From: Opitutia bacterium ISCC 52
GTDB taxonomy: Bacteria; Verrucomicrobiota; Verrucomicrobiia; Opitutales; UBA2995
NCBI GenBank assembly: GCA_014529675.2
Contig: CP076040.1
Coordinates: 744,001-808,000, forward strand
DNA: 64,000 nucleotides
Reading direction: 5' to 3'
Shown here: in pieces, positions 1 through 64,000 of the stretch
How positions within the stretch are numbered: the stretch's first letter is position 1
Layout of the letters: every line of letters starts with the position of its first letter
The notes under the pieces: model-generated
Database searches by the model: none
Told to the model about the DNA's origin: nothing
The model's input: only the letters and a program-made list of their open reading frames with translations
Made by a program: the position numbers and the translations under genes

Positions 1-1171
1 TTTAACCGCCTGGATTGTTTTGCCCCTGGTTCCCGCGTTAGGTGGATTGCTGGTGGGTATTGGGATGGCCCGGTGGTCACCCAATGCACGAGGGAGTGGT
101 ATTCCCCAAGTAAAGGCGGCATATTACAACAAGTTTGGGCTCATCCGCTTTGGAGATGCTGTGTATCGCTTTTTGTTTACCACCTTGTCCATCGGGTCAG
201 GAAACAGTTTAGGACGTGAAGGACCCACCGTGCATTTATGTGCTGCGATCGGTTCAACAATAGGGCAGTGGTTTGGCCTTCCTAAAGCAAGGATTCAAGC
301 CATGGTTCCGGTTGGAATGGGGGCGGGGATCGCCGCAGGTTTTAATACACCATTGGCCGCCATTACATTTGTATTCGAAAAGCTATTGGATGATTTTTCC
401 AGTAAGGCACTTGGAGGAATTCTTGTTGCGGTGATCATCGCCTCTGTACTTTCGCGTGCCATCCTCGGGGAGAACCCTGCCTTCGAGGTGGAGAGTTATT
501 CCTTCGAATCGTATTCATGGGTGTTGCTGAGTATAGTGATTGGTCTGTTGGCGGCCGTTTTTGGTCAGATCTTTCTGTCCATTTTACTCGGTTGGCGGAA
601 CTACTTCAAAACCTCTGGGATGCCTGTTTGGTTAAAGCCCTGCTTGGGTGGATTGGGAGTCGGGATAATTGGGACGGCAGTCTTGTGGTTCTCTGGAACT
701 AATAACACTGGTGTATTTGGAACTGGGTACGAGGATTTATCCTCTGCGTTGAAGGGATCCCTCGCTTTGAAGATTCTAGTCATTCTCTTTGTTGGTAAAT
801 TCCTGGCGTCCATTCTTGCGTTTTCGATGGGAGGAAGCGGTGGCCTTTTTGGCCCGGTCTTGTGCATCGGTGGCATGTTAGGAGGGATTGTCGGTGCTGT
901 CTTCAATAACTATATTAGCTTGGATGAATCCTTTGTTGGAGCTGCCGCCTTGCTGGGCATGGGAGCTTTTTTTGCTGCTGTGATTCGTTGTCCTCTAACA
1001 TCGGTCCTCATTCCTTTTGAGATGACTTTGAACTATTCACTGATTCTCCCGCTCATGGTTGGAAATATGATCGCCTATTACCTGGCAGCGCGCTGGCGAA
1101 CAGTCCCCATATACAATGCGCTTCTTTTGCAGGATAAAGTGACGTTGAAAAAGATGCCGAGTTTCCAATGA
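1..1171 (+). CDS. ClC family chloride channel/antiporter, 5' end outside window
   Basis: Membrane protein moving chloride, probably in exchange for protons. The reading frame is open back to base 2, so the true start lies upstream. The ClC signature loops are all present: GSGIPQ near the visible N-terminus, GREGPTV with the gating glutamate, and GSGGLFGPV near the C-terminus. Many hydrophobic segments are visible. The frame ends at TGA (1169-1171), but the same frame continues without another stop into the CBS-domain frame at 1196. This suggests that channel and CBS domains were once, or still are, one polypeptide. Family identity is certain; ion selectivity is not. Confidence 0.93.
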   Translation, partial: LTAWIVLPLVPALGGLLVGIGMARWSPNARGSGIPQVKAAYYNKFGLIRFGDAVYRFLFTTLSIGSGNSLGREGPTVHLCAAIGSTIGQWFGLPKARIQAMVPVGMGAGIAAGFNTPLAAITFVFEKLLDDFSSKALGGILVAVIIASVLSRAILGENPAFEVESYSFESYSWVLLSIVIGLLAAVFGQIFLSILLGWRNYFKTSGMPVWLKPCLGGLGVGIIGTAVLWFSGTNNTGVFGTGYEDLSSALKGSLALKILVILFVGKFLASILAFSMGGSGGLFGPVLCIGGMLGGIVGAVFNNYISLDESFVGAAALLGMGAFFAAVIRCPLTSVLIPFEMTLNYSLILPLMVGNMIAYYLAARWRTVPIYNALLLQDKVTLKKMPSFQ

Positions 1172-1195
1172 GCACAAGATTGGAAAAACCTTCCC

Positions 1196-1582
1196 GTGAG
1201 CACTATCATGAACCACGACCCATTCAGTGCGTTCAGCAATCTGACTATCGGGGAGAATTTAGAATACTTGAGGCAGCATCCACATCATGCCTATCCGGTG
1301 CGTGATGAGAATCGACTGTTGATTGATGTTATAACTCATCATGAGTTGGAAGATCTGGAAGACCATGCTGACCAACTCATAGGTGAACGGTTAACAGAAC
1401 ACGATTTGGTGACTATGACTCCGAACACGTCGATTCGTGAGGCAGCGAGGATTCTTGTGATAAAGGACAAAGAGCAAGCTCCAGTAGTCAGTGCTAAGAA
1501 TCCTCAGCGGATGGTTGGTTTTCTTACCTTGCGTGATATTGCACGACAGCAGAATGCCATTGAAGAGCAAATCGGTGGGTAA
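1196..1582 (+). CDS. CBS-domain pair, probably the detached C-terminus of the ClC channel
   Basis: Encodes two CBS repeats (about residues 15-60 and 65-125), a fold that binds adenine nucleotides and often forms the cytoplasmic tail of ClC channels. It is in the same frame as the upstream channel gene, with only eight sense codons between that gene's TGA and this GTG. Translating through the TGA gives the short linker and the L-x-V-x-x-I-M entry usual for the first CBS repeat of ClC proteins. If made separately it would start at GTG 1196 or ATG 1207; no ribosome binding site is evident. Read as a C-terminal fragment of a split ClC gene, or as a separately made regulatory subunit. Confidence 0.8.
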   Translation: MSTIMNHDPFSAFSNLTIGENLEYLRQHPHHAYPVRDENRLLIDVITHHELEDLEDHADQLIGERLTEHDLVTMTPNTSIREAARILVIKDKEQAPVVSAKNPQRMVGFLTLRDIARQQNAIEEQIGG

Positions 1583-1583
1583 T

Positions 1584-2045
1584 TCAGATTAGGCCTGCGT
1601 TCTTGAAACTGTAGTATCCAAACTTAAGAGGGTCTTGGTCAGGTTGTCCGATTACCAGATGGTCGAGCAAATCGATGTCCATGATTTCTGCTGCTTCTCT
1701 TAATCGTTTAGTGACTTGGATGTCGGCGGTACTGGGAGCAGGGTCGCCACTTGGATGGTTGTGAAACACAATAATGGCTGAAGCACCTAGCTTGACGGCG
1801 TCCTTAAACACTTCTCTTGGATGAACCAGACTACTATTGGCTGTTCCTACGGTTACTTCGATTTCTTTGATCAACCGATTTTTGCGGTTCAGGCAGAGTG
1901 ACCAAAATTTTTCGATCTCAAGGCCCCTCGTCATTGGCCGAGCAAAATCAAAGACCGCCTCTGGGCTATCCAGTAGGGGGCTTTCTCCCATCTCTCCGCG
2001 TATGACACGTCTGGCGGCCAGCTCCATAACAGCGACCAACTGCAA
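1584..2045 (-). CDS. radC: RadC-family JAB/MPN protein, C-terminal part of a frameshifted gene
   Basis: C-terminal two-thirds of RadC. It carries the JAB1/MPN metal-binding motif HNHPSGDPAPSTAD (H-x-H...S..D), which resembles a zinc metalloprotease or deubiquitinase site. The cellular role of RadC proteins is unsettled despite the old DNA-repair name. Extending this frame upstream past the listed start gives GIGPVKALQLVA, the normal HhH-to-MPN junction, so TTG 2045 is an arbitrary start. The N-terminal third lies at 2075-2299 in another frame; a -1 shift near 2087-2093 joins them into a normal-length RadC of about 230 residues. Confidence 0.85.
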   Translation of the reverse strand: MQLVAVMELAARRVIRGEMGESPLLDSPEAVFDFARPMTRGLEIEKFWSLCLNRKNRLIKEIEVTVGTANSSLVHPREVFKDAVKLGASAIIVFHNHPSGDPAPSTADIQVTKRLREAAEIMDIDLLDHLVIGQPDQDPLKFGYYSFKNAGLI

Positions 2046-2074
2046 TGCTTTAACCGGCCCTATCCCTTCAATTT

Positions 2075-2299
2075 TTATAAAATCTTCTTTCCCCCAATTA
2101 ATGAGTTGGGAAGTCCGCCTGCTTCTGCAATCAATCGGTCACACAGACTAATTACGTCGAGCTTGCTGGTCCCACTCCTGACCAGCATGGCTAGAAGTTC
2201 GGTGTCGCTCAATTTTTCAGGACCGTATTTATCGAGCCTTTCTTGAGGGCGTTCGTGTACGGCGAGTGATTTGAGGCGTGATTGATAGATATCCGACAC
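2075..2299 (-). CDS. radC: RadC N-terminal part (UPF0758 N domain), frameshifted from its C-terminus
   Basis: Seventy-four residues match the RadC N-terminus: an ERPQERL motif, then LSDTELLAMLVRSGT. The frame ends at TAA shortly after a run of five G (coding strand) followed by AAAG. The string GGGAAAG, read as G GGA AAG, fits the X XXY YYZ slippery pattern exactly. A -1 slip there continues as KEDFIKIEGIGPVK into the C-terminal frame. A missing G in the homopolymer would give the same product, so a consensus error or a real mutation explains it equally well. Confidence 0.82.
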   Translation of the reverse strand: MSDIYQSRLKSLAVHERPQERLDKYGPEKLSDTELLAMLVRSGTSKLDVISLCDRLIAEAGGLPNSLIGGKKIL

Positions 2300-2375
2300 A
2301 GTCGAAGGCTGAACTTATATCTTTTATGGTCTGTGCCTGGACTTGCTTAAAGGGATTACTGTGTTGGAAAGTCCC

Positions 2376-2402
2376 AAAAAAAAGCAGCCCTTTGAGGCTG
2401 CT
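2376..2402 (-). terminator. Rho-independent terminator after the SurA-like gene
   Basis: On the minus strand a 7-bp perfect stem (AGCAGCC / GGCTGCT, 6-nt loop) is followed by eight T. It sits 27 bases past the stop of the SurA-like gene and closes the parA-rnc-mfd-foldase run. Confidence 0.9.
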
Positions 2403-2428
2403 CTTTTGAAAAATCTAAATTAAGCGGC

Positions 2429-3424
2429 TTACAAATAGAACTTGATGAAGGCTTTCTTGCGAAGCCCTTCGATCCATTTGTCGTGCTCTTCACTGGACAT
2501 TTGATTGAGCAGAATCCCTTCGATTTGATCGCGAACTTCTGCAAGAGGTTGAACGCCTGCTGCCTGCCGATCTTCGACTTTCAGTAAGAATATCATTTCT
2601 CTTACCTGAATGGGGTCGCTGTGTTCGCCAGGCTGCAAACTGAAGGCCACATCACTCAGTTCGTCACGAATGGCTGATCTATCGATCCATCCCCAATCGC
2701 CACCACGATCTTTCCGAGGATCCTGACTGTATTTCTTGGCAAGTTCCTCGAACTCGGCTCCACCTTCCAATTCCTCCAGGATTTTGTTGGCCGTTTGCAT
2801 AAGCAGATCAACGTTTTCGGAGGCATATGGGGCCAAACGAATCAGCTTCAAGTGCACGCGTTCTTCCTGATAGAAGCGATTCCGCTGTTCATTGTAGAAA
2901 TTTTCGATTTTAGCCGGACTTAGAATGGATCGTGTGCGGCGCTGTTGGCTCAGCATAATTTGCACGATGATTTCTTCCTGCAGTTTTGCCCGGTACTCCC
3001 GCATGTTGAGGCCTTGGCTTTTCAGGTATTTCAAAAACTCAGCGCGATCGTTGTTAAACTCATTGATCAAAGTATCATCGAATTTGTTTTCCACGAAGGA
3101 CCGCGGCATCTGATACCCTTTGGATACAAATTTATCCTGGAATTCCTTACGAATCAGGACGCGGTCGATGAGATTCATCAAAATATCCTGCTGAAGTTCG
3201 TCCAGCATTTGCTGAAATTCTTCGTTGTTACGCGCCTTACGTTGTAAATTGGGGACCAGGGGAGCTAAGTCTTTTCTTAATTCCTCGTGAGTAATGATGG
3301 TGGACTCAACGATCGCTGCGATGCCGTTCTCTGTTTGAAGAGCGTCGAATGCTGATTGCTGTGCTGAGGCGGTGCACAAAGTGCTCAAGGCCAGGATTCC
3401 GATCAGGATGGCTGTACTTTTCAT
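2429..3424 (-). CDS. SurA-like periplasmic parvulin-type peptidyl-prolyl isomerase
   Basis: Exported foldase of 331 residues. An N-terminal signal peptide (basic MKS, hydrophobic core, A-S-A cleavage site near residue 21) is followed by a SurA N-like helical region with L-I-D-R-V-L-I near residue 87. A parvulin (PPIC) domain covers about residues 185-285, with the DRGGDWGWIDR signature and a following hydrophobic strand. SurA proteins chaperone outer-membrane proteins; only one PPIC domain is present here, against two in E. coli SurA, so the exact role is inferred. It lies downstream of mfd on the same strand (170-base gap) and is followed by a strong terminator. Confidence 0.85.
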   Translation of the reverse strand: MKSTAILIGILALSTLCTASAQQSAFDALQTENGIAAIVESTIITHEELRKDLAPLVPNLQRKARNNEEFQQMLDELQQDILMNLIDRVLIRKEFQDKFVSKGYQMPRSFVENKFDDTLINEFNNDRAEFLKYLKSQGLNMREYRAKLQEEIIVQIMLSQQRRTRSILSPAKIENFYNEQRNRFYQEERVHLKLIRLAPYASENVDLLMQTANKILEELEGGAEFEELAKKYSQDPRKDRGGDWGWIDRSAIRDELSDVAFSLQPGEHSDPIQVREMIFLLKVEDRQAAGVQPLAEVRDQIEGILLNQMSSEEHDKWIEGLRKKAFIKFYL

Positions 3425-3593
3425 GCGAATGTTCTGAATAGTTTTAAAAACTGGGAAAATTTGTAGAGGCTCAAAATCTCCGCGTCAAGGATGCTTGCGA
3501 CTGGATTTAGCTGAGAGTGCTTATGGAATTGGACTATTGGCTACCAGTTATGTTCAGGGAATTTTCTAATCTTTTTCCGCCAGGCTCACCTGA

Positions 3594-6500
3594 TCACTGC
3601 CGATTGATAAATTGAAGGATTTCCTGCAGCTTTTTGAAGGGATCCTTGGAAATAAGCCGTGGAAACCGTGTCCCGATCATCAAGAAGTCGTCGTTTTTGT
3701 GTCCTGCCAGTCTGCATTTCAGCCGATTGCCTTCAGATTCGACTGAGTCGATTCCTTTTTCTTCAGCCAAAGTCCTAATCTTGGAGACTTGAATGAGCGC
3801 CCGCACTGGGTCCGGAAATTTCCCAAAACGGTCAATCAGCGAAGCCTCAATGTCTTTAAGTTCCTGCAAGCTCTCGGCCATAGCCAAATCACGGTAAATC
3901 TCAATTCTCAGTCTTGCTTCATCCAAATAATCTGGAGGCACCGAAGCTTCCAGCATCTTTCCCTGCGTTGCTTCGATTTCTGCGTTCTTAATGGCTTGAT
4001 AGCTGTCGCGTGCAACCGAAGAGCTATCGGAAATCTGCTCTCCGACAAAGACAAAATCCAGTCGTACATTGGCCCGAATGCGTAAGGCTGACTCATCGCC
4101 TTTTAAGCGTGAAATGCTTTGTTTGAGTAATTGGCAGTAGAGATCAAATCCTACACCTGCAATGTGACCACTCTGTTCTGCACCGAGGAGATTCCCTGCA
4201 CCTCTAAGTTCCAGATCTCGCATGGCGATTCGAAATCCGGCTCCAAGTTGGTTGTATTGCTTTAGTGCTGCCAGACGCTTTCTCGCCATGTCCAACACCC
4301 GAGCATGGCGATGGAGAAGAAGGTAGGCATAGGCTTGCCGATTGAAGCGACCTACGCGGCCGCGAATCTGATACAGCTGGGCGAGGCCAAATCGATCGGC
4401 CGCTTCTATGATGATGGTATTTGCGTTGGGTATATCCAAGCCTGATTCAATAATCGTTGTGGAAATCAAGACATCGTATCGCCCTTCCACGAAGCGATTC
4501 ATGATCTTCTCCAGAGCACCTTCTGGCATTTGACCGTGGGCAATCGCGAAGCTTACCTCCGGCATTAACTCCTGTAGACGCGCTTCTACAGCATCAATGG
4601 TCTGTACTCGATTGTGCAGGTAAAAAACTTGTCCTCCACGAGCGGTTTCTGCCCGAATGGCATCGACCACCGTTTGATGTTCATAGCTTTTGATGATCGT
4701 TTGAATCGGCCTGCGATTGATCGGAGCCGTTTCGATCACGCTTAAATCTCTGGCACCCATAAGTGCCAGGTGAAGGGTTCTTGGGATGGGCGTTGCACTA
4801 AGAGAAAGCACATCCACATTAAGGCGAAGCTCCTTGAGTTTCTCCTTATGTTTCACTCCGAAGCGATGTTCCTCATCGATGATAAGCAAGCTAAGGTCCT
4901 TAAACCCAACATCCTGGGAGATCAGGCGATGGGTCCCAATAATGATATCAATTTTCCCAGCTGCCAGTTTTTGAAGTATCTTGTTTTGCTCAGCCTTCGT
5001 TCTGAACCGATTGAGCATTTCAACCGTTACAGGAAAAGACGCCATCCGCTCCTTGAAGGTTTGGAAATGTTGCTGCGTCAGAATGGTAGTAGGGCCGAGT
5101 ATTGCCACTTGTTTTCCATCAAGCACAGCTTTAAAAGCGGCACGGATGGCTACCTCTGTTTTGCCAAACCCTACATCACCACAGATGAGCCGGTCCATTG
5201 GTTGCGGCTTCTCCATATCGCGTTTGCTCGCCTCAATCGCCTCCATTTGGTCAGCGGTTTCTTTGAAGGGAAAGGCCGCTTCAAACTCTCTTTGCCACTG
5301 GTTATCTGGCGCGAACGGGTGGCCTTCCTCCGAGTCTCTCTCAGCTTGGTTCTTTAACAGTCTTGCCGCAAGATCGAGCGTAGCTTCTTCTGCTTGTCGG
5401 CGGGTTTTGTCCCAGCGGTTGGATCCTACTTTCCCAAGATTTGGGCGAAATTTCTTTAAGCCAACATAGCGCGAAACCAGATGAGATTCGTGCAATGGAA
5501 GGTGTAGGACAATACTATCGTCAAATTCGAGGGAAATGACCTCCCGGAATCCGGCTTGGGCATCCAGCTTAGTTAGGCCACGGTAGATACATATTCCATT
5601 TTGTATGTGGACGAGGTAATCGCCTTCCGCCAGTTCGGCGAAATCAAGTAGTTGATCCACTTGCTGCTTGTTTGCCTGAAGGCGTATTTGGCCTATGGGC
5701 ATTCGCCTTCGGTATCTGGCAAAGATCTCCGAATCGGAAACCAGTAGAAGCCCTTTATGGGTTGAACTTGATTGTAAGTTCTCGGGCAATCCCGCATGGG
5801 CACAACGGAACCCTTCAGCCAGAGCTCCGATCACTATGAATTCCAAAAACTCATCCAGTTCGTTCTGCTTTAAAAATTCCTCCAGACGGTTTCTTTCCCC
5901 ATCTGTCTGGACAGATAAAACGATCTGGTAACCTTCATTCCTCCAATTCTGGATGGCTTCAAAAAACCGAAGTCGCTCCTCCTGCTCTTGGTAGAAACGA
6001 TCCATTCCCTGCGTTTCGTTTGCTGGGAAGGACCGATAGGCTTCCAGAGTCTCTGAGTCTGCTTGGTTTGTTTGTACCGTATCGTCGAAGAAAATGCCTC
6101 CTTCATCCAAAGCCGTAAAACCAACCCAGCTATCCTGGCTTTCGGATCGAAACTCTAAGACCTTGGCCAGCGTAAGTGCTTCAGAACGGTTTGAGAAAAA
6201 GTCGCTCGTTTTCTCTTCAACCAGCGTTGGCTCCCACACCTGCCAAAGAATGGGACTATCGATATACTCGAGAATCCCTGATTCTGATCGCGCCATTTCT
6301 TTTCCTGGGGGAGCAGCTACAATGAGTGCATCTACTTTTTTACTCGATCGCTGTGTATCCGGTTCAAAGGTACGAATGTCTTCGATTTCGTCTCCGAAGA
6401 AATCTATTCGGTAGGGTAGGAGTGCATTAGTCGGATAGAGGTCGATAATTCCACCGCGTACGGCAAATTGGCCGGGGCCTTCGACTTCCGATTCATGGTC

Positions 6501-6953
6501 GTATCCCAACTCATTCAATTGATCAATCAGATCAGAAAAGGAATAGGAGATTCCGGAGTATAGTCTTAATTCGGACCTGAGCAGAGCTTCCTTTGCGGGT
6601 GTTTCGGATCGAAGGGCATCCAAGGTGGTTGCAATGATGAATCGCTCATCAACAGGCGCATTGGCAAGGAGTGTCAATGTGCCTAGGCGGTCTAGCTGGG
6701 GATCTAGCTGCGAATTATTTCCAGACTCGAAAGAAGGGAAGGGAAGCACTTGGTGGCTCGCTTGATCACCTGAGTTGAAGAATTTGAGATCCTCCATAGC
6801 CTGGTCCAATTCCTTCGCCTCCGGTAGAATAATGATGGAGGTGCTGTCCTTATTGTTTTGGGCAGCCTGGAGAGATAAATAACTAATAGCTGGCGCAGCA
6901 ACACCTTGTAGCAACAAAGCGTGCTGCCTGGCTTCTTGAAGCGCCTCACGCAT
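3594..6953 (-). CDS. mfd: Transcription-repair coupling factor
   Basis: Full-length Mfd (1119 residues), the ATP-driven translocase that removes stalled RNA polymerase and recruits UvrA to lesions. Domains in order: UvrB-like N-terminal region, RNA-polymerase-interacting CarD-like domain near residue 445 ([17 protein letters not shown]), RecG-like helicase with Walker [10 protein letters not shown] near residue 594 and DEEHRFG near 691, motif VI with Q-I-R-G-R-V-G-R, and a C-terminal TRCF domain. Its start overlaps the end of rnc by 8 bases, so the two are translationally coupled. Several long antisense frames across it are shadows. Confidence 0.97.
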
Positions 6954-7650
6954 GCCTGAAATTGAAAGAATCGAATGCCTCCAGTACTGACCTTGCTGCC
7001 TCTTCTTCGGCTTCCTTTTTACTCCGTCCCTTTCCTTTTCCGCAGGATAGATCTCCTACAAAGAGTTCTACCTCGAACTCCCGATCGTGTGAGGGGCCGG
7101 ATTCAGAAATGATTGTGTAGCGGATCTGGTCGTTGCCTAGTCGTCGTTGAAGCTTTTCCTGCAAGCGACCCTTAGGGTTGTGGGCTTCATTCAGATTGTG
7201 CAACCGCTCCTTTAGATCTCCATACCAAGGAATCACAACGGCCTTTGTGGTTAAGAAATCGCTATCAAGATAGATGGCCCCGATCAGTGCTTCTAGAGCA
7301 TCCTCTCTGGCAGAGGGTAATTCTTTGGGAGAACTTTTTGAGTCTGCGCGGTTCGTCCGAATGTGGTTTGATAGATCCAGACTATCTGCCAATTCGACTA
7401 GAACTGATCCTTTTACCAGAGTGGATCGAAACTGAGTGAGTGGCCCTTCGCGTATTTCTGGAAACTCCTGGAATAGATACTCGGATACAATGAGCTCCAG
7501 AACTGCGTCTCCCAGGAACTCCAGTCTTTGATTACTGCGCTCCTCTTTCTCAGCCTTCACCATGTAGGATGGATGGGTGAGGCTCTGCATCAGCAGACTT
7601 TCCTTCTTAAATTGGTATCCCAATTTGGACTGCAGGGCAGAAAGATCCAT
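6946..7650 (-). CDS. rnc: Ribonuclease III
   Basis: Double-strand RNA endonuclease of 234 residues, used for rRNA and mRNA processing. The catalytic signature LEFLGDAVLEL sits near residues 43-53, the second acidic site EDALEALIGAIYLD near 115-128, and a dsRNA-binding domain fills the C-terminal 75 residues. It starts 17 bases after parA and overlaps mfd by 8 bases, which indicates a parA-rnc-mfd operon. Length is typical. Confidence 0.97.
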   Translation of the reverse strand: MDLSALQSKLGYQFKKESLLMQSLTHPSYMVKAEKEERSNQRLEFLGDAVLELIVSEYLFQEFPEIREGPLTQFRSTLVKGSVLVELADSLDLSNHIRTNRADSKSSPKELPSAREDALEALIGAIYLDSDFLTTKAVVIPWYGDLKERLHNLNEAHNPKGRLQEKLQRRLGNDQIRYTIISESGPSHDREFEVELFVGDLSCGKGKGRSKKEAEEEAARSVLEAFDSFNFRHA

Positions 7651-7666
7651 GGAGATGCTTAATTGT

Positions 7667-8449
7667 CTAGGAGCGAAGGTTGAATCGTTTGATGATTTCC
7701 ATGGTCAACTCTTTGTAGGCCGTGGCACCAGGGCTGAGTGGATCATACTGGAAAATAGATTGTCCGAAGCTCGGTGCTTCTCCGAGCCGGATCGATCTAG
7801 GGATCATGGTGGCAAAAACGTCGCTTCCGAAATGTTGCCGGACATCCGAGACTACCTGACGCGATAGATTGGTTCGCACATCATACATCGTCATGATGAT
7901 GCCACCCAACTCTAGGGACGGATTAACGTCGGCGTCCTTAATCTGTTGCAAGACATTGAGGATTTGCCCCAGTCCTTCCATCGCCAAATACTCGCATTGC
8001 AGTGCAATCAAAAGGAAATCGGCTGAGGCCATCGCATTCATCGACAGCATACCCAGTGATGGCGGGCAGTCCAGGATGATAGCTTTGAATTCGTCATTAG
8101 CATGGAGTGATTCCAAGGTGTCGCGGAGGCGGACCAAGTAGTTTTCTGTTTGTGCCAGTTCGGTTTCGATCGCTGCAATATCCACTTCAGACGGTATGAG
8201 TGAGAGATTGGAGACAGGTGTTTTGATTATTTTGTCGGAAGCCGATTCTTCGCCTAATAATGCTTGGTAGAGACTTTGCCCTTCTTCTTTGTCAAACCCG
8301 AGGCCACTGGTCGCATTGGCTTGCGGATCGAGATCAATGATCAGTGTTGGGACATTTTCGGCAGCCAAGGCGGCTCCGAGGCTGATGGTGGTAGTCGTTT
8401 TGCCGACTCCTCCTTTTTGGTTGGCGATGGTAAATATTGTAGCAGGCAT
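7667..8449 (-). CDS. parA: ParA/Soj-family partition ATPase
   Basis: Deviant Walker A ATPase (260 residues) of the chromosome-partition ParA/Soj group. KGGVGKTTT at residues 11-19 is the Walker A with signature lysine, followed by the Switch I-type D-L-D-P-Q-A-N near residue 40 and LDCPPSLG near residue 125. Such proteins move ParB-parS complexes, but no parB is in this window and the downstream neighbours are rnc and mfd. The start ATG is followed by a family-typical N-terminus. Confidence 0.93.
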   Translation of the reverse strand: MPATIFTIANQKGGVGKTTTTISLGAALAAENVPTLIIDLDPQANATSGLGFDKEEGQSLYQALLGEESASDKIIKTPVSNLSLIPSEVDIAAIETELAQTENYLVRLRDTLESLHANDEFKAIILDCPPSLGMLSMNAMASADFLLIALQCEYLAMEGLGQILNVLQQIKDADVNPSLELGGIIMTMYDVRTNLSRQVVSDVRQHFGSDVFATMIPRSIRLGEAPSFGQSIFQYDPLSPGATAYKELTMEIIKRFNLRS

Positions 8450-8568
8450 AGGCGGTTATATTCTCCACTGATGAAAGGGATCTCCTGCGGAATTACCAAG
8501 GTCTTTTTACAGGAAAAACAACTTGCTTCCAAAAAGGAAGTGGTTTGTGTTACCCAATTTTAATTTAA

Positions 8569-8643
8569 GGCGCGGTAGCCAAGTGGTAAGGCCGAGCTCT
8601 GCAAAAGCTCTATGCGTCGGTTCGATTCCGACCCGCGCCTCCA
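8569..8643 (+). tRNA. tRNA-Cys (anticodon GCA), CCA encoded
   Basis: Cloverleaf folds cleanly: acceptor GGCGCGG/CCGCGCC, D-arm GCC/GGC, anticodon stem GAGCT/AGCTC with loop CTGCAAA (anticodon GCA), T-arm GTCGG/CCGAC. The discriminator base is U, as usual for tRNA-Cys, and CCA is encoded (8641-8643). Confidence 0.97.
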
Positions 8644-8647
8644 TTTA

Positions 8648-8672
8648 CTCCAGTGGTATCTGGAGTTTTTTT
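8648..8672 (+). terminator. Rho-independent terminator of tRNA-Cys
   Basis: Stem CTCCAG / CTGGAG with a 6-nt loop followed by seven T, starting four bases after the tRNA CCA end. Confidence 0.9.
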
Positions 8673-8749
8673 ACGTACCGGTTTCCGCTTAACCAAGGTG
8701 ATTTATCTGGACTGACCCGGTTCGAGAGTGGCCCGTTTATTGACCTGCC

Positions 8750-9247
8750 TTATTCATCTCTAGGTAATATACCTTTATGTATGGCTTCGAAAACGCGAAC
8801 GGTGCTCAGTTTCTCCAAATAGGCCATTGGGTTTTTCCGTGAGCGAATGAAAAAGTCTGTGATTTGATCTCGAACGACCGTGATGATGTCATCTTTGCTC
8901 CAAGGTATAGCCAGGTAGTAATTCAGTCGACCTTCGTTTAGCCCCTTTATGGTTTCCTCCAGCCCGGCTCGTCCAGTGATTAGAACCGTTCGTGTTTCTG
9001 TCATTTCCAGCTCGTTTCTCAAGCTGATCATGAATTCGATTCCGTTTTGACCTGGAAGGTAGTGACTACACAGAACCACGCCAATCTGGTCGCCATGCTT
9101 GGTCAGGCTTGGGATGAGTTCGCGTGCCTCCTCGGCTGAGGGCGCCAGCTTAATGGGAAAGGTATCTTGGAATTCTGAAAGGTCTTGGTTTATTTGTTTC
9201 AGGACTTCTGCTTCATCATCAACGCAAAGAATGTATATTTGGCTCAT
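8750..9247 (-). CDS. Receiver-domain protein lacking the phospho-acceptor aspartate (pseudo-receiver)
   Basis: Single receiver-like domain (about residues 1-125) with a 40-residue helical tail and no output domain. The acidic pair near the start (VDDEA) and the LITG threonine are present. Where the phosphorylatable aspartate should be (usual pattern V-I-S-D-H-x-M-P-G) the protein has V-L-C-S-H-Y-L-P-G, so Asp is replaced by Ser. The conserved K-P-W lysine is also changed (A-I-P-W). Phosphorylation-dependent signalling is therefore unlikely; a scaffold or ligand-sensing role is possible. It lies 12 bases downstream of the DASS transporter gene. Confidence 0.85.
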   Translation of the reverse strand: MSQIYILCVDDEAEVLKQINQDLSEFQDTFPIKLAPSAEEARELIPSLTKHGDQIGVVLCSHYLPGQNGIEFMISLRNELEMTETRTVLITGRAGLEETIKGLNEGRLNYYLAIPWSKDDIITVVRDQITDFFIRSRKNPMAYLEKLSTVRVFEAIHKGILPRDE

Positions 9248-9259
9248 AGTGGGGTAGTT

Positions 9260-10609
9260 TCAGTTTAATATTAATGGCCAATATAGGAAATAAGACAAAC
9301 AGCAGAGCACGATTGCTATCAGACCGATCAAGATTCCAGTTTTTGCCATGTCCTTTGTTTTTACCATCCCAGTGCTCGTTGCAATGGCATTGGGTGGTGT
9401 GGAGATGGGCAACATCATTGAGAAGCTCACGACGATTCCGATGAGCACAATCGCGGATGCCAAAGGGAAATTGGATCCCATAATTCCTGAGACCCCCAGT
9501 CCCATTGCCAAAGGAATTAGCAGCGTTGCTGTCACCGTGTTTGAAACCAAATTGGCAATGCCATAAGCCACTACGACGAAGGTAAGGACAATACCGATTG
9601 ATCCGAAGCTATTCCAGGCTATTAAACCGATAAGCCATTCTGCGAGACCTTTATTTTTGAGGCTGATGCCCATTGATATACCTCCTGCAACAAGCCAAAG
9701 AACTTCCCAAGAGTATCTACGAATGTCCGCTTTTCTAAGAATTCCCAGGGCGGGTAAGAAAGTGATGGGGAAAAATGCGACCACATTGGATGAGACTCCG
9801 TGCAATTTCTCCGTAACCCACAATAGGATGGTGATCCCAAAAATGCATGATGCCAGTATGGCTTGGCGTGACCAAGTGAACTGCTCTGAAAAGTCAATTT
9901 GGATGGATTTACCATCAGGTGGAAAGAGGAGGAGCAAAATCCGCCATGCGATCAATAGCATGATGATAACGAGAGGGACCGCTAGAATCATCCATGAAGA
10001 GAATGTGATATGAATTCCTTGCTCTCTTAGAGCTGTAATCGCAATGGCATTAGGTGGGCTTCCAATTGGCGTTGCGATTCCTCCAATATTGGCCGCTACA
10101 GGAACGGAAAGAGCGATGCCTTTTTGAAATGGATCTCCTGGCTTCATGGCCATGATGACAGGAACAACCATGGTCATCATCATCGCTGCCGTAGCGGTAT
10201 TGCTCATGAAAGCGAAGAGTAGCGCCGTTGAAAGCATCATTCCCAGGCAAACCGCCTTGGGGTCTGTTCCAAAGGGTTTCAACAAGACACGGGTCAGCCT
10301 TCGGTCTAGCCCAAATTTCACAGCGGCAGTTGCGAGTGAAAAGCCGCCTAGGAAAAGAATAATGATCGGATTGGCCAGGGTCCCATAGAAGGTCTTGTAA
10401 TTTTCTACTTCATAGACAGCAGGGTCGAAGTTGATAAAGCCCTGATCGCTTAACAGCAGCACCTGAAGAAATATAATAAGAAGAGAAGTTGCGTATATGG
10501 GTATCGGCTCGAGTATCCAATAGAGGCCAGCCATAAGGAATATCCCCATGGTTATTTGACCAGCTGGGCTTAGCCCTTCCAGCCCGAGTAGTGAGGGAAG
10601 GCATAACAA
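9260..10609 (-). CDS. DASS/SLC13-family sodium-coupled carboxylate or sulfate symporter
   Basis: Integral membrane symporter of about 449 residues with 11-12 hydrophobic segments. The two family signature loops are clear: SNTATAAMMM with GGIATPIGSPPNAIA in the first half, and SNTVTATLLIPLA with STPPNAIA in the second. These S-N-T motifs bind sodium and the dicarboxylate in the DASS family; the substrate (C4-dicarboxylate, citrate or sulfate) cannot be read from sequence. No ATG start exists: TTG 10609 or CTG 10621 must be used, and the frame is open to 10639. It lies between waaA and the pseudo-receiver gene on the same strand. Confidence 0.9.
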   Translation of the reverse strand: MLCLPSLLGLEGLSPAGQITMGIFLMAGLYWILEPIPIYATSLLIIFLQVLLLSDQGFINFDPAVYEVENYKTFYGTLANPIIILFLGGFSLATAAVKFGLDRRLTRVLLKPFGTDPKAVCLGMMLSTALLFAFMSNTATAAMMMTMVVPVIMAMKPGDPFQKGIALSVPVAANIGGIATPIGSPPNAIAITALREQGIHITFSSWMILAVPLVIIMLLIAWRILLLLFPPDGKSIQIDFSEQFTWSRQAILASCIFGITILLWVTEKLHGVSSNVVAFFPITFLPALGILRKADIRRYSWEVLWLVAGGISMGISLKNKGLAEWLIGLIAWNSFGSIGIVLTFVVVAYGIANLVSNTVTATLLIPLAMGLGVSGIMGSNFPLASAIVLIGIVVSFSMMLPISTPPNAIATSTGMVKTKDMAKTGILIGLIAIVLCCLSYFLYWPLILN

Positions 10610-10675
10610 TAGAGCGCCCAGTGTGGCTGACCGAAAGTCTTAAGGTTCTTCATTTCTTTAGCTTAGAATCCATGC

Positions 10676-11971
10676 TCACAACCATCGTCGAAGCAATTCG
10701 ATGGTGCGTAGAGTAGCACCTTGGTTTTCAGCGAGCCATGTTTTGGCATTGCGACCTCGATCCTCACGAGCCGCTGAATTCTCACAGAGTTCACGTAGGA
10801 CCTTGGTGAGTTCCTTTTCGTCCGCCACCTGAGTCGCGATCCCAATGTTAATGAGACTCCTGGCAATGTCTCGAAAGTTTGCCATTCCGGGACCAAACAC
10901 AACGGGCTTCCCGAGCATGCCTGCTTCAATTGGGGTTTGGCCCCCGGTATGAGGATTCAGACTTCGACCTACAAATACAATATCAGCCAATTGGATGAAT
11001 TTAATCAGTTCACCCGTCGTATCTGCTACCGCAACTTGCACTTCATTTTCTGCGATTCCTTGCGATCGGAAATGGTAGCTGAGCGATGTATCCCCAAGAT
11101 CTGTTTCAATCTCTTTGCGTCGCTCAACGTGCCTGGGAGTAATGATGAGGCGTAAATCTATTCTCTCCTTGCGTAGCTGCATGGCCATTTGTACGAGAGC
11201 CTTCTCTTCTCCATCCCAGGTAGATGCACCACATACAATAACGGTCTGATTCTCTGGAGAATTGGAAGGAAGTCCCAATTCTGTCAGTAGGTTTGCTGCT
11301 TCACTTTCCTCCAGTTTGTCTGGCACAGGCATATCGCACTTTAGATTACCCACCGTGATTGTTTGCTCCTCATGAGTTCCAAGATTTCGGAAACGATCTG
11401 TATTTGAACTACTTGAAGCCAACACCAAATCAAGACTCCGAAATATATGGCGAGTGATACCCCCTAATCGTTGGTAGAGCCGATAGGTCTTATCTGAAAG
11501 ACGGGCATTAATCAAAAGAATCGGAATTTGATTTTGCTTCGCTTGATGGATGTGTTCTGGCCAGAGTTCTCCTTCCATGAGTAGACATAGATCTGGTTTA
11601 ATCCGTCGCCAGGCTTTCTTAGTAAAAGGAACAAAATCCAACGGAAAATAATAGATATCGGTGACCTGGTCTTTGTAGGTTTCGTGTGCGATTCGGTAAC
11701 CGGTGCTGGTTGTGGTTGTGAGAATTAATTCGATATTTTGCTCTTTATTGAGCGCTTCTATCAGCGGCTTGATCGCTTTGATTTCGCCCACACTGACTGC
11801 CTGGATCCATATGCGTTTGCTCTCCTTCGAAGATGTGGATCGCTCAGGGACCTTGCCAAACTTGTGTTGGAGGTCTTTCTTGTACCCGCCTCTTCGCTTT
11901 GCGTGCCAAAGAATATAAGGAATAGAAAGGACGAAAACCGGGAGAAATAGAATTCTGTAAATCCAGATCAT
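10676..11971 (-). CDS. waaA: 3-deoxy-D-manno-octulosonic acid (Kdo) transferase
   Basis: GT30 enzyme (431 residues) that adds Kdo from CMP-Kdo to lipid A precursor at the inner membrane. An N-terminal hydrophobic anchor is followed by WIQAVSVGEIKA, whose glutamate is the catalytic base region. The C-terminal GT-B half has FVGRSLNPHTGGQTPIEA, the nucleotide-sugar site. It supports a diderm, LPS-bearing cell. Its ATG overlaps the stop of the upstream gene as ATGA, so translation is probably coupled. Confidence 0.95.
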   Translation of the reverse strand: MIWIYRILFLPVFVLSIPYILWHAKRRGGYKKDLQHKFGKVPERSTSSKESKRIWIQAVSVGEIKAIKPLIEALNKEQNIELILTTTTSTGYRIAHETYKDQVTDIYYFPLDFVPFTKKAWRRIKPDLCLLMEGELWPEHIHQAKQNQIPILLINARLSDKTYRLYQRLGGITRHIFRSLDLVLASSSSNTDRFRNLGTHEEQTITVGNLKCDMPVPDKLEESEAANLLTELGLPSNSPENQTVIVCGASTWDGEEKALVQMAMQLRKERIDLRLIITPRHVERRKEIETDLGDTSLSYHFRSQGIAENEVQVAVADTTGELIKFIQLADIVFVGRSLNPHTGGQTPIEAGMLGKPVVFGPGMANFRDIARSLINIGIATQVADEKELTKVLRELCENSAAREDRGRNAKTWLAENQGATLRTIELLRRWL

Positions 11972-12450
11972 GAAAAATTATGCTCATAAGAAAGCAGATG
12001 CTGTCTGCAGTGCAAAGCGTTTGTGCAATAGATCTTCATCTGCTGGCTCAGCAATTTTTGCGCCATGAATGCTTTCAGTGGCTTCAGTTGTGATAGGATA
12101 GGGCACATGCTCAGAGCTATTATTAGGCCCAGCATAGATCGTAGTCCCGTTTGAAGGTCACAGTTCTTATGGTAGCTTCGTTCCTCAGTATGGACCCAGA
12201 CTTCCGCTTTCTTCCAGGAAAGTAGGGCAGAAAAATTTTGGGCAACCTCCTCGATATCTAAACTGACAGGGCAATGAGGGTGATCCTCAGGCTTCAATGG
12301 GCAGTTTTCACATTTGTGGTAACTGAGGCTAGTCCAGGATGATGATCCTTCTTTGCATGTCTGCCCGGTATTCTTTGATTGGTTGGGGTCAATGTCGAAT
12401 GAGAAGACTTCGCCTGTGTCGATAATGAATTCGTAAGTTATTTTGCCCAT
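11968..12450 (-). CDS. Conserved small protein (DUF6901-like), C-terminus possibly frameshifted
   Basis: 160 residues with a C-E-N-C-P-L...H-C-P cysteine cluster (about residues 47-61) followed by an L-x-x-G-L-x-x-M-L-G-L helix and a CPIL motif. This resembles the DUF6901-type family, recognised from memory only; function unknown. After LKPLKAF the listed frame becomes unusual (rich in C, H, Q, Y), whereas the neighbouring frame continues as HGAKIAEPADEDLLHKRFAL and stops at 11984. That hints at a one-base deletion near 12065. It directly precedes waaA with an ATGA overlap in the listed frame. Confidence 0.6.
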   Translation of the reverse strand: MGKITYEFIIDTGEVFSFDIDPNQSKNTGQTCKEGSSSWTSLSYHKCENCPLKPEDHPHCPVSLDIEEVAQNFSALLSWKKAEVWVHTEERSYHKNCDLQTGLRSMLGLIIALSMCPILSQLKPLKAFMAQKLLSQQMKIYCTNALHCRQHLLSYEHNFS

Positions 12451-12641
12451 GGAAACTGTTGTCAGGTGTGAGTGTTAGGTGTTTCAAAAGGGCAGAGCTT
12501 GCCCTGATTTATATAGCTTTTGGGATAGAATCATAGGGGGCAAAGGGTCTTCTTAGATATACATTTTTTTGGCTAAACCTAGCGTGACTCCCGTTAGAAT
12601 TCACTTGCTGACAACGGTACTAATGCCGTGTGCTCCTTGGG

Positions 12642-13142
12642 ATGAAGCTAGTACCAACTGAGTTTCAAGATCTTAAGCGCCTGACTGTTGGAGTTATTTC
12701 AGATACGCATGGGCTCCTCAGGCCTGAGGCGCTTCGCGCTTTGGACGGTTCTGATGTCATTCTGCATGGTGGCGATGTTGGGCAAGAGAAGATTTTGGAT
12801 GAACTTAGAGCTATTGCTCCAGTGTTTACCGTGAGGGGGAACGTCGACTACGATTATTGGTGTGGCCGATTACCCAATGTGCTTTTTCTAATGCTGAGTG
12901 GGCTAAGGGTGCATATGGTCCACGATATTGCTCATCTTGATCTGAAGAACCTTCCGGGGGTTGATTTAGTTGTCTTTGGACATTCTCACAAACCGGAAAT
13001 TTTTCATCGAGCAAGAGTCACTTACTTGAATCCGGGGAGTGCTGGTCCCCGAAGATTTTCTTTGCCGACAACGGTTGCCAAGGTGAATTGGGCACTGGGA
13101 CAAGAAAATCTTTCTCCAAAACTCATCCACTTGCTGGAGTAG
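12642..13142 (+). CDS. YfcE/MJ0936-type metallophosphoesterase
   Basis: Calcineurin-like phosphodiesterase of the small YfcE group. Metal-site motifs run in order: SDTHG, HGGDVG, RGNVDYD, a histidine in MVHD, and GHSHKPE, followed by NPGSAGPRR. About 166 residues is typical. ATG 12642 is preferred; GTG 12630 in the same frame would add four residues. Physiological substrate unknown. The gene stands alone on the plus strand. Confidence 0.88.
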   Translation: MKLVPTEFQDLKRLTVGVISDTHGLLRPEALRALDGSDVILHGGDVGQEKILDELRAIAPVFTVRGNVDYDYWCGRLPNVLFLMLSGLRVHMVHDIAHLDLKNLPGVDLVVFGHSHKPEIFHRARVTYLNPGSAGPRRFSLPTTVAKVNWALGQENLSPKLIHLLE

Positions 13143-13217
13143 TTACGTAAGAGTGAATATCGAAAACACTGGCCTTGGTTAGTATCCTATATACGTTCTA
13201 CATCAAACATTTGACCC

Positions 13218-13700
13218 ATGAAGACCCTAACTTTGTTGATTTTGAGTTCATTAATCGCTGCAGGTGCAGCATCGGCGCAGGTAGAAGTCACATTCCAGGA
13301 ACCAGAGCAATTCCGTGATATCGACTACGGCGATGGCAATACACGCCGTGGAATTAAAGTGCACATTCCGATTCTCGAAAAACATATCATTAAGTTTGGT
13401 AAACGCTTTTTAAAGGAGGGTCAGACTCTAACCATGACGGTGACCGATGTGGATTTGGCCGGTGATTATGAACCTTGGCTTAGTCCAGATTTTGATGACA
13501 TCCGAATTGTAAAGGACATCTACCCACCTCGCATTAGCTTCAGTTACGAGCTGAAGGACGCTGAAGGTAAGGTATTGAAATCCGGTGAGGAAAATTTGGT
13601 AGATATGAATTTCCAATATAGGATGAGAGTCCGTACTCACGATGAGCTTTTCTATGATAAAGAAATGATCACCGATTGGATGAGAAGAATAACCAAGTAA
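13218..13700 (+). CDS. DUF3016-family exported protein
   Basis: 160 residues with a clear signal peptide (MKTLTLLILSS... to A-S-A near residue 20). The mature protein begins with the pattern V-x-V-T-F-x-x-P-x-x-F-x-D that marks DUF3016, then charged alternating strands. Likely periplasmic or outer-membrane-associated; function unknown. It follows the phosphoesterase gene on the same strand with a 75-base gap. Confidence 0.75.
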   Translation: MKTLTLLILSSLIAAGAASAQVEVTFQEPEQFRDIDYGDGNTRRGIKVHIPILEKHIIKFGKRFLKEGQTLTMTVTDVDLAGDYEPWLSPDFDDIRIVKDIYPPRISFSYELKDAEGKVLKSGEENLVDMNFQYRMRVRTHDELFYDKEMITDWMRRITK

Positions 13701-13735
13701 GCGAAGTAATTCTCTAAGGAGTTAGCAAATTGTTC

Positions 13736-14893
13736 CTATCGCGAGGAAGGAATTGCTTCGACTGCCTGCTTCATTCGCTGGAGTCCTTCAATCATGAGTG
13801 ATTTTGCGCATCCAAAGTTGAATCGAACATGATCGTGAGCTCCAAAGAAGCTTCCTTCCGAAAGACCAACTCCATGACTCTCAAAATAGGCGGTTGGATT
13901 ATCTAGGCCGAGTTCACTGACATCCATCCATGCCAGGTAGGTCGCTTCCATCGGTCTCATTTTTATATTAGGCAATTCCTTCTGAACGAATTCATAGAGG
14001 TAATCTCGATTCGATTTTAAATAATCGATTAGTTCGAGCCTCCAAGGACCACCATGATCGTAAGCTGCCTGACACCCCGCATAACCAAAAGCGTTGATTT
14101 CGGTTATAATGCCTCGAGCTACTCTGCGAAAAGCAGAGCGAATCTGCGCATCTTCAATAATGGCAAAGGCACAACATAACCCAGGGAGATTGTAGGTCTT
14201 GCTCGGAGCTGTGAGCATGATTGAGCGCTTACTAATTTCTGGACTGATCAAATTTGTAGGCGTGTGCTTGATCCCAGGTTCGATGATTAGGTCCGAGTGA
14301 ATTTCATCGGTGCAAAGGATTAAGTCATATCGGATACAAAAATCGGCCAGTTGACCAAGTTCTTCTTTGTCGAAAACCCGACCGACTGGATTATGTGGAT
14401 TGCACAGGATGAAACTCTTTGTTTCTGGCGTGATGGCTGTTTCCATCTTTTCAAAATCAAAGGTCCATCGTGCTCCGTCCCATAGTAGGTCGACAGAAAT
14501 CAAATTTCTTCCAGAGTTGGACGGTGCAGTAAGAAAGGGTGGGTATACGGGTGTGACTGTCATGACACTCGAACCTTTCTCACCAAATGCTCTACAAAAA
14601 AGGTTGAGGGCCGGAACTATTCCCGGTGTCCACATGATCCAAGCTGGATCAATCTCATAGCCGTGATCCCTTGCGAGGTAGTTGACTACACTTTGTTTTA
14701 CCGCATCAGAAGGAACTGTGTAGCCGAAGACACCGTGTTTTACCCGTTCTGTCAGAGCATCGGTTATTTCGGGTGCTGATAGAAAGTCCATATCTGCTAC
14801 CCAGAAGGGAAGCACATCAGAGTTCTGGTATTTCTCCCATTTCAGGCTAGCCGTGCCTTTACGGTCTATCGGTGTCTCAAAATCGTACTGCAT
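13736..14893 (-). CDS. MalY/PatB-family PLP-dependent C-S lyase (cystathionine beta-lyase type)
   Basis: Fold-type I PLP enzyme (385 residues). The N-terminal K-W-E-K-Y...LPFWVADMDF is the PatB/MalY signature; NPHNPVGRV, C-T-D-E-I-H-S-D-L and the PLP lysine motif S-K-T-Y-N-L-P-G (about residue 230) follow in order. Family members cleave cystathionine or cysteine conjugates and occasionally act as aminotransferases; homocysteine formation in methionine synthesis is the likeliest role. Full length, no lesions. Confidence 0.92.
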   Translation of the reverse strand: MQYDFETPIDRKGTASLKWEKYQNSDVLPFWVADMDFLSAPEITDALTERVKHGVFGYTVPSDAVKQSVVNYLARDHGYEIDPAWIMWTPGIVPALNLFCRAFGEKGSSVMTVTPVYPPFLTAPSNSGRNLISVDLLWDGARWTFDFEKMETAITPETKSFILCNPHNPVGRVFDKEELGQLADFCIRYDLILCTDEIHSDLIIEPGIKHTPTNLISPEISKRSIMLTAPSKTYNLPGLCCAFAIIEDAQIRSAFRRVARGIITEINAFGYAGCQAAYDHGGPWRLELIDYLKSNRDYLYEFVQKELPNIKMRPMEATYLAWMDVSELGLDNPTAYFESHGVGLSEGSFFGAHDHVRFNFGCAKSLMIEGLQRMKQAVEAIPSSR

Positions 14894-14941
14894 CTTTTTG
14901 GCGAAAATCTGAGCTATGTATTTCTCGGAATTGGATGTAGG

Positions 14942-15163
14942 CTAGTAATGGGGCGGTTTTTCGTCATGGCGGTCGCTGGATAATGCACCCGACTGAAAAT
15001 GTTCACGCAGCTCTTTGAGCTCAGTGATCGATTTTTCGAGTTTTTTCTGCAGGTTCATAATCTCTTTGTCCTGCTTGGTTATGTGATCATCCAGAAAGGT
15101 AAGATGCTCTTCAAGCTCTTGGATTTTGGACGCAAGGGTATCTTCTTTCTCTTCTTCTGGCAC
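14942..15163 (-). CDS. slyX: SlyX family protein
   Basis: 73-residue protein that is almost entirely one coiled coil (IQELEEHLTFLDDHI...) and ends in the SlyX hallmark K-P-P-H-Y. Function of SlyX is unknown. It lies 48 bases upstream of the C-S lyase gene on the same strand. Confidence 0.82.
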   Translation of the reverse strand: MPEEEKEDTLASKIQELEEHLTFLDDHITKQDKEIMNLQKKLEKSITELKELREHFQSGALSSDRHDEKPPHY

Positions 15164-15334
15164 ACTTCAAAGCTCTCATCTGTTCGGATTCAGGCAATAT
15201 GAAAAAATGAGAGTATATGCTTTTGTTATTATGGGGGAATCCCTTATGAGTAGTACTGGTAACACCTTTATTGTTTTTCGGGAATTCCATGATAAACTGC
15301 TTTCATATCAAGTGTTAAATCAAACCCAATTACA

Positions 15335-15565
15335 ATGACTACTGGAGAACTCATCCACATTTACGAATCCGCGTCACACAACAAAGCAACCATTTTTGGA
15401 GTTCCTGGTGGAGCGCTTAAGCCTGACGAAGCAGCGGGAGAATTAATAAAAAGGTACGGACATCAAGGTGCTCTTGAGGAAGCTTCAAGAAAGACTGGAA
15501 ATGCACCTGCACCTTGGAATTTTTGGTATCAAGTTCACTGTGTTCTATCTAATACGACCCCTTAA
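15335..15565 (+). CDS. Hypothetical small protein
   Basis: 76 codons from ATG 15335 to TAA, followed within 75 bases by a good terminator, which supports a real transcript. The protein has no signal peptide or membrane segment and no family I recognise. It has a small glycine-rich stretch (FGVPGGALKP) and an aromatic end (APWNFWYQVH). No ribosome binding site is seen, as for most genes here. Could be a small orphan protein; coding status is moderately likely. Confidence 0.5.
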   Translation: MTTGELIHIYESASHNKATIFGVPGGALKPDEAAGELIKRYGHQGALEEASRKTGNAPAPWNFWYQVHCVLSNTTP

Positions 15566-15634
15566 GTTAAGATTCGTAGAACCCAGAAATCACGCTTTCT
15601 GGTAACTTCGCCGTTTGTCGGACATTTTTTTTAG

Positions 15635-15659
15635 CCCTTTCTCTTAGAAAGGGTTTTTT
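15635..15659 (+). terminator. Rho-independent terminator
   Basis: Perfect 8-bp stem CCCTTTCT / AGAAAGGG with 3-nt loop followed by six T. It closes the small gene at 15335 and abuts the 3' end of the convergent gene at 15658. Confidence 0.85.
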
Positions 15660-16023
15660 ATGCCGTCTTAAGAGAGGCTTCGCATTCAAGAACTCGGTGG
15701 ATAATATCTAAGGGTTCTAGATTTATCCAATCCTTTCCAAGAAGTGCGTTGGTGACAGCTGGAAAGAAAAAATTAACAGGTTCTCCTACCAAATCTCCGT
15801 CACGATAGACTTCCAAAATCATTTTGGATCGTTCGCGATCAAGGGTCAACTCGACCAACTTGCCATCAGGAAGTACGTGTTCGCAAATCTCCAAGTTTTC
15901 AGGAATGAGGTTACCGGAAGATTGGAGAGAGAGGAGCGGATTGTTGGAGCTAATGGATAGGTAGCGCTCTAATTCGTGGATAGTCATATGCGTCCAGCCA
16001 AAATGCTCTAATGAATCCGGCAA
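15658..16023 (-). CDS. Hypothetical protein
   Basis: 121 residues, soluble, acidic, no signal or membrane segment. The first 60 residues contain a helix (MTIHELERYLSI) and the rest looks like alternating strands. No family recognised. It is transcribed away from the HTH-metallo-beta-lactamase gene, and the shared 130-base region holds an 8-bp-arm inverted repeat. Confidence 0.6.
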   Translation of the reverse strand: MPDSLEHFGWTHMTIHELERYLSISSNNPLLSLQSSGNLIPENLEICEHVLPDGKLVELTLDRERSKMILEVYRDGDLVGEPVNFFFPAVTNALLGKDWINLEPLDIIHRVLECEASLKTA

Positions 16024-16090
16024 AGTAGGTGTAAGAGGAAAAGAGCCTTTTAAAAGATATTTACGGCATGTATTATTGGGTCACTTCAAC

Positions 16091-16118
16091 ATGTAAAATT
16101 CGATCTCCGTTTTTACAT
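16091..16118. promoter_or_regulatory. Inverted repeat between divergent genes (candidate operator)
   Basis: Arms ATGTAAAA and TTTTACAT are perfect complements separated by 12 bases. The site lies 38 bases upstream of the HTH-containing gene at 16156 and 68 bases upstream of the gene starting at 16023. Position and symmetry fit an operator for a dimeric regulator; no binding protein is known. Confidence 0.45.
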
Positions 16119-16155
16119 TTGCTAGTCCGCGATTTCGAAGAAACGTTTAAACACT

Positions 16156-16974
16156 ATGCAAATTCCTATTGAAGATTTTTATGAAGATGTACTGGCCAAG
16201 ACTGCTAAAGGATTAGGTTTTTCAGCCAGTTCTTTAGCGGAACATGCTGGGTTAGACAGAGATGCGGTTCGTGAAGCATTGAGGGGGAATTTTGTAGAGG
16301 AGGAAGCCAGAAAACTGGCTCCTGTCCTTAATCTAGATGCTGATGCTCTTGTTTTGCTTGGGCAATCAATCTGGCGCCCCCAGGTGGTTAACTTGGATGG
16401 TCTAGCCTTATTTAATTCTGCCTTTGCTGACATGACCGTAAATGCGTTTGTCGTTTGGGATCCTTCGACTAAAGAAGCAGCCATTTTCGATAGTGGTGCG
16501 GATGCATCGGAATTAATAGCCTTTGTTCAGAATGAAGGTCTGAAAGTGCAAGGAGTTTGGGTGACTCATACTCATCGAGATCACATAAAAGACATTCCAG
16601 CGATCGTCAGAGCTTTTGATTGTCCGATTTATGTCGGTGAAAAAGAGCTGGCAAACTTTGGGACTTCTTTTGCTGCAGGAGAAAAGTTTTCGATTGGGAC
16701 ACTCACTATTGAAAGTAAACTTACCTGGGGTCATGCCCGAGGAGGCATCACCTATGTTGTTAGCGGTTTGGGTAAACCTATCGCTGTCGTTGGGGATGCA
16801 CTCTTTGCTCAATCCATGGGTGGTGGAATGATTTCATTCAAGGATGCTTTAGAAACAAGCGGCCAGGAGATCATGACACTACCGGACGAAACGGCGATCT
16901 GCCCAGGACACGGACCTATGTCGAGTGTCGGAGAAGAGAAGAGGGTTAATCCTTTCTTTGCAGGGAAATTTTGA
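16156..16974 (+). CDS. HTH domain fused to metallo-beta-lactamase-fold hydrolase (glyoxalase II-like)
   Basis: 272 residues. About residues 1-65 look like a Cro/XRE-type helix-turn-helix (LAEHAGLDRDAVREALRG then a second helix set). The remainder is a metallo-beta-lactamase fold with THTHRDH (zinc motif), GHARGG (histidine ligand), GDALFA (bridging aspartate) and CPGHGP (last histidine). The set of ligands is complete, so hydrolase activity on a thioester or similar substrate is likely. The HTH fusion is unusual and suggests a DNA-binding or autoregulated enzyme. Divergent from the gene at 15658. Confidence 0.82.
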   Translation: MQIPIEDFYEDVLAKTAKGLGFSASSLAEHAGLDRDAVREALRGNFVEEEARKLAPVLNLDADALVLLGQSIWRPQVVNLDGLALFNSAFADMTVNAFVVWDPSTKEAAIFDSGADASELIAFVQNEGLKVQGVWVTHTHRDHIKDIPAIVRAFDCPIYVGEKELANFGTSFAAGEKFSIGTLTIESKLTWGHARGGITYVVSGLGKPIAVVGDALFAQSMGGGMISFKDALETSGQEIMTLPDETAICPGHGPMSSVGEEKRVNPFFAGKF

Positions 16975-16987
16975 ATCGAGGAGATTG

Positions 16988-17944
16988 TTAATTCACCGAA
17001 AGCTCGGATGAACGTTGTCTCAGACGTTTTAGACTTTGTGCTAGAAGTCCGCGTCGTGGACTGGTAATCCAGATTAAACAGAATAACCCAAATCCTGATG
17101 TAACCATAGCTCCAGCTTGAGAGCAATTGAGCCATTCGGCCAAGTGTATGCCTGCAAGTGAATAGAAGCCTCCAAAGATGATGGAGAGTATGAGAATATG
17201 AGGCAGGCGATCTGAAAGAAGTGCACCCGTGGCTCCTGGCATGATCAACATCGCAATTACAAGAATAGCTCCTACGGATTCGAATGAAAAAACAATGACC
17301 AAGGATAGCATTATCATTAATCCATAATGTATCCACGAAGCTGGAATCCCCAAGGAGGTTGCCAGGCCTGAGTCAAAGGATGTTACTAAGAGCTCTTTGT
17401 AAAAAACGATGACCAGAGCCAAAACGGCCAAAAAGGTGGCGCCCATTTGTAGGAGAGGAATGGGAACCTCGGCCCCAAAAACTGACCAAGAATCTGCGAA
17501 ACCTATCCATCCTATTTCACCGTATAGAACACATTCGAGATCTAGGTCCACCTGGTCAGCGAATACCGAAATAAGAATTACTCCTATCGCGAAGAAAGTG
17601 GTAAAGGTAACGCCTAAGGCTGCGTCTTGTTTCACTCTAGTTTTTTTATGAATAAACTCGATCAGCCAAACTGAAGCTAACCCTGCCGCAAGTGCACCTG
17701 TGACCATTAGACCTGTAGATCTGGAATTAGAAATCAGAAAAACAACTGCGATTCCAGGCAGTAGGCTATGACTTATGGCATCACCAACAAGAGCCATGCG
17801 GCGAAGAATTAAAAAGTTTCCAACAAGTCCACAAGCGGCATTAACTAGAAACCCCATAAGCAGAATCCAAATAGAGCCACTCAGTCCATCTGACCAAGGA
17901 GCGGTGATGAATGTGTGAAGATCGAATGGTGGAATGAAGTCCAT
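16988..17944 (-). CDS. Metal ABC transporter permease (ZnuB/YtgD type)
   Basis: 318-residue integral membrane permease of the ABC-3 family for Mn, Fe or Zn. Eight to nine hydrophobic segments; the cytoplasmic coupling sequence GDAISHSLLPGIA is near residue 55, and the repeated F-Y-K-E-L-L-V-T-S-F-D loop is near residue 155. It is the last gene of the ATPase / permease-repressor / permease operon, only 5 bases after the fusion permease. Gene order matches chlamydial YtgB-YtgCR-YtgD. Confidence 0.93.
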   Translation of the reverse strand: MDFIPPFDLHTFITAPWSDGLSGSIWILLMGFLVNAACGLVGNFLILRRMALVGDAISHSLLPGIAVVFLISNSRSTGLMVTGALAAGLASVWLIEFIHKKTRVKQDAALGVTFTTFFAIGVILISVFADQVDLDLECVLYGEIGWIGFADSWSVFGAEVPIPLLQMGATFLAVLALVIVFYKELLVTSFDSGLATSLGIPASWIHYGLMIMLSLVIVFSFESVGAILVIAMLIMPGATGALLSDRLPHILILSIIFGGFYSLAGIHLAEWLNCSQAGAMVTSGFGLFCLIWITSPRRGLLAQSLKRLRQRSSELSVN

Positions 17945-17949
17945 GATTC

Positions 17950-19410
17950 CTAGTGTCCGGTCTGGACCTCCTTCAAATCAATCACGCTAGGAATGCGCTT
18001 CCCGTGAGGATCCAGGGTTGGGAAATCTAGAAGTCGCTCCAGTTCCCGAACGATGTTCTCTCCCAAAACGTGTTCTATTTCTTCAGCGTCATCGTGGACA
18101 TGATCAGGTTGGTAGTGAGCAGACTTGGTAAGATAGAGTTCCCATAGTCTGTGGTTTCTAACAATACGGCATGCGTTCTCCCAACCTGAAGGCGTGAAGT
18201 ATATCATTTGGTTTTGATTTAACGTGTCATCGTCGGATGACGCTAGAGTGGCATAGCGCTCTCTTATGAGCCGCTTCGCCTCTTTCTTTACTTCAGATAG
18301 CGGAAGGTTTCGTTGCTCTCCTAGCTGTTGAAGTGAAACCCCGTCTTCCTTGAAGTCTGCTTTTTCGCGAATCTGATAGACTGCTTTCAGGGTATTTTCG
18401 ATTTGAATACGATTGTTTCTATTTAACTGGCGGACCCAGCGAGGAACGATGCCGTATCGAGGCCCGAACAGTAAGGCTAGGCCGAAAAGCGTACTGGCAC
18501 TCACAATCATGAATGGGCCTGTCGGGAGGCTGTTTCCGAGGTAGGAGAAAAAGGCACCACCAATTCCAGCCATCATTCCAAATACACTCGCTAATATGAG
18601 CATCCGGTGCATGCGATCTGTTAAGAGGTAAGCCGTTGCTGCAGGTGTAATAAGCATGGCAGAAACTAATACAATCCCCACTGCTTGTAAGCCTACGACT
18701 ACGGAGAAAGCGAGTAGCAGCATCAATTGGTAGTGAAAGAACTTCGCTGGCATACCAATGGAACTGGCGAATGCATTATCGAAGCTGGTAACGAGAAACT
18801 CTTTGTAGAAAAGTGTAATGAGTAATAATGAAACTCCTGTGACCACAGCGATCATTACAAGATCGCTCTCACTCAATGCCGCTGCTTGTCCAAACATGAA
18901 CTTATCTAAACCTGCCTTGTTACCGTTAGGTAAGTGTTGGATCATCGTGTGGAGACAAATGCCTATGGCATAGAATCCTGATAGCACGATACCCATCGCG
19001 CTATCTTCTTTGATATGTGTGGTCGTATGTATCCCATGAACAACGACAGTCCCCAGTAGACCTGCTATAGTAGCTCCAATAAAGATGGACCATGGGTTTT
19101 TTGTCATAGTCCATAAGAAGCCCAACGCAACTCCTGGAAGGACAGCATGGCTAAGCGTATCACCCATCAACGATAGCTTTCGAACCACGATGAAACTTCC
19201 AAGAAGCCCGCAACAAGTGCCCAGCATCAGGGCTGCAAGCACGGCATAACGAACGGAGGGATCTTTAAAAGAAAAGAACCGAATGAATTGCTCTGAGAAA
19301 TTCGTTTCTGAAAGTTCTCCAATTTTGGCAGCACATGCGTCTGAAACCAGAAATAAACTGGCAAAGATGAGTAGCCCACTCAGCTTTGAAATCTGAGGGT
19401 GGATGCTCAT
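17950..19410 (-). CDS. Metal ABC permease fused to a DtxR/MntR-type repressor domain (YtgCR-like)
   Basis: 486 residues in two parts. Residues 1-330: ABC-3 permease with signal-like N-terminus, GDTLSHAVLPGVA loop and F-Y-K-E-F-L-V-T-S-F-D loop. Residues about 340-486: DtxR-family winged helix (LKAVYQI...LQQLGEQRNLPLSEVKKEAKRL) and metal-binding dimerisation domain with N-H-R-L-W-E-L-Y-L, A-E-E-I-E-H and DPHGKRIPS. The ligand string has Glu where DtxR has Cys, as in Mn-sensing MntR; the N-terminal D/E ligands of MntR appear as N and K. In Chlamydia trachomatis the same fusion is cleaved to release the repressor YtgR; cleavage here is inference. ATGA overlap with the ATPase gene. Confidence 0.93.
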   Translation of the reverse strand: MSIHPQISKLSGLLIFASLFLVSDACAAKIGELSETNFSEQFIRFFSFKDPSVRYAVLAALMLGTCCGLLGSFIVVRKLSLMGDTLSHAVLPGVALGFLWTMTKNPWSIFIGATIAGLLGTVVVHGIHTTTHIKEDSAMGIVLSGFYAIGICLHTMIQHLPNGNKAGLDKFMFGQAAALSESDLVMIAVVTGVSLLLITLFYKEFLVTSFDNAFASSIGMPAKFFHYQLMLLLAFSVVVGLQAVGIVLVSAMLITPAATAYLLTDRMHRMLILASVFGMMAGIGGAFFSYLGNSLPTGPFMIVSASTLFGLALLFGPRYGIVPRWVRQLNRNNRIQIENTLKAVYQIREKADFKEDGVSLQQLGEQRNLPLSEVKKEAKRLIRERYATLASSDDDTLNQNQMIYFTPSGWENACRIVRNHRLWELYLTKSAHYQPDHVHDDAEEIEHVLGENIVRELERLLDFPTLDPHGKRIPSVIDLKEVQTGH

Positions 19411-20195
19411 CTCTCCAAAGGCAATTCGTCGGATTGCTTTTGTCTCGAATTGGCGACTTCGGATAGAATTGTCAAACGACCTCCATACGTGGTTTGCAAC
19501 TTATCGTAGGTATAAACATCCTTGGTGGCCCCGAAATCGATTTTTCTCATATTGAGAAGCAGAAGCATATCAAAATACTCCTTGGCGGTGGTCAGATCAT
19601 GATGCACGACCATCAGGGTCTTTCCTCGCTCCCTTAATTCCATAAGGATGTTGATAATGGCAGATTCTGTAGCGGCATCCACACCAGCGAAGGGTTCGTC
19701 TAGGAAATAAAGATCACTCTCTTGAGCCAACGCGCGGGCCAGGAAGACGCGTTGTTGCTGTCCGCCTGACAAATTCGAAATTTGACGTTGGGCGTAAGGG
19801 GCCATGTTCACTTTTTCCAAGCAGGCCATGGCAATTTCTCTATCCTTTTTGCCGGGACGTCTCATGAGCCCCAGGTGCCCAAAACGGCCCATTAATACCA
19901 CATCCATTACATTCACAGGGAAATCCCAATCTACCGATTCACGTTGTGGAACGTAGCCCACACGTTTTGCGTTTTTTCGATAGGGCTTACCAAAAATTTT
20001 AACCCACCCACTACTGGAAGGGATCATTGCCATGATGGTTTTTATTAAGGTCGACTTTCCAGCACCATTGGGACCAACGATCCCAACAAGTTGGCCTGCC
20101 GGTACCTCAAGATCGATACCGTATAAAACAGGTTTCTTGTGATAGGCTACTGTGAGGTCATGGATTTCAAGGGGAAGTGGAATCTCGGGTGACAT
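19407..20195 (-). CDS. Metal ABC transporter ATP-binding protein (YtgB/ZnuC type)
   Basis: 262-residue ABC ATPase: Walker A GPNGAGKST near residue 40, Q-loop PQRESVDWDFP typical of Mn/Zn importers, signature LSGGQQQR, Walker B LYFLDEPFAGVD, and H-loop MVVHHDL. First gene of the downstream transcription unit: its own promoter and palindromic operator lie within 75 bases upstream. The next gene overlaps it by 4 bases. Confidence 0.95.
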   Translation of the reverse strand: MSPEIPLPLEIHDLTVAYHKKPVLYGIDLEVPAGQLVGIVGPNGAGKSTLIKTIMAMIPSSSGWVKIFGKPYRKNAKRVGYVPQRESVDWDFPVNVMDVVLMGRFGHLGLMRRPGKKDREIAMACLEKVNMAPYAQRQISNLSGGQQQRVFLARALAQESDLYFLDEPFAGVDAATESAIINILMELRERGKTLMVVHHDLTTAKEYFDMLLLLNMRKIDFGATKDVYTYDKLQTTYGGRLTILSEVANSRQKQSDELPLER

Positions 20196-20221
20196 AGCGA
20201 TTTCTATCGTTAAAAAGCGTG

Positions 20222-20268
20222 ATTTTGATTCGTCAAAATTAAAAAACGAGTATTTTCCTGATTTGCAA
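20222..20268 (-). promoter_or_regulatory. Promoter with 18-bp palindromic operator upstream of the ATPase-permease operon
   Basis: Perfect palindrome with arms ATTTTGA / TCAAAAT and 4-base centre at 20222-20239. On the minus strand a -10 like TTTAAT (20238-20243) overlaps its upstream edge by 2 bases, and a -35 like TTGCAA (20263-20268) is 19 bases away. A copy with the same arms and the same geometry precedes the binding-protein gene. Probable target of the fused MntR-like domain (inference). Confidence 0.72.
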
Positions 20269-20312
20269 GCCTTTGCTTGTTAAGGCATTTCTACTTATCT
20301 AGCGTTGAGAGC

Positions 20313-20774
20313 CTATTCAATATCCCCAATGGGGGCTTTAGGACGAGTAGTGATACTGCCATTCATTACGGGTCTACCTGTATTGGGGATCACCTGAATG
20401 GCACGATCGTCCCACAACTCGATCATAGCGAAATCCTTCTCGTTGGTGACCTCCAGGTCTGGCAATCCCTGTTTTTTCAACCAGGATTGTACCGGTGGAA
20501 TTCCATCGGCCTCACAGGCTCTGGCTGTGACGATTTTCACTCGGATTCCGCGGTCTACCCACATTTTTACTCGGTTGAGCATTTGTGGAATGGGCTTACC
20601 TATGTGGTGTTTGCTGATCCAAAGATCATGTTTTGCCAGGGTGCCATCCAGATCTACGCCAATCCAAGGTCCATCTTGAGGCATAGGGTGCTCCGCATTT
20701 TCCTCGAGTGGGAGCATATCGCCCTCGGCGCCATTTAATTCTTTGGCAAAGAAATTTTTGATCCGTTGAAGCAT
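20313..20774 (-). CDS. Small HAD-superfamily phosphatase-like protein
   Basis: 153 residues. The HAD motif I G-V-D-L-D-G-T-L-A (about residues 38-46) is followed by a motif II-like I-V-T-A-R and motif IV-like ELWDDRAIQV. There is no large cap domain, so it resembles small nucleotidases or polynucleotide-kinase 3'-phosphatase-like proteins; substrate unknown. It sits between the binding-protein gene and the ATPase gene of the metal importer on the same strand, but a terminator upstream and a separate operator downstream isolate it from both. Confidence 0.78.
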   Translation of the reverse strand: MLQRIKNFFAKELNGAEGDMLPLEENAEHPMPQDGPWIGVDLDGTLAKHDLWISKHHIGKPIPQMLNRVKMWVDRGIRVKIVTARACEADGIPPVQSWLKKQGLPDLEVTNEKDFAMIELWDDRAIQVIPNTGRPVMNGSITTRPKAPIGDIE

Positions 20775-20845
20775 GAGTTAGCAAGTGGAGGCGAGAAGCC
20801 TTCTATTCAAATCAGCATGGTTAATGAGGAGGGAGTGTCACCACG

Positions 20846-20866
20846 AAAAACCCTATTTGGGTTTTT
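20846..20866 (-). terminator. Terminator after the metal-binding protein gene
   Basis: AAAAACCC / GGGTTTTT perfect 8-bp stem with 5-nt loop. The T-tract forms on either strand; it lies 39 bases past the stop of the solute-binding protein gene. Confidence 0.72.
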
Positions 20867-20904
20867 AGCATAATAATAAAAACTGAAATGGTAGATTCTT
20901 AGTT

Positions 20905-21807
20905 CTACTTCAGTGCCTCGACAATACGATAGACATTATGTTTCAACATTCCTTCGTATGTTCCCAAATCGTAAGTGTCACCTTGACGTGTCTCTGATTC
21001 TCCAGGAACTCCCATCGCATCGGAGAAAAGTTCACCGCCGATACCTATTCCAGCATCTTTACTAATACGCTCAATGGCTGCTGGAGAAACGGATGATTCT
21101 ACAAAGATGGCCCGAACTCCATTGTCTTTTATGAAATCCACCATTTTGGCGATATCGGCAAGTCCTGCTTCGGTGACAGTCGAGATTCCCTGTACGCCCA
21201 CCACTTTAAAGCCGTAGGCCCGGCCAAAATAGTTAAAGGCATCATGGCTAGTAATTAAAATACGGTGTTTGGGTTCGATTTGTCCAATGGAAGACTTAGC
21301 CCAGTCGTGAAGCGCTTCGTACTCAGCCATTACTCGAGTTCCTTGCTCCTTGTAAAAGGATGCATTCGAGGGATCGGATACACTTAGACCTTCAACGACG
21401 ACACCCACTGCTTCCATCCATAGAGTCGGGTCAAACCATATATGCGGATCGTAGTGACCGGCGAATTCAGGTGGTTCCAATAATCGACCTTCTTCAATTT
21501 CCTCTGTGACTGCGTAAACTTTTTTCCCCTTTCGAGCTAGTTTGACGAGAACGTCGCCAATACGGCCTTCCAAGTAGAGTCCGTTATAGAAAACAAGTTC
21601 GCACTTTTGCAGACTGCGGACGTCTCCAGCGGTTGCTTTGTAAAGATGAGGATCAACCCCTGGCCCCATCAATCCTGTTACCTCGATTCTTTCACCGCCT
21701 ACCTCTTGGACCAGATCGGTTATCATGGTGGTAGTGGTCACCACCTTTAATTTTGCTGAAACAGAAATCGTAGCAATTAAGCTAATTAGAGTAATGAAAG
21801 TTTTCAT
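20905..21807 (-). CDS. Metal ABC transporter solute-binding protein (YtgA/TroA type)
   Basis: 300-residue periplasmic cluster-A-I binding protein. Signal peptide MKTFITLISLIATISVSA; then V-V-T-T-T-T-M-I-T-D-L at the mature N-terminus, GVDPHLYKAT (first His ligand, about residue 56), DPHIWFD (second His), L-I-T-S-H-D-A-F-N-Y-F (third His) and an acidic ligand near E-S-S-V-S. The mix of ligands fits Mn, Fe or Zn import. Its start codon is embedded in the edge of the 18-bp operator. Confidence 0.94.
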   Translation of the reverse strand: MKTFITLISLIATISVSAKLKVVTTTTMITDLVQEVGGERIEVTGLMGPGVDPHLYKATAGDVRSLQKCELVFYNGLYLEGRIGDVLVKLARKGKKVYAVTEEIEEGRLLEPPEFAGHYDPHIWFDPTLWMEAVGVVVEGLSVSDPSNASFYKEQGTRVMAEYEALHDWAKSSIGQIEPKHRILITSHDAFNYFGRAYGFKVVGVQGISTVTEAGLADIAKMVDFIKDNGVRAIFVESSVSPAAIERISKDAGIGIGGELFSDAMGVPGESETRQGDTYDLGTYEGMLKHNVYRIVEALK

Positions 21808-21852
21808 TTTGATTAATCAAAATATTAAGCAATGGTATTCTTCCCTGGTCAA
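21806..21852 (-). promoter_or_regulatory. Promoter and palindromic operator overlapping the start codon of the metal-binding protein gene
   Basis: Palindrome at 21806-21823 with the same ATTTTGA / TCAAAAT arms as the site at 20222. A -10 like TAATAT (21822-21827) overlaps it by 2 bases, and a -35 like TTGACC (21847-21852) is 19 bases away, an identical arrangement. The last two operator bases are the A and T of the ATG, so the predicted 5' leader would be only about 8 bases. Confidence 0.75.
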
Positions 21853-21892
21853 ACGTATAATGAGGATCCCCGTTTTACGCCAGGAAGGTGGA

Positions 21893-23701
21893 CTAGAGTC
21901 CGCTTCCTTTTTCCAACTTCACTTGTTGGTCGGGTGTAAGAATGATATCTTCCACGGTCTTACCCGATGGAATCATGGGTAATACGTGCTCATCGTATGG
22001 GACAATGATATCAAGAAGGTAGGGTCCGTCATGATCCAGCATCTCTTGAATGGCGTCTTTGAGATCTTCCTTTTTGTAAACTCTGCGAGCATTAACCTCA
22101 AAGCCTTCAGCAATCTTTACATAATCGGGATAGATCGCATCCATATTCTCAGGACTACCAATGTTATCCGGATCACCTAGAATAGTTTGTGCGCGGGTGC
22201 CTTCGTAGAAGCGATCTTCCCATTGAACCACCATGCCTAAATGTTGGTTATTCAGGATCACGGCTTTGGCGTTAATGCCGTCCACTTTGGCTGTGGCAAG
22301 CTCTTGGACATTCATCAGGAATGAGCCATCACCATCGATGTCGATCACTTCCCGGTCTGGGCAAGCGACTTTCGCTCCCAATGCGGCGGGGTAGCCAAAG
22401 CCCATCGTACCAAGCCCTAGCGAGCTTAAAAAACTTCGCGCGTGTTTGAAATTATAATGCTGAGGAGCCCACATCTGGTGTTGTCCCACACCTGTGGTGA
22501 TGATGGCCTCACCGTCCGTCAATTCGTAGAGAACTTTGACTGCCTCTTGGGGGAGAATATGGGGACTATCTTCGTAGGAGAAAGGAAACTCTTCTTTCCA
22601 GGCTGCGACTTGCTTGTGCCAAGCAGTAAGATCTGGTGCCTGAAAGTTTCGTTCCTCCATCAGTTCCACCATACGGCTGAGTGCATATTTGATGTCCGAC
22701 TGAATGGGATACTGAACGACCTTGTTTTTGTGGTGTTCGGAGCGATCAATGTCGATATGAACAATTTGGGCTTTTTCAGCAAACTTGCGAACGTTGCCTG
22801 TAACACGATCGTCGAATCGTGCTCCAAAGGCTAGAAGTACATCCGAATCGGCAACCGCATAATTACCCGTAGCCGTTCCGTGCATACCCAGCCATTTCAT
22901 GGAAAGTGAGTCTGTTTCAGGAAATGCACCCACCCCCATAAGAGTAGTGGTTACGGGAACGCCTGTCTTCCTAACAAAATCCTGAAGGTCTCCAGCTGCA
23001 TTTGAAGAAATGACACCTCCGCCAACGTAGAGCACCGGTTGACGAGACTCAGCAATCAAATCGATCACCTCTATGAGTTCCTCATCGGTGGCCCGCTTTA
23101 TGGGTTTGTAGCCTGGTAGCTCAATGGTTTCTGGAAACTCCGGTGCGGCAAATGTTTGTTGAACATCTTTTGGGATATCGATGAGAACCGGACCGGGTCT
23201 GCCAGTGGTTGCAATGTGAAATGCCTCTTTTACGACCTTGGGAATGTCCATGGGATCGAGTACCAGGTAACTGTGCTTTACGGCAGACAGGGTCATTCCA
23301 TAGATATCAGTTTCCTGGAAAGCGCTTTTTCCTATCAAATGCTGTGGAACTTGACCGGTAATGGCGATCAAGGGAACACTGTCCATGTAGCAGTCTGCAA
23401 TACAGGTAACAAGGTTGGTCGCACCAGGACCACTGGTTGCCATGCAAACTCCGGCTTTTCCGGTAGCTCGTGCATAGCCAGCAGCCATAAATCCTCCGCC
23501 TTGCTCGAATCGAGGAAGGATGGTCTGCACTTCGGATTTTCTCTTAACGAGGGACTGATGCATCTCCATCGATGCACCGCCGGGATAGGCAAACACATGC
23601 TCCACGCCTTCACGGATAAGAGCTTCGACCACTAGGTCAGCTCCAATTAAGGAACGCGTTTTCTCGGAAGTTGTGGATGGGTTCTTTGTTTCGGTACTCA
23701 T
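21893..23701 (-). CDS. ilvB: Acetolactate synthase, catalytic subunit
   Basis: 602-residue ThDP enzyme of branched-chain amino acid synthesis; condenses pyruvate to acetolactate. The N-terminal [16 protein letters not shown] carries the catalytic glutamate region; the Mg/ThDP motif [10 protein letters not shown] is near residue 465. Full length for the biosynthetic type. No ilvN regulatory-subunit gene follows: the next gene downstream is the metal-binding protein, 86 bases away and with its own promoter. Confidence 0.95.
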
Positions 23702-23891
23702 GGTATTAAGCGTAAGTTAGCCCCGTTTAGGAAAAAAATTCCAGATGAAACTAGGGTTACTAGGCATCCGTGCAACCCAATAGCGTTGAACTTCACAAAT
23801 ATCTCGTCGGGCCATTGGTCCGGGGTTTTCACCGGAATTTCGATCAAATTCCTTTTCTTATGCTGAAAGAAACACCTAAGATCAGGCGCAT

Positions 23892-24671
23892 ATGATCAAA
23901 ATCCTTGTACTTGGGGACATTGTTGGGCGCCCCGGCCGAAATCTCCTCCTTCAGCGCCTACCCGAGATGCGGAAAGATCTGGGGATTGATTTGGTGATCG
24001 CCAACGGCGAAAATGCGGCTGCGGGGGCAGGTATTACCGGAAAGATAGTTGGGCATTTGTGCGAAGGGGGTGTAGATGGGCTGACTCTTGGAGATCATAC
24101 TTGGGATCAGAAGATTTTTTTGGGTGAGATTGATAACTTGGAAACGATTTGCCGTCCGGCTAATTTTCCGGATGGAGTTCCCGGAAGGGATCGACTCATC
24201 TTAGAGGCAGGATCCAAGCGCATGGGTGTATTCACAGTCTTGGGACGCAATTTCATGGGTCCCAAGGTGGATTGCCCTTTTCGAACAGCTGATCGATTGC
24301 TCAAAGAGCTGGAGTCGGATACTGATTTGGTCTTGGTAGAGATTCATGCCGAGGCGACCTCTGAAAAAATTGCCCTGGGTTGGCATTTGGATGGAAGAGC
24401 TGCGATGGTCTTTGGAACTCACACCCACGTGCCCACCGCGGATGCCGAAGTGCTTCCGGGCGGCACAGCCTATATTTCTGATCTTGGTATGTCAGGCCCT
24501 TACCGCGGAGTCATTGGTCGAGATATCGATTCAGTGATCGGGCGCCTCTTGGATGGGATCCCTCGTCGCTTTCCAGTGGCTGAGGAGGATGTTCGTTTGT
24601 CAGGTGTTTTATTAGAGTGGGACGAAACATCCGGGAGAGCTGTTTCAGTTGAACACTCCTTCTGGCGCTAG
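23892..24671 (+). CDS. YmdB-type metallophosphoesterase (TIGR00282)
   Basis: 259 residues. N-terminal LVLGDIVGRPGRN, then I-A-N-G-E-N-A-A-A-G-A-G-I, LGDHTWDQK, a histidine in VEIHAEATSEK, and GTHTHVPTAD. These are the di-iron ligands of the YmdB/DR1281 family, which hydrolyses cyclic nucleotides such as 2',3'-cAMP in Bacillus. Role in this organism unknown. Single plus-strand gene between ilvB and accA. Confidence 0.9.
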   Translation: MIKILVLGDIVGRPGRNLLLQRLPEMRKDLGIDLVIANGENAAAGAGITGKIVGHLCEGGVDGLTLGDHTWDQKIFLGEIDNLETICRPANFPDGVPGRDRLILEAGSKRMGVFTVLGRNFMGPKVDCPFRTADRLLKELESDTDLVLVEIHAEATSEKIALGWHLDGRAAMVFGTHTHVPTADAEVLPGGTAYISDLGMSGPYRGVIGRDIDSVIGRLLDGIPRRFPVAEEDVRLSGVLLEWDETSGRAVSVEHSFWR

Positions 24672-24868
24672 TAACAGTTGAATTGGCACACAAAAAAACG
24701 CTACTAGTATAAGTATTGGTCTTTTCATAATGTGCATATGGTTACGGGGAACATGCAAACGAAAGATTTACAGAACTTCAACGATCGAGCAGATTATTGG
24801 CACTTTCGATGCCATTTTCAGGAATCCCCCGGTCTCCGTTTCGGGTTTTTACTTAATATGGCTAGCTG

Positions 24869-25864
24869 CTAGCCGATATTGGAAGAACTCTCGAAATTCT
24901 CAGATTCCAAAAAGATACCGATATTGCGGTATTTTTGATACCGCTTATCCAGCATAGCGTTCGTTTCCATGCCCGTTAGGTCCTGAAGATGTTTGAGAAG
25001 CATATCTTTGAGGCTTTCTGCGCTCTTGTCCGGATCGCGGTGTGTACCTCCGAGAGGCTCTTCGATAACTTCGTCAGCCACACCAAATTTGATCAATTCT
25101 TGCGCATCCAGCTTCATGGCTTCGGCTGCCTTTTGAGCATGAGCCCGATCTTTCCAGAGAATGGCTGCGCAACCTTCTGGCGAAATAGTCGCATAGTAGG
25201 AATTCTCAAATACCAGAACTCGATCTGCGACCCCAATTCCCAAGGCTCCACCTGAACCTCCTTCGCCTAATACAGCCGCAATAATAGGCACCTCGAGCTG
25301 GCTCATCTGGCGAATATTCACTGCGATGGCTTCGGCTACATGTCGCTCCTCGGAACCAATTCCGGGAGCAGCTCCTGCAGTATCAATCAGGCAAATGATG
25401 GGAATTCGAAATTTTTCCGCCATTTCCATACACCGTAGTGCTTTACGATAGCCTTCAGGATGAGGCATTCCAAAATTTCGTAGGATCTTGTGTTTGGTTT
25501 TACGTCCCTTTTGTTGGGCAATGATCATCACAGGGCGGCCTTCCAGGCGGCCTGCACCACAAATCATAGCAGGATCATCCTTAAAACGACGATCTCCGTG
25601 AAGTTCCTGAAAGTCTTCAACGAACGCACGAATGTAGTCTAATGCATATAAACGCTTGGGGTGGCGTGCAATTTGAACTTTTTGCCACGGAGTCAGGTTT
25701 TGGTAGACCGTACGCTTGGTGCGTTCGATTTTTTGGACGATGGAGTCGATCTCGCTTTGTACATCCACCTTGTTCTCCCGAGAAACGGTTTCTAAAGCGC
25801 GTAGCTGTTTCTCCAGATCTCTGAGGGGTTTTTCAAAGTCTAGGATGAATTCAAATTGTTCCAT
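24869..25864 (-). CDS. accA: Acetyl-CoA carboxylase carboxyltransferase subunit alpha
   Basis: 331 residues, typical length. Starts with the coiled N-terminus (LDFEKPLRDLEKQLRAL) and continues with LHGDRRFKDDPAMICG, the oxyanion region GEGGSGGALGIGVADR and SPEGCAAILWKD. First committed step of fatty acid synthesis with AccD, which is not in the window. The stop codon lies inside a short palindrome. Confidence 0.96.
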   Translation of the reverse strand: MEQFEFILDFEKPLRDLEKQLRALETVSRENKVDVQSEIDSIVQKIERTKRTVYQNLTPWQKVQIARHPKRLYALDYIRAFVEDFQELHGDRRFKDDPAMICGAGRLEGRPVMIIAQQKGRKTKHKILRNFGMPHPEGYRKALRCMEMAEKFRIPIICLIDTAGAAPGIGSEERHVAEAIAVNIRQMSQLEVPIIAAVLGEGGSGGALGIGVADRVLVFENSYYATISPEGCAAILWKDRAHAQKAAEAMKLDAQELIKFGVADEVIEEPLGGTHRDPDKSAESLKDMLLKHLQDLTGMETNAMLDKRYQKYRNIGIFLESENFESSSNIG

Positions 25865-26015
25865 ATCGGGCGGAATTGTTAAAAGTAGCAGAAGTCTGTC
25901 AACGACTGATGTGCGCTGTCAATTTACAGGTTACGAGAGTTTTCCTTGTTCAATTGGACGTGAAATTACCTTTTTAGTTCAATTTTATCGTTCAAATCGT
26001 TTTAGAAAATGGAGA

Positions 26016-26366
26016 TCAGTTTTCAGCCGGATCGTTCTTCAATTCCTCTTTCCAACTGATCATTCTCACTTGGGCTGCGAAGTGTTCGGCCTTTTCTTTG
26101 TCACCAAATTCCACCCAAATTCTTGATAAAGTGGTGTTTATGTGAAGCTCATCATTGTTGAGGGCATGGGCTTTTTCCGCGGATTCGAGCGCTTTTTCCA
26201 AACTCCGTTCACTTAGATATACTTCAGCCAGTGCCAACCAGGCATCGAAGCAATCAGGATCCTGGTCTGCGGCCTTTCCTAGCTTTTCTTTTGCGTCGTC
26301 GAGGTCACCTAAAGTGAAGTCAAGTGTCCCTTCTTCGACCAAATCTCTAATCGATAATTCTCCCAT
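26016..26366 (-). CDS. TPR-repeat protein
   Basis: 116 residues with two to three tetratricopeptide repeats (G-D-L-D-D-A-K-E-K-L, then A-W-L-A-L-A-E-V-Y, then A-L-E-S-A-E-K-A). No signal peptide, so cytoplasmic; TPRs mediate protein-protein contacts. It follows the anti-sigma gene on the same strand (51-base gap). Partner unknown. Confidence 0.8.
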   Translation of the reverse strand: MGELSIRDLVEEGTLDFTLGDLDDAKEKLGKAADQDPDCFDAWLALAEVYLSERSLEKALESAEKAHALNNDELHINTTLSRIWVEFGDKEKAEHFAAQVRMISWKEELKNDPAEN

Positions 26367-26417
26367 ATGAAGTCAGTCAATCAGTTGTGAAGCCTGGGGC
26401 AAGATCCTACCGCTTCA

Positions 26418-27176
26418 CTAAAAAGAAACAAACTGACTCAGTTCTTTTGGCTCGGTTGACATCAGAAGGTAGTGCCGATCATTTTTAGTCCAATAGGCCG
26501 TCGTTGAATAAGGATTTTGGTCCAATACCGGCTTTTTCCTCTCAGGCATATCCGGGAAATCCTCAGAATTGATCACAAATAAATGGGATTTGCTGTTCTT
26601 CCCAAAACAAACGACTCCGACCGGCTTTGCATTGTATTTCAATGTCATGCAGCCTACCGGTGGCATTTCGTTCAACTTACCTGGCAACTGGGTGGGGGCA
26701 GGTGTATCGTGCTCGTTTAGATAGCTTACCAAGGTGGCCCATTCCCGAGACTTGGCGTTGAAGCCATTTGCGTTTTTGAGAGCATTATTTGCGAAGGACT
26801 GGAAGTTTTCCACGGTCATCGCTGTCTCTTCATAACTTGTTTGTTGTCCAATCGGAGCCAATACCAGGCTCAGAACCAACAGTATGGAGGCCGCCGCTCC
26901 TAATATAGAAAACTGTTTCCACCAGGGGAATTCCACTACCTTTCCTGGCTTCTCAATCACCTGAGCCAGGATCTGAGACTCAAGTTCGGGTGGGATGTCG
27001 ATATTCGATAGAGTCGCAGAAAAGGCATCATCAAAGGCTCTCTCTTCCTCAAACCAAGATTGGAGCTCTGCACTTTCCTCCAGCAGTTGTAATGCTTCCT
27101 TCAGGCCTGGGACGTCTGTGGCATCCATATCTGGCCGATAAGTCTGAAGTATGAATTTAGCTTCTTCTATAGTCAT
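26418..27176 (-). CDS. Putative anti-sigma factor, single-pass membrane protein
   Basis: 252 residues: acidic helical N-terminal domain of about 85 residues, one membrane segment (about residues 90-110, SILGAAASILLVLSLVLAP), and a periplasmic C-terminal domain. This is the layout of membrane anti-sigma factors, and it lies directly after the ECF sigma gene (28-base gap). No zinc-binding H-x3-C-x2-C motif is visible, so it is not a ZAS-type anti-sigma factor. Confidence 0.75.
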   Translation of the reverse strand: MTIEEAKFILQTYRPDMDATDVPGLKEALQLLEESAELQSWFEEERAFDDAFSATLSNIDIPPELESQILAQVIEKPGKVVEFPWWKQFSILGAAASILLVLSLVLAPIGQQTSYEETAMTVENFQSFANNALKNANGFNAKSREWATLVSYLNEHDTPAPTQLPGKLNEMPPVGCMTLKYNAKPVGVVCFGKNSKSHLFVINSEDFPDMPERKKPVLDQNPYSTTAYWTKNDRHYLLMSTEPKELSQFVSF

Positions 27177-27204
27177 GTTGTCAACGTGGTCGGGGAGGGG
27201 GCGA

Positions 27205-27729
27205 TCAAGTTATGGGAGATTTAGCTTTGCTGAGGATCTTCTTGAGCTGAGCTTTTCCGCGGGAGAGCCGTGACATCACAGTTCCGATGGGAATATCTAA
27301 AATTTCTGCGATCTCTTTGTAAGCGAGGTCCTTCATGTAAAAGAGAACCAAGGGGGCGCGAAAGGCCTCATCAATTTCATTCAAGGCCTCTAATGCTCTT
27401 TTTGAATCCAGTTTAATTACTACGGTAGGGGAAATGCTAGATAGCTCGTGCTCAATGGCTTCCGCATTGATATGGGGAAAGCGTGATGATTTCCGTCGAA
27501 GACCAAGAAATTCCCGGTAGAGGGTGGTAAACAGCCAGGATTTAACCTTTGTTTTATCCTTTAGCATGGAGCCTTTCTTGGCCCAGATAAGGAAGGTCTG
27601 CTGAGTTAAATCGGCGGCTTCCTCAGCATTACGCGCTAGAGAATAAGCAAATCGATATAATGGTTGATAATAAGTACTCACGAGGTCGTTGAAGTTCAAA
27701 TCTCCGTTGTTGCTCATGTGAGTTTCCAT
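27205..27729 (-). CDS. ECF-family RNA polymerase sigma factor
   Basis: 174 residues with sigma region 2 (YRFAYSLARNAEEAADLTQQTFL, about residues 30-55) and region 4 helix-turn-helix (YKEIAEILDIPIGTVMSRLSRGK, about residues 137-160). ATG 27729 is used here; a second in-frame ATG is four codons later. Followed by its probable membrane anti-sigma factor and preceded by the MauE-rhodanese-DUF1573 set, which may be part of its regulon (inference). Confidence 0.93.
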   Translation of the reverse strand: METHMSNNGDLNFNDLVSTYYQPLYRFAYSLARNAEEAADLTQQTFLIWAKKGSMLKDKTKVKSWLFTTLYREFLGLRRKSSRFPHINAEAIEHELSSISPTVVIKLDSKRALEALNEIDEAFRAPLVLFYMKDLAYKEIAEILDIPIGTVMSRLSRGKAQLKKILSKAKSPIT

Positions 27730-27807
27730 CTTGGAACTTATTCCTGTTTATAACTAAACTAATTTCGCCTGGTTGAATGGGACTCACCTCGTGAACTTGG
27801 CGGTTTA

Positions 27808-28251
27808 TCAGTGTCTATCGTTTAAGGAGTGTCGAATCCAAAGTAATCCAGTTGCTACTAATAATAATATGTCTCTGCCGACAAGCAGGGGGTAGTTGGT
27901 CTTGTTCATTTGGTCTGCATTGCCAAAACAACCACAAGTAACATCCAATCCGCGGATCCAGCCTTGCACCAGTGCAATTATAAACAACAGTAACAAGCCT
28001 CCTATTATCAAAAGGCTGCCACCATAGAGCTTCTTAAATAAAACCCCAATCCCGGCCAATACTTCCAGCCAGGGCATGTAAAGTGACAATAGCACCGCTA
28101 AGCTATACGGAAGTACCTGATAGGTCTCAATCGCTGCTGTAAGGGATTGTGGGTCCCATATTTTCAGGCCACCCGCTACGATAAAAAACCCTGCTAGAAC
28201 AAGGCGGATGACTCGATAAATCCAGAGGCTTATTTGCGATGATCCAGCCAA
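27808..28251 (-). CDS. MauE/DoxX-like membrane protein
   Basis: About 147 residues, four membrane segments, with D-V-T-C-G-C-F-G near residue 105, the cysteine motif of the MauE branch of DoxX-like proteins. Such proteins support thiol or quinone redox chemistry in the membrane. No ATG exists: TTG 28251 is chosen because AGGAGG lies 9 bases before it; TTG 28278 would add nine residues. The gene overlaps the rhodanese gene, so the two are coupled. Confidence 0.8.
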   Translation of the reverse strand: MAGSSQISLWIYRVIRLVLAGFFIVAGGLKIWDPQSLTAAIETYQVLPYSLAVLLSLYMPWLEVLAGIGVLFKKLYGGSLLIIGGLLLLFIIALVQGWIRGLDVTCGCFGNADQMNKTNYPLLVGRDILLLVATGLLWIRHSLNDRH

Positions 28252-28652
28252 GTTTCCCAGCCTCCTTTCAAGACCCAAACGTCTTCAGTCCCGAGAGAGG
28301 CCTTTAAACGTTGAGCCACTCCTTTGCTGGCAGCGCAAGTGCGACTGTCGCAATAAACAATAAGGGTGCTTTCGCCGTCCCAAGTGATGATGAATTGCTC
28401 AAAATGTTCATCCCAATTATCCTCATTCAATAGTAAAGCATTTGGAATATGGTCTTCTTCATATGCCATCTGTCCTCGTGCATCGATCCACGTGCTGGAC
28501 TCTATAGCCAGCGCATCCTCCAACAGGATTTCTCCTTCAGCTAAGGTCATGGGATTCCAGGGGGGTGGCGCTGGATGGAATAGCCAAGTGCCCCCCATCC
28601 CTACTAGACTTAGCAGGCCAATGATCAGTACTTGTATAGCGGACCTGCTCAA
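28230..28652 (-). CDS. Membrane-anchored rhodanese-like protein
   Basis: 140 residues: an N-terminal hydrophobic anchor (about residues 7-25), then a rhodanese domain with WIDARGQMAYEEDHIPNA and the active-site loop VYCDSRTCAASKGVA, cysteine present. Likely periplasmic sulfurtransferase or thiol carrier. Lies 14 bases after the DUF1573 gene and overlaps the MauE-like gene. Confidence 0.88.
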   Translation of the reverse strand: MSRSAIQVLIIGLLSLVGMGGTWLFHPAPPPWNPMTLAEGEILLEDALAIESSTWIDARGQMAYEEDHIPNALLLNEDNWDEHFEQFIITWDGESTLIVYCDSRTCAASKGVAQRLKASLGTEDVWVLKGGWETWLDHRK

Positions 28653-28666
28653 ATTTCAGCGTACGC

Positions 28667-29338
28667 TTATCGTACCAGGGCGTAAATTTTTAGTGTGCCT
28701 TTGGCCGGGTTCGCGAAATTGGTCTTAATCACGAACGTTCCCCGAAGGATTCCCTTTTTGTCTGTAGGGATATTCTGCGGCGAAACTGCCAGCGCAAATT
28801 TCTTTCCTTCTTCAATCACTCTCACTTCTTGAACAAAGAGATCACTACTCCCGATGACTTCTGTAATTTCGATAGGTTCATTTAAATGAGATTCGATAAT
28901 GACTTCCTTGGCCTTGAATTCAGAATCCACAGATCGATTCCACATGACCACACTTGGGCTGACTTCCATGACTGACGGGATATTGACTTCCAAAGTCAGA
29001 ACAATTCGAGACTCCTCTTCTTGGTCAGTTTCGACACGGATGGATTTGATCTGTTTGCCTTCCCTTTGACCGTAATCGAAGGTGGCGGATATCTCACCGG
29101 ATTCACCGGGCTCAAATAACCGTTTGCTTGGGAGTGCGGTTGTGCATCCGCAACTTGAGTGCACCTCCTTCACGGTAATTGCTTTGTCGCCGCGATTTGT
29201 GAATTTAAATTTTGCGGTGTATTCCGTTTCGTCCAAGTTGGCTTCGTGAACAATACGTTCATGCTCAAATTGCAGCTTGGCGGTAGCAAGGAACGGTAAG
29301 GTGAGACACAATAGAAGGGTGAGGAAGAAGATCTTCAT
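28667..29338 (-). CDS. DUF1573-domain exported protein
   Basis: 223 residues with signal peptide (MKIFFLTLLLCLTLPFLATA). DUF1573 features: F-K-F-T-N-R-G-D, then SSCGCTTA near residue 64, then G-x-Y-x-x-x-x-x-G-K. The fold is immunoglobulin-like (ASH/MSP type); function unknown. First gene of a tight DUF1573-rhodanese-MauE cluster, each member carrying cysteine motifs. Confidence 0.88.
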   Translation of the reverse strand: MKIFFLTLLLCLTLPFLATAKLQFEHERIVHEANLDETEYTAKFKFTNRGDKAITVKEVHSSCGCTTALPSKRLFEPGESGEISATFDYGQREGKQIKSIRVETDQEEESRIVLTLEVNIPSVMEVSPSVVMWNRSVDSEFKAKEVIIESHLNEPIEITEVIGSSDLFVQEVRVIEEGKKFALAVSPQNIPTDKKGILRGTFVIKTNFANPAKGTLKIYALVR

Positions 29339-29398
29339 AGCTTATCTTAAGGTGACCATAAAAACGATTCTGGCTGAATTTAACGAGATTAAATACGC

Positions 29399-29416
29399 CG
29401 GAACGGTTCTGTTCCG
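29399..29416 (-). terminator. Possible terminator hairpin after acs
   Basis: Perfect inverted repeat CGGAAC / GTTCCG with 6-base loop, 40 bases past the acs stop. Only a short T-rich stretch (TATTT) follows on the minus strand, so termination strength is uncertain. Confidence 0.4.
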
Positions 29417-29455
29417 ACGTCTTTAAAACAAATGTGGTTCAAAGGTGTTCCACAA

Positions 29456-31414
29456 CTAATCTTCGGAATATTGTCCTTTGAGGCTTTCGACGATGCTTGG
29501 ATCCGCCAAAGTAGTTACATTGCCCAGGGCTCGTCCTTCTGCGATATCTCTTAAAAGACGTCGCATGATCTTCCCGCTTCGAGTTTTGGGCAGGTCGATC
29601 GTAAAGATGATTTTCTCGGGCTTGGCGAACTTGCCGATTTTTTTGGCAACCAGTTCATCAAGCTCCTTTTTTAACTCGTCGCTGCCTTCGATGCCTTCTC
29701 GAAGAGTGACAAACGAAGCCAGTCCTTGTCCTTTGATTTCGTGCTTAATTCCCACGACCGCCGATTCGGCAACGGTCGGGTGTTCAACATAAACAGATTC
29801 AAGCTCAGCGGTTCCGATTCGGTGGCCTGATACGTTCACCACGTCATCGACCCGGCCGAGAACCCAGAAATAACCGTCTTCGTCGATCTTGGCTCCATCA
29901 CCTGGAAAGTAGTATTTGCCGTCCCAATTACACCAATAAGTGTCTTTGAATCTCTCGGGATCCCCATAGACGCCACGAGTGATGGCTGGCCATGGCTTGC
30001 GAATGGTGAGAAGTCCCGCTTGTTTTTCTTCGCCTGCTTCATTCACTACAGCGGCATCTACGCCGAAGAATGGCAGAGTGGCACTACCTGGTTTGGTCGA
30101 GGTGACGCCAGGTAACGGAGTTAGCATCACGCCACCCGTTTCTGTCTGCCACCAGGTGTCAACGATCGGACATTTTTCCGAACCGATTTTTTCGTGATAC
30201 CACATCCAGGCCTCTGGATTGATCGGTTCTCCCACGGTGCCCAGGAGGCGAAGTGAGCTGAGGTCATAGGATTCTGGCCACTGGTCACCCCACTTCATGA
30301 ATGCGCGAATGGCAGTAGGTGCGGTGTAAAAAATGGTGGCGCCATACTTTTCGACAATGGCCCAAAAGCGACCGTTGTCTGGATAATTGGGTGCTCCTTC
30401 ATACATGACGCAGGTGGCGGCATTCGCCAGTGGGCCATAGACCAGGTAACTGTGACCCGTGATCCAACCAATATCAGCGGTACAGAAGTATACGTCCTCT
30501 GGCTTGAGGTCGAAAATGTATTTTGCTGTCAGGTAGGTGTAGACCATATAGCCTCCCTGGGTGTGCATGATGCCCTTGGGCTTTCCTGTGGTGCCACTGG
30601 TATAGAGTAGGAACAACATGTCCTCACTATCCAGTTCCTCGGCTGAGCATTCCTTTGGTTGATCCTTTACCAGTTCATGGTAATCGATGTCGCGATCTTC
30701 TTTCATGTCGCAATCAAAAGTGTCGTTGTCGTCACGTTGAACGACCACCACTTTTTCAACGCAGTCCAGGCCTTCAATGGCCTCATCAACGATGGGTTTC
30801 AAGTGCAGGGGCTTACCTCGACGCCAGGCTCCATCGCCTGTGATGACCCATTTGGCGTCCATATCCAGGATGCGGTCTTTAATGGAGTCTGCTGAAAAAC
30901 CAGCGAATACAACCGAGTGAACGGCGCCGATTCTTGCACAGGCAAGCAGTGCCATCGCCAGTTCAGGAATCATGGGAAGGTAGATCGCGATACGATCGCC
31001 TTTTTTAATGCCTAGGCTCTTGAGTCCGTTGGCAAATTTGCAGATCTCCCGGTGTAGGTCGTAGTAGGTAAGAACCCGACTATCGCCAGGCTCGCCTTCC
31101 CAGATGATTGCAGCCTTGTTTCGGTTGGGTCCATCCAGGTGACGGTCCACGCAATTGTAGCAAAGGTTCGTCTTGCCACCGGTAAACCATTTGTAGAAAG
31201 GCTTGTCGGAGTCATCCATCACCCGATCCCATTTCTTGAACCAGTGGAGTTCATCTGCTGCTTCAGCCCAAAAGGTATCCGGATTCTCAATACTTTTTTT
31301 ATGGAGCTCTTTGTAGGCGTCCATACCGGCTATATGAGCCTGGTCCTGAAATTCTTTTGAGGGTGGGAAAGTCCGATTCTCGTGAAGGACTACATTGATT
31401 TCCTGGGAATCCAT
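29456..31414 (-). CDS. acs: Acetyl-CoA synthetase (AMP-forming)
   Basis: 652 residues, typical for Acs. AMP-binding motif [11 protein letters not shown] near residue 272; WWQTETGG adenylate motif; C-terminal [12 protein letters not shown] with the lysine that is the usual acetylation control site. Converts acetate plus ATP and CoA to acetyl-CoA. Transcribed alone, upstream of the DUF1573 cluster on the same strand. Confidence 0.97.
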
Positions 31415-31619
31415 AACGTTGAGGTATTTATGTAGTTATTACTAGTTCAAATAGAAATACTGAAGAGTTCTACAGGATGGAAGAAGCCCCAATTTCTGGT
31501 CAATAGGAATCCCATCCTTGGGAAGAAGTTTATCGAGCGGCTTGCTTGGGTCCAATTGAGGGGAGTTCTAAGCCAAATGGTAAACGGCTCGATTAGAAAT
31601 ACTGATTGAGGGGTATGGA

Positions 31620-31695
<76 letters not shown>

Positions 31696-31818
31696 AAATC
31701 CAAGAACGTCAAAACTGCTCCAATTTTTCGGTTTGTAAAGCAATTTGCGGTGGCGTCAATCCGGTCTCGTAAATTGCAGTTGATTTAGCACAACTCGGGC
31801 TCCAAGGTTCGTCGTCTT

Positions 31819-32226
31819 ATGAGCAAGGAATTAGAAGAAGGAACAGAGTTGACCCTCGATTTTAAAAAGTTGAGGAAGGTTGCGTCTGGGGACGCAGATG
31901 TAGTCCCGGCTGTGGCCCAGGATGTGGAAAGTGGCGAAGTTATCATCGTTGGCTATGTGAATGAACTCGCTCTAAAGACAGCCCGGGAGGAAGGTCTCGC
32001 CACATTTTGGAGCACTTCCCGGAACGAGCTGTGGATTAAAGGAAAAACCTCGGGCGACTATTTGGAACTCGTGGATACGCGCGTCAATTGTGAGCAGAAC
32101 TCTATTTTATACCGGGTGCGCCTGAAAGGTGTCGGTAGCTGTCACACGCGCGATGCTGAAGGGAAGCATCGCCATGGTTGTTATTACCGCCGCATCAATG
32201 GTGAGGGTAATCTCGAGTTTGTTTAG
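31819..32226 (+). CDS. hisI: HisI-like phosphoribosyl-AMP cyclohydrolase, variant metal motif
   Basis: 135 residues matching HisI: VPAVAQDVESGEVIIVGYVNE, TFWSTSRNELWIKGKTSG and the zinc cysteines in SCHTRD...HGCYY. The canonical D-C-D-x-D magnesium motif is N-C-E-Q-N here. A similar N-C-E-Q-N form is, from memory, common among annotated HisI proteins in several phyla, so it may define a subfamily rather than a defect. Third step of histidine synthesis if active. No other his gene is nearby. Confidence 0.88.
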   Translation: MSKELEEGTELTLDFKKLRKVASGDADVVPAVAQDVESGEVIIVGYVNELALKTAREEGLATFWSTSRNELWIKGKTSGDYLELVDTRVNCEQNSILYRVRLKGVGSCHTRDAEGKHRHGCYYRRINGEGNLEFV

Positions 32227-32238
32227 GCTCTTATGAAT

Positions 32239-32850
32239 TCAGGAGAGAGCTTCTATCAAGATTTCGAAGCGCGCCTCTACCTTTAATGTTTCTAGGACAT
32301 GCTGTTTTAGGACGGGATCGGGTACAAAGGTGTAGGCTACAAGATCCACAAAATCCTCCGGATCTTTCATTTCTTCGACAAACTGAAGTAACTCCCCGGG
32401 CACTTCTGAATCTTCCTCCACATACGCTTTCACTACCTCCAGGAGCTCATCTCGGAGTTCTGTGAGTTCCAGTTCATCGGTCTCCTGTGAAGATTTTAAA
32501 GGTGTGATGGCTGCCTCACGGTAGGGTTTGTCTTCAAATAATTCGTCCAGTCGAATGCGACTCAGTCCCTGTAGGATGAGATGAGATGTTCCGTCTTCCT
32601 GAGTCTTACACCCTCGGATGAGTCCGATGGTAGCAACCGAGTGAGCTGGCTCTTGAATGGGGAAATTATCAACCTGTGACGGATCGATACCCGCAACCGC
32701 GAACATGCGATTTCCTTCCAGGCTAGTCTTCAGCATGGTTCGGTACCGTGGTTCGAAAATAAATAAGGGCATCATGACCTTTGGAAAAAAAACCACTTCT
32801 GGCAGGGTCATGACCGGGACGCGGTCAGGGAGTTCGATTTCCAATCTCAT
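32239..32850 (-). CDS. Lon N-terminal (LON substrate-binding) domain protein
   Basis: 203 residues forming only the LON/PUA-like domain: PVMTLPEVVFFPKVMMPLFIFEPRYR at the N-terminus, a G-x-x-G-C-x-T-Q-E-D strand, then a helical tail. No ATPase or protease domain. Stand-alone LON domains are common; role unknown. Precedes nothing on its strand; converges with hisI 12 bases away. Confidence 0.88.
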   Translation of the reverse strand: MRLEIELPDRVPVMTLPEVVFFPKVMMPLFIFEPRYRTMLKTSLEGNRMFAVAGIDPSQVDNFPIQEPAHSVATIGLIRGCKTQEDGTSHLILQGLSRIRLDELFEDKPYREAAITPLKSSQETDELELTELRDELLEVVKAYVEEDSEVPGELLQFVEEMKDPEDFVDLVAYTFVPDPVLKQHVLETLKVEARFEILIEALS

Positions 32851-32860
32851 TGTTAAGGTG

Positions 32861-33157
32861 TTAGCCTAAGGCGTCTTCACTCCAGGCCCATGGATTCATC
32901 TTTTTGCCGTCTAGATTTGTCTTATTTTCAGCAAAGTAGACAGCCATGCGAACATACCACAAGCGCCTTGGGTCTACCTCGGGTTTTATTTTCTTAATCG
33001 CTTCAAACAACGTTTCCGGGCTCCGGCCTTCCAGTTCGAAGATATCATTGAAACCGATGTCGAGCAAATCACGTGCCGATGCGATATCCATTTTGGGAAT
33101 TTGCATGAGTCGGGAATTAAGGGCTTCGTAATCTACTTTTTTCTTTTTCTTCGGCAT
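32861..33157 (-). CDS. Cdd1/pathogenicity-locus family helix-hairpin-helix protein
   Basis: 98 residues. Lysine-rich start, then an HhH-like region L-M-Q-I-P-K-M-D-I-A-S-A-R-D-L-L-D-I-G and the family pattern R-x-P-E-x-L-F-E, D-P-R-R-L-W-Y-V-R-M-A-V-Y-F-A. Matches Cdd1 (PF11731) by recognition. Possibly nucleic-acid binding. Ends 10 bases before the LON-domain gene, so probably co-transcribed. Upstream region holds TGTGACA repeats. Confidence 0.75.
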   Translation of the reverse strand: MPKKKKKVDYEALNSRLMQIPKMDIASARDLLDIGFNDIFELEGRSPETLFEAIKKIKPEVDPRRLWYVRMAVYFAENKTNLDGKKMNPWAWSEDALG

Positions 33158-33207
33158 CTTCTGTTTTTGTGAGCTGTGTAGATTGAAAATCCAAGCTCTT
33201 TGTGGAT

Positions 33208-33255
33208 TGTGACACAGAATAAGCCAGGAATACGGAGTGTGTCACAGGTGTGACA
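33208..33255. promoter_or_regulatory. Cluster of TGTGACA half-sites with a 16-bp palindrome
   Basis: TGTGACACA at 33208, its inverse TGTGTCACA at 33238, and TGTCACA-GG-TGTGACA at 33240-33255 (perfect arms). The half-site resembles CRP/FNR-family boxes, though the spacing of the palindrome is shorter than a CRP site. It is 50-100 bases upstream of the Cdd1-family gene and 180 bases before groES. Confidence 0.45.
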
Positions 33256-33432
33256 GATTGCGCCAGATCTATAGTAGAGGTTCGGGTGTATTTTGGGGCT
33301 ATAAATTAATTAAACCCCTCTTTACCAGTAGTTTGAGAATATCCTTGCAGTGGTGGCACCCCCATTGCTTATCCAAAGCCTCTATTTTCAATCCATTAAA
33401 TAACATTAACTAAACCCTATATAAGAACTGCA

Positions 33433-33723
33433 ATGAGTCAGATCAAACCTCTCGGTAACCGAGTTCTCCTCAAACGTGTTGAGGAAGATGAGCAAGTAAA
33501 AGGCGGAATCATCATTCCCGACTCCGCCAAGGAAAAACCCCAGGAAGCCGAAGTGGTAGCACTCGGTACTGGTAAAAAGTCAGACGACGGTAGCGAACAT
33601 GTGTTTGCTGTTACTATTGGTGACCGTGTTCTCACCAGCAAATATGGTGGAACTGAAGTCAAAGTTGGAGACGTCGACTACATCCTCGTGGATGAAGATG
33701 ACATTCTCGGCATCGTTGAATAA
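33433..33723 (+). CDS. groES: Co-chaperonin GroES
   Basis: 96 residues, full length: [22 protein letters not shown] with the start of the mobile loop, [12 protein letters not shown], and the [15 protein letters not shown] end. Caps GroEL. No CIRCE element (HrcA site) is found in the 275-base upstream gap, so heat regulation is by another route; no convincing sigma-32 promoter is seen. groEL follows after 30 bases. Confidence 0.98.
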
Positions 33724-33750
33724 TCGAACCCTTTAATTTAATACACTTAG

Positions 33751-35391
<1,641 letters not shown>

Positions 35392-35411
35392 TCATATTAC
35401 CAATACACTTT

Positions 35412-35446
35412 AAAAAGGTCCTTCCTTCGGGAAGGGCCTTTTTTTG
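35412..35446 (+). terminator. Rho-independent terminator of groESL
   Basis: About 12-bp stem AAAGGTCCTTCC / GGAAGGGCCTTT (one G-T pair) with TTCG tetraloop and a long T-tract. Confidence 0.93.
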
Positions 35447-35471
35447 TTATAACCTATGGCGAGCCTTGTTA

Positions 35472-36149
35472 CTAAGGGACCGTGAGCGATTGGCCATTGT
35501 CCCTGGGGGAAAGTGCTAGGATATAGGGAACTGCTTGTTTCGCCCATTCCATAGCGCCTGGATAACTGTCTGCCCCAGGGCCAAAACAACTTTTCAGCAT
35601 GTCTGTGTTAATGATACCCGGGTTCAGAGGAATACAGGCCATCCCATGCGGAAGTTCTTGAGCCATCGCTTTGCTCAATCCTTCCATCGCCCATTTGGAG
35701 GCGCAATATGGGGCTACTTCAGGGGACGTGCTTCGTCCCCAGCCCGAGCTCAAGTTTACGACGATGCCTGTTTCGTTTTTCACCATGGTGGGTACGAAAG
35801 CTTTGATACAGTGGAAAACTCCCTGGATGTTGACATCAAAGAGTGACTTTACCTCCTCCACTTCAAGTTCCCAAAGCGCAGCGTTTGAATTCATGAGCGC
35901 AGCGTTATTAATGAGGAGGTCGGGTGACCCAAATTGACTAATGATGGAATCTGCCCAGGTAGAAACCTGCTCGAAGTCAGTTACATCCACTTGATTGAAA
36001 ATATGCTCAGGAAAACTTTCTTGGAGGTATTGAACTCCCGAGCTCGAACGGCCACAGCCATAAACTTGATTTCCTCCTCGAACAAAACCTTCAACTAAGG
36101 CTCGGCCCAATCCTTTTGTGGCTCCCGTGACAACGATCTTTTTACTCAT
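35472..36149 (-). CDS. Short-chain dehydrogenase/reductase
   Basis: 225 residues, classical SDR. NAD(P) motif VTGATKGLGRAL (T-G-x3-G-x-G) at residues 7-18; N-N-A at about 81; catalytic S then YCASKWA (Y-x3-K) near 147-153. Substrate not deducible. Stands between the groESL terminator and the gene at 36214 on the same strand. Confidence 0.9.
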   Translation of the reverse strand: MSKKIVVTGATKGLGRALVEGFVRGGNQVYGCGRSSSGVQYLQESFPEHIFNQVDVTDFEQVSTWADSIISQFGSPDLLINNAALMNSNAALWELEVEEVKSLFDVNIQGVFHCIKAFVPTMVKNETGIVVNLSSGWGRSTSPEVAPYCASKWAMEGLSKAMAQELPHGMACIPLNPGIINTDMLKSCFGPGADSYPGAMEWAKQAVPYILALSPRDNGQSLTVP

Positions 36150-36213
36150 ACCGTCAGTGTAAGCAGTACGAGCAGGAAGAAAAGGAGGATTTACAAAATG
36201 AGCGCGGGTTTGG

Positions 36214-37095
36214 CTAACATTCGCCAGTGAGCTCTGAACATTCTTTCAGGAAGTGTGTTGCCAATTTACGCCCTTTAGCGGCAATGGCTTTTTGTTGGGA
36301 CTGGTATTGCTGCTTTCCTTCTGTCGTTTCGATGAGGATGGGAGCATACCCGAACGCTTGCAGATCGTACGGACTCGCTCGCATGTCTAACTCTCTCGCT
36401 TCCACCGCAAGGAGAAAACAATCTAAAGTCAGCTCACTGCTGATCCAGGGGTGCAATTTGTAACACCACTTGAATAGGTCCATGTTGAAATGCACACAAC
36501 CGAACTGGTCGTTAATTCTTCGTTCGTCTGGAGTAGGTTGTAGCGAGTTTAGCGGTTTGGCTTTTTGTGTGAAAAAGCGAAAAGCATCGTAGTGCGTACA
36601 ACAGATATTTGCGGATTCAATAGTGGCTTCAATTTGTTCCGGTTTCAGCCGGAGGGGTGTACTTTCATGTCGAATACAGTCTGACTTGTATACCATGGCC
36701 CACTCATGGAGCCCATAGCAGTTAGTCCGTTCTGGATTATTCATTGCCGCAGTGATGAGACTACAAACCCAATCCATTCTATGGGATTCGGCATCAGTCA
36801 TCTTAAGCGGATCCAAGAAAAATACAGAGTTTGATTCGCTGAAGTGTGAATCCTCTAAAAATTTCCTGGCATCTGGACCTGATAACTTATCTCCAATGGC
36901 TGGATGCCAATTATAGACGAGCTTTCGATTGAACTGATAGTATTCGAATAGGAAATCGTGAACAGGATGAGTTTGTCTTCTTTCTCGGCGATGCCGAAAG
37001 GCATCCATCCAGGGCCTTATTCGTAAGTGATATTTCTCTTCCCTTTGCTGCCAATCCTGAAGAGCGATTTGTTTTGTATTAGGCGGTTCCTGCAT
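36214..37095 (-). CDS. Conserved protein annotated elsewhere as 3-methyladenine DNA glycosylase-like
   Basis: 293 residues, soluble. Strong family patterns: HPVHDFLFEYY, Y-G-L-H-E-W-A-M-V-Y, HYDAFRFFT, HFNMDLFKWCYKL, LDMRASPYDL and ILIETTEG. From memory, actinobacterial homologues carry the label 3-methyladenine DNA glycosylase, but I see no HhH-GPD or AAG fold signature, so that function is doubtful. Seven bases downstream of the PhnA-like gene, hence probably co-transcribed. Confidence 0.7.
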   Translation of the reverse strand: MQEPPNTKQIALQDWQQREEKYHLRIRPWMDAFRHRRERRQTHPVHDFLFEYYQFNRKLVYNWHPAIGDKLSGPDARKFLEDSHFSESNSVFFLDPLKMTDAESHRMDWVCSLITAAMNNPERTNCYGLHEWAMVYKSDCIRHESTPLRLKPEQIEATIESANICCTHYDAFRFFTQKAKPLNSLQPTPDERRINDQFGCVHFNMDLFKWCYKLHPWISSELTLDCFLLAVEARELDMRASPYDLQAFGYAPILIETTEGKQQYQSQQKAIAAKGRKLATHFLKECSELTGEC

Positions 37096-37102
37096 GGTCT
37101 CC

Positions 37103-37507
37103 TTATTGTAGGCCCTGCTTATCTACCCAGGCTTCCAATTCATCTTCCAGATACAGTCCCTCAAGGATTTCTTGCGCCCAAGCTTGCTTGTTCGCCAGGT
37201 GTCTTAGCAAACGCACGGCCATTACTTGAACAGCTGGAACTTCCGACCAAACTGTTTCCGATAGAATTCTCCAGTGATTCGGATCGATTTGCTTCGGTTT
37301 ATCCAATTGAGAGAAGCATGATTCGCATAGGTGGAGCACTGAATCAATCTGAGGCTCTTTGGATATCGGAGGAACTTCGTAAATTGAAAGGGAGGTACCG
37401 GATGTGGTACCTAGCTCACAGCTAGCCTTATATCGTCTTGTCAAATCCTTGCCAAGTAATGACAGTTGTTGGAGATGCTGCTGATGTTGATCGAATCCTT
37501 TCGCCAT
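37103..37507 (-). CDS. PhnA-like protein with degenerate zinc ribbon
   Basis: 134 residues. The core V-Y/L-S-I-Y-E-V-P-P, C-E-S-C, NHWRILSETVWSEVPAVQVMAVRLL and the end Y-L-E-D-E match PhnA-type proteins. The first zinc knuckle, usually C-x-x-C, reads C-E-L-G, so one of four cysteines is lost. Function of the family is unknown. Co-transcribed with the gene at 36214 (7-base gap) and four bases from the glycosyltransferase gene. Confidence 0.72.
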   Translation of the reverse strand: MAKGFDQHQQHLQQLSLLGKDLTRRYKASCELGTTSGTSLSIYEVPPISKEPQIDSVLHLCESCFSQLDKPKQIDPNHWRILSETVWSEVPAVQVMAVRLLRHLANKQAWAQEILEGLYLEDELEAWVDKQGLQ

Positions 37508-37511
37508 AATC

Positions 37512-38609
37512 CTATAATCTGAAATTCCAATCAGATGTGATCGCGGTAAGCATACGGTGTGAATTCTCAGCCATAATGTCTGCTGTAAATAAAGTCTTCA
37601 CTCTTTGCTTGGCCGCTTCTCCCATCTTAGCCCTCAAATCATGGTTGGATACTAGAAGGTTTATGGCTGCAGACAACTCTTCTACAGAACCGGGTTCTAT
37701 CAGGTATCCAACTTCTTTGTCTTTGATCACTTCAATCGCTCCACCGGCAGAACAGCCAATAACTGGTTTTCCAAAACTCATCGCCTCTATGTAGATGAGT
37801 CCGAAGGATTCGTATAGCGAAGGTGCAGCAAAGATATCACAATTATTGTACTCTTCCACTTTCTGTTCATGAGTAATCTCTCCAAGGAAGGTGACTTCTG
37901 CTGTGTTGGAAGGATTCTCTTCATTGAATATATTCTGGTAGACGTTTTCGGGATCTTCTCCGGCGATTCTAAACTGGAGGTTCGCATGTTTATTTCTGAG
38001 TAGTGGAATTGCTTTCAAAAATGTGTGGATGCCTTTTCTAGATTCCAGTCTGCCTAGAAATAAGATGTTTAGAGTGTCTCCAGATGATTGGGTTGGCTCT
38101 ATCGTTTGTCCTTCCATGATGGAGGTGCCATGGGGGATTATTCTGATTTTGGAAGGAGAAATATTCATCTGATGTGCAATCAAATGACTATGTTGGTAGG
38201 TATGAGAGAGCTTAATGTTGCTCCGTTTAAACATCCAGATTTCCAGTAGTTCGATAAGATCGACTTTAGAACTGCGCCAATTGCCATACTGCCTAAGCTG
38301 GCCGGTAGATGAGCTAAACCGTGTGATTAGCGGTTTGCGGTTTGCAATAAATGTATAGGACAGGCATAAATATAGATAGTTTGTCGTTTCTAGAACATCG
38401 ATAGGTTTTTCCCTATTTAGCTTCATTATCCTAAGAGCTACGCGTATGTTTAGTGCGAGTCTACTTAAGCGTTTCTTGATTTTTGTTGGTAGAGAATAGG
38501 GGTCTCCTTTGATCTTTCCGAAACTGTCCTTCAGGTAATGAACCGTCACATTTGGAGGGAGAGTTTTTACAGTTTTGGAGTCCAATCCTTCCTCGGCAAC
38601 GTACAGCAA
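37512..38609 (-). pseudogene. GT4-type glycosyltransferase, body of a gene interrupted by an early TAA
   Basis: 365 residues cover most of a GT-B glycosyltransferase: donor site GRLESRKGIHTFLKAI (about residue 190) and the E-x7-E motif in PSLYESFGLIYIEAMSFG. TTG 38609 is only the first available start after the stop. The same frame extends upstream through TAA (38625-38627) to ATG 38726, giving a family-typical N-terminus. A CAA-to-TAA change at codon 34 would explain it. A protein begun at 38609 lacks the first beta-strand and glycine loop and is probably inactive. Confidence 0.82.
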
Positions 38610-38624
38610 GAGAATCTCCTCGCA

Positions 38625-38726
38625 TTAGGGAGCCAGGTAGCGGGCTAAGTCGTAGTAATGCATTCCCACTCCTCCGCCGGATTTTGTCCTGGACGGAAAG
38701 AAGGGTGTTACGATGCAAAAGCGCAT
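38625..38726 (-). pseudogene. N-terminal fragment of the interrupted glycosyltransferase
   Basis: Thirty-three codons: MRFCIVTPFFPSRTKSGGG, then V-G-M-H-Y-Y-D-L-A-R-Y-L-A-P and TAA. This is the classical start of a GT4 enzyme (first strand plus Gly-rich loop and following helix). It is in the same frame as the body at 37512-38609 with four codons between stop and TTG. Full gene would be 404 residues. Confidence 0.78.
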
Positions 38727-38759
38727 ATTAGATTTTAGGACTAAGCTTTTATGCGGGAG

Positions 38760-39050
38760 TTAGACTTCCTCTTGATCCCGATGAACGGTGTCTGGAGTGA
38801 AGCCAGGAATACAAATTGCCATATATTCTGCTCCTTCTTCTTCGGGGGTGCTGTATAGAACCCATTCTCCAGCAGAGGTAATAACTGCCTGGCCTGCCTC
38901 GATTACTAAGGTGTCTATTTGAGTTTTAACCTGAAGCTTGCCTCTTAAAACGACTGTGTACTCATCAAATTCGGGTGTTTGTCCAGGTTCTATCCAGCCG
39001 CCGGGGCTTTGCATACGAGCAATGCTCACAGAAGAGGTTTGGGTATTCAT
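38760..39050 (-). CDS. Small cupin-domain protein
   Basis: 96 residues, a single cupin barrel: GQTPEFDEYTVVLRGKLQV (motif 1 with E and no clear paired histidines) and V-I-E-A-G-Q-A-V-I-T-S-A-G-E-W-V (motif 2 with Glu/Trp where His is usual). Metal site therefore looks degenerate. Function unknown. Divergent from the cytochrome-TPR gene across a 217-base gap holding a 22-bp palindrome. Confidence 0.78.
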   Translation of the reverse strand: MNTQTSSVSIARMQSPGGWIEPGQTPEFDEYTVVLRGKLQVKTQIDTLVIEAGQAVITSAGEWVLYSTPEEEGAEYMAICIPGFTPDTVHRDQEEV

Positions 39051-39184
39051 ATTCCCGATATACTCTTCTATTATCTTAGGTTTATTGCCCGCTGCTTCGA
39101 TTATGGTTGGTGATTAAATCTTTCTGGCCATGTGTCTCAAAAGAATAATTACACACTGTCATACAGTTCCTGGCTTGGTTATAG

Positions 39185-39206
39185 CAATCAATCTCGAGAT
39201 TGATTG
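39185..39206. promoter_or_regulatory. Perfect 22-bp palindrome between cupin and cytochrome genes
   Basis: Arms CAATCAATCTC / GAGATTGATTG with no spacer, 62 bases before the ATG at 39268 and 135 bases from the cupin start. It lacks a T-tract and sits in a divergent promoter region, so an operator is more likely than a terminator. Confidence 0.65.
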
Positions 39207-39267
39207 TTGTTTATCTGGGGAGAAAGTGCGTTGCATTCCTGCTCAAAATGTATGGTTATAGCGCTTT

Positions 39268-41529
39268 ATGTGGAATCTTAATCTACAAAGACAATTACCT
39301 AAGCAAGCCCTGGTTCTTGCGTTTGGATTTACTTTAGCGGACCTTCACGGTGAGACAATCACTTGGTCTGAACATGTTGCTCCCATTCTATACCAGAATT
39401 GCATTACCTGCCATAGAGAAGAGGCTGTGGCTCCTTTCTCGCTCTTAAGCTACGATGACTCAAAAGATCGTGCAGAAAAGATAGTGGAAGCAGTTGGAAC
39501 CAAGGCTATGCCACCGTGGATGCCTGCACCTTTTCATGGTCCAAGCATAATGGGTGAGCGTCGACTTTCCGATGAGGAAATAGGTGTGATCAGTCAGTGG
39601 GCGGAGCAGGGAGCAAAGCGTGGCAGTTCGCGACGAGCCCCCAAGGCACCTAAGTTTTCAGATACTTGGACGATGGGTGAACCAGACTTGGTGTTACAGC
39701 TTCAGGAGTCCTACACTCATTCTGAAGATGGAAACGAACTATTTAGAAACTTTGTGATTCCAGTGCCTCTTACTGAGCCAAAACATGTGCAATTGGTGGA
39801 GTTCTTACCGGGTGCACAATCATCGATACGCCAAGCAATCATCCAAGTGGATGAATCGGATGGGTCTCGTCGCAGGGATGCTACCGATGCTGGGCCAGGC
39901 TTTCCCGGAGGCAGATTGATTAAAACTCTCAATTCTTCTGGGCAGTTTATTGGCTGGTCATCAGGTCGCAATCCTTACGAGGCACACGAAGGTACCTCGT
40001 GGCTATTGCAGCCGAACACAAATCTGGTTGTTCAACTGCGAATGCAAGCTACAGAAACACCGGAAGTTATTAACCCAAGGATCGGACTTTATTTTTCGGA
40101 AGCGGCACCTACCAAGCCGACGGACTATTTTTTACTACGTTCCAGTGGAATCGATATCCCGGCTGGCGAAAGGAATCATCTTGTAGAGCAAAGCCTAAAT
40201 GTTCCCGTTGCTGTCTCTGTTCTTGGTATTTTGCCGCGTGTTCATACCTTGGCAAAAAATGTAGAGCTACTTGCCGAGCTTCCTAACGGGCAGCAGCAAT
40301 GGATGCTAAGGATTCCTGAGTGGGATCCGAAATGGCAGAGGGACTATCGTTTTGAGGAGCCCATGGTAATCCCAGCCGGCTCGAAGATGTTGGTTCGGTA
40401 CACATTCGATAACTCAGCCGCAAATAGTAGAAATCCACATAGTCCACCGAAACGAGTCATCTTGGATCAAACTTCCTCCGACGAAGTGGCCGAAGTGTTC
40501 ATCGAATTGCTTCTCCACAATCCTGAAGATAGGGCTGCGGTTCAGAATGCCCAATTAGACTTTGAGATGCGTCAGGCCGGAGGAGGTGCTGAATATTTTT
40601 ATCAAGTGGGTGTGGAAATGGAGCAATTGGGACGTACCCAAGATGCTATCACTGCTTACGAGAGAACGGTTCAGGAAGATTCCACGCAGGCGAAAGCCAA
40701 CAATAGACTAGGAGCTATCTATGAAGGGCAGGGCAACAAGACTCAGGCTGAATATTATTACCGTGAAGCCATGGATGCTGATAGTTCTTTTCATGTTGCT
40801 CGGTTGAATCTGGGGCGATTTCTACGTAGAGCGAATCGTGAACAGGCGGCAGCAAAAATTTTTCAGGACACGTTGGATATTGATCCTACCTATTTGAGCG
40901 CACGAATTGAACTGTCATCTCTGCTGCTAGAGCAAAAGCTAGTAAAGTCGGCGATCAAACTCCTCGAAGACGGGTTGAAGCTCGATCCATCGGAGCCCTA
41001 TCTGAATCTGCAGGTAGGGAAGTTATATGTCATGGATAAGAAGCCTGAGGCTTCCATGCGTTTCTTTGAGGTTGCTGCTAAAGGAACCGAAGAAAATCTA
41101 AAGTATGAGATTCCTCTGAATTCCGTGCTGATTGAAGCGCATTTGATTCCTGCTCGAATGTTCGATGCCGGCGGTAACCCAGAACAAATGCATTATTTTC
41201 TCGATCAGATATTTGAGATTGATCCTGCCAATGTCGAAGCTCGGTTGATGCTGGTGAACAAGCTATTGGAGTCGCGACAGGAAGTAGAAGCGCGCAAGCA
41301 TTTGGAATTTCTTCTTAAATTGCCACCAGAAGAGCAGCCCGCTCCTCCTCAATTGATTGCCATCCTTTCCTTCCCGCAAGGGGTGCGACTTTTAGCAGAT
41401 GTCTATAAGCGCACGCAACGGGCTGAGATCGGAAAAGGAATTCTAACCCAGGCGTTGGATGTGGCGAAACAGAGAAGGCATCAAATCTGGATTACCCAAT
41501 TGCAAAACGACCTTGCACGTTATCGGTAA
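39268..41529 (+). CDS. c-type cytochrome / copper-monooxygenase-like protein with TPR tail
   Basis: 753 residues. N-terminal export segment, then C-I-T-C-H (heme c attachment, about residue 50) with MPPWMP as likely axial Met region, next a middle domain of about 300 residues rich in beta strands resembling ascorbate-dependent copper monooxygenase folds (recognition weak), and from about residue 440 at least five TPR repeats. Periplasmic redox or enzyme function is likely; substrate unknown. Single gene with a 22-bp palindrome in its promoter region and a bidirectional terminator downstream. Confidence 0.72.
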   Translation: MWNLNLQRQLPKQALVLAFGFTLADLHGETITWSEHVAPILYQNCITCHREEAVAPFSLLSYDDSKDRAEKIVEAVGTKAMPPWMPAPFHGPSIMGERRLSDEEIGVISQWAEQGAKRGSSRRAPKAPKFSDTWTMGEPDLVLQLQESYTHSEDGNELFRNFVIPVPLTEPKHVQLVEFLPGAQSSIRQAIIQVDESDGSRRRDATDAGPGFPGGRLIKTLNSSGQFIGWSSGRNPYEAHEGTSWLLQPNTNLVVQLRMQATETPEVINPRIGLYFSEAAPTKPTDYFLLRSSGIDIPAGERNHLVEQSLNVPVAVSVLGILPRVHTLAKNVELLAELPNGQQQWMLRIPEWDPKWQRDYRFEEPMVIPAGSKMLVRYTFDNSAANSRNPHSPPKRVILDQTSSDEVAEVFIELLLHNPEDRAAVQNAQLDFEMRQAGGGAEYFYQVGVEMEQLGRTQDAITAYERTVQEDSTQAKANNRLGAIYEGQGNKTQAEYYYREAMDADSSFHVARLNLGRFLRRANREQAAAKIFQDTLDIDPTYLSARIELSSLLLEQKLVKSAIKLLEDGLKLDPSEPYLNLQVGKLYVMDKKPEASMRFFEVAAKGTEENLKYEIPLNSVLIEAHLIPARMFDAGGNPEQMHYFLDQIFEIDPANVEARLMLVNKLLESRQEVEARKHLEFLLKLPPEEQPAPPQLIAILSFPQGVRLLADVYKRTQRAEIGKGILTQALDVAKQRRHQIWITQLQNDLARYR

Positions 41530-41573
41530 TAAACAGCTGGGCGCATTGGAGAAGTTTCTAGGTTCGTATATAG

Positions 41574-41608
41574 AAAAGGCCTCAATCGCTAGACGACCGA
41601 GGCCTTTG
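41574..41608. terminator. Bidirectional terminator between convergent genes
   Basis: AAAGGCCTC / GAGGCCTTT, a 9-bp perfect stem with a 15-base loop, T-rich on both sides. It separates the cytochrome-TPR gene (+) from the pyruvate oxidoreductase gene (-). Confidence 0.75.
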
Positions 41609-41628
41609 AAATAATTGATGGGTTGGTT

Positions 41629-44600
41629 CTAGCTTTCGACTACTCCAGGTTCGCCTGCTTCTTCCTGGAGTGCTTCAGCTCCTTTTTCCCAGACATCGTC
41701 ACGGGTTATATCGCCACTCTCGAGTTTTGCTAAGATCTCCTTCTGCGTGGCATAATCGATGTTTTCTTGTCCTGCCCGAGATTGCATCATGCGCCATGCT
41801 TTTCGACGCTCAATGACGAAGAGAACCATCTGCCGCGACAAGGATAAGTAAACAGGATTACCGCTAGGGTCCTGAACTAGGATATAGGTGCCATAGTCAG
41901 GGACATAGGCGCGTGCATCACTCTTAAGGTAGCGTTTGTTGACCACATCCTTTTGCTCAACGCACCAGATGAGATTGTCTAGCTTAATCAGGTCGGCTGC
42001 TTGTTCTTCTTTGATACGCTTGATGTGTCTGCGGAAACGACCTTCCGTTGCACACCAATGGGCAACGGTTAAGTTGTATTTTTCTTTGTTCCAAGCATAG
42101 CTCGCCTGCATCCAGTCTCGGTTGGGATTTTTGTTTCCCTTGATGCTAAAGGATTCTTGGTACGTTTCCCCCAGATCTGGATTTGAAACAAACTCAGGTA
42201 GTCCGCGGCTGTCGCGAATGCCTACGGCCTGTCGGGTTGCCATATCATCACCCACGCCGTGTTCTGGCTGACAGGTGGTATAACAGAGGTGGAAAGAAGT
42301 TCCTCTATATTCGAGCCCTTCGAGAATGGATCCGTAGAGTTTCGTAACGTCCGCCATAGACACTTGTGAAACATAGGGCGATCCATGACCGCTCACAAAT
42401 GATTCAGCGATGTTCTTCATCTCAACCAGTTTTCCCTGTGAAGCGGCACCGATTTGGTTCATGTCGAAGCCCCCCGTCATTGGAGATGAATCAGAGTTTT
42501 GACCGCCCGTATTAGAATACACCTGAGTGTCCAGCATGAGCATCTTTACGTTGGGACGGTTTTGTAGGATCACTTTGGATACGTTTTGATATCCAATGTC
42601 ACCCATAGCTCCATCACCTCCGACGCACCATACCTTTGGCATCTCTTTGATTTCCTGATCGGTCATCAAGGTGTCGCTGAAATGGGTGTAATCGAAATAT
42701 TCCACTTCAGTGAGATTGTCTCCATCCAGGATATGGTCACATAAACGTTCTGGAATGACTGAGGTACGAGCGTTGTCCAAAATGAAGCTTTCCCCCATCA
42801 ACCAAGAGATCGTCGCCCCGTCCTGGAAGAGAGAGTTCATCCAAGGATAAGGGTGCGGGTTGTTGGGTGGGGTCGATCCATAAACTGTATTACAACCTGT
42901 ATGGGCACCCATGGCCATGACCGACATGCCATTGTCAGCTCGTCCGTCGATGGTCTGAATATGCTTATGGTTAAATGCATCCTGACGCATCACTGCTACC
43001 AGAGCATCGATGGTCTGCTTATCGGAAATGTCTCCGTGCTCGGCTAGACGTTTATCTGTGTCGGCGTCGGTATCGCCTCCTAGCCCCATGATTGCATGGG
43101 AAACAGAGCGCTTGAGGTATGTGTAAGCATCTTCATCAGTCGCTTTGAGCTGTTTGAGTAATTCCTCGCCTTCTTTTTCGAGGCGACAGGATTTATTCAT
43201 CAAACGATCAGATTTATCATGATAGAGCGGACGCATATAGGCTTCTGTTACGGAGGCCAATGCGTGAAGCACAGACTTTTCTCCGCAACCAGCACAAGCG
43301 CCGTCGCCAGATGCGAGGGCTTTATAGGCTCCTGTCATCATCATGAGGTTCCGAAGGGTCGCAGGGCGTGATTCTTCTGGAGCGTTCGGGTTATATTTCC
43401 CTAAATACTTCTCATTCGTCTCAGGAAGAATATCGAGAAAAGCCGTAGCGGAAAGGACCCTCGCATTGTTTTCCTCAGTATCAGATTCCATTCGCAATGC
43501 ATCGTGGTCGCCACATTCGGTGACACACTCGCCGCAACCTTTGCAAAGGTCGGAAACAAAAATAGAGAAAATACCTCCATCGCCTGGTGAACGACGCTCC
43601 ATATTGGAGAAGATGGCATTCACTTTATTGTAAGCGAGTGGAAGCTTTTCAGCGATGTCTGCAAATTGTTGTTTTGAACGATCCGTGATGGTGTCGAGCT
43701 TGTTGATCTCGTCGATTACAACGGAAGGGAGCGGCGTCTTTTCCTTCGCCTTCACGACCGCATTCATCACCTCACGGGCGGCTGAATCGATGGTTGGGAT
43801 TGCTTTGATCATGTTCACTCGGTCATCCCCGTTGGAAACGTAGTTGGTAAACGCTGTTTCAAGAATCGTACTAAGTTCGTGAGTCGTGGTCGGGAGTGCC
43901 GTATCCGGACAGGCTGTAATACAAGCCATGCACTGGGTGCAATTTTCCGGATAGTAAACGGGCGTTTCGCGGCGTGCACCGTATTTTGACGCGGTGGCTC
44001 CTGATGCGGCAGCCATCACCCCTACAGCGGCTAGTGGAGAAGCAGGTTGGTTGTATCCGAGGCCAGAACGGTACTCGTTGTCGAAAGTCTCCGTTTTATA
44101 CATCGGAATTCGTTCTTCCTGCTTTTCAGGTTTAGGTGTCGAACAGCCACACATCGGGCCGCAGTCACCATCTGAATCAACATTTGGAAGGAGCAATTCA
44201 CCACGCATGGCAGATCGATCCGGAGCATCCGTGGCGCCGTATTCTACTTTTTGTAAACGCTCACCTCCTTGGATCATGACTTCCATGTTGGAGTCGATAA
44301 CCGATTCACCAAAGCGGCCGAATTTTTTCACATATTGTGCACGGACGAGTTCACGATAATTGTCCTCCGAGATATTGTGATCACTCAGTAGGGTGGACAG
44401 TTTGAAAAATGCTCCCAGGAATGAGTTTCCTTGCATCCGAAGTTGTAACTCGGGGCGAGACGTTGCCTTCTTCGCAATGTCAAAACCTGGCAAAATGTAT
44501 ACCTGAAGTTTCTTTTCGATGATCGTCTGCCTGGCCGCGGGTGGAATTCGTTGCCACGCCGTATCCGGATCTTCGTTGGATTCCCAAACAAATATACCGC

Positions 44601-46317
44601 CTTCGACTATACCATCGAGTGGATCAATATGAGTGAATGCTTTGGGGTCACAGCACAGGACCACGTTTACATGACGCAAGTCGCAGTTGACGCGTGCGCG
44701 CTCAGGGCTTGCTACGAGGAAAAACTCTGTTGGAGCTCCTTTTTTCTCAGAACCGTATTTGGGATTCGCTGAGATGTGGATGAGCTCTTCAAGATGTCCA
44801 TGGGCATCGGTTTTACCTCTTTCTTTGGCTACTTTATCACCAATTTCACCAATGATTTCTGAAAGATTTTTACCGGTGGTGATCATTCCCCAACCACCGA
44901 TAGAGTGAAGTCGAACAGCGATGGAACCTTCGGGAAGGAGTGAAGGTGTTTCTTTTGATACCACTCTATAAGGATGGTCGATACCTAGCGTGAAAAAGGA
45001 GGCCCCATCGTCTCGATGTTTTCCATCCTGCCTTTTGATTTTACCGGTGGCATATTGCCAGGCTCCCAAGGTATCTTCCGGACGAAAGTCGCGTGACCCG
45101 AGTCCATAAATACCTGAGAAGATCCGTGGCATTTCTTCCAGGGTGATGTCTGACAAATGTTCATGGGCAAATCCGTTCTGATTCTCGATCGCCTTGGTTA
45201 GTGCTGTTCGAACATCTCTTGCTAGCGGATTGTCCCCCGCCATTGGCTCATCTGTTCTTTCGATGATGATGACGTCCTTCTTACCAGCCAACGCACGGAC
45301 AATGGCTGCTTCCGGGAAAGGGCGGATCACGTTGACGTGAACAACTCCAGCCTCTTCTCCAAAATTCTCCCGGATATAATCTATGCCAGCCTCGATGTTC
45401 TCTGCACTGGATCCGAGTGTGACGAATACCGTATCGGAATTTGCTGTATTGTATTCGCTGATAAAACCGTATTGGCGCCCTGTAAGCTTACCGAATTCGT
45501 CGTATGCTTCCTGTAGGAAGTCGAGGATAGGTTCTACGAAGTTATTCCTGCGAGCTGCTACCCCATTCATATAGTGCTCCTGATTTTGCACAGGGCCTAT
45601 GAGCGCCGGGTTCTTTAAGTCTATAACTTTGGGGATGCGTCGACGTGTCGGGCCAAAAAGGACCTTCTGAGACTCGGTCGGACAATCAATGATGTCATCT
45701 GGAGAGCCCAAGTATTCACGCAGAAGCTCCGATTCATGCATGTGAAAGGTTCTTTCCAGGTGGGTTGTCAAAAAGCCATCCTGAATATTCATGCCCGGAG
45801 TCAGTGCGTTTTCAGTCACCTTGCGCAATATGAGTGCCTGATCAGCTGCTTGCTGAGCGTCTTTGGCAAAGAGCATGATCCAACCGGTGTCTAGCGCGGC
45901 ATAAATGTCATCATGGCCGCAATGCACATTCAGTGCGTGCTTGGTCAGGGCGCGTGCTCCGACTTCCAATACCATGGTAGAAAGTTTGCCCGGAGCATGG
46001 TAGTATTGCTCCACACCGTAAACGATACCTTGCCCAGATGTGAAATTGACCGTGCGTTTTCCCGTGACGGAGTAGGCGATTGCTCCCCCTTGGGCTGCGT
46101 GTTCACCTTCGCATTCGATCGCAATTTTCTGGCGACCAAAGACATTCAGTTTTCCTTCCGCAAAGGATTGCTGATACATTTCGCCTTGCTCTGTGCTCGG
46201 CGTAATCGGGTAAAAAATCCCTCCGTCTGTGATTCTCGCCTCCGTGTAATATGCGACGAGCTGGTTTCCGTTAGTGGTAATTCGTATACCGGGGTATTTA
46301 GGATTAGATGCTATCAT
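41629..46317 (-). CDS. nifJ: Pyruvate:ferredoxin/flavodoxin oxidoreductase, single-chain and unusually long
   Basis: About 1562 residues from ATG 46317 (an ORF to 46374 adds an unlikely 19 residues). Decarboxylates pyruvate to acetyl-CoA and reduces ferredoxin. Domains in order: pyrimidine-binding domain I, domain II, gamma domain (SIGGWGMITTGKNL), Cys-rich linker with C-G-P-M-C-G-C near residue 720, [4Fe-4S] motif CTQCMACITACP near 792, a second CKGCGECVTEC near 924, then the ThDP domain with GDGACAGCGEKS near 1002 and GGDGAMGDIGYQN. Typical NifJ is roughly 1200 residues; the extra length lies between the two clusters and in the C-terminal region. Confidence 0.9.
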   Translation of the reverse strand: MIASNPKYPGIRITTNGNQLVAYYTEARITDGGIFYPITPSTEQGEMYQQSFAEGKLNVFGRQKIAIECEGEHAAQGGAIAYSVTGKRTVNFTSGQGIVYGVEQYYHAPGKLSTMVLEVGARALTKHALNVHCGHDDIYAALDTGWIMLFAKDAQQAADQALILRKVTENALTPGMNIQDGFLTTHLERTFHMHESELLREYLGSPDDIIDCPTESQKVLFGPTRRRIPKVIDLKNPALIGPVQNQEHYMNGVAARRNNFVEPILDFLQEAYDEFGKLTGRQYGFISEYNTANSDTVFVTLGSSAENIEAGIDYIRENFGEEAGVVHVNVIRPFPEAAIVRALAGKKDVIIIERTDEPMAGDNPLARDVRTALTKAIENQNGFAHEHLSDITLEEMPRIFSGIYGLGSRDFRPEDTLGAWQYATGKIKRQDGKHRDDGASFFTLGIDHPYRVVSKETPSLLPEGSIAVRLHSIGGWGMITTGKNLSEIIGEIGDKVAKERGKTDAHGHLEELIHISANPKYGSEKKGAPTEFFLVASPERARVNCDLRHVNVVLCCDPKAFTHIDPLDGIVEGGIFVWESNEDPDTAWQRIPPAARQTIIEKKLQVYILPGFDIAKKATSRPELQLRMQGNSFLGAFFKLSTLLSDHNISEDNYRELVRAQYVKKFGRFGESVIDSNMEVMIQGGERLQKVEYGATDAPDRSAMRGELLLPNVDSDGDCGPMCGCSTPKPEKQEERIPMYKTETFDNEYRSGLGYNQPASPLAAVGVMAAASGATASKYGARRETPVYYPENCTQCMACITACPDTALPTTTHELSTILETAFTNYVSNGDDRVNMIKAIPTIDSAAREVMNAVVKAKEKTPLPSVVIDEINKLDTITDRSKQQFADIAEKLPLAYNKVNAIFSNMERRSPGDGGIFSIFVSDLCKGCGECVTECGDHDALRMESDTEENNARVLSATAFLDILPETNEKYLGKYNPNAPEESRPATLRNLMMMTGAYKALASGDGACAGCGEKSVLHALASVTEAYMRPLYHDKSDRLMNKSCRLEKEGEELLKQLKATDEDAYTYLKRSVSHAIMGLGGDTDADTDKRLAEHGDISDKQTIDALVAVMRQDAFNHKHIQTIDGRADNGMSVMAMGAHTGCNTVYGSTPPNNPHPYPWMNSLFQDGATISWLMGESFILDNARTSVIPERLCDHILDGDNLTEVEYFDYTHFSDTLMTDQEIKEMPKVWCVGGDGAMGDIGYQNVSKVILQNRPNVKMLMLDTQVYSNTGGQNSDSSPMTGGFDMNQIGAASQGKLVEMKNIAESFVSGHGSPYVSQVSMADVTKLYGSILEGLEYRGTSFHLCYTTCQPEHGVGDDMATRQAVGIRDSRGLPEFVSNPDLGETYQESFSIKGNKNPNRDWMQASYAWNKEKYNLTVAHWCATEGRFRRHIKRIKEEQAADLIKLDNLIWCVEQKDVVNKRYLKSDARAYVPDYGTYILVQDPSGNPVYLSLSRQMVLFVIERRKAWRMMQSRAGQENIDYATQKEILAKLESGDITRDDVWEKGAEALQEEAGEPGVVES

Positions 46318-46580
46318 ATACAATATATAGAGAAGAATTTCGGAAATGAAACGGCAGCGACCTTTCGATCCCAACCAATCCCTGCAACTGGTCTGCCAAG
46401 GCCTATTTCCTTAAAAATCGGTCACTAAGTCCAGAAAAATGAAAAACAGCCCTCCAAGAGCCCGTTTTATTAGCAGATTCGAACACCGTTTAAAAACCAG
46501 ATTACCTACCTTAGTTATCCGCACTCCGGCAGCTTTTGGGGTATGAAAGCCTCTAATCGAACTGAGGAACTGGCCTCAAC

Positions 46581-48053
46581 TTAGGGCGCGTAGTTGGTGT
46601 GGTGAGGCTTAGGTCCGGTGGGAGGTTCAGCTCCATGAGAGAGCATTGCCTCTGTAATTGCATCTACGGTTTCAAAGGACGGTTTGAAATTTCCAGGGCG
46701 GTAACCTTCCGCGATCAAAAGCGGGGTGCGCTCTCTTTTGTTGTTCGTATTCCAAATGTTGATGTCTGCCCCTCGTTCGTTGAGCAGATAGACTACTTCA
46801 GGAGCATTCTTATAGGCGGCACCATGCATCGCGGTTTCGCCATTGTCGTCGACCGCGTCGATATCGAGGCCTAGTTCTAAAAGGAATTCTACCGCCATGG
46901 CGCATTCAATTGGGCTTCCGGCTTCTTCTTCAGGTGCTGAGCTTCCTATGCCGGCCGCTACCAATAGAGCTGTGCAGCCGTCTTCGTTTTCAATGAATGG
47001 GTCAGCGCCCAATTCCAGAAGCAGTTTCATATAGGGAAGATCCGCTCGGTCTGCTGCCAAGAAGAAGGGAGTCACCCCCATATCACTGTAGCGTGCTCCA
47101 CCCGCGCGTCTTCCTCGGGTGAGTCGGGCGTTCACATCTGCTCCGCGTGCAACCAGCTCTCTAATAAACTGATCACTGTTGCGGCGTCCTGAACCTTTTG
47201 GAGGTGGCGCACCTCGGAAGGATTCGCCGATATCCGGTTTTCTTATCCATGCAAGGGCGTGTAAAATGGAGAACCCGGTCCTCATATCATTAGGGTCGGC
47301 GCCCGCATCCAGCAGTTGGACCGCCAGATCATAGTGTCCATTTTCAACGGCTAGCATCAATGGGCTGGTTCCGTTGAGTGGGCCTTTGCTCGAGCCTTTT
47401 TCAAAATACATGGCATCGTCAGGATTCACTCCAGCGGCGATTAACAAGTCGACGATTTCCTGATGCCCTTCACGGACGGCAAAGTAAAACGGACTAAAAC
47501 CGGAATTTAAAGGTGTGAGGAAGTCTGCTCCCGCATCGATCAACGTTTGCACGACTTCTAAGTGCCCTTCAAAAGCTGCCCACATGATAGCTGTCTGGTC
47601 TTTACGTTCCTTTGCTTCGATATCGGCTCCTGCTTTGATCAGCGCTTTTACTGCGGATACTTTTCCAGTGCGGGAGGCAGCCATGAGAACAGTCTCACCT
47701 CCGCGAATGGTCGTGTTTGGGTCTGCACCGCTATTAAGGAGCTGTTCTGTCAATGAACCGTTGCCGTTGACGCAGGCAAGGTAAAGAGGGGTGACTCCAT
47801 AGTTATTTTCGGCGGATGCATTGGCACCTCTATTCAAAAGTTTTGTCGCTAACTCCAAGTTGTCGTTCTGAGCCGCCCAATGAAGAGCAGTCATTCCGTC
47901 TGCTTGAGGCTCATTGACATCCATATCCTTTGAAAGGAGTGCTTGGATCTGAAAGGTCTCACCCTTTTCAACTGCGTCGGCCAATGGACTTTTTTCTGCA
48001 TTGGCTGTTAGGGATAAGACGAAGCTAAGGCCGAAGAGAATGGTACGTTTCAT
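46581..48053 (-). CDS. Exported ankyrin-repeat protein
   Basis: 490 residues. Signal peptide MKRTILFGLSFVLSLTANA, then about ten ankyrin repeats (repeating G-x-T-A-L/P-L-H-x-A-A and L-L-x-x-G-A-D-x-N). Periplasmic location inferred. Third gene after the DUF1592 and DUF1552 genes on the same strand, gaps of 11 and 29 bases, so one operon. Partner-binding role likely; specific partner unknown. Confidence 0.9.
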   Translation of the reverse strand: MKRTILFGLSFVLSLTANAEKSPLADAVEKGETFQIQALLSKDMDVNEPQADGMTALHWAAQNDNLELATKLLNRGANASAENNYGVTPLYLACVNGNGSLTEQLLNSGADPNTTIRGGETVLMAASRTGKVSAVKALIKAGADIEAKERKDQTAIMWAAFEGHLEVVQTLIDAGADFLTPLNSGFSPFYFAVREGHQEIVDLLIAAGVNPDDAMYFEKGSSKGPLNGTSPLMLAVENGHYDLAVQLLDAGADPNDMRTGFSILHALAWIRKPDIGESFRGAPPPKGSGRRNSDQFIRELVARGADVNARLTRGRRAGGARYSDMGVTPFFLAADRADLPYMKLLLELGADPFIENEDGCTALLVAAGIGSSAPEEEAGSPIECAMAVEFLLELGLDIDAVDDNGETAMHGAAYKNAPEVVYLLNERGADINIWNTNNKRERTPLLIAEGYRPGNFKPSFETVDAITEAMLSHGAEPPTGPKPHHTNYAP

Positions 48054-48082
48054 CGTATGCGGGGTATACGGATTGGGTTTGT

Positions 48083-49429
48083 TTAAATAGCGAGAGGTTC
48101 GAATACCTCGTCGAGCTTACCGGTACTATCTCCAAATGAGTCCAGGCGGACGCCCACCTTATCGAGTAACGATAGGTGAAGATTGGCCAGCGGTGTCACC
48201 TTATCATAGCGAATGTGCCGGTTGCCCTTCATTCCTCCGGATGCGCCTCCAGCTAGGATGACCGGAAGGTTGGTGTGATCATGGACATTCGGATTTCCGA
48301 TGCCACTTCCGTAGAGAATGAGAGAGTTATCCAGGAGAGAACCATTTCCTTCGGGCGTATTCTTGAGCTTTTCAAGATACTCCGCGAAAAGGGATACGTG
48401 GAAGGCATTGATCTTGGACATCTTCTCGATTTTCTCCGGATTATCACCATGGTGTGACAATGGATGGTGCGGATCTGGAACTCCAATTTCCGGGTAAGCG
48501 CGATTACTGGTTTCTCGAGCTATTTGGAAAGTGGATACACGGGTGATGTCTCCCTGGTAGGCCAATAGTTGAAGGTCGAACATCAATCTCGCATGATCGG
48601 CATAAGCAGCCGGAACTCCCATCGGGCGATCGAGGTCAGGCAGCTCACTGTCTTTGGTTGCCGATTCGGCTTGTTGGATGCGGCGTTCAACTTCTCGAAT
48701 CGCATCGAGGTAATCTGAAATCTTGGATTGATCTCTTGGACCGAGGTCACGTTTCAGGGTCTGAATACTCTCGGCAACTGAATCCAGGAGGCTGGCCCGC
48801 TTGCGGAGTGCAGCTTTTCGTTGTTCGGGAGTACCTCCTTCTCCGAAAAGGCTTTCGAACACAATTCGTGGGTGCGCTTCGGCTGGAAGAGGTGTGGTGG
48901 GAGATGACCAGGACAGATTGTTTTGATAAACACAGGCATAACCATTGTCACATTGCCCGGTTACCTGGAGTAAATCCATTGCCAGCTCGAGAGAGGGCAA
49001 CTGGGTTTCTTGCCCGATCTGTTGAGCCGCCAATTGGTCGGCTGTGGTCCCCAGGTAATAATCTGAGCTTTCTGTCACCTTTGCCTTAACGGCACTGAGG
49101 AAGGACGAGTTTGAAGTCGCATGGGAGCCAGGATAGGCAGGTCTCAGCTCCATGTTGGTCAAAATGGTGGTTTTGTCCTTCACGGGAGCCAACGAATCTA
49201 AAATGGGGGAGAGCTGATCCAGAGTGCCTTCACTTCTGGGTGTCCAGCGAGATTGGTCGCAACCCATGGGCATGAAAACGTATCCGAGACGTTTTACTGA
49301 ATTGACGGGCGTTTTGGAGGCAGCGGTTGCTGCCGGCACCATGGAGTTTAGAAGTGGCAACGCTATGGTTGAGCCTACGCCTTTGATGAAAGTTCTGCGG
49401 GGGATCGACTTTTTAGTGATGAAGTTCAT
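48083..49429 (-). CDS. DUF1552-family protein with Tat-like signal
   Basis: 448 residues. N-terminal S-I-P-R-R-T-F-I-K-G-V-G-S-T-I-A-L-P resembles a Tat signal. Body matches DUF1552: VFMPMGCDQSRW near residue 50, HATSNSSFLSA, E-L-A-M-D-L, Y-A-C-V-Y-Q-N-N-L-S-W and G-S-G-I-G-N-P-N-V-H-D-H-T-N-L-P-V-I-L-A-G-G. Function unknown; it follows a DUF1592-type cytochrome gene in planctomycetes and verrucomicrobia as here. Gap to that gene is 11 bases. Confidence 0.92.
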   Translation of the reverse strand: MNFITKKSIPRRTFIKGVGSTIALPLLNSMVPAATAASKTPVNSVKRLGYVFMPMGCDQSRWTPRSEGTLDQLSPILDSLAPVKDKTTILTNMELRPAYPGSHATSNSSFLSAVKAKVTESSDYYLGTTADQLAAQQIGQETQLPSLELAMDLLQVTGQCDNGYACVYQNNLSWSSPTTPLPAEAHPRIVFESLFGEGGTPEQRKAALRKRASLLDSVAESIQTLKRDLGPRDQSKISDYLDAIREVERRIQQAESATKDSELPDLDRPMGVPAAYADHARLMFDLQLLAYQGDITRVSTFQIARETSNRAYPEIGVPDPHHPLSHHGDNPEKIEKMSKINAFHVSLFAEYLEKLKNTPEGNGSLLDNSLILYGSGIGNPNVHDHTNLPVILAGGASGGMKGNRHIRYDKVTPLANLHLSLLDKVGVRLDSFGDSTGKLDEVFEPLAI

Positions 49430-49440
49430 GGGTATTCTGA

Positions 49441-52122
49441 CTAAGGTTGGGTCGAAGCAAACTCTTCTTCCAGCTTGGTTTTCATTTGAAATGGGACGCT
49501 ATTTACTATTTCCAAGATAACAGATGAAAAGCGATAATTCTCTTCTTCTGCCTCTTTCACAATTTTTCTAACAGCAGGGGCATCGTAGACTTCAACCCCT
49601 CTGCCAAGCGCAAACGTAAGTAATTTTCTACTGAATGTGCGAACAAAAAGTTCTGGGCGCTGAAGCAGGCCTTCTTCTAGAGAGCTGACACCATCGAAAG
49701 TGCGTCCATCAGGCAATCCGCCGGTGGCATCAACTGGCGCGCCGTTTTCAAATTCGCGCCACTGACCAATCGCATCGAAATTTTCTAAAGCGAATCCTGG
49801 TGGATCCATCAAAACATGGCAACTGGCGCAGGCGGGGTTCGAGCTGTGTTGTGCCAGCCGTTCACGCATAGGAAGCGTTGCATCGACTGAATTCTCCTCT
49901 AGAGCAGGTATGTCATCTGGAGGTGGCTTTGTTGGTGTCCCGATAATGTTTTCAAGAATCCAGTTCCCGCGAATGACTGGCGAAGTTCGCGTAGCATAGG
50001 AGGTTACAGTGAGTACACTTCCTTGTCGAAGCAGGCCTCCCCGATGGTATTTGGGATCGAGCTCTACCCGGCGAAAGCGGCTGCCAAAAATGTTGGGAAT
50101 GCCGTAGTGGTGAGCCAGGCGCTCATTGAGGTAAGTGTAATCGGCTTTGAGAATGTCGACTATGCTTTTGTCCTCCCGCAAAATGCTCTCAATAAAAAGT
50201 TCGGTCTCTTTGCGGAATGCCTGTCGTAAGTTGTCATCGAAGTCCGGATACAATCTCAAATCGGGCACAATAGCTTCCAGATTTCGAAGGTGTAGCCACT
50301 GTCCTGCAAAGTTGTTTACCAAGTTGGAGGAACGTGGGTCGGACAACATGCGGAGCGTTTGCTCTTCCAATACTTGAGGAGTGCTGAGATTTCCTGCTAT
50401 CGCTTCTTCTAGGAGTTCCTCATCAGGAATACTGCTCCATAGGAAAAAGGAGAGACGGTTCGCGAGTTCCAAATCACTTATCTTGTAGGCTTGTCCGGGC
50501 TTGGCTCGTTTGGGGTCTCTCTCGATGCGGAAGATAAATTCTGGATTCACCAAGATGGAGCTGAGTGCGGTTTCGATTCCGGCTTCGAACCCATTTACCT
50601 CGGCTTCGTCTTTGTAGAATGAAAAGGGGCGCTCGAGGTCCTTCTTGGAGATGGTTCGTCGATAAGCCCGTTTCATCAGGTCGCCCAATATGACCTTCGC
50701 TACTTTATCTTCCTCTCCTGGGTTTTCCGGGTATTCGATAAATATTTTGTCACGACTTGGCGTGTTGGATGCTCCTTTCCCATTAAACGGACCGGTAATC
50801 GATACCTGGTAAACGGCTGGGGATAGCCGCGGGTGGCGGTGGTAGTTAAAATGGGATTCGAAAGGTTGTCTCCTGTTCTGCGAAATAGAATTGGGGTTCT
50901 TAAGAAAGGTGACACCCAAGTTGTGTGGACCCGCTGTTACTTCAGTTCTCATGGTGAGGTGTTTGTCGACCTCGCTGTGATCTCTACGTCCTCTGGGTCT
51001 TTCGATGGTGAATCGCTGCAGAGTTTCTTTGTCTAATAGAATCTCCATCTCATGAGATTCGTTTAATCCTTCAACGTGTTCATTGCGGTCGCGTGTCAGG
51101 CGTACTTCGATCTCGTATTCTCCGTCTTGAGGAAAGGTGTAAGGAATTAAAACTCCTCCACGAGTACCCAGGGGTAATCCTGCAACATGCTTTTCCTGAG
51201 TGTGGTCTGCAGGCGTGCGGAAAGTATCACCTGAAAGAATGTCATTGGGCGCGCCTACTGCCAGGCGGCTGATCTTTTGAGCTGCTGAGATATAGCGGTC
51301 CAGTAAACTAGGGGAGAGCGTTCCTACGGTGACATTGTCGAAACCATGGCTTTCTTCATCCTTTGGGAGCAAGGTCCCTGCATCAACCTCGACTCCTAAA
51401 AGGTCTCTTATCGAATTCTGATACTCGGTCCTGTTTAACCGGCGGAACGTATCCGTTCTTCCAGGGTTTGGATTTTTTGTAGCGGCCGCGTCCAAGGTTT
51501 CTGTCAAATTCGCCAATACGGCCTCGTAGGTTTCATCGGTAGGGCGTTTACGATCTGCAGGTGGCATTTGCCGCGACTTGAGGCGCGTGATTACATTTTC
51601 CCAAATTTCAGAATGCTCCAACACGTCATCAAAACGAATGTCCTCCAAATTCATGTCGCCTTTTTTGTCCTCTGCGTTGTGGCAGCTGATGCAGTATTTG
51701 TCTACCACGGCTAGTTTTGAGGAAATAGCGATGGCTGAGTGCCCCTCCGGCTTAAGTGATTTCAACGCTTTCGCTAGCCATTCCGCTCCCTGTTCAAATT
51801 CAGCTTCGCTTGGGCGTGGTTCGTCGGGCGCATCCTCAGGCGGCATTTCACGCTCCTCGAGCATCCAGGATACTTCATCCCAAATCTCGAAATGTTGGGC
51901 CATATCGACTTCGAGTATACTTTCCAGATTCAGCTTCCCTTTCTTTTTATCGGGATTGTGGCAGCTGATGCAGTAGTCCTTCATCAAGCCACGCATCGAT
52001 TCATTCAGTGGAACTGCATGAATTGGTATCGATGAGCATAGAGAGAATGTGATTAGTAAAATGAAGCCTCCGAGTGGGAAGCGACGTGCATCGACCTTCA
52101 ACTTTGGTGATTTGGGTAACAT
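49441..52122 (-). CDS. DUF1587/1592/1588/1585 protein with two N-terminal cytochrome c (PSCyt1-type) modules
   Basis: 893 residues, exported (hydrophobic N-terminus, about residues 17-37). Two tandem heme-attachment modules: YCISCHNPDKKKGKLNLE, then YCISCHNAEDKKGDMNLE about 95 residues later; each ends M-P-P. The body carries the DUF1587/DUF1595/DUF1592/DUF1588/DUF1585 series, with F-R-R-L-N-R-T-E-Y-Q-N-S-I-R-D-L-L at its start and the C-A-S-C-H motif (ACASCHVLMDPPGFALENFD) near the C-terminus, a third CxxCH. Presumably periplasmic redox enzyme of unknown substrate, first gene of a three-gene operon. Confidence 0.92.
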   Translation of the reverse strand: MLPKSPKLKVDARRFPLGGFILLITFSLCSSIPIHAVPLNESMRGLMKDYCISCHNPDKKKGKLNLESILEVDMAQHFEIWDEVSWMLEEREMPPEDAPDEPRPSEAEFEQGAEWLAKALKSLKPEGHSAIAISSKLAVVDKYCISCHNAEDKKGDMNLEDIRFDDVLEHSEIWENVITRLKSRQMPPADRKRPTDETYEAVLANLTETLDAAATKNPNPGRTDTFRRLNRTEYQNSIRDLLGVEVDAGTLLPKDEESHGFDNVTVGTLSPSLLDRYISAAQKISRLAVGAPNDILSGDTFRTPADHTQEKHVAGLPLGTRGGVLIPYTFPQDGEYEIEVRLTRDRNEHVEGLNESHEMEILLDKETLQRFTIERPRGRRDHSEVDKHLTMRTEVTAGPHNLGVTFLKNPNSISQNRRQPFESHFNYHRHPRLSPAVYQVSITGPFNGKGASNTPSRDKIFIEYPENPGEEDKVAKVILGDLMKRAYRRTISKKDLERPFSFYKDEAEVNGFEAGIETALSSILVNPEFIFRIERDPKRAKPGQAYKISDLELANRLSFFLWSSIPDEELLEEAIAGNLSTPQVLEEQTLRMLSDPRSSNLVNNFAGQWLHLRNLEAIVPDLRLYPDFDDNLRQAFRKETELFIESILREDKSIVDILKADYTYLNERLAHHYGIPNIFGSRFRRVELDPKYHRGGLLRQGSVLTVTSYATRTSPVIRGNWILENIIGTPTKPPPDDIPALEENSVDATLPMRERLAQHSSNPACASCHVLMDPPGFALENFDAIGQWREFENGAPVDATGGLPDGRTFDGVSSLEEGLLQRPELFVRTFSRKLLTFALGRGVEVYDAPAVRKIVKEAEEENYRFSSVILEIVNSVPFQMKTKLEEEFASTQP

Positions 52123-52307
52123 TGAAAAAGGGTAGTTAGGGGAGGCCAGTAATCTGGCAGAGACTTAATAAGGAGGGTAGATTGGGAATTTTACGCTCAA
52201 GATTCAAGAGGATATGCATGAATCCATCCTTGTTGAGGCAGGGCGTGGATTGGGGCGATCATTTCAGCGAGATGGAGGCTGAAGGAAATCCAGGATAACA
52301 TTTCCGC

Positions 52308-52326
52308 GCTTCACACAGTGTGAAGC
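52308..52326. repeat. Perfect inverted repeat (8-bp arms)
   Basis: GCTTCACA / TGTGAAGC with a 3-base centre, 16 bases past the stop of the ArsR-methyltransferase gene and 186 bases upstream of the DUF1592 start. No T-tract follows on either strand, so it is not a standard terminator; operator or transcript-end hairpin. Confidence 0.55.
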
Positions 52327-52341
52327 TTCAATACTCGCTTC

Positions 52342-53268
52342 TTATTTGATGGCAGAAGCCAATAAGGTTTCAAAAAATGGCTCTTCTGGCTCTTTCGCTA
52401 CGACCGAGACTTCAATCTGGTCAAATCCGACGTCTTTCAACCAGCGGTATAATTGATTTTGAGAAAATCCCAACCATTGGTCGTTGTAGACCTCACGTGC
52501 TTCTTCGAACTGATGTTCGAGTAGATCAAGAATGAGTATTTGCCCACCAGGTTTGAGAATTCGGTAGGCTTCCTCCAATGCTTGACTAGGTTGGTGGGCA
52601 TGATGGAGCGCCTGGCTTAACAGAGAGAGGTCTACTTCGCCTTCTTCGAGGGGAACATTTTCAATATCTCCGAATTTATAATGGAGATTTGTGAATCCAT
52701 TTTTGTTAGCGAGATCAGTTCCTACCTCAACCATGCGTTTCGAATTATCGATGCAATAGACCGTTTCTGCGTGGCGCGCCAGCAATTGCGAAATGATACC
52801 TTCTCCAGCACCGAGATCGGCAATTTTGATTCTAGGAGTCAGTTTCAACAGAAAGTGACCGATGGCTTCCCAAGATCGACCTGGGCAAGGATACTTCCCC
52901 AGGTTTTCAGCGATTGAACTAAAAAACTTCTCAGATAATTCTCTACGTTGATTGAGAATTCGGTCCAAGTTCTGTGAATCGGACTCAGCTTGAGATTGTT
53001 TGTCAAAGGCCTCACAGACGACATCGAGAAGCTTGGTTGTTTCGTCAGGAAGAGAGCGACTAAGACAGTAAAAGCTTTTCTTACCGTCTCGCCGATCTTC
53101 GACGAGCTCACCTTGCCGCAGTAGTCCCAGATGGGAGGAAATGCGTGACTGGCCCATATTGAGAATTTCCTGGAGCTCTGCCACGGAAAGTTCTTCCCGT
53201 GCCAGTAGCCGAACCAGGCGCAAACGCGTGGGATCGGATAGCAGTTTAAGCGTATCGGCTGTATCCAC
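52342..53268 (-). CDS. ArsR-family HTH fused to SAM-dependent methyltransferase
   Basis: 308 residues. Residues 1-95: winged HTH (LLSDPTRLRLVRLLAREELSVAELQEILNMGQSRISSHLGLL). Residues about 140-300: class I methyltransferase with motif I ADLGAGEGIISQLLA and a Q-A-L-H-H-A-H motif. ArsR-MTase fusions are known in many phyla, often linked to methionine or SAH metabolism; target unknown. Follows the long greA on the same strand (26-base gap). Confidence 0.92.
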   Translation of the reverse strand: MDTADTLKLLSDPTRLRLVRLLAREELSVAELQEILNMGQSRISSHLGLLRQGELVEDRRDGKKSFYCLSRSLPDETTKLLDVVCEAFDKQSQAESDSQNLDRILNQRRELSEKFFSSIAENLGKYPCPGRSWEAIGHFLLKLTPRIKIADLGAGEGIISQLLARHAETVYCIDNSKRMVEVGTDLANKNGFTNLHYKFGDIENVPLEEGEVDLSLLSQALHHAHQPSQALEEAYRILKPGGQILILDLLEHQFEEAREVYNDQWLGFSQNQLYRWLKDVGFDQIEVSVVAKEPEEPFFETLLASAIK

Positions 53269-53294
53269 GTGTTTAATGTCCTCCTCGAGGATCT

Positions 53295-55145
53295 CTAACT
53301 ATCGATGTATCTCGAGATAGATTTTAACTTCCAGGTTTGGGAGTTTCCTGCTACTTCGACTTCAACCACAGCATTCGCCTCTTTCCCAAGGAGATTTTGT
53401 GCGAGAGGTGTCTTGTAAGAAAGAACGTTTTTGTCCGGATCGCTATCCCATGCACCGAGAATGTGGTAGGTTACTTTCTCGTTAGAATCGGCATTTTCGA
53501 TTTGGACCGTACTGCCAATACCCACAACGTCGGTAGGTGCCTCTGTGAAATCAGTGATTTGAGCTACTGCAAGATCTCTTTCTAAAAGTCCCTTTCGAGC
53601 CATAAGAGTGGTTTGATCCTGACGAGCCATTTTGTACTCGGAGTTTTCTTTGAGGTCTCCGTGTTCACGGGCAACCGCGATGGCCTTTTTGTTTTCAGGG
53701 ATTTTTTCCTTCACTAATTCGTCATATTCTTCCTTACGGCTATCGTAGCTAGACTGGGAAACAAAGAGGCGATTCTCCTCGTCCTCGTCACTCGCAGATG
53801 AATCAACCAGGCTTTGTACGATCGGAAACAACTTAATTACCCGAGCCAGAATAGACTTCTTGGTCAGTTCCTCGAACCCTTGATTCATCAAGAGAGAATT
53901 AGCGAGGTCACGGGCTGTTTCTGGATCCGCCTCAGCCATGAGGTCACCGATCAACTCTTGATCGTCTGATAACAAATCAGCCAGAGGTACGCGACGTGTT
54001 CCAGACGTTTGAAGTGCTTCGTAGTCGATCGCATACAAGATAGACATGAACAAACGTGGATTGACCAAGTCATGCACGATGGTAGAAAACTTGCGTGAAT
54101 TGCGGTTCTTGATGATCCAGATCAAAACTGGGCCCTTGAGGTTCTGCTCTACCAGCCAACGTTCCAGTGTAGATTTGATATCATTCACATTGGCTCGTGT
54201 ATACAGGTAGTTGATACTCTCAGTGGTAAATTTACCACGGCTGTTTTTAAAGAGATCCAAGATTACCTTGGTCCACGAATCTGGATGAGTTCTCTCTACC
54301 AGTTCTAGAAGTTTAGTCTGGTAAGGTCCAGGAAGCTCGTTGGCTAGTTCATCAAGAATGGGGGCTTGTGCCACTAACTCTTCAGGTTGTGGATCAATGT
54401 CGGTTTCTCTTCCGAGAATGGTCAGAGCTCCATCACGGACCCAAGCAGCATGCAGTCGTTCGAGCAAATCAAGTTGGTGCGTCTCGGCGATGAACTTGGA
54501 AAAATCATCAATCAACTCAGACAAATGCTGTTTGACCCCTTCATTGGTGTCGTGAGCAGCAATGAGTTCTTCAACCAGGCGCAGTTTGCGGCCAGCAGCA
54601 TTGGTTTTGAAATAGGCGTCAAAGACTTCGTCCTCACGATTCACGGGTTCGTCGCGGACGAAATAGGGATCTACCTTTCTTACAGGCATACCAATCCGGG
54701 AATCCTTAGCCACTTGTTTCTTAGTAGCGGTCCACCATTTTTTGGCCTTAGCTTCTCCAAGCAGGATTTTTAAAACGCGGGTGATGTCTTGATCGGCCCC
54801 TTTTTGCTCAGGAAGCTTGTCCAGAATCTGAAAAATAATTTCAGCGGGTTGCTTGCTGACCATGGTCTTTATCTCGTCTTCCTCGGTTCTTGAGCGAGAA
54901 AGGATGTGATCTTGAGGAAGAACCTCCATGGTATTCACACAGAATGCTGGATCCATTGAATGACCTGGTTTCTCATCGAAATCAATGATCAGACGGTTTT
55001 CTGCTTCCTGATAGGCCTGAATCAGGCCAAAGCCCCAGCTTCGGTGGATGCAGTAAAAGCCTGGCTCAAGAGCCAGTAATTTATTCTTGTCCCGTTTTAA
55101 TTTGGGATTTTTTTCGATCAGCGCTTGAACCGCTTCTTCGTTCAT
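53295..55145 (-). CDS. greA: Long GreA-type transcription elongation factor with large N-terminal extension
   Basis: 616 residues; about the last 160 form GreA: coiled-coil tip A-R-E-H-G-D-L-K-E-N-S-E-Y with both catalytic acidic residues (D and E), then the C-terminal FKBP-like domain. The first 450 residues are a helical extension absent from ordinary 160-residue GreA. Chlamydia GreA is similarly long (about 715 residues), which supports a PVC link. Rescues backtracked RNA polymerase; role of the extension unknown. Divergent from rsmB. Confidence 0.9.
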   Translation of the reverse strand: MNEEAVQALIEKNPKLKRDKNKLLALEPGFYCIHRSWGFGLIQAYQEAENRLIIDFDEKPGHSMDPAFCVNTMEVLPQDHILSRSRTEEDEIKTMVSKQPAEIIFQILDKLPEQKGADQDITRVLKILLGEAKAKKWWTATKKQVAKDSRIGMPVRKVDPYFVRDEPVNREDEVFDAYFKTNAAGRKLRLVEELIAAHDTNEGVKQHLSELIDDFSKFIAETHQLDLLERLHAAWVRDGALTILGRETDIDPQPEELVAQAPILDELANELPGPYQTKLLELVERTHPDSWTKVILDLFKNSRGKFTTESINYLYTRANVNDIKSTLERWLVEQNLKGPVLIWIIKNRNSRKFSTIVHDLVNPRLFMSILYAIDYEALQTSGTRRVPLADLLSDDQELIGDLMAEADPETARDLANSLLMNQGFEELTKKSILARVIKLFPIVQSLVDSSASDEDEENRLFVSQSSYDSRKEEYDELVKEKIPENKKAIAVAREHGDLKENSEYKMARQDQTTLMARKGLLERDLAVAQITDFTEAPTDVVGIGSTVQIENADSNEKVTYHILGAWDSDPDKNVLSYKTPLAQNLLGKEANAVVEVEVAGNSQTWKLKSISRYIDS

Positions 55146-55177
55146 ATGTGAATGGGTTTGTACAACTATCCTATTGC

Positions 55178-55193
55178 CAGAAAATATTTTCTG
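55178..55193. promoter_or_regulatory. Perfect 16-bp AT-rich palindrome between greA and rsmB
   Basis: CAGAAAAT / ATTTTCTG with no spacer, 33 bases upstream of greA and 17 bases upstream of rsmB. Its position in a 64-base divergent intergenic region suits an operator, though AT-rich palindromes also arise by chance. Confidence 0.45.
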
Positions 55194-55209
55194 ACACTCT
55201 AAAAATTAA

Positions 55210-56490
55210 ATGTCAAAGATTGATAAACTACTGTCATCCCAGTCGTGGCAAGCCTCAGTTCATGTTGTTGAAGACTTTCTTAAAAGTAACGATAAGTTGG
55301 ATTCTTTGCTGAATCGTCATACAGGGAGCCTTGAAAGGGAGATTTCTCGCCGTGTGCAGTATTTATCGTTCGGAGTAGTGAGAAACCTTGGACGTTTGCA
55401 ATGGGCGCTTAGGTCCGTGGTGAAGAAGCCACCCAAAAAGCGCCTGCAGGCTATGCTGCTGCTTGCTATGTTTGAATGGATGGACGCGGAGGAAGCCAAG
55501 CGACCGCTCGTTGTTCATCATGCGGTGGAGCAGGCAAAGCGCAAACTTAGTAAAGCGGAAGGTAGGTTTGTGAATGCAGTCATGCGGCGGATTCCAGATC
55601 TTGGTTTGGACGCCGATGTCTCAAATAGTGTATCGGAAGACTGGAGTTCTCAATATAGCCACCCTGAGTGGATGGTGGATCGATGGATTGGCCAATTTGG
55701 GGAGCAGGCTACCCGCCGACTTCTGAATTGGAATCAATCCAACTCAAAGACGTATGCTTGGAGCCCAGTATCCAGCGCAGCGGTACCTGATGATTGGTCT
55801 GAGACGGATTGGCCGGAGTTTTACAATATTCAATCTGCAAATTGGGAGCGAGTGGGGAGTATGCTGGCTGAGGGGGACACCTATATTCAGGATCCATCTA
55901 CTTGTCTTGGCCCAGCGTTATTGAAAGGACTCAATGTTTGCAGCGTACTTGACCTATGTGCTGCGCCAGGAGGGAAGAGTATTCAGCTTCAGCGATACAT
56001 TTCAGGCCAAGAAGGGCTCCTTGTTTCGGTAGATTTGGAAGGCCCTAGATTCAATAGACTCAAAGAGAATTTGGCTAGATACCAGATGGAGGGTGTCGAA
56101 AAGATCCAGGTCGCAGCGGATATCCTGACTTTGGAGGCTAAGGATCTACCTCGACCCGAGTTCGATGCCGTCTATGTCGATGTGCCTTGTTCTAATACGG
56201 GTGTGATCCAACGCCGTCCGGATGTGAAGTGGAGGCAAGAGGAATCAGGACTGAGTGAATTGGCTGAGCTTCAGGAGTCCATGCTTCGAAAAGCAGCCGA
56301 ATTTGTAAAACTGGATGGCTTCTTGGTATATAGTACCTGCTCCTTAGATACCGCAGAGAACGAAGCTGTCATTAATAGCTTTCTAAATAGTTCCGGTTCT
56401 TCCTTCAGTCAGGAGAAGGCAGTTTCGTCGCTTCCTTGGGAATCTGGCCACGATGGTGCCGGCGCCTTTCTGTTGAAACGAATTAAATAG
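55210..56490 (+). CDS. rsmB: rRNA cytosine-C5 methyltransferase (RsmB/Sun family)
   Basis: 426 residues. NusB-like N-terminal domain (about residues 1-150), then a class I methyltransferase: SAM motif DLCAAPGGKSIQL, catalytic V-D-V-P-C-S-N-T-G and second cysteine in Y-S-T-C-S-L-D-T-A-E-N-E. Methylates 16S rRNA C967 in E. coli. Its last 8 bases overlap the convergent MFS gene. Confidence 0.92.
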   Translation: MSKIDKLLSSQSWQASVHVVEDFLKSNDKLDSLLNRHTGSLEREISRRVQYLSFGVVRNLGRLQWALRSVVKKPPKKRLQAMLLLAMFEWMDAEEAKRPLVVHHAVEQAKRKLSKAEGRFVNAVMRRIPDLGLDADVSNSVSEDWSSQYSHPEWMVDRWIGQFGEQATRRLLNWNQSNSKTYAWSPVSSAAVPDDWSETDWPEFYNIQSANWERVGSMLAEGDTYIQDPSTCLGPALLKGLNVCSVLDLCAAPGGKSIQLQRYISGQEGLLVSVDLEGPRFNRLKENLARYQMEGVEKIQVAADILTLEAKDLPRPEFDAVYVDVPCSNTGVIQRRPDVKWRQEESGLSELAELQESMLRKAAEFVKLDGFLVYSTCSLDTAENEAVINSFLNSSGSSFSQEKAVSSLPWESGHDGAGAFLLKRIK

Positions 56491-57802
56491 GGGCTTCTTC
56501 GTTATTCGTAGAGGGTAGAGCAAATGCTCTAAGTAGCGGAATCAATATGACCAGGCCTGCAAATAAGTAGGCTATGTCGGACCCAAAGTACCAATACACA
56601 CTTGCGGCGAGAATGGGGCCTATGGCTCGAGCGAGCGAGCCCGCTGACCTGAACAACCCTAGATTGGCGCCTTGTTTATCTTCGCTCGAGTATAAGGAAA
56701 CCAAGCTGGTTAGGCTTGGATTTACCAGTCCGGCTGCGAAAGCCATCAGTGTGAGCGAGAGGTAAAAGAGAAATTGAGTATCGGATTGGCTCAGAAGAAT
56801 GAATGCGATTACTCCGAAGACGAGTCCGGCTATGGCCGTTTTCTTTTCTCCAATCTTAGGAGTCATCCGTCTTACGATGCCTCCTTGGACCAGAATCAAT
56901 ATGAAACCAACATAAAGGAATATCCATCCGTTTTGTGCGGGTGAATAAAAGAAGCGTTCGGCTGCCAGGAATGTTAGAGTGAACTCCATCCCGCTAAAGG
57001 CTGTAATGAAGATTAAGTACAGCCAGTTTACCTGTCGGATGCCCGGGTGTTTGACTGAAAGTAGATCAATCACCGCGGCAAAACTGCCTTTGGCTTCACT
57101 TTTGTCTCGTTTATCCTCTTCGAGTGATTCTTCGAACCGAGCATTCAGCCAGACGTAATTTACAAGGGTAAGGATCAAGGCGACGAGTGCAGGAACAGAA
57201 AATGGATTGATGCCTAGAGATTCTAGTGCTGGAGCGAAATCGAGAATATTAACCAGTGAGAGTAGTGCCCCAATGGCTGGACCTATAATAAACCCAAGTC
57301 CAAAAGTAACACCTACGAGTGCCATGCCTTTGGAGCGATTTTCCTTCGTCGTCATGTCGGCTACGGCGGCAGTTGCGACCGAGATATTTCCAGCCATAAC
57401 TCCCCCGAGAAGTCTGCCGAGGATCAATAGCTCAAAGGAACCACTGAAAAACCAGACCAGATAGCTGAGCGCCGTACCTAGAATGGTGATCTTTAGTACC
57501 GATTTTCTTCCTATGCGGTCGGAACGGCTACCCCATACAGGAGAGAAAACAAATTGCATGATAGAATAGAGGCTTCCCAAGATTCCTCCAAAAAGAACGG
57601 CAGTTTTGAAATTATCACCACCTGTGAGGTTGGAAAGGATGGGTACCGCCCAGCCGAGAATTCCAGTGTCACCGCTCGCGTCGAAATAGAATTCCAGCAT
57701 TCCTGGGAAGAGAGGAAATATGATCGAGAATCCGACCAAATCCAGAAAGAGGGTGAGCAGGATGGCTCCCAGGTTTTTCTTGTTGGATGGCGATTGAGAC
57801 AT
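56483..57802 (-). CDS. MFS transporter
   Basis: 439 residues, twelve membrane segments. Tet-type loop 2-3 motif G-S-R-S-D-R-I-G-R-K near residue 93 and the S-L-V-S-L-Y end-region match drug:proton antiporters or similar. Substrate not deducible; DHA1 group likely. Converges with rsmB with 8 bases overlapping and is divergent from the DUF2085 gene. Confidence 0.9.
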   Translation of the reverse strand: MSQSPSNKKNLGAILLTLFLDLVGFSIIFPLFPGMLEFYFDASGDTGILGWAVPILSNLTGGDNFKTAVLFGGILGSLYSIMQFVFSPVWGSRSDRIGRKSVLKITILGTALSYLVWFFSGSFELLILGRLLGGVMAGNISVATAAVADMTTKENRSKGMALVGVTFGLGFIIGPAIGALLSLVNILDFAPALESLGINPFSVPALVALILTLVNYVWLNARFEESLEEDKRDKSEAKGSFAAVIDLLSVKHPGIRQVNWLYLIFITAFSGMEFTLTFLAAERFFYSPAQNGWIFLYVGFILILVQGGIVRRMTPKIGEKKTAIAGLVFGVIAFILLSQSDTQFLFYLSLTLMAFAAGLVNPSLTSLVSLYSSEDKQGANLGLFRSAGSLARAIGPILAASVYWYFGSDIAYLFAGLVILIPLLRAFALPSTNNEEAPI

Positions 57803-57900
57803 GAAGGCGCTAACGTAGTCTATTCATTGTCTCCGGTACGGATTCGTATTCGGAACATATGAATACCTGAGGCTAAAGTCATTTTTGGTGACCTTGTCCA

Positions 57901-58494
57901 ATGGAAAATCAGTATCTGGCTTTCTTAGTGGGTTTTCCTGCGCCAAAGTTGATTCCAGGAAGGGTTTTGTCGTTGCAGTTGCTCAAGGCTCTTAAAAAGA
58001 TTCCCGCCATGCAAAGCAATCGAAGTAGATGGATCGGGTTTGCCATCAGTGGCTGCTTTCTAGGCCTCATTGCTTTCAGTATTTACATTGCTGTTGCGGG
58101 TCCTACATCGCTTGGCGGTTTTTTCAGCTCCGTGTGTCACCAATGGGCGGATCGCTGTTACCATATCCATGGTGTGCCATTACCAGTTTGTGTGCGCTGT
58201 ATATGGATCTACTTCGGCCTAGCCTTGGGGCATACGCTATTTATTTTCTGGAATTCAGGTACTAAAAGAATAACGCGCGTGCTTATCGGTGTAATAGGAC
58301 TGATGTTCCTCGATGTAGTGCTCGAATTTATAGGGTTTTACAGCAATTGGTTTTGGTCACGTTCGATAACAGGCTTTTTGTTTGGATTGTCCGTATCCTA
58401 TTTTACGCTACTCGGATTGCAGGAGCTTTATTTCAACTTCACTAACTCAAATACTCATGACAGATCAAAATCATTTACCTACCGATCCGGTTGA
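57901..58494 (+). CDS. DUF2085 membrane protein
   Basis: 197 residues from ATG 57901; ATG 58009 (161 residues) is as plausible, since the first 36 residues do not look like family sequence. DUF2085 hallmark: C-H-Q-W-A-D-R-C-Y then P-V-C-V-R-C-I-W-I-Y-F-G with four conserved cysteines; four membrane segments. Function unknown. The next gene starts inside its 3' end (38-base overlap). Confidence 0.8.
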   Translation: MENQYLAFLVGFPAPKLIPGRVLSLQLLKALKKIPAMQSNRSRWIGFAISGCFLGLIAFSIYIAVAGPTSLGGFFSSVCHQWADRCYHIHGVPLPVCVRCIWIYFGLALGHTLFIFWNSGTKRITRVLIGVIGLMFLDVVLEFIGFYSNWFWSRSITGFLFGLSVSYFTLLGLQELYFNFTNSNTHDRSKSFTYRSG

Positions 58495-59002
58495 AAAACC
58501 GGATGACTTCCAGGCGATGCTTATCGGAGGTGGTCTGGTCTTTGTTCTATCCATTATACCTTTTGTTAATTTTCTTGGGTGTTGTCTGATCATTCAAATC
58601 TTGGGCTCACTGTTGGCGATTCACGTATACACCAACAAATACAAGCTCACACTTTCTCCTGGAAAGGGCATTATGCTCGGAATTCTCACCTGTTTGTTGG
58701 GTGGAATCGCTGCATTTGTTCTGACGATGATTTTGCAAAAGCTGGGTCTAGACTTTAGCCAGCAGTTTATGCAGGAGCAGATGATTAAGATGGCAGAAAA
58801 TTTCGGAGGACCGGAAGCCGCTGAGCAAGTTCGAGAGCAAATCGAACGGCAAAATATTGAAGGCGTAGGTGTCGTTCAGATTGTAATTGGTTTGGTGATT
58901 AGCGTGATCTTCAACTCAGTTGGTGGCCTCATCGGTGGAGCCATTGGAGCGGCTGTCTTTAAGCGTGCACCGGAGGCAGTCCCACCTGCTCCCGCAGAAT
59001 AA
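58457..59002 (+). CDS. Hypothetical membrane protein
   Basis: 181 residues from ATG 58457 (an earlier in-frame start at 58382 would sit inside the upstream gene). Three to four membrane segments (IGGGLVFVLSIIPFVNFLG; LGILTCLLGGIAAFVLTMI; VIGLVISVIFNSVGGLIGG) with glycine-rich, acidic loops and a proline-rich tail. No family recognised; it may act with the DUF2085 protein because they overlap. Confidence 0.75.
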   Translation: MTDQNHLPTDPVEKPDDFQAMLIGGGLVFVLSIIPFVNFLGCCLIIQILGSLLAIHVYTNKYKLTLSPGKGIMLGILTCLLGGIAAFVLTMILQKLGLDFSQQFMQEQMIKMAENFGGPEAAEQVREQIERQNIEGVGVVQIVIGLVISVIFNSVGGLIGGAIGAAVFKRAPEAVPPAPAE

Positions 59003-59018
59003 TCTAATATCCATTTTC

Positions 59019-59049
59019 AAAGGCGGGTTCCAAGGAGCCCGCCTTTTTT
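59019..59049 (+). terminator. Rho-independent terminator
   Basis: Stem AAAGGCGGG...CCCGCCTTT with inner pairs and six T, 17 bases after the membrane-protein stop. It abuts the end of coaD and may serve both strands weakly. Confidence 0.88.
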
Positions 59050-59545
59050 AGCACTCGTTTGCTTTGAGTTTTGGATAGTGTTCTTTGAGGGCCTCGTAAA
59101 CGTTGGGAGGGACAAATTTGGAGATGTCTCCTCCATAGGTGGCTACTTGTTTGATGAGCGTGGAACTGATGAAGGTATAAGCTTCGTTGGGCATTAAGAA
59201 TAGAGTCTCAATGGATTCATCCAGATTCCTGTTCATTTGAGCCATCTGCAATTCATACTCAAAGTCAGATACGGCTCGCAATCCTCTGATCAATGCCACC
59301 GCCCCAATCTGTTTTGCAAAATCAACTACGAGTCCATCGAATCTTTGGATCTCAATGTTGGGTAAATCCTTGAGATTATCCTCAACCAATTTCGCACGTA
59401 AATCCAACGACAAGGTCGGGCGCTTTGAAACATTGTGCGCAACACCGATGATTACCCGGTCAAAAATAAGACTGGCTCGATTAAGAACATCCAAGTGTCC
59501 CAGAGTGATCGGATCGAAGGTTCCCGGATAAAGAGCTGTGCGCAT
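59048..59545 (-). CDS. coaD: Phosphopantetheine adenylyltransferase
   Basis: 165 residues, typical. Nucleotidyltransferase motif [16 protein letters not shown] at the start (T/H-x-G-H), [12 protein letters not shown], and [13 protein letters not shown]. Transfers AMP to 4'-phosphopantetheine in CoA synthesis. Stands alone between a plus-strand terminator and the pgsA promoter region. Confidence 0.96.
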
Positions 59546-59665
59546 GGTGAACTATTAATGACAAAGATGTTACAAGAGGCAAGATTGCTAACTTTGATGA
59601 TTGCAAGCCAAACTTAAACTTCAGAATGATTGTAGTTTCAGAATTCTTCGTTCTACGAGCTGTCC

Positions 59666-60277
59666 ATGAACCTACCAAACCTACTGACTCTATCCAGAGT
59701 TCCGTTCCTGTTCCTGATCGCTGCTCTGATGTACATGAACTTCCGGTTTGCTGACTCGCTTGCCTTTATTATATTTGTCATTGCGGGACTCACCGACTGG
59801 CTCGACGGAAAAATCGCTCGAGAGATGGGCATCATATCGGTCTTCGGGCAACTCATGGATGCGTTGACAGATAAGATCCTGACAGTCGGCCTCTTTGTAG
59901 TGTTTGTAGGACTGGATATCCTTCAGGACTGGATGGTATTTGGTGTATTACTAATTCTGAGTCGTGAGTTTCTCATCACGGGGCTTCGCCTCGTAGCTGC
60001 CGCTAAGAATGTAGTGCTGCCAGCCGAAAAAGCAGGAAAGCTAAAAACCGTTTTTCAGATCTGTGCTATTGGAGGATTGATCGTAGCGCGAAGTGTGGAG
60101 TTCGATTGGAACCCTTACTTGAGTGCAAACCTCGATGGGGTGGTCGACTTGTTTTACTATGGCGGTCTGGTGTTATTCACGATCGCCGCGCTGATGACGG
60201 TGTATTCGGGGTCCTTTTACATGATCAAGTATTGGAAATTGTTTTTCGGAACCGGTGAGTCTGATTTAGAATCATGA
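59666..60277 (+). CDS. pgsA: CDP-diacylglycerol-glycerol-3-phosphate 3-phosphatidyltransferase
   Basis: 203 residues, integral membrane. CDP-alcohol phosphotransferase motif is intact: D-W-L-D-G-K-I-A-R-E-M-G-I-I-S-V-F-G-Q-L-M-D...D (DGx2ARx8Gx3Dx3D). Forms phosphatidylglycerophosphate. Followed by pgpA with an ATGA overlap, giving both steps to phosphatidylglycerol in one operon. Confidence 0.95.
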   Translation: MNLPNLLTLSRVPFLFLIAALMYMNFRFADSLAFIIFVIAGLTDWLDGKIAREMGIISVFGQLMDALTDKILTVGLFVVFVGLDILQDWMVFGVLLILSREFLITGLRLVAAAKNVVLPAEKAGKLKTVFQICAIGGLIVARSVEFDWNPYLSANLDGVVDLFYYGGLVLFTIAALMTVYSGSFYMIKYWKLFFGTGESDLES

Positions 60278-60807
60278 AGCAGCATTTGTGGGTAAAGCTA
60301 CTGCCCGATTTTGTCGTGGTAGGTCTTGCAACTCTAGGGCCGATTGGGAATTTGAAACCGGCTCCTGGAACCTGGGGGAGTTTGGCTGGTATTATTTGGT
60401 TTTCAGTAGCCTTCTGGAATCTAAACTATGTGGCCACCTTGCTGTTCACCTTCCTGTCCCTGTATTTAGCGGTGCAGATATGTTGGGAGGCGGAAGTTCG
60501 ACTGCAATTGCGGGATCCTGGCAAAATCGTGCTCGATGAGTTTGTCGCCATCCCCATTTGCTTTGTAGGACTACAACCGTTGCTTCATTCGGGTATTGGC
60601 TGGCTGGTTCTGCTCGTCGGTTTCTTGTTGTTCCGACTGTTTGATATATTGAAACCATTGGGCATTAAGAAGCTGCAGGATTATCCAGGTGGTGTGGGCG
60701 TTGTTCTTGACGATGTGGCGGCTGGCTTTGCCACCTGTATCAGCTTATTCCTATTAGCGTTTGTAGCTGATTACCTGGGATACCTCGGAAAATACGTTAC
60801 TCTCTAA
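60274..60807 (+). CDS. pgpA: Phosphatidylglycerophosphatase A
   Basis: 177 residues, PgpA family: G-N-L-K-P-A-P-G-T-W-G-S-L near residue 27, D-E-F-V-A-I-P in the middle and GGVGVVLDDVAAG near the end, with several membrane segments. Dephosphorylates the pgsA product to phosphatidylglycerol. Start overlaps the pgsA stop by four bases. Confidence 0.94.
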   Translation: MKQHLWVKLLPDFVVVGLATLGPIGNLKPAPGTWGSLAGIIWFSVAFWNLNYVATLLFTFLSLYLAVQICWEAEVRLQLRDPGKIVLDEFVAIPICFVGLQPLLHSGIGWLVLLVGFLLFRLFDILKPLGIKKLQDYPGGVGVVLDDVAAGFATCISLFLLAFVADYLGYLGKYVTL

Positions 60808-60876
60808 ATGAAAGGGGCTCTTTCGTCTTTGAAGAAACCCTTGCCCTGAGGCTTTGAGCAGCTATCAATGACGATC

Positions 60877-61314
60877 ATGAAAACAATCGCCATCATCAAT
60901 GGTCCCAATCTAAACCGGCTCGGTACACGTGAGCCGGAAGTATATGGATCGGCCACATTGAAGGACCTGGAAGAACGCCTCAACGGCGAGGCAAAAGAGT
61001 TGGGTGTGGCGATTGAATTCCATCAGTCCAATCATGAAGGGGCTTTGGTCGATCTGTTTGGAGACCTGGCTGATCGTGGTTTAAATGGAGCCGTTTTAAA
61101 TGGTGCTGCCTATACCCATACGAGTGTTGCCATGCGTGATGCTATTTCTGCTTCTGGCCTGGATGTGATCGAGGTACACATCTCTAATATATATAGTAGA
61201 GAAGAATTCAGAAAACACTCCTACACTGCACCGGTTTGTAAAGGGGTGATTACTGGCCTGGGTTTCAACGGGTACTCCTATGCACTTAAGCAGTTGAGTG
61301 AAGCTGCTCCGTAA
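60877..61314 (+). CDS. aroQ: 3-dehydroquinate dehydratase, type II
   Basis: 145 residues from ATG 60877 (ATG 60868 adds three residues). NGPNLNRLG at the start with the loop tyrosine region, NHEGALVD, N-G-A-A-Y-T-H-T-S, E-V-H-I-S-N-I-Y-S-R-E (catalytic His) and the K-G-V-I-T-G-L-G end. Shikimate pathway. NGAAYTHTS differs slightly from the usual N-P-G/A-A-Y-T-H-T-S but catalytic residues remain. Confidence 0.95.
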   Translation: MKTIAIINGPNLNRLGTREPEVYGSATLKDLEERLNGEAKELGVAIEFHQSNHEGALVDLFGDLADRGLNGAVLNGAAYTHTSVAMRDAISASGLDVIEVHISNIYSREEFRKHSYTAPVCKGVITGLGFNGYSYALKQLSEAAP

Positions 61315-61355
61315 TTCGTTTTTGAATACTTCTACGAATAGAGCTCTAATTCCGA

Positions 61356-62111
61356 TTAAATCGGGCAATCCGTTGGGATGAACTCCCAGTCCAGGTCAAA
61401 GTTTTTAGCTACTTCACTGGCAAGCGCTGAAACACCAAAGGTTTCTGTGGCGTAGTGTCCGCAAAGGTAAAGGTTGAGCCCCGCCTCCTCGGCCTGGTTA
61501 AAATGGCTCTGCTTCAGTTCCCCGGTGATCAGGGTGTCCACTCCTGCAGCTTTTAATTCACCGACGGCACTGGCACCACTGCCGGTTAGAACTGCTAATT
61601 TTTGTGGCTGCTCACTACCTTTTTCAATGGAGGTGATCCCTTCGGGAAAGAGTCCATTCAAGCGTGATCTTAAATCTGCACGGGCGATACCACCCTCAGC
61701 GATCAGGCCGATTGGATTCCCTTCGTGCTCAAGAAACCACTCCGACTGCTTTAACCCCAGCTTTTCTGCCAGTATGGCGTTGTTACCGATCTCCTGATGG
61801 CAATCGAGGGGCAAATGAGCTCCATAAACGGCCAGGTTATTTTCAATGCAGAGCTTATACTTTTCGTAGCGTATGCCCATAATGGGATACGCTGGGTCCC
61901 AGAAGAGGCCATGGTGAACAATGAGGAAGTCTACACCTGCTTCCACTGCTTTTTGGAAAGGAACCAGGCCAGCATCTACCGCAGCTCCAATTTTCTTAAC
62001 GGATCCGTTATTTTCTACCTGCAATCCGTTCTCTGCGCCGGGAAAGTCTGCGATTTGATTTGTGTGAATACGGTTCTCACAAAAATCCAAGATATCATTT
62101 AGGGAAGCCAC
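61356..62111 (-). CDS. Nif3-like dinuclear metal-centre protein (YqfO/YbgI family)
   Basis: 251 residues: F-P-G-A-E-N-G-L-Q-V near residue 25, HHGLFWDP near residue 65 (metal histidines), Y-G-A-H-L-P-L-D-C and C-G-H-Y-A-T-E near residue 220. Hexameric ring, possible GTP cyclohydrolase-like activity; real role unknown. Convergent with aroQ (41-base gap). Confidence 0.92.
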   Translation of the reverse strand: MASLNDILDFCENRIHTNQIADFPGAENGLQVENNGSVKKIGAAVDAGLVPFQKAVEAGVDFLIVHHGLFWDPAYPIMGIRYEKYKLCIENNLAVYGAHLPLDCHQEIGNNAILAEKLGLKQSEWFLEHEGNPIGLIAEGGIARADLRSRLNGLFPEGITSIEKGSEQPQKLAVLTGSGASAVGELKAAGVDTLITGELKQSHFNQAEEAGLNLYLCGHYATETFGVSALASEVAKNFDLDWEFIPTDCPI

Positions 62112-62240
62112 CCGAGCAGTCTTTCCTGAGCATTTTCAAAGTCAAACCGGAACCTTAAGATGGGATGAGCAGACTAAGCTTGTAGCGCTACGAGCTGATT
62201 GTGGCTTTACAAGCGAGTGTTTCGAAGCATGTCTTAAGGG

Positions 62241-63656
62241 GTGTCTAAGCAGTTTTATATTCCAGGGAAGTTGAAGGTGGTGAGTGCACTTTTCTGGTTT
62301 CTTTGTGTTTTGGGCCCACTTTCCCTTGGAGGTGCTGAGAATCCGCCCTTCCTTCTCGCATATACCCAGGTAAGAAAACCCACTCGTTTAGTCCCTCAAG
62401 CTGAAGTCTCTTTGCCTCAGGAATTTTCGAAGTATCCATTTTCTGTTTACCACGTATTCAGCTCCCATAGCTCCACCAGTTTGGAATCAGTAGTTGTAGT
62501 TCCCAAAGATGCGTCGGGTGTATGGACGTCACTTGCTAACAAGCGATCTTGTGTGTCTGTGGAATCGGAGCTTTTCGTGCTCTTTATTAAGGAGGGAAGT
62601 GATCTACTCGAATCCACCGCGCTCCATTCTCGGATTGCCGAACATCTGCGTTTTTCTCCTTCCTCTATCGCTTCAGGCGGGCTGATGAGTGACTGGGAGC
62701 CCTTTCTAACTTATGCTCAAAACTCCGCCGACTTGAAGCAGGCAGTCCTGGAGGCAGTTCTACCTCTGAATGAAAACCTAGTAACGGAGTTTGGAGAATT
62801 CAGTCATTGGTTGCTCGAAGAGCTATCGAATATTCAAGCCTTGGTTTGGGAAGTGGATCCGACCCAGAAGGCAGGTTCTTTCGCCGTCTCAATAACCGCC
62901 AAACAAGGCAGTCGCCTGAGTCGTCTCTTCACGTTGGCCACAGGTGCTCCATCCAACGTATTTGGATTTGTACCAAAGGATACCTCCAAGCTAAATCTGG
63001 GATCCCTTAACAGCATAAACGCGAATAATTACTTCAACCATTTCTTTAAAGGCGCGAAGGGGCTGGAGAGTGAGTCTTATTCCGCCATAAGAAACAAATT
63101 AAATGCCCTCGATGCTGGCATATTTGACCGATGGGATGGAAGCTGGGCGTTGTGGCATCTAAATGGCGGTGATGAGCGTATATTGCTGCTGGGCGGTGGG
63201 TTTCAGGCGCCGGATCTTAGTGAGTTATTTGACGTATTGGCCGAAGTTTCGTTTTCAGGATTGTCCGGTCAGCTGAATCTTGATGAACAAAACTCTGTTG
63301 TTGGATTTACCCGAGTTCGAAGTCTTGAGTGGGTCGATGAAGGCGAGGAAACCTTGTTAGGTCGTTTGCTTCCTGAACCCATATATATGGGTGTCGCAAA
63401 CGGTTTCGTCGCCATTTCCGAAAGTGATACGGCATTGATGGAGCTGGTTTTTGCCTTAAACTCCAGGAGACCTCTAAAGGAGTCTGCATTGAAATTGCTT
63501 GAAGAAGAAAAGAACCAATCGGTGCTGCATTATGTGGATGATCAATTGGTTCAGTCTCTAGCCTTGAGAAACGGTCGACTTGTTTTGAGGACGCCAACGC
63601 CACCGAGTTGGTTCTATTCGTATTTTGCAAGAATGACTAAGAATCTTTCTGATTAG
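62241..63656 (+). CDS. Hypothetical exported protein
   Basis: 471 residues from GTG 62241. Signal-like segment (KVVSALFWFLCVLGPLSLGGA, residues 12-32) with no membrane segment afterwards, so exported or periplasmic. Mixed alpha/beta content, no recognised domain, few cysteines. A related-looking gene of unknown type starts 82 bases later on the same strand. Confidence 0.72.
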   Translation: MSKQFYIPGKLKVVSALFWFLCVLGPLSLGGAENPPFLLAYTQVRKPTRLVPQAEVSLPQEFSKYPFSVYHVFSSHSSTSLESVVVVPKDASGVWTSLANKRSCVSVESELFVLFIKEGSDLLESTALHSRIAEHLRFSPSSIASGGLMSDWEPFLTYAQNSADLKQAVLEAVLPLNENLVTEFGEFSHWLLEELSNIQALVWEVDPTQKAGSFAVSITAKQGSRLSRLFTLATGAPSNVFGFVPKDTSKLNLGSLNSINANNYFNHFFKGAKGLESESYSAIRNKLNALDAGIFDRWDGSWALWHLNGGDERILLLGGGFQAPDLSELFDVLAEVSFSGLSGQLNLDEQNSVVGFTRVRSLEWVDEGEETLLGRLLPEPIYMGVANGFVAISESDTALMELVFALNSRRPLKESALKLLEEEKNQSVLHYVDDQLVQSLALRNGRLVLRTPTPPSWFYSYFARMTKNLSD

Positions 63657-63738
63657 TCCGTTTGCTTTAAAAAGCAGAGCCTCCAATTATTGAAGAATCC
63701 GGCTTGCTGGAAATACCGTATACAACTACCTTATATCT

Positions 63739-64000
63739 ATGGACGAATCGCACTTTGAGGATACCGGAGCACGAGTTTTTAGATACTCGTTTTTCGCCTT
63801 TCTGTCGTTGGTCACTTCTGTAGGTATATGGAAGAAAGACGAGATCCTAAACTACTTTTCATTTCGTGAGCATGGGGAGTCGCGAATCGTTATCTACGGA
63901 CTTTCCGGCACGAGCGTAAATATCCTGGATGAGAAGCGAAACAAACGTGAGCTGGGTTTAATAGGAAGAGATGGAAAGTTTACGTTGGTTGAACAGGGTG
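63739..64000 (+). CDS. Hypothetical protein, 3' end outside window
   Basis: Open frame from ATG 63739 to the window end (87 codons, no stop). Begins MDESHFEDTGARVFRYSFFAF, with a hydrophobic stretch S-F-F-A-F-L-S-L-V-T-S-V-G-I near residue 17 and then charged sequence; not recognised. The frame and composition resemble the preceding gene, so an operon is likely. Confidence 0.55.
   Translation, partial: MDESHFEDTGARVFRYSFFAFLSLVTSVGIWKKDEILNYFSFREHGESRIVIYGLSGTSVNILDEKRNKRELGLIGRDGKFTLVEQG

Follow-up and report, generated by a model that had tools for sequence, protein, structure and literature searches.

Among the closest described systems, Treponema TroR/troABCD combines an ABC metal importer with a free DtxR-family regulator whose gene lies within the operon. 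The T. denticola TroR, 222 aa long and extended at its C terminus, is responsive to Mn and Fe, and the tro operators were tested as oligonucleotides that include ATTTTGATATATCAAAAT for T. denticola and ACTTTGATGCATCAAAAT for T. pallidum (PMC2628430). In Chlamydia, the metal ABC permease YtgCR carries a C-terminal DtxR-like domain with metal ligands (PMC5599777) and acts as a repressor once cleaved (PMC5599777, PMC7755916), a repressor reading of permease-DtxR fusions that has been extended to other phyla (PMC5599777). Bacillus subtilis MntR and Streptococcus mutans SloR recognize 18-bp sites and bind cooperatively at neighboring ones (PMC11275975, PMC12096823), and Deinococcus radiodurans DR2539 is a Mn- and Fe-dependent repressor of mntH (PMC3327659). 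Finally, an MntR-regulated CQNC TonB receptor with a thioredoxin-fold module has been described in Stenotrophomonas, the module being reported in Opitutales too (PMC13217887).

We analyzed a 64,000-nt stretch of the genome of Opitutia bacterium ISCC 52 (CP076040.1, positions 744,001 to 808,000; hereafter, the window) that encodes an ABC metal importer with a DtxR-like domain at the C terminus of one permease, as in YtgCR. The importer genes stand behind two copies of a palindrome with the operator letters of Treponema, and a free DtxR-family regulator of 218 aa is encoded in the genome. This likeness to TroR lies in the operator letters, in the kind of ABC metal importer, and in the length and type of the regulator. 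Unlike in Treponema, the regulator gene is unlinked to the importer, there are two operators per importer and a weak copy at +22, and one permease is a fusion. Unlike YtgCR, of which the cleaved YtgR part represses, the system described here has a free regulator that the operator follows, and the recognition helix of the fused domain is not conserved. The sites share their 18-bp size with those of MntR and SloR, but B. subtilis MntR sites are 1 bp apart against a register of 22 bp here, and S. mutans SloR sites are built of 6-6-6 elements such as AATTAA/TTAATT against arms ATTTTGA/TCAAAAT here. DR2539 (8pvt) has the closest solved fold to the fused domain, but it is a free protein of another organism, and the likeness is one of fold. 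As in the Stenotrophomonas module, CQNC TonB receptors stand behind the palindrome in relatives, with a probable thioredoxin-fold gene next in three loci; the predicted MntR box of Stenotrophomonas is, in contrast, a 25-bp palindrome. Altogether, we consider it highly probable that the palindromes are TroR-box operators of a Mn-uptake regulon read by the free TroR/MntR-type repressor and that the fused tail is not the reader.

Exact palindromes in front of both importer units

The features of the importer system are as follows (positions in the window).

16988-17944, minus strand: permease 2, 318 aa (PF00950)
17950-19410, minus strand: permease 1 with C-terminal DtxR-like domain, 486 aa (PF00950, PF02742)
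17953-18447, minus strand: DtxR-like C-terminal domain of permease 1, residues 322-486 (fold and conservation)
19407-20195, minus strand: Mn/Fe-type ABC transporter ATPase, 262 aa
20200-20217, no strand: weak second operator (O2) of the ATPase-permease unit (offset scoring)
20222-20239, no strand: main operator (O1, TroR box) of the ATPase-permease unit (exact match, conservation)
20238-20243, minus strand: -10-like hexamer TTTAAT of the ATPase unit, overlapping O1 by 2 bases (sequence)
20263-20268, minus strand: -35-like hexamer TTGCAA of the ATPase unit (sequence, family comparison)
20313-20774, minus strand: HAD-phosphatase-like protein, 153 aa, between the SBP and ATPase genes (no Pfam match)
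20905-21807, minus strand: SBP, periplasmic metal-binding protein of ZnuA/TroA/MntC type, 300 aa (PF01297, 4.9e-75)
21784-21801, no strand: weak second operator (O2) of the SBP gene (offset scoring)
21806-21823, no strand: main operator (O1, TroR box) of the SBP gene (exact TroR-box match, conservation)
21822-21827, minus strand: -10-like hexamer TAATAT of the SBP gene, overlapping O1 by 2 bases (sequence)
21847-21852, minus strand: -35-like hexamer TTGACC of the SBP gene (sequence, family comparison)

The palindrome ATTTTGA-N4-TCAAAAT is exact at both places where the first-pass annotation had located it, 20222-20239 (ATTTTGATTCGTCAAAAT) and 21806-21823 (ATTTTGATTAATCAAAAT). Since the tro operators of T. 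denticola and T. pallidum fit the consensus A[T/C]TTTGA-N4-TCAAA[A/G]T exactly, we identify the palindrome as a TroR box.

A pattern search of the complete genome (4,815,747 bp) returned three exact palindromes and two sites with a single mismatch. The third exact copy, which the first-pass annotation had missed together with the weak second operators, lies at 2,989,881, 73 bp before the gene of a predicted outer-membrane protein whose N-terminal part has a His-rich stretch. Beside this site lie short frames, possibly from a broken gene, with resemblance to the end of an RND metal-efflux pump (L005, 4763-5349). A shuffle expectation of 7.3 matches at ≤3 mismatches per 64 kb translates into a chance estimate of ~0.07 exact sites but 2 to 3 sites at ≤1 mismatch per genome, and thus only the exact sites stand out. 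The single-mismatch sites (in the msrA promoter and inside a sugar-binding-protein gene) are about as numerous as chance predicts and were kept out of the regulon. Over 103 genomes of the order, the nearest named genomes being Opitutales, 37 exact palindromes were found versus 1 for a reversed control pattern; exact sites in or beside genes without clear metal function (G016, G067, G026, G004, G008:C8, G028, and G078:C337) were taken as chance. The arms are AT-rich, as chance repeats in AT-rich promoters would be, but both the excess over the estimate in this genome and the excess over the control pattern in the order speak against such an origin, which is refuted by the conserved place of the palindrome in orthologous operons and to which we give practically no credence.

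To follow the operator, the fused-permease loci were retrieved from genomes of the order and annotated by tblastn. The palindrome recurs upstream of orthologous operons in the order, and the earlier proposal that both units form one regulon is supported. In the family of the window (including G064, G048, G032, G089, G007, and G078), the HAD-like gene is present and the palindrome stands at both units, one copy having one arm change in G032 and two in G048. Within the order, the HAD-like gene between the SBP and ATPase genes is confined to this family, where it occurs together with the second unit's operator. The rest of the order usually has a single operator, upstream of the SBP gene (~0.8 kb upstream in G011).

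A weak second operator and two predicted promoters

All offsets around 44 operators were scored for arm matches out of 14. The offset +22, on the gene side, had a mean of 8.5/14 versus a background of 4.1 (standard deviation, 0.87) and was one of the three best-scoring offsets in 27 of 34 promoters; -22 does not stand out in the same scoring of the 44 operators. A weak O2 at +22 is conserved over the order. In the window, the O2 of the SBP gene (ACTTTCATTACTCTAATT on the gene strand) lies within codons 3 to 8 of that gene and the O2 of the ATPase-permease unit is CTTTTTAACGATAGAAAT on the gene strand, each being 22 bp downstream of its O1 and matching 10 of 14 arm bases; seven further loci score 9 to 11 at this offset. 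By analogy with MntR and SloR, which bind adjacent sites cooperatively (PMC11275975, PMC12096823), a second dimer probably binds O2 in a cooperative manner.

The first-pass annotation had described an identical promoter geometry at the two units. Its hexamers are as described in the window, where both predicted promoters have a 19-bp spacer and a -35 that begins 24 bases past the operator edge, but their conservation in the family is partial: TTGAC is found 25 to 29 nt upstream of the operator in SBP promoters of 7/7 members and TTGCAA at -29 in ATPase promoters of only 4/7. The promoter layout varies, several relatives having TTGACA downstream of O2. As a conserved feature, a fixed -35/-10 geometry held only in part. 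The SBP start codon (21805-21807) shares its first two bases with the end of O1, an overlap found at the same position in relatives of the window's family. No Shine-Dalgarno sequence is apparent at this start codon, and the leader would be ~10 nt long with the predicted promoter.

The operator tracks the free regulator

Two PF02742 proteins are encoded in the genome of the window, i.e., the permease fusion and a free TroR/MntR-type regulator of 218 aa with PF01325, PF02742, and FeoA domains, whose gene (at about 4,440,944-4,441,600) is unlinked to the importer operon. No palindrome was found at this gene (best match, 9/14), and autoregulation in this genome was accordingly rejected. A peroxiredoxin-like gene lies directly upstream of it (L008, 769-1275), and a similar gene is found nearby in G031 and G047.

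Nine relatives (G008, G094, G027, G095, G001, G074, G045, G086, and G097) have the free regulator and SBP genes as immediate divergent neighbors that flank the palindrome; in G070, the regulator gene is divergent as well, at a distance of ~1.2 kb. In G066, the palindrome lies between the free regulator gene and an outer-membrane-protein/NRAMP unit, and no fused permease was found in this genome. Among 38 fusion operons, the palindrome is present in 25 of the 28 with a long free regulator in the genome versus none of the 10 without (Fisher, 6e-7), and within fusion clade 2 alone in 8/11 versus 0/10 (P = 0.001), values that overstate independence because the genomes compared are related. It was absent in G054 (long regulator), at the second operon of G002, and in one Hydrogenedentota genome. 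A second set, made of genomes from GTDB contigs, gave the palindrome upstream in 7/8 with a long regulator and in 0/18 without. In G107, G108, G112, G117, and G119, the fusion is the sole PF02742 match and the palindrome is absent, with the caveat that these assemblies may be incomplete.

A 500-bp upstream scan had left some operons without a long regulator apparently devoid of any operator. A scan of the whole locus overturned this result, as all ten carry ATGTAGC-N4-GCTACAT, which has the same 7-4-7 layout, and a short MntR is present in their genomes. In G041, the short MntR gene is divergent from the operon with this second motif in between. The fusion operons of short-MntR genomes with ATGTAGC-N4-GCTACAT are L088-L098 and L101. 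These operators are also tandem, at 23 to 24 bp, in G083, G069, and G071. Three copies in 23-bp steps (1293, 1316, and 1339) are seen in L090, and neither operator type in L100 (G002:C11), the second fused-permease operon of G002.

The operator at the importer operon hence tracks the free regulator, not the fusion, in both sets of genomes. This bears on two other candidate readers. A Fur-family regulator (Fur, Zur, or PerR type) could bind the palindrome, and three Fur-family proteins are indeed encoded in this genome; such a reader is very unlikely given that the palindrome matches the TroR operator, is divergently linked to a TroR/MntR-type gene, and is exchanged for another operator with the type of DtxR-family regulator. 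The first-pass annotation had instead named the fused C-terminal domain of permease 1 as the candidate repressor, which would have to be cleaved off or to act at the membrane like chlamydial YtgR. The YtgCR precedent (PMC5599777, PMC7755916), a predicted DtxR fold with winged helix, and conserved metal ligands plead for this candidate, and the domain may retain some binding to DNA. It nevertheless appears improbable, since the palindrome equals the tested TroR operator and follows the free regulator: where that regulator is missing, fusions have either a different operator or none of this type, the five genomes in which the fusion is the sole PF02742 match lack the palindrome, and G066 has the palindrome beside the free regulator gene with no fused permease found.

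The DtxR-like domain fused to permease 1

The recognition helix argues in the same direction. The AlphaFold2 model of the fused domain (mean pLDDT, 83.9) has a DtxR fold including the winged helix, with DR2539 (8pvt) as the closest solved structure (TM 0.84 by target), and the domain has no PF01325 match. In matched genomes, pairwise identity of the recognition helix is 28.7% in fused proteins versus 66% in free regulators, i.e., it is not conserved in the fusion, whereas the metal/dimer part is equally conserved in both (72.5% versus 75.1%). Both fusion clades share four invariant positions that are likely ligands (H, E, E, H) and an invariant Trp in HRLWE that was not seen in the aligned free regulators.

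Both proteins have the fold and a metal site, and they co-occur in most palindrome genomes. They might share the palindrome, with the fused domain bound to it as a second sensor that is tethered to the membrane. We give this dual reading the same low probability as the fused repressor, because the fused recognition helix drifts freely while the operator stays fixed and because the fusion is retained where the operator differs. The fusion is kept whichever free regulator/operator pair is in use; together with a preserved metal/dimer part and a drifting recognition helix, this would suit a transporter sensor more than a DNA reader. Beside the free regulator as reader of the operator, the fused tail thus most likely senses metal on the cytoplasmic side of the transporter to adjust transport. 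More specifically, it may be a repressor fold that no longer reads an operator and serves as a metal-bound brake on its own transporter, a tentative proposal to which we attach somewhat less than even chances.

Other genes behind the palindrome and the metal

In relatives, CQNC-type TonB receptors and an NRAMP transporter belong to the predicted regulon. In L149, L151, and L176, the operator is followed, in this order, by the genes of a CQNC TonB receptor, a probable thioredoxin-fold protein, the SBP, and the ATPase; in the genome of the window, no CQNC TonB receptor is linked to the palindrome. CQNC-type receptors directly behind the palindrome were observed in L149 (478-3146), L151, L176, L177, L107, L109, and L042, and some sit within the importer operon with a thioredoxin-like gene. 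The response of T. denticola TroR to Mn and Fe, the NRAMP gene in G066, and the CQNC TonB receptors, a type tied to MntR in Stenotrophomonas (PMC13217887), lead us to infer Mn, possibly Mn/Fe, as the metal of the regulon.

Other genes were also seen behind the palindrome. PF13557 outer-membrane proteins (annotated as phenol degradation) with an RPDATE motif follow it in L106, L104, L105, and L050 and are probably metal-related. In G031 (L102, 3283-5178) and G047 (L103, 4778-6694), the gene behind it encodes a large protein, one domain of which is like di-haem cytochrome c peroxidase/MauG.

Discussion

We propose a model of metal-dependent repression by the free regulator based on the following: (i) its metal-bound dimer (218 aa, with a winged helix, a metal/dimer domain, and an FeoA/SH3 domain) would bind the 18-bp O1; (ii) a second dimer would probably join cooperatively on O2, 22 bp or two helical turns downstream; and (iii) given a -10 that overlaps the operator edge and a -35 that lies 24 bases past it, the transcription start site would fall inside O1. 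The complex would then cover the -10 region together with the likely start site, and at the SBP gene the start codon as well, and would exclude RNA polymerase, as suggested by the promoter/operator layout together with how the DtxR/MntR family works. The first-pass annotation had likewise proposed a repressor that blocks RNA polymerase; our analysis supports an operator so placed and a metal-dependent repressor of the DtxR/MntR type. In the window's family, the HAD-like gene splits the SBP gene off from the ATPase-permease genes, the ATPase unit having its own operator.

Our study provides the Opitutales (Verrucomicrobiota) with a readable Mn regulon whose operator is known and whose candidate repressor can be named, and connects metal uptake with several outer-membrane proteins whose cargo is unknown. 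The occurrence of two operator/regulator pairs before one operon provides a natural test as to which protein is the DNA reader. Our results also argue that a DtxR-like domain on a permease need not be a DNA-binding repressor. If the fused domain does act as a brake, the importer would have a fast feedback on transport beside the slow transcriptional feedback by the free regulator, and many permease-DtxR fusions now read as repressors would be transport valves.
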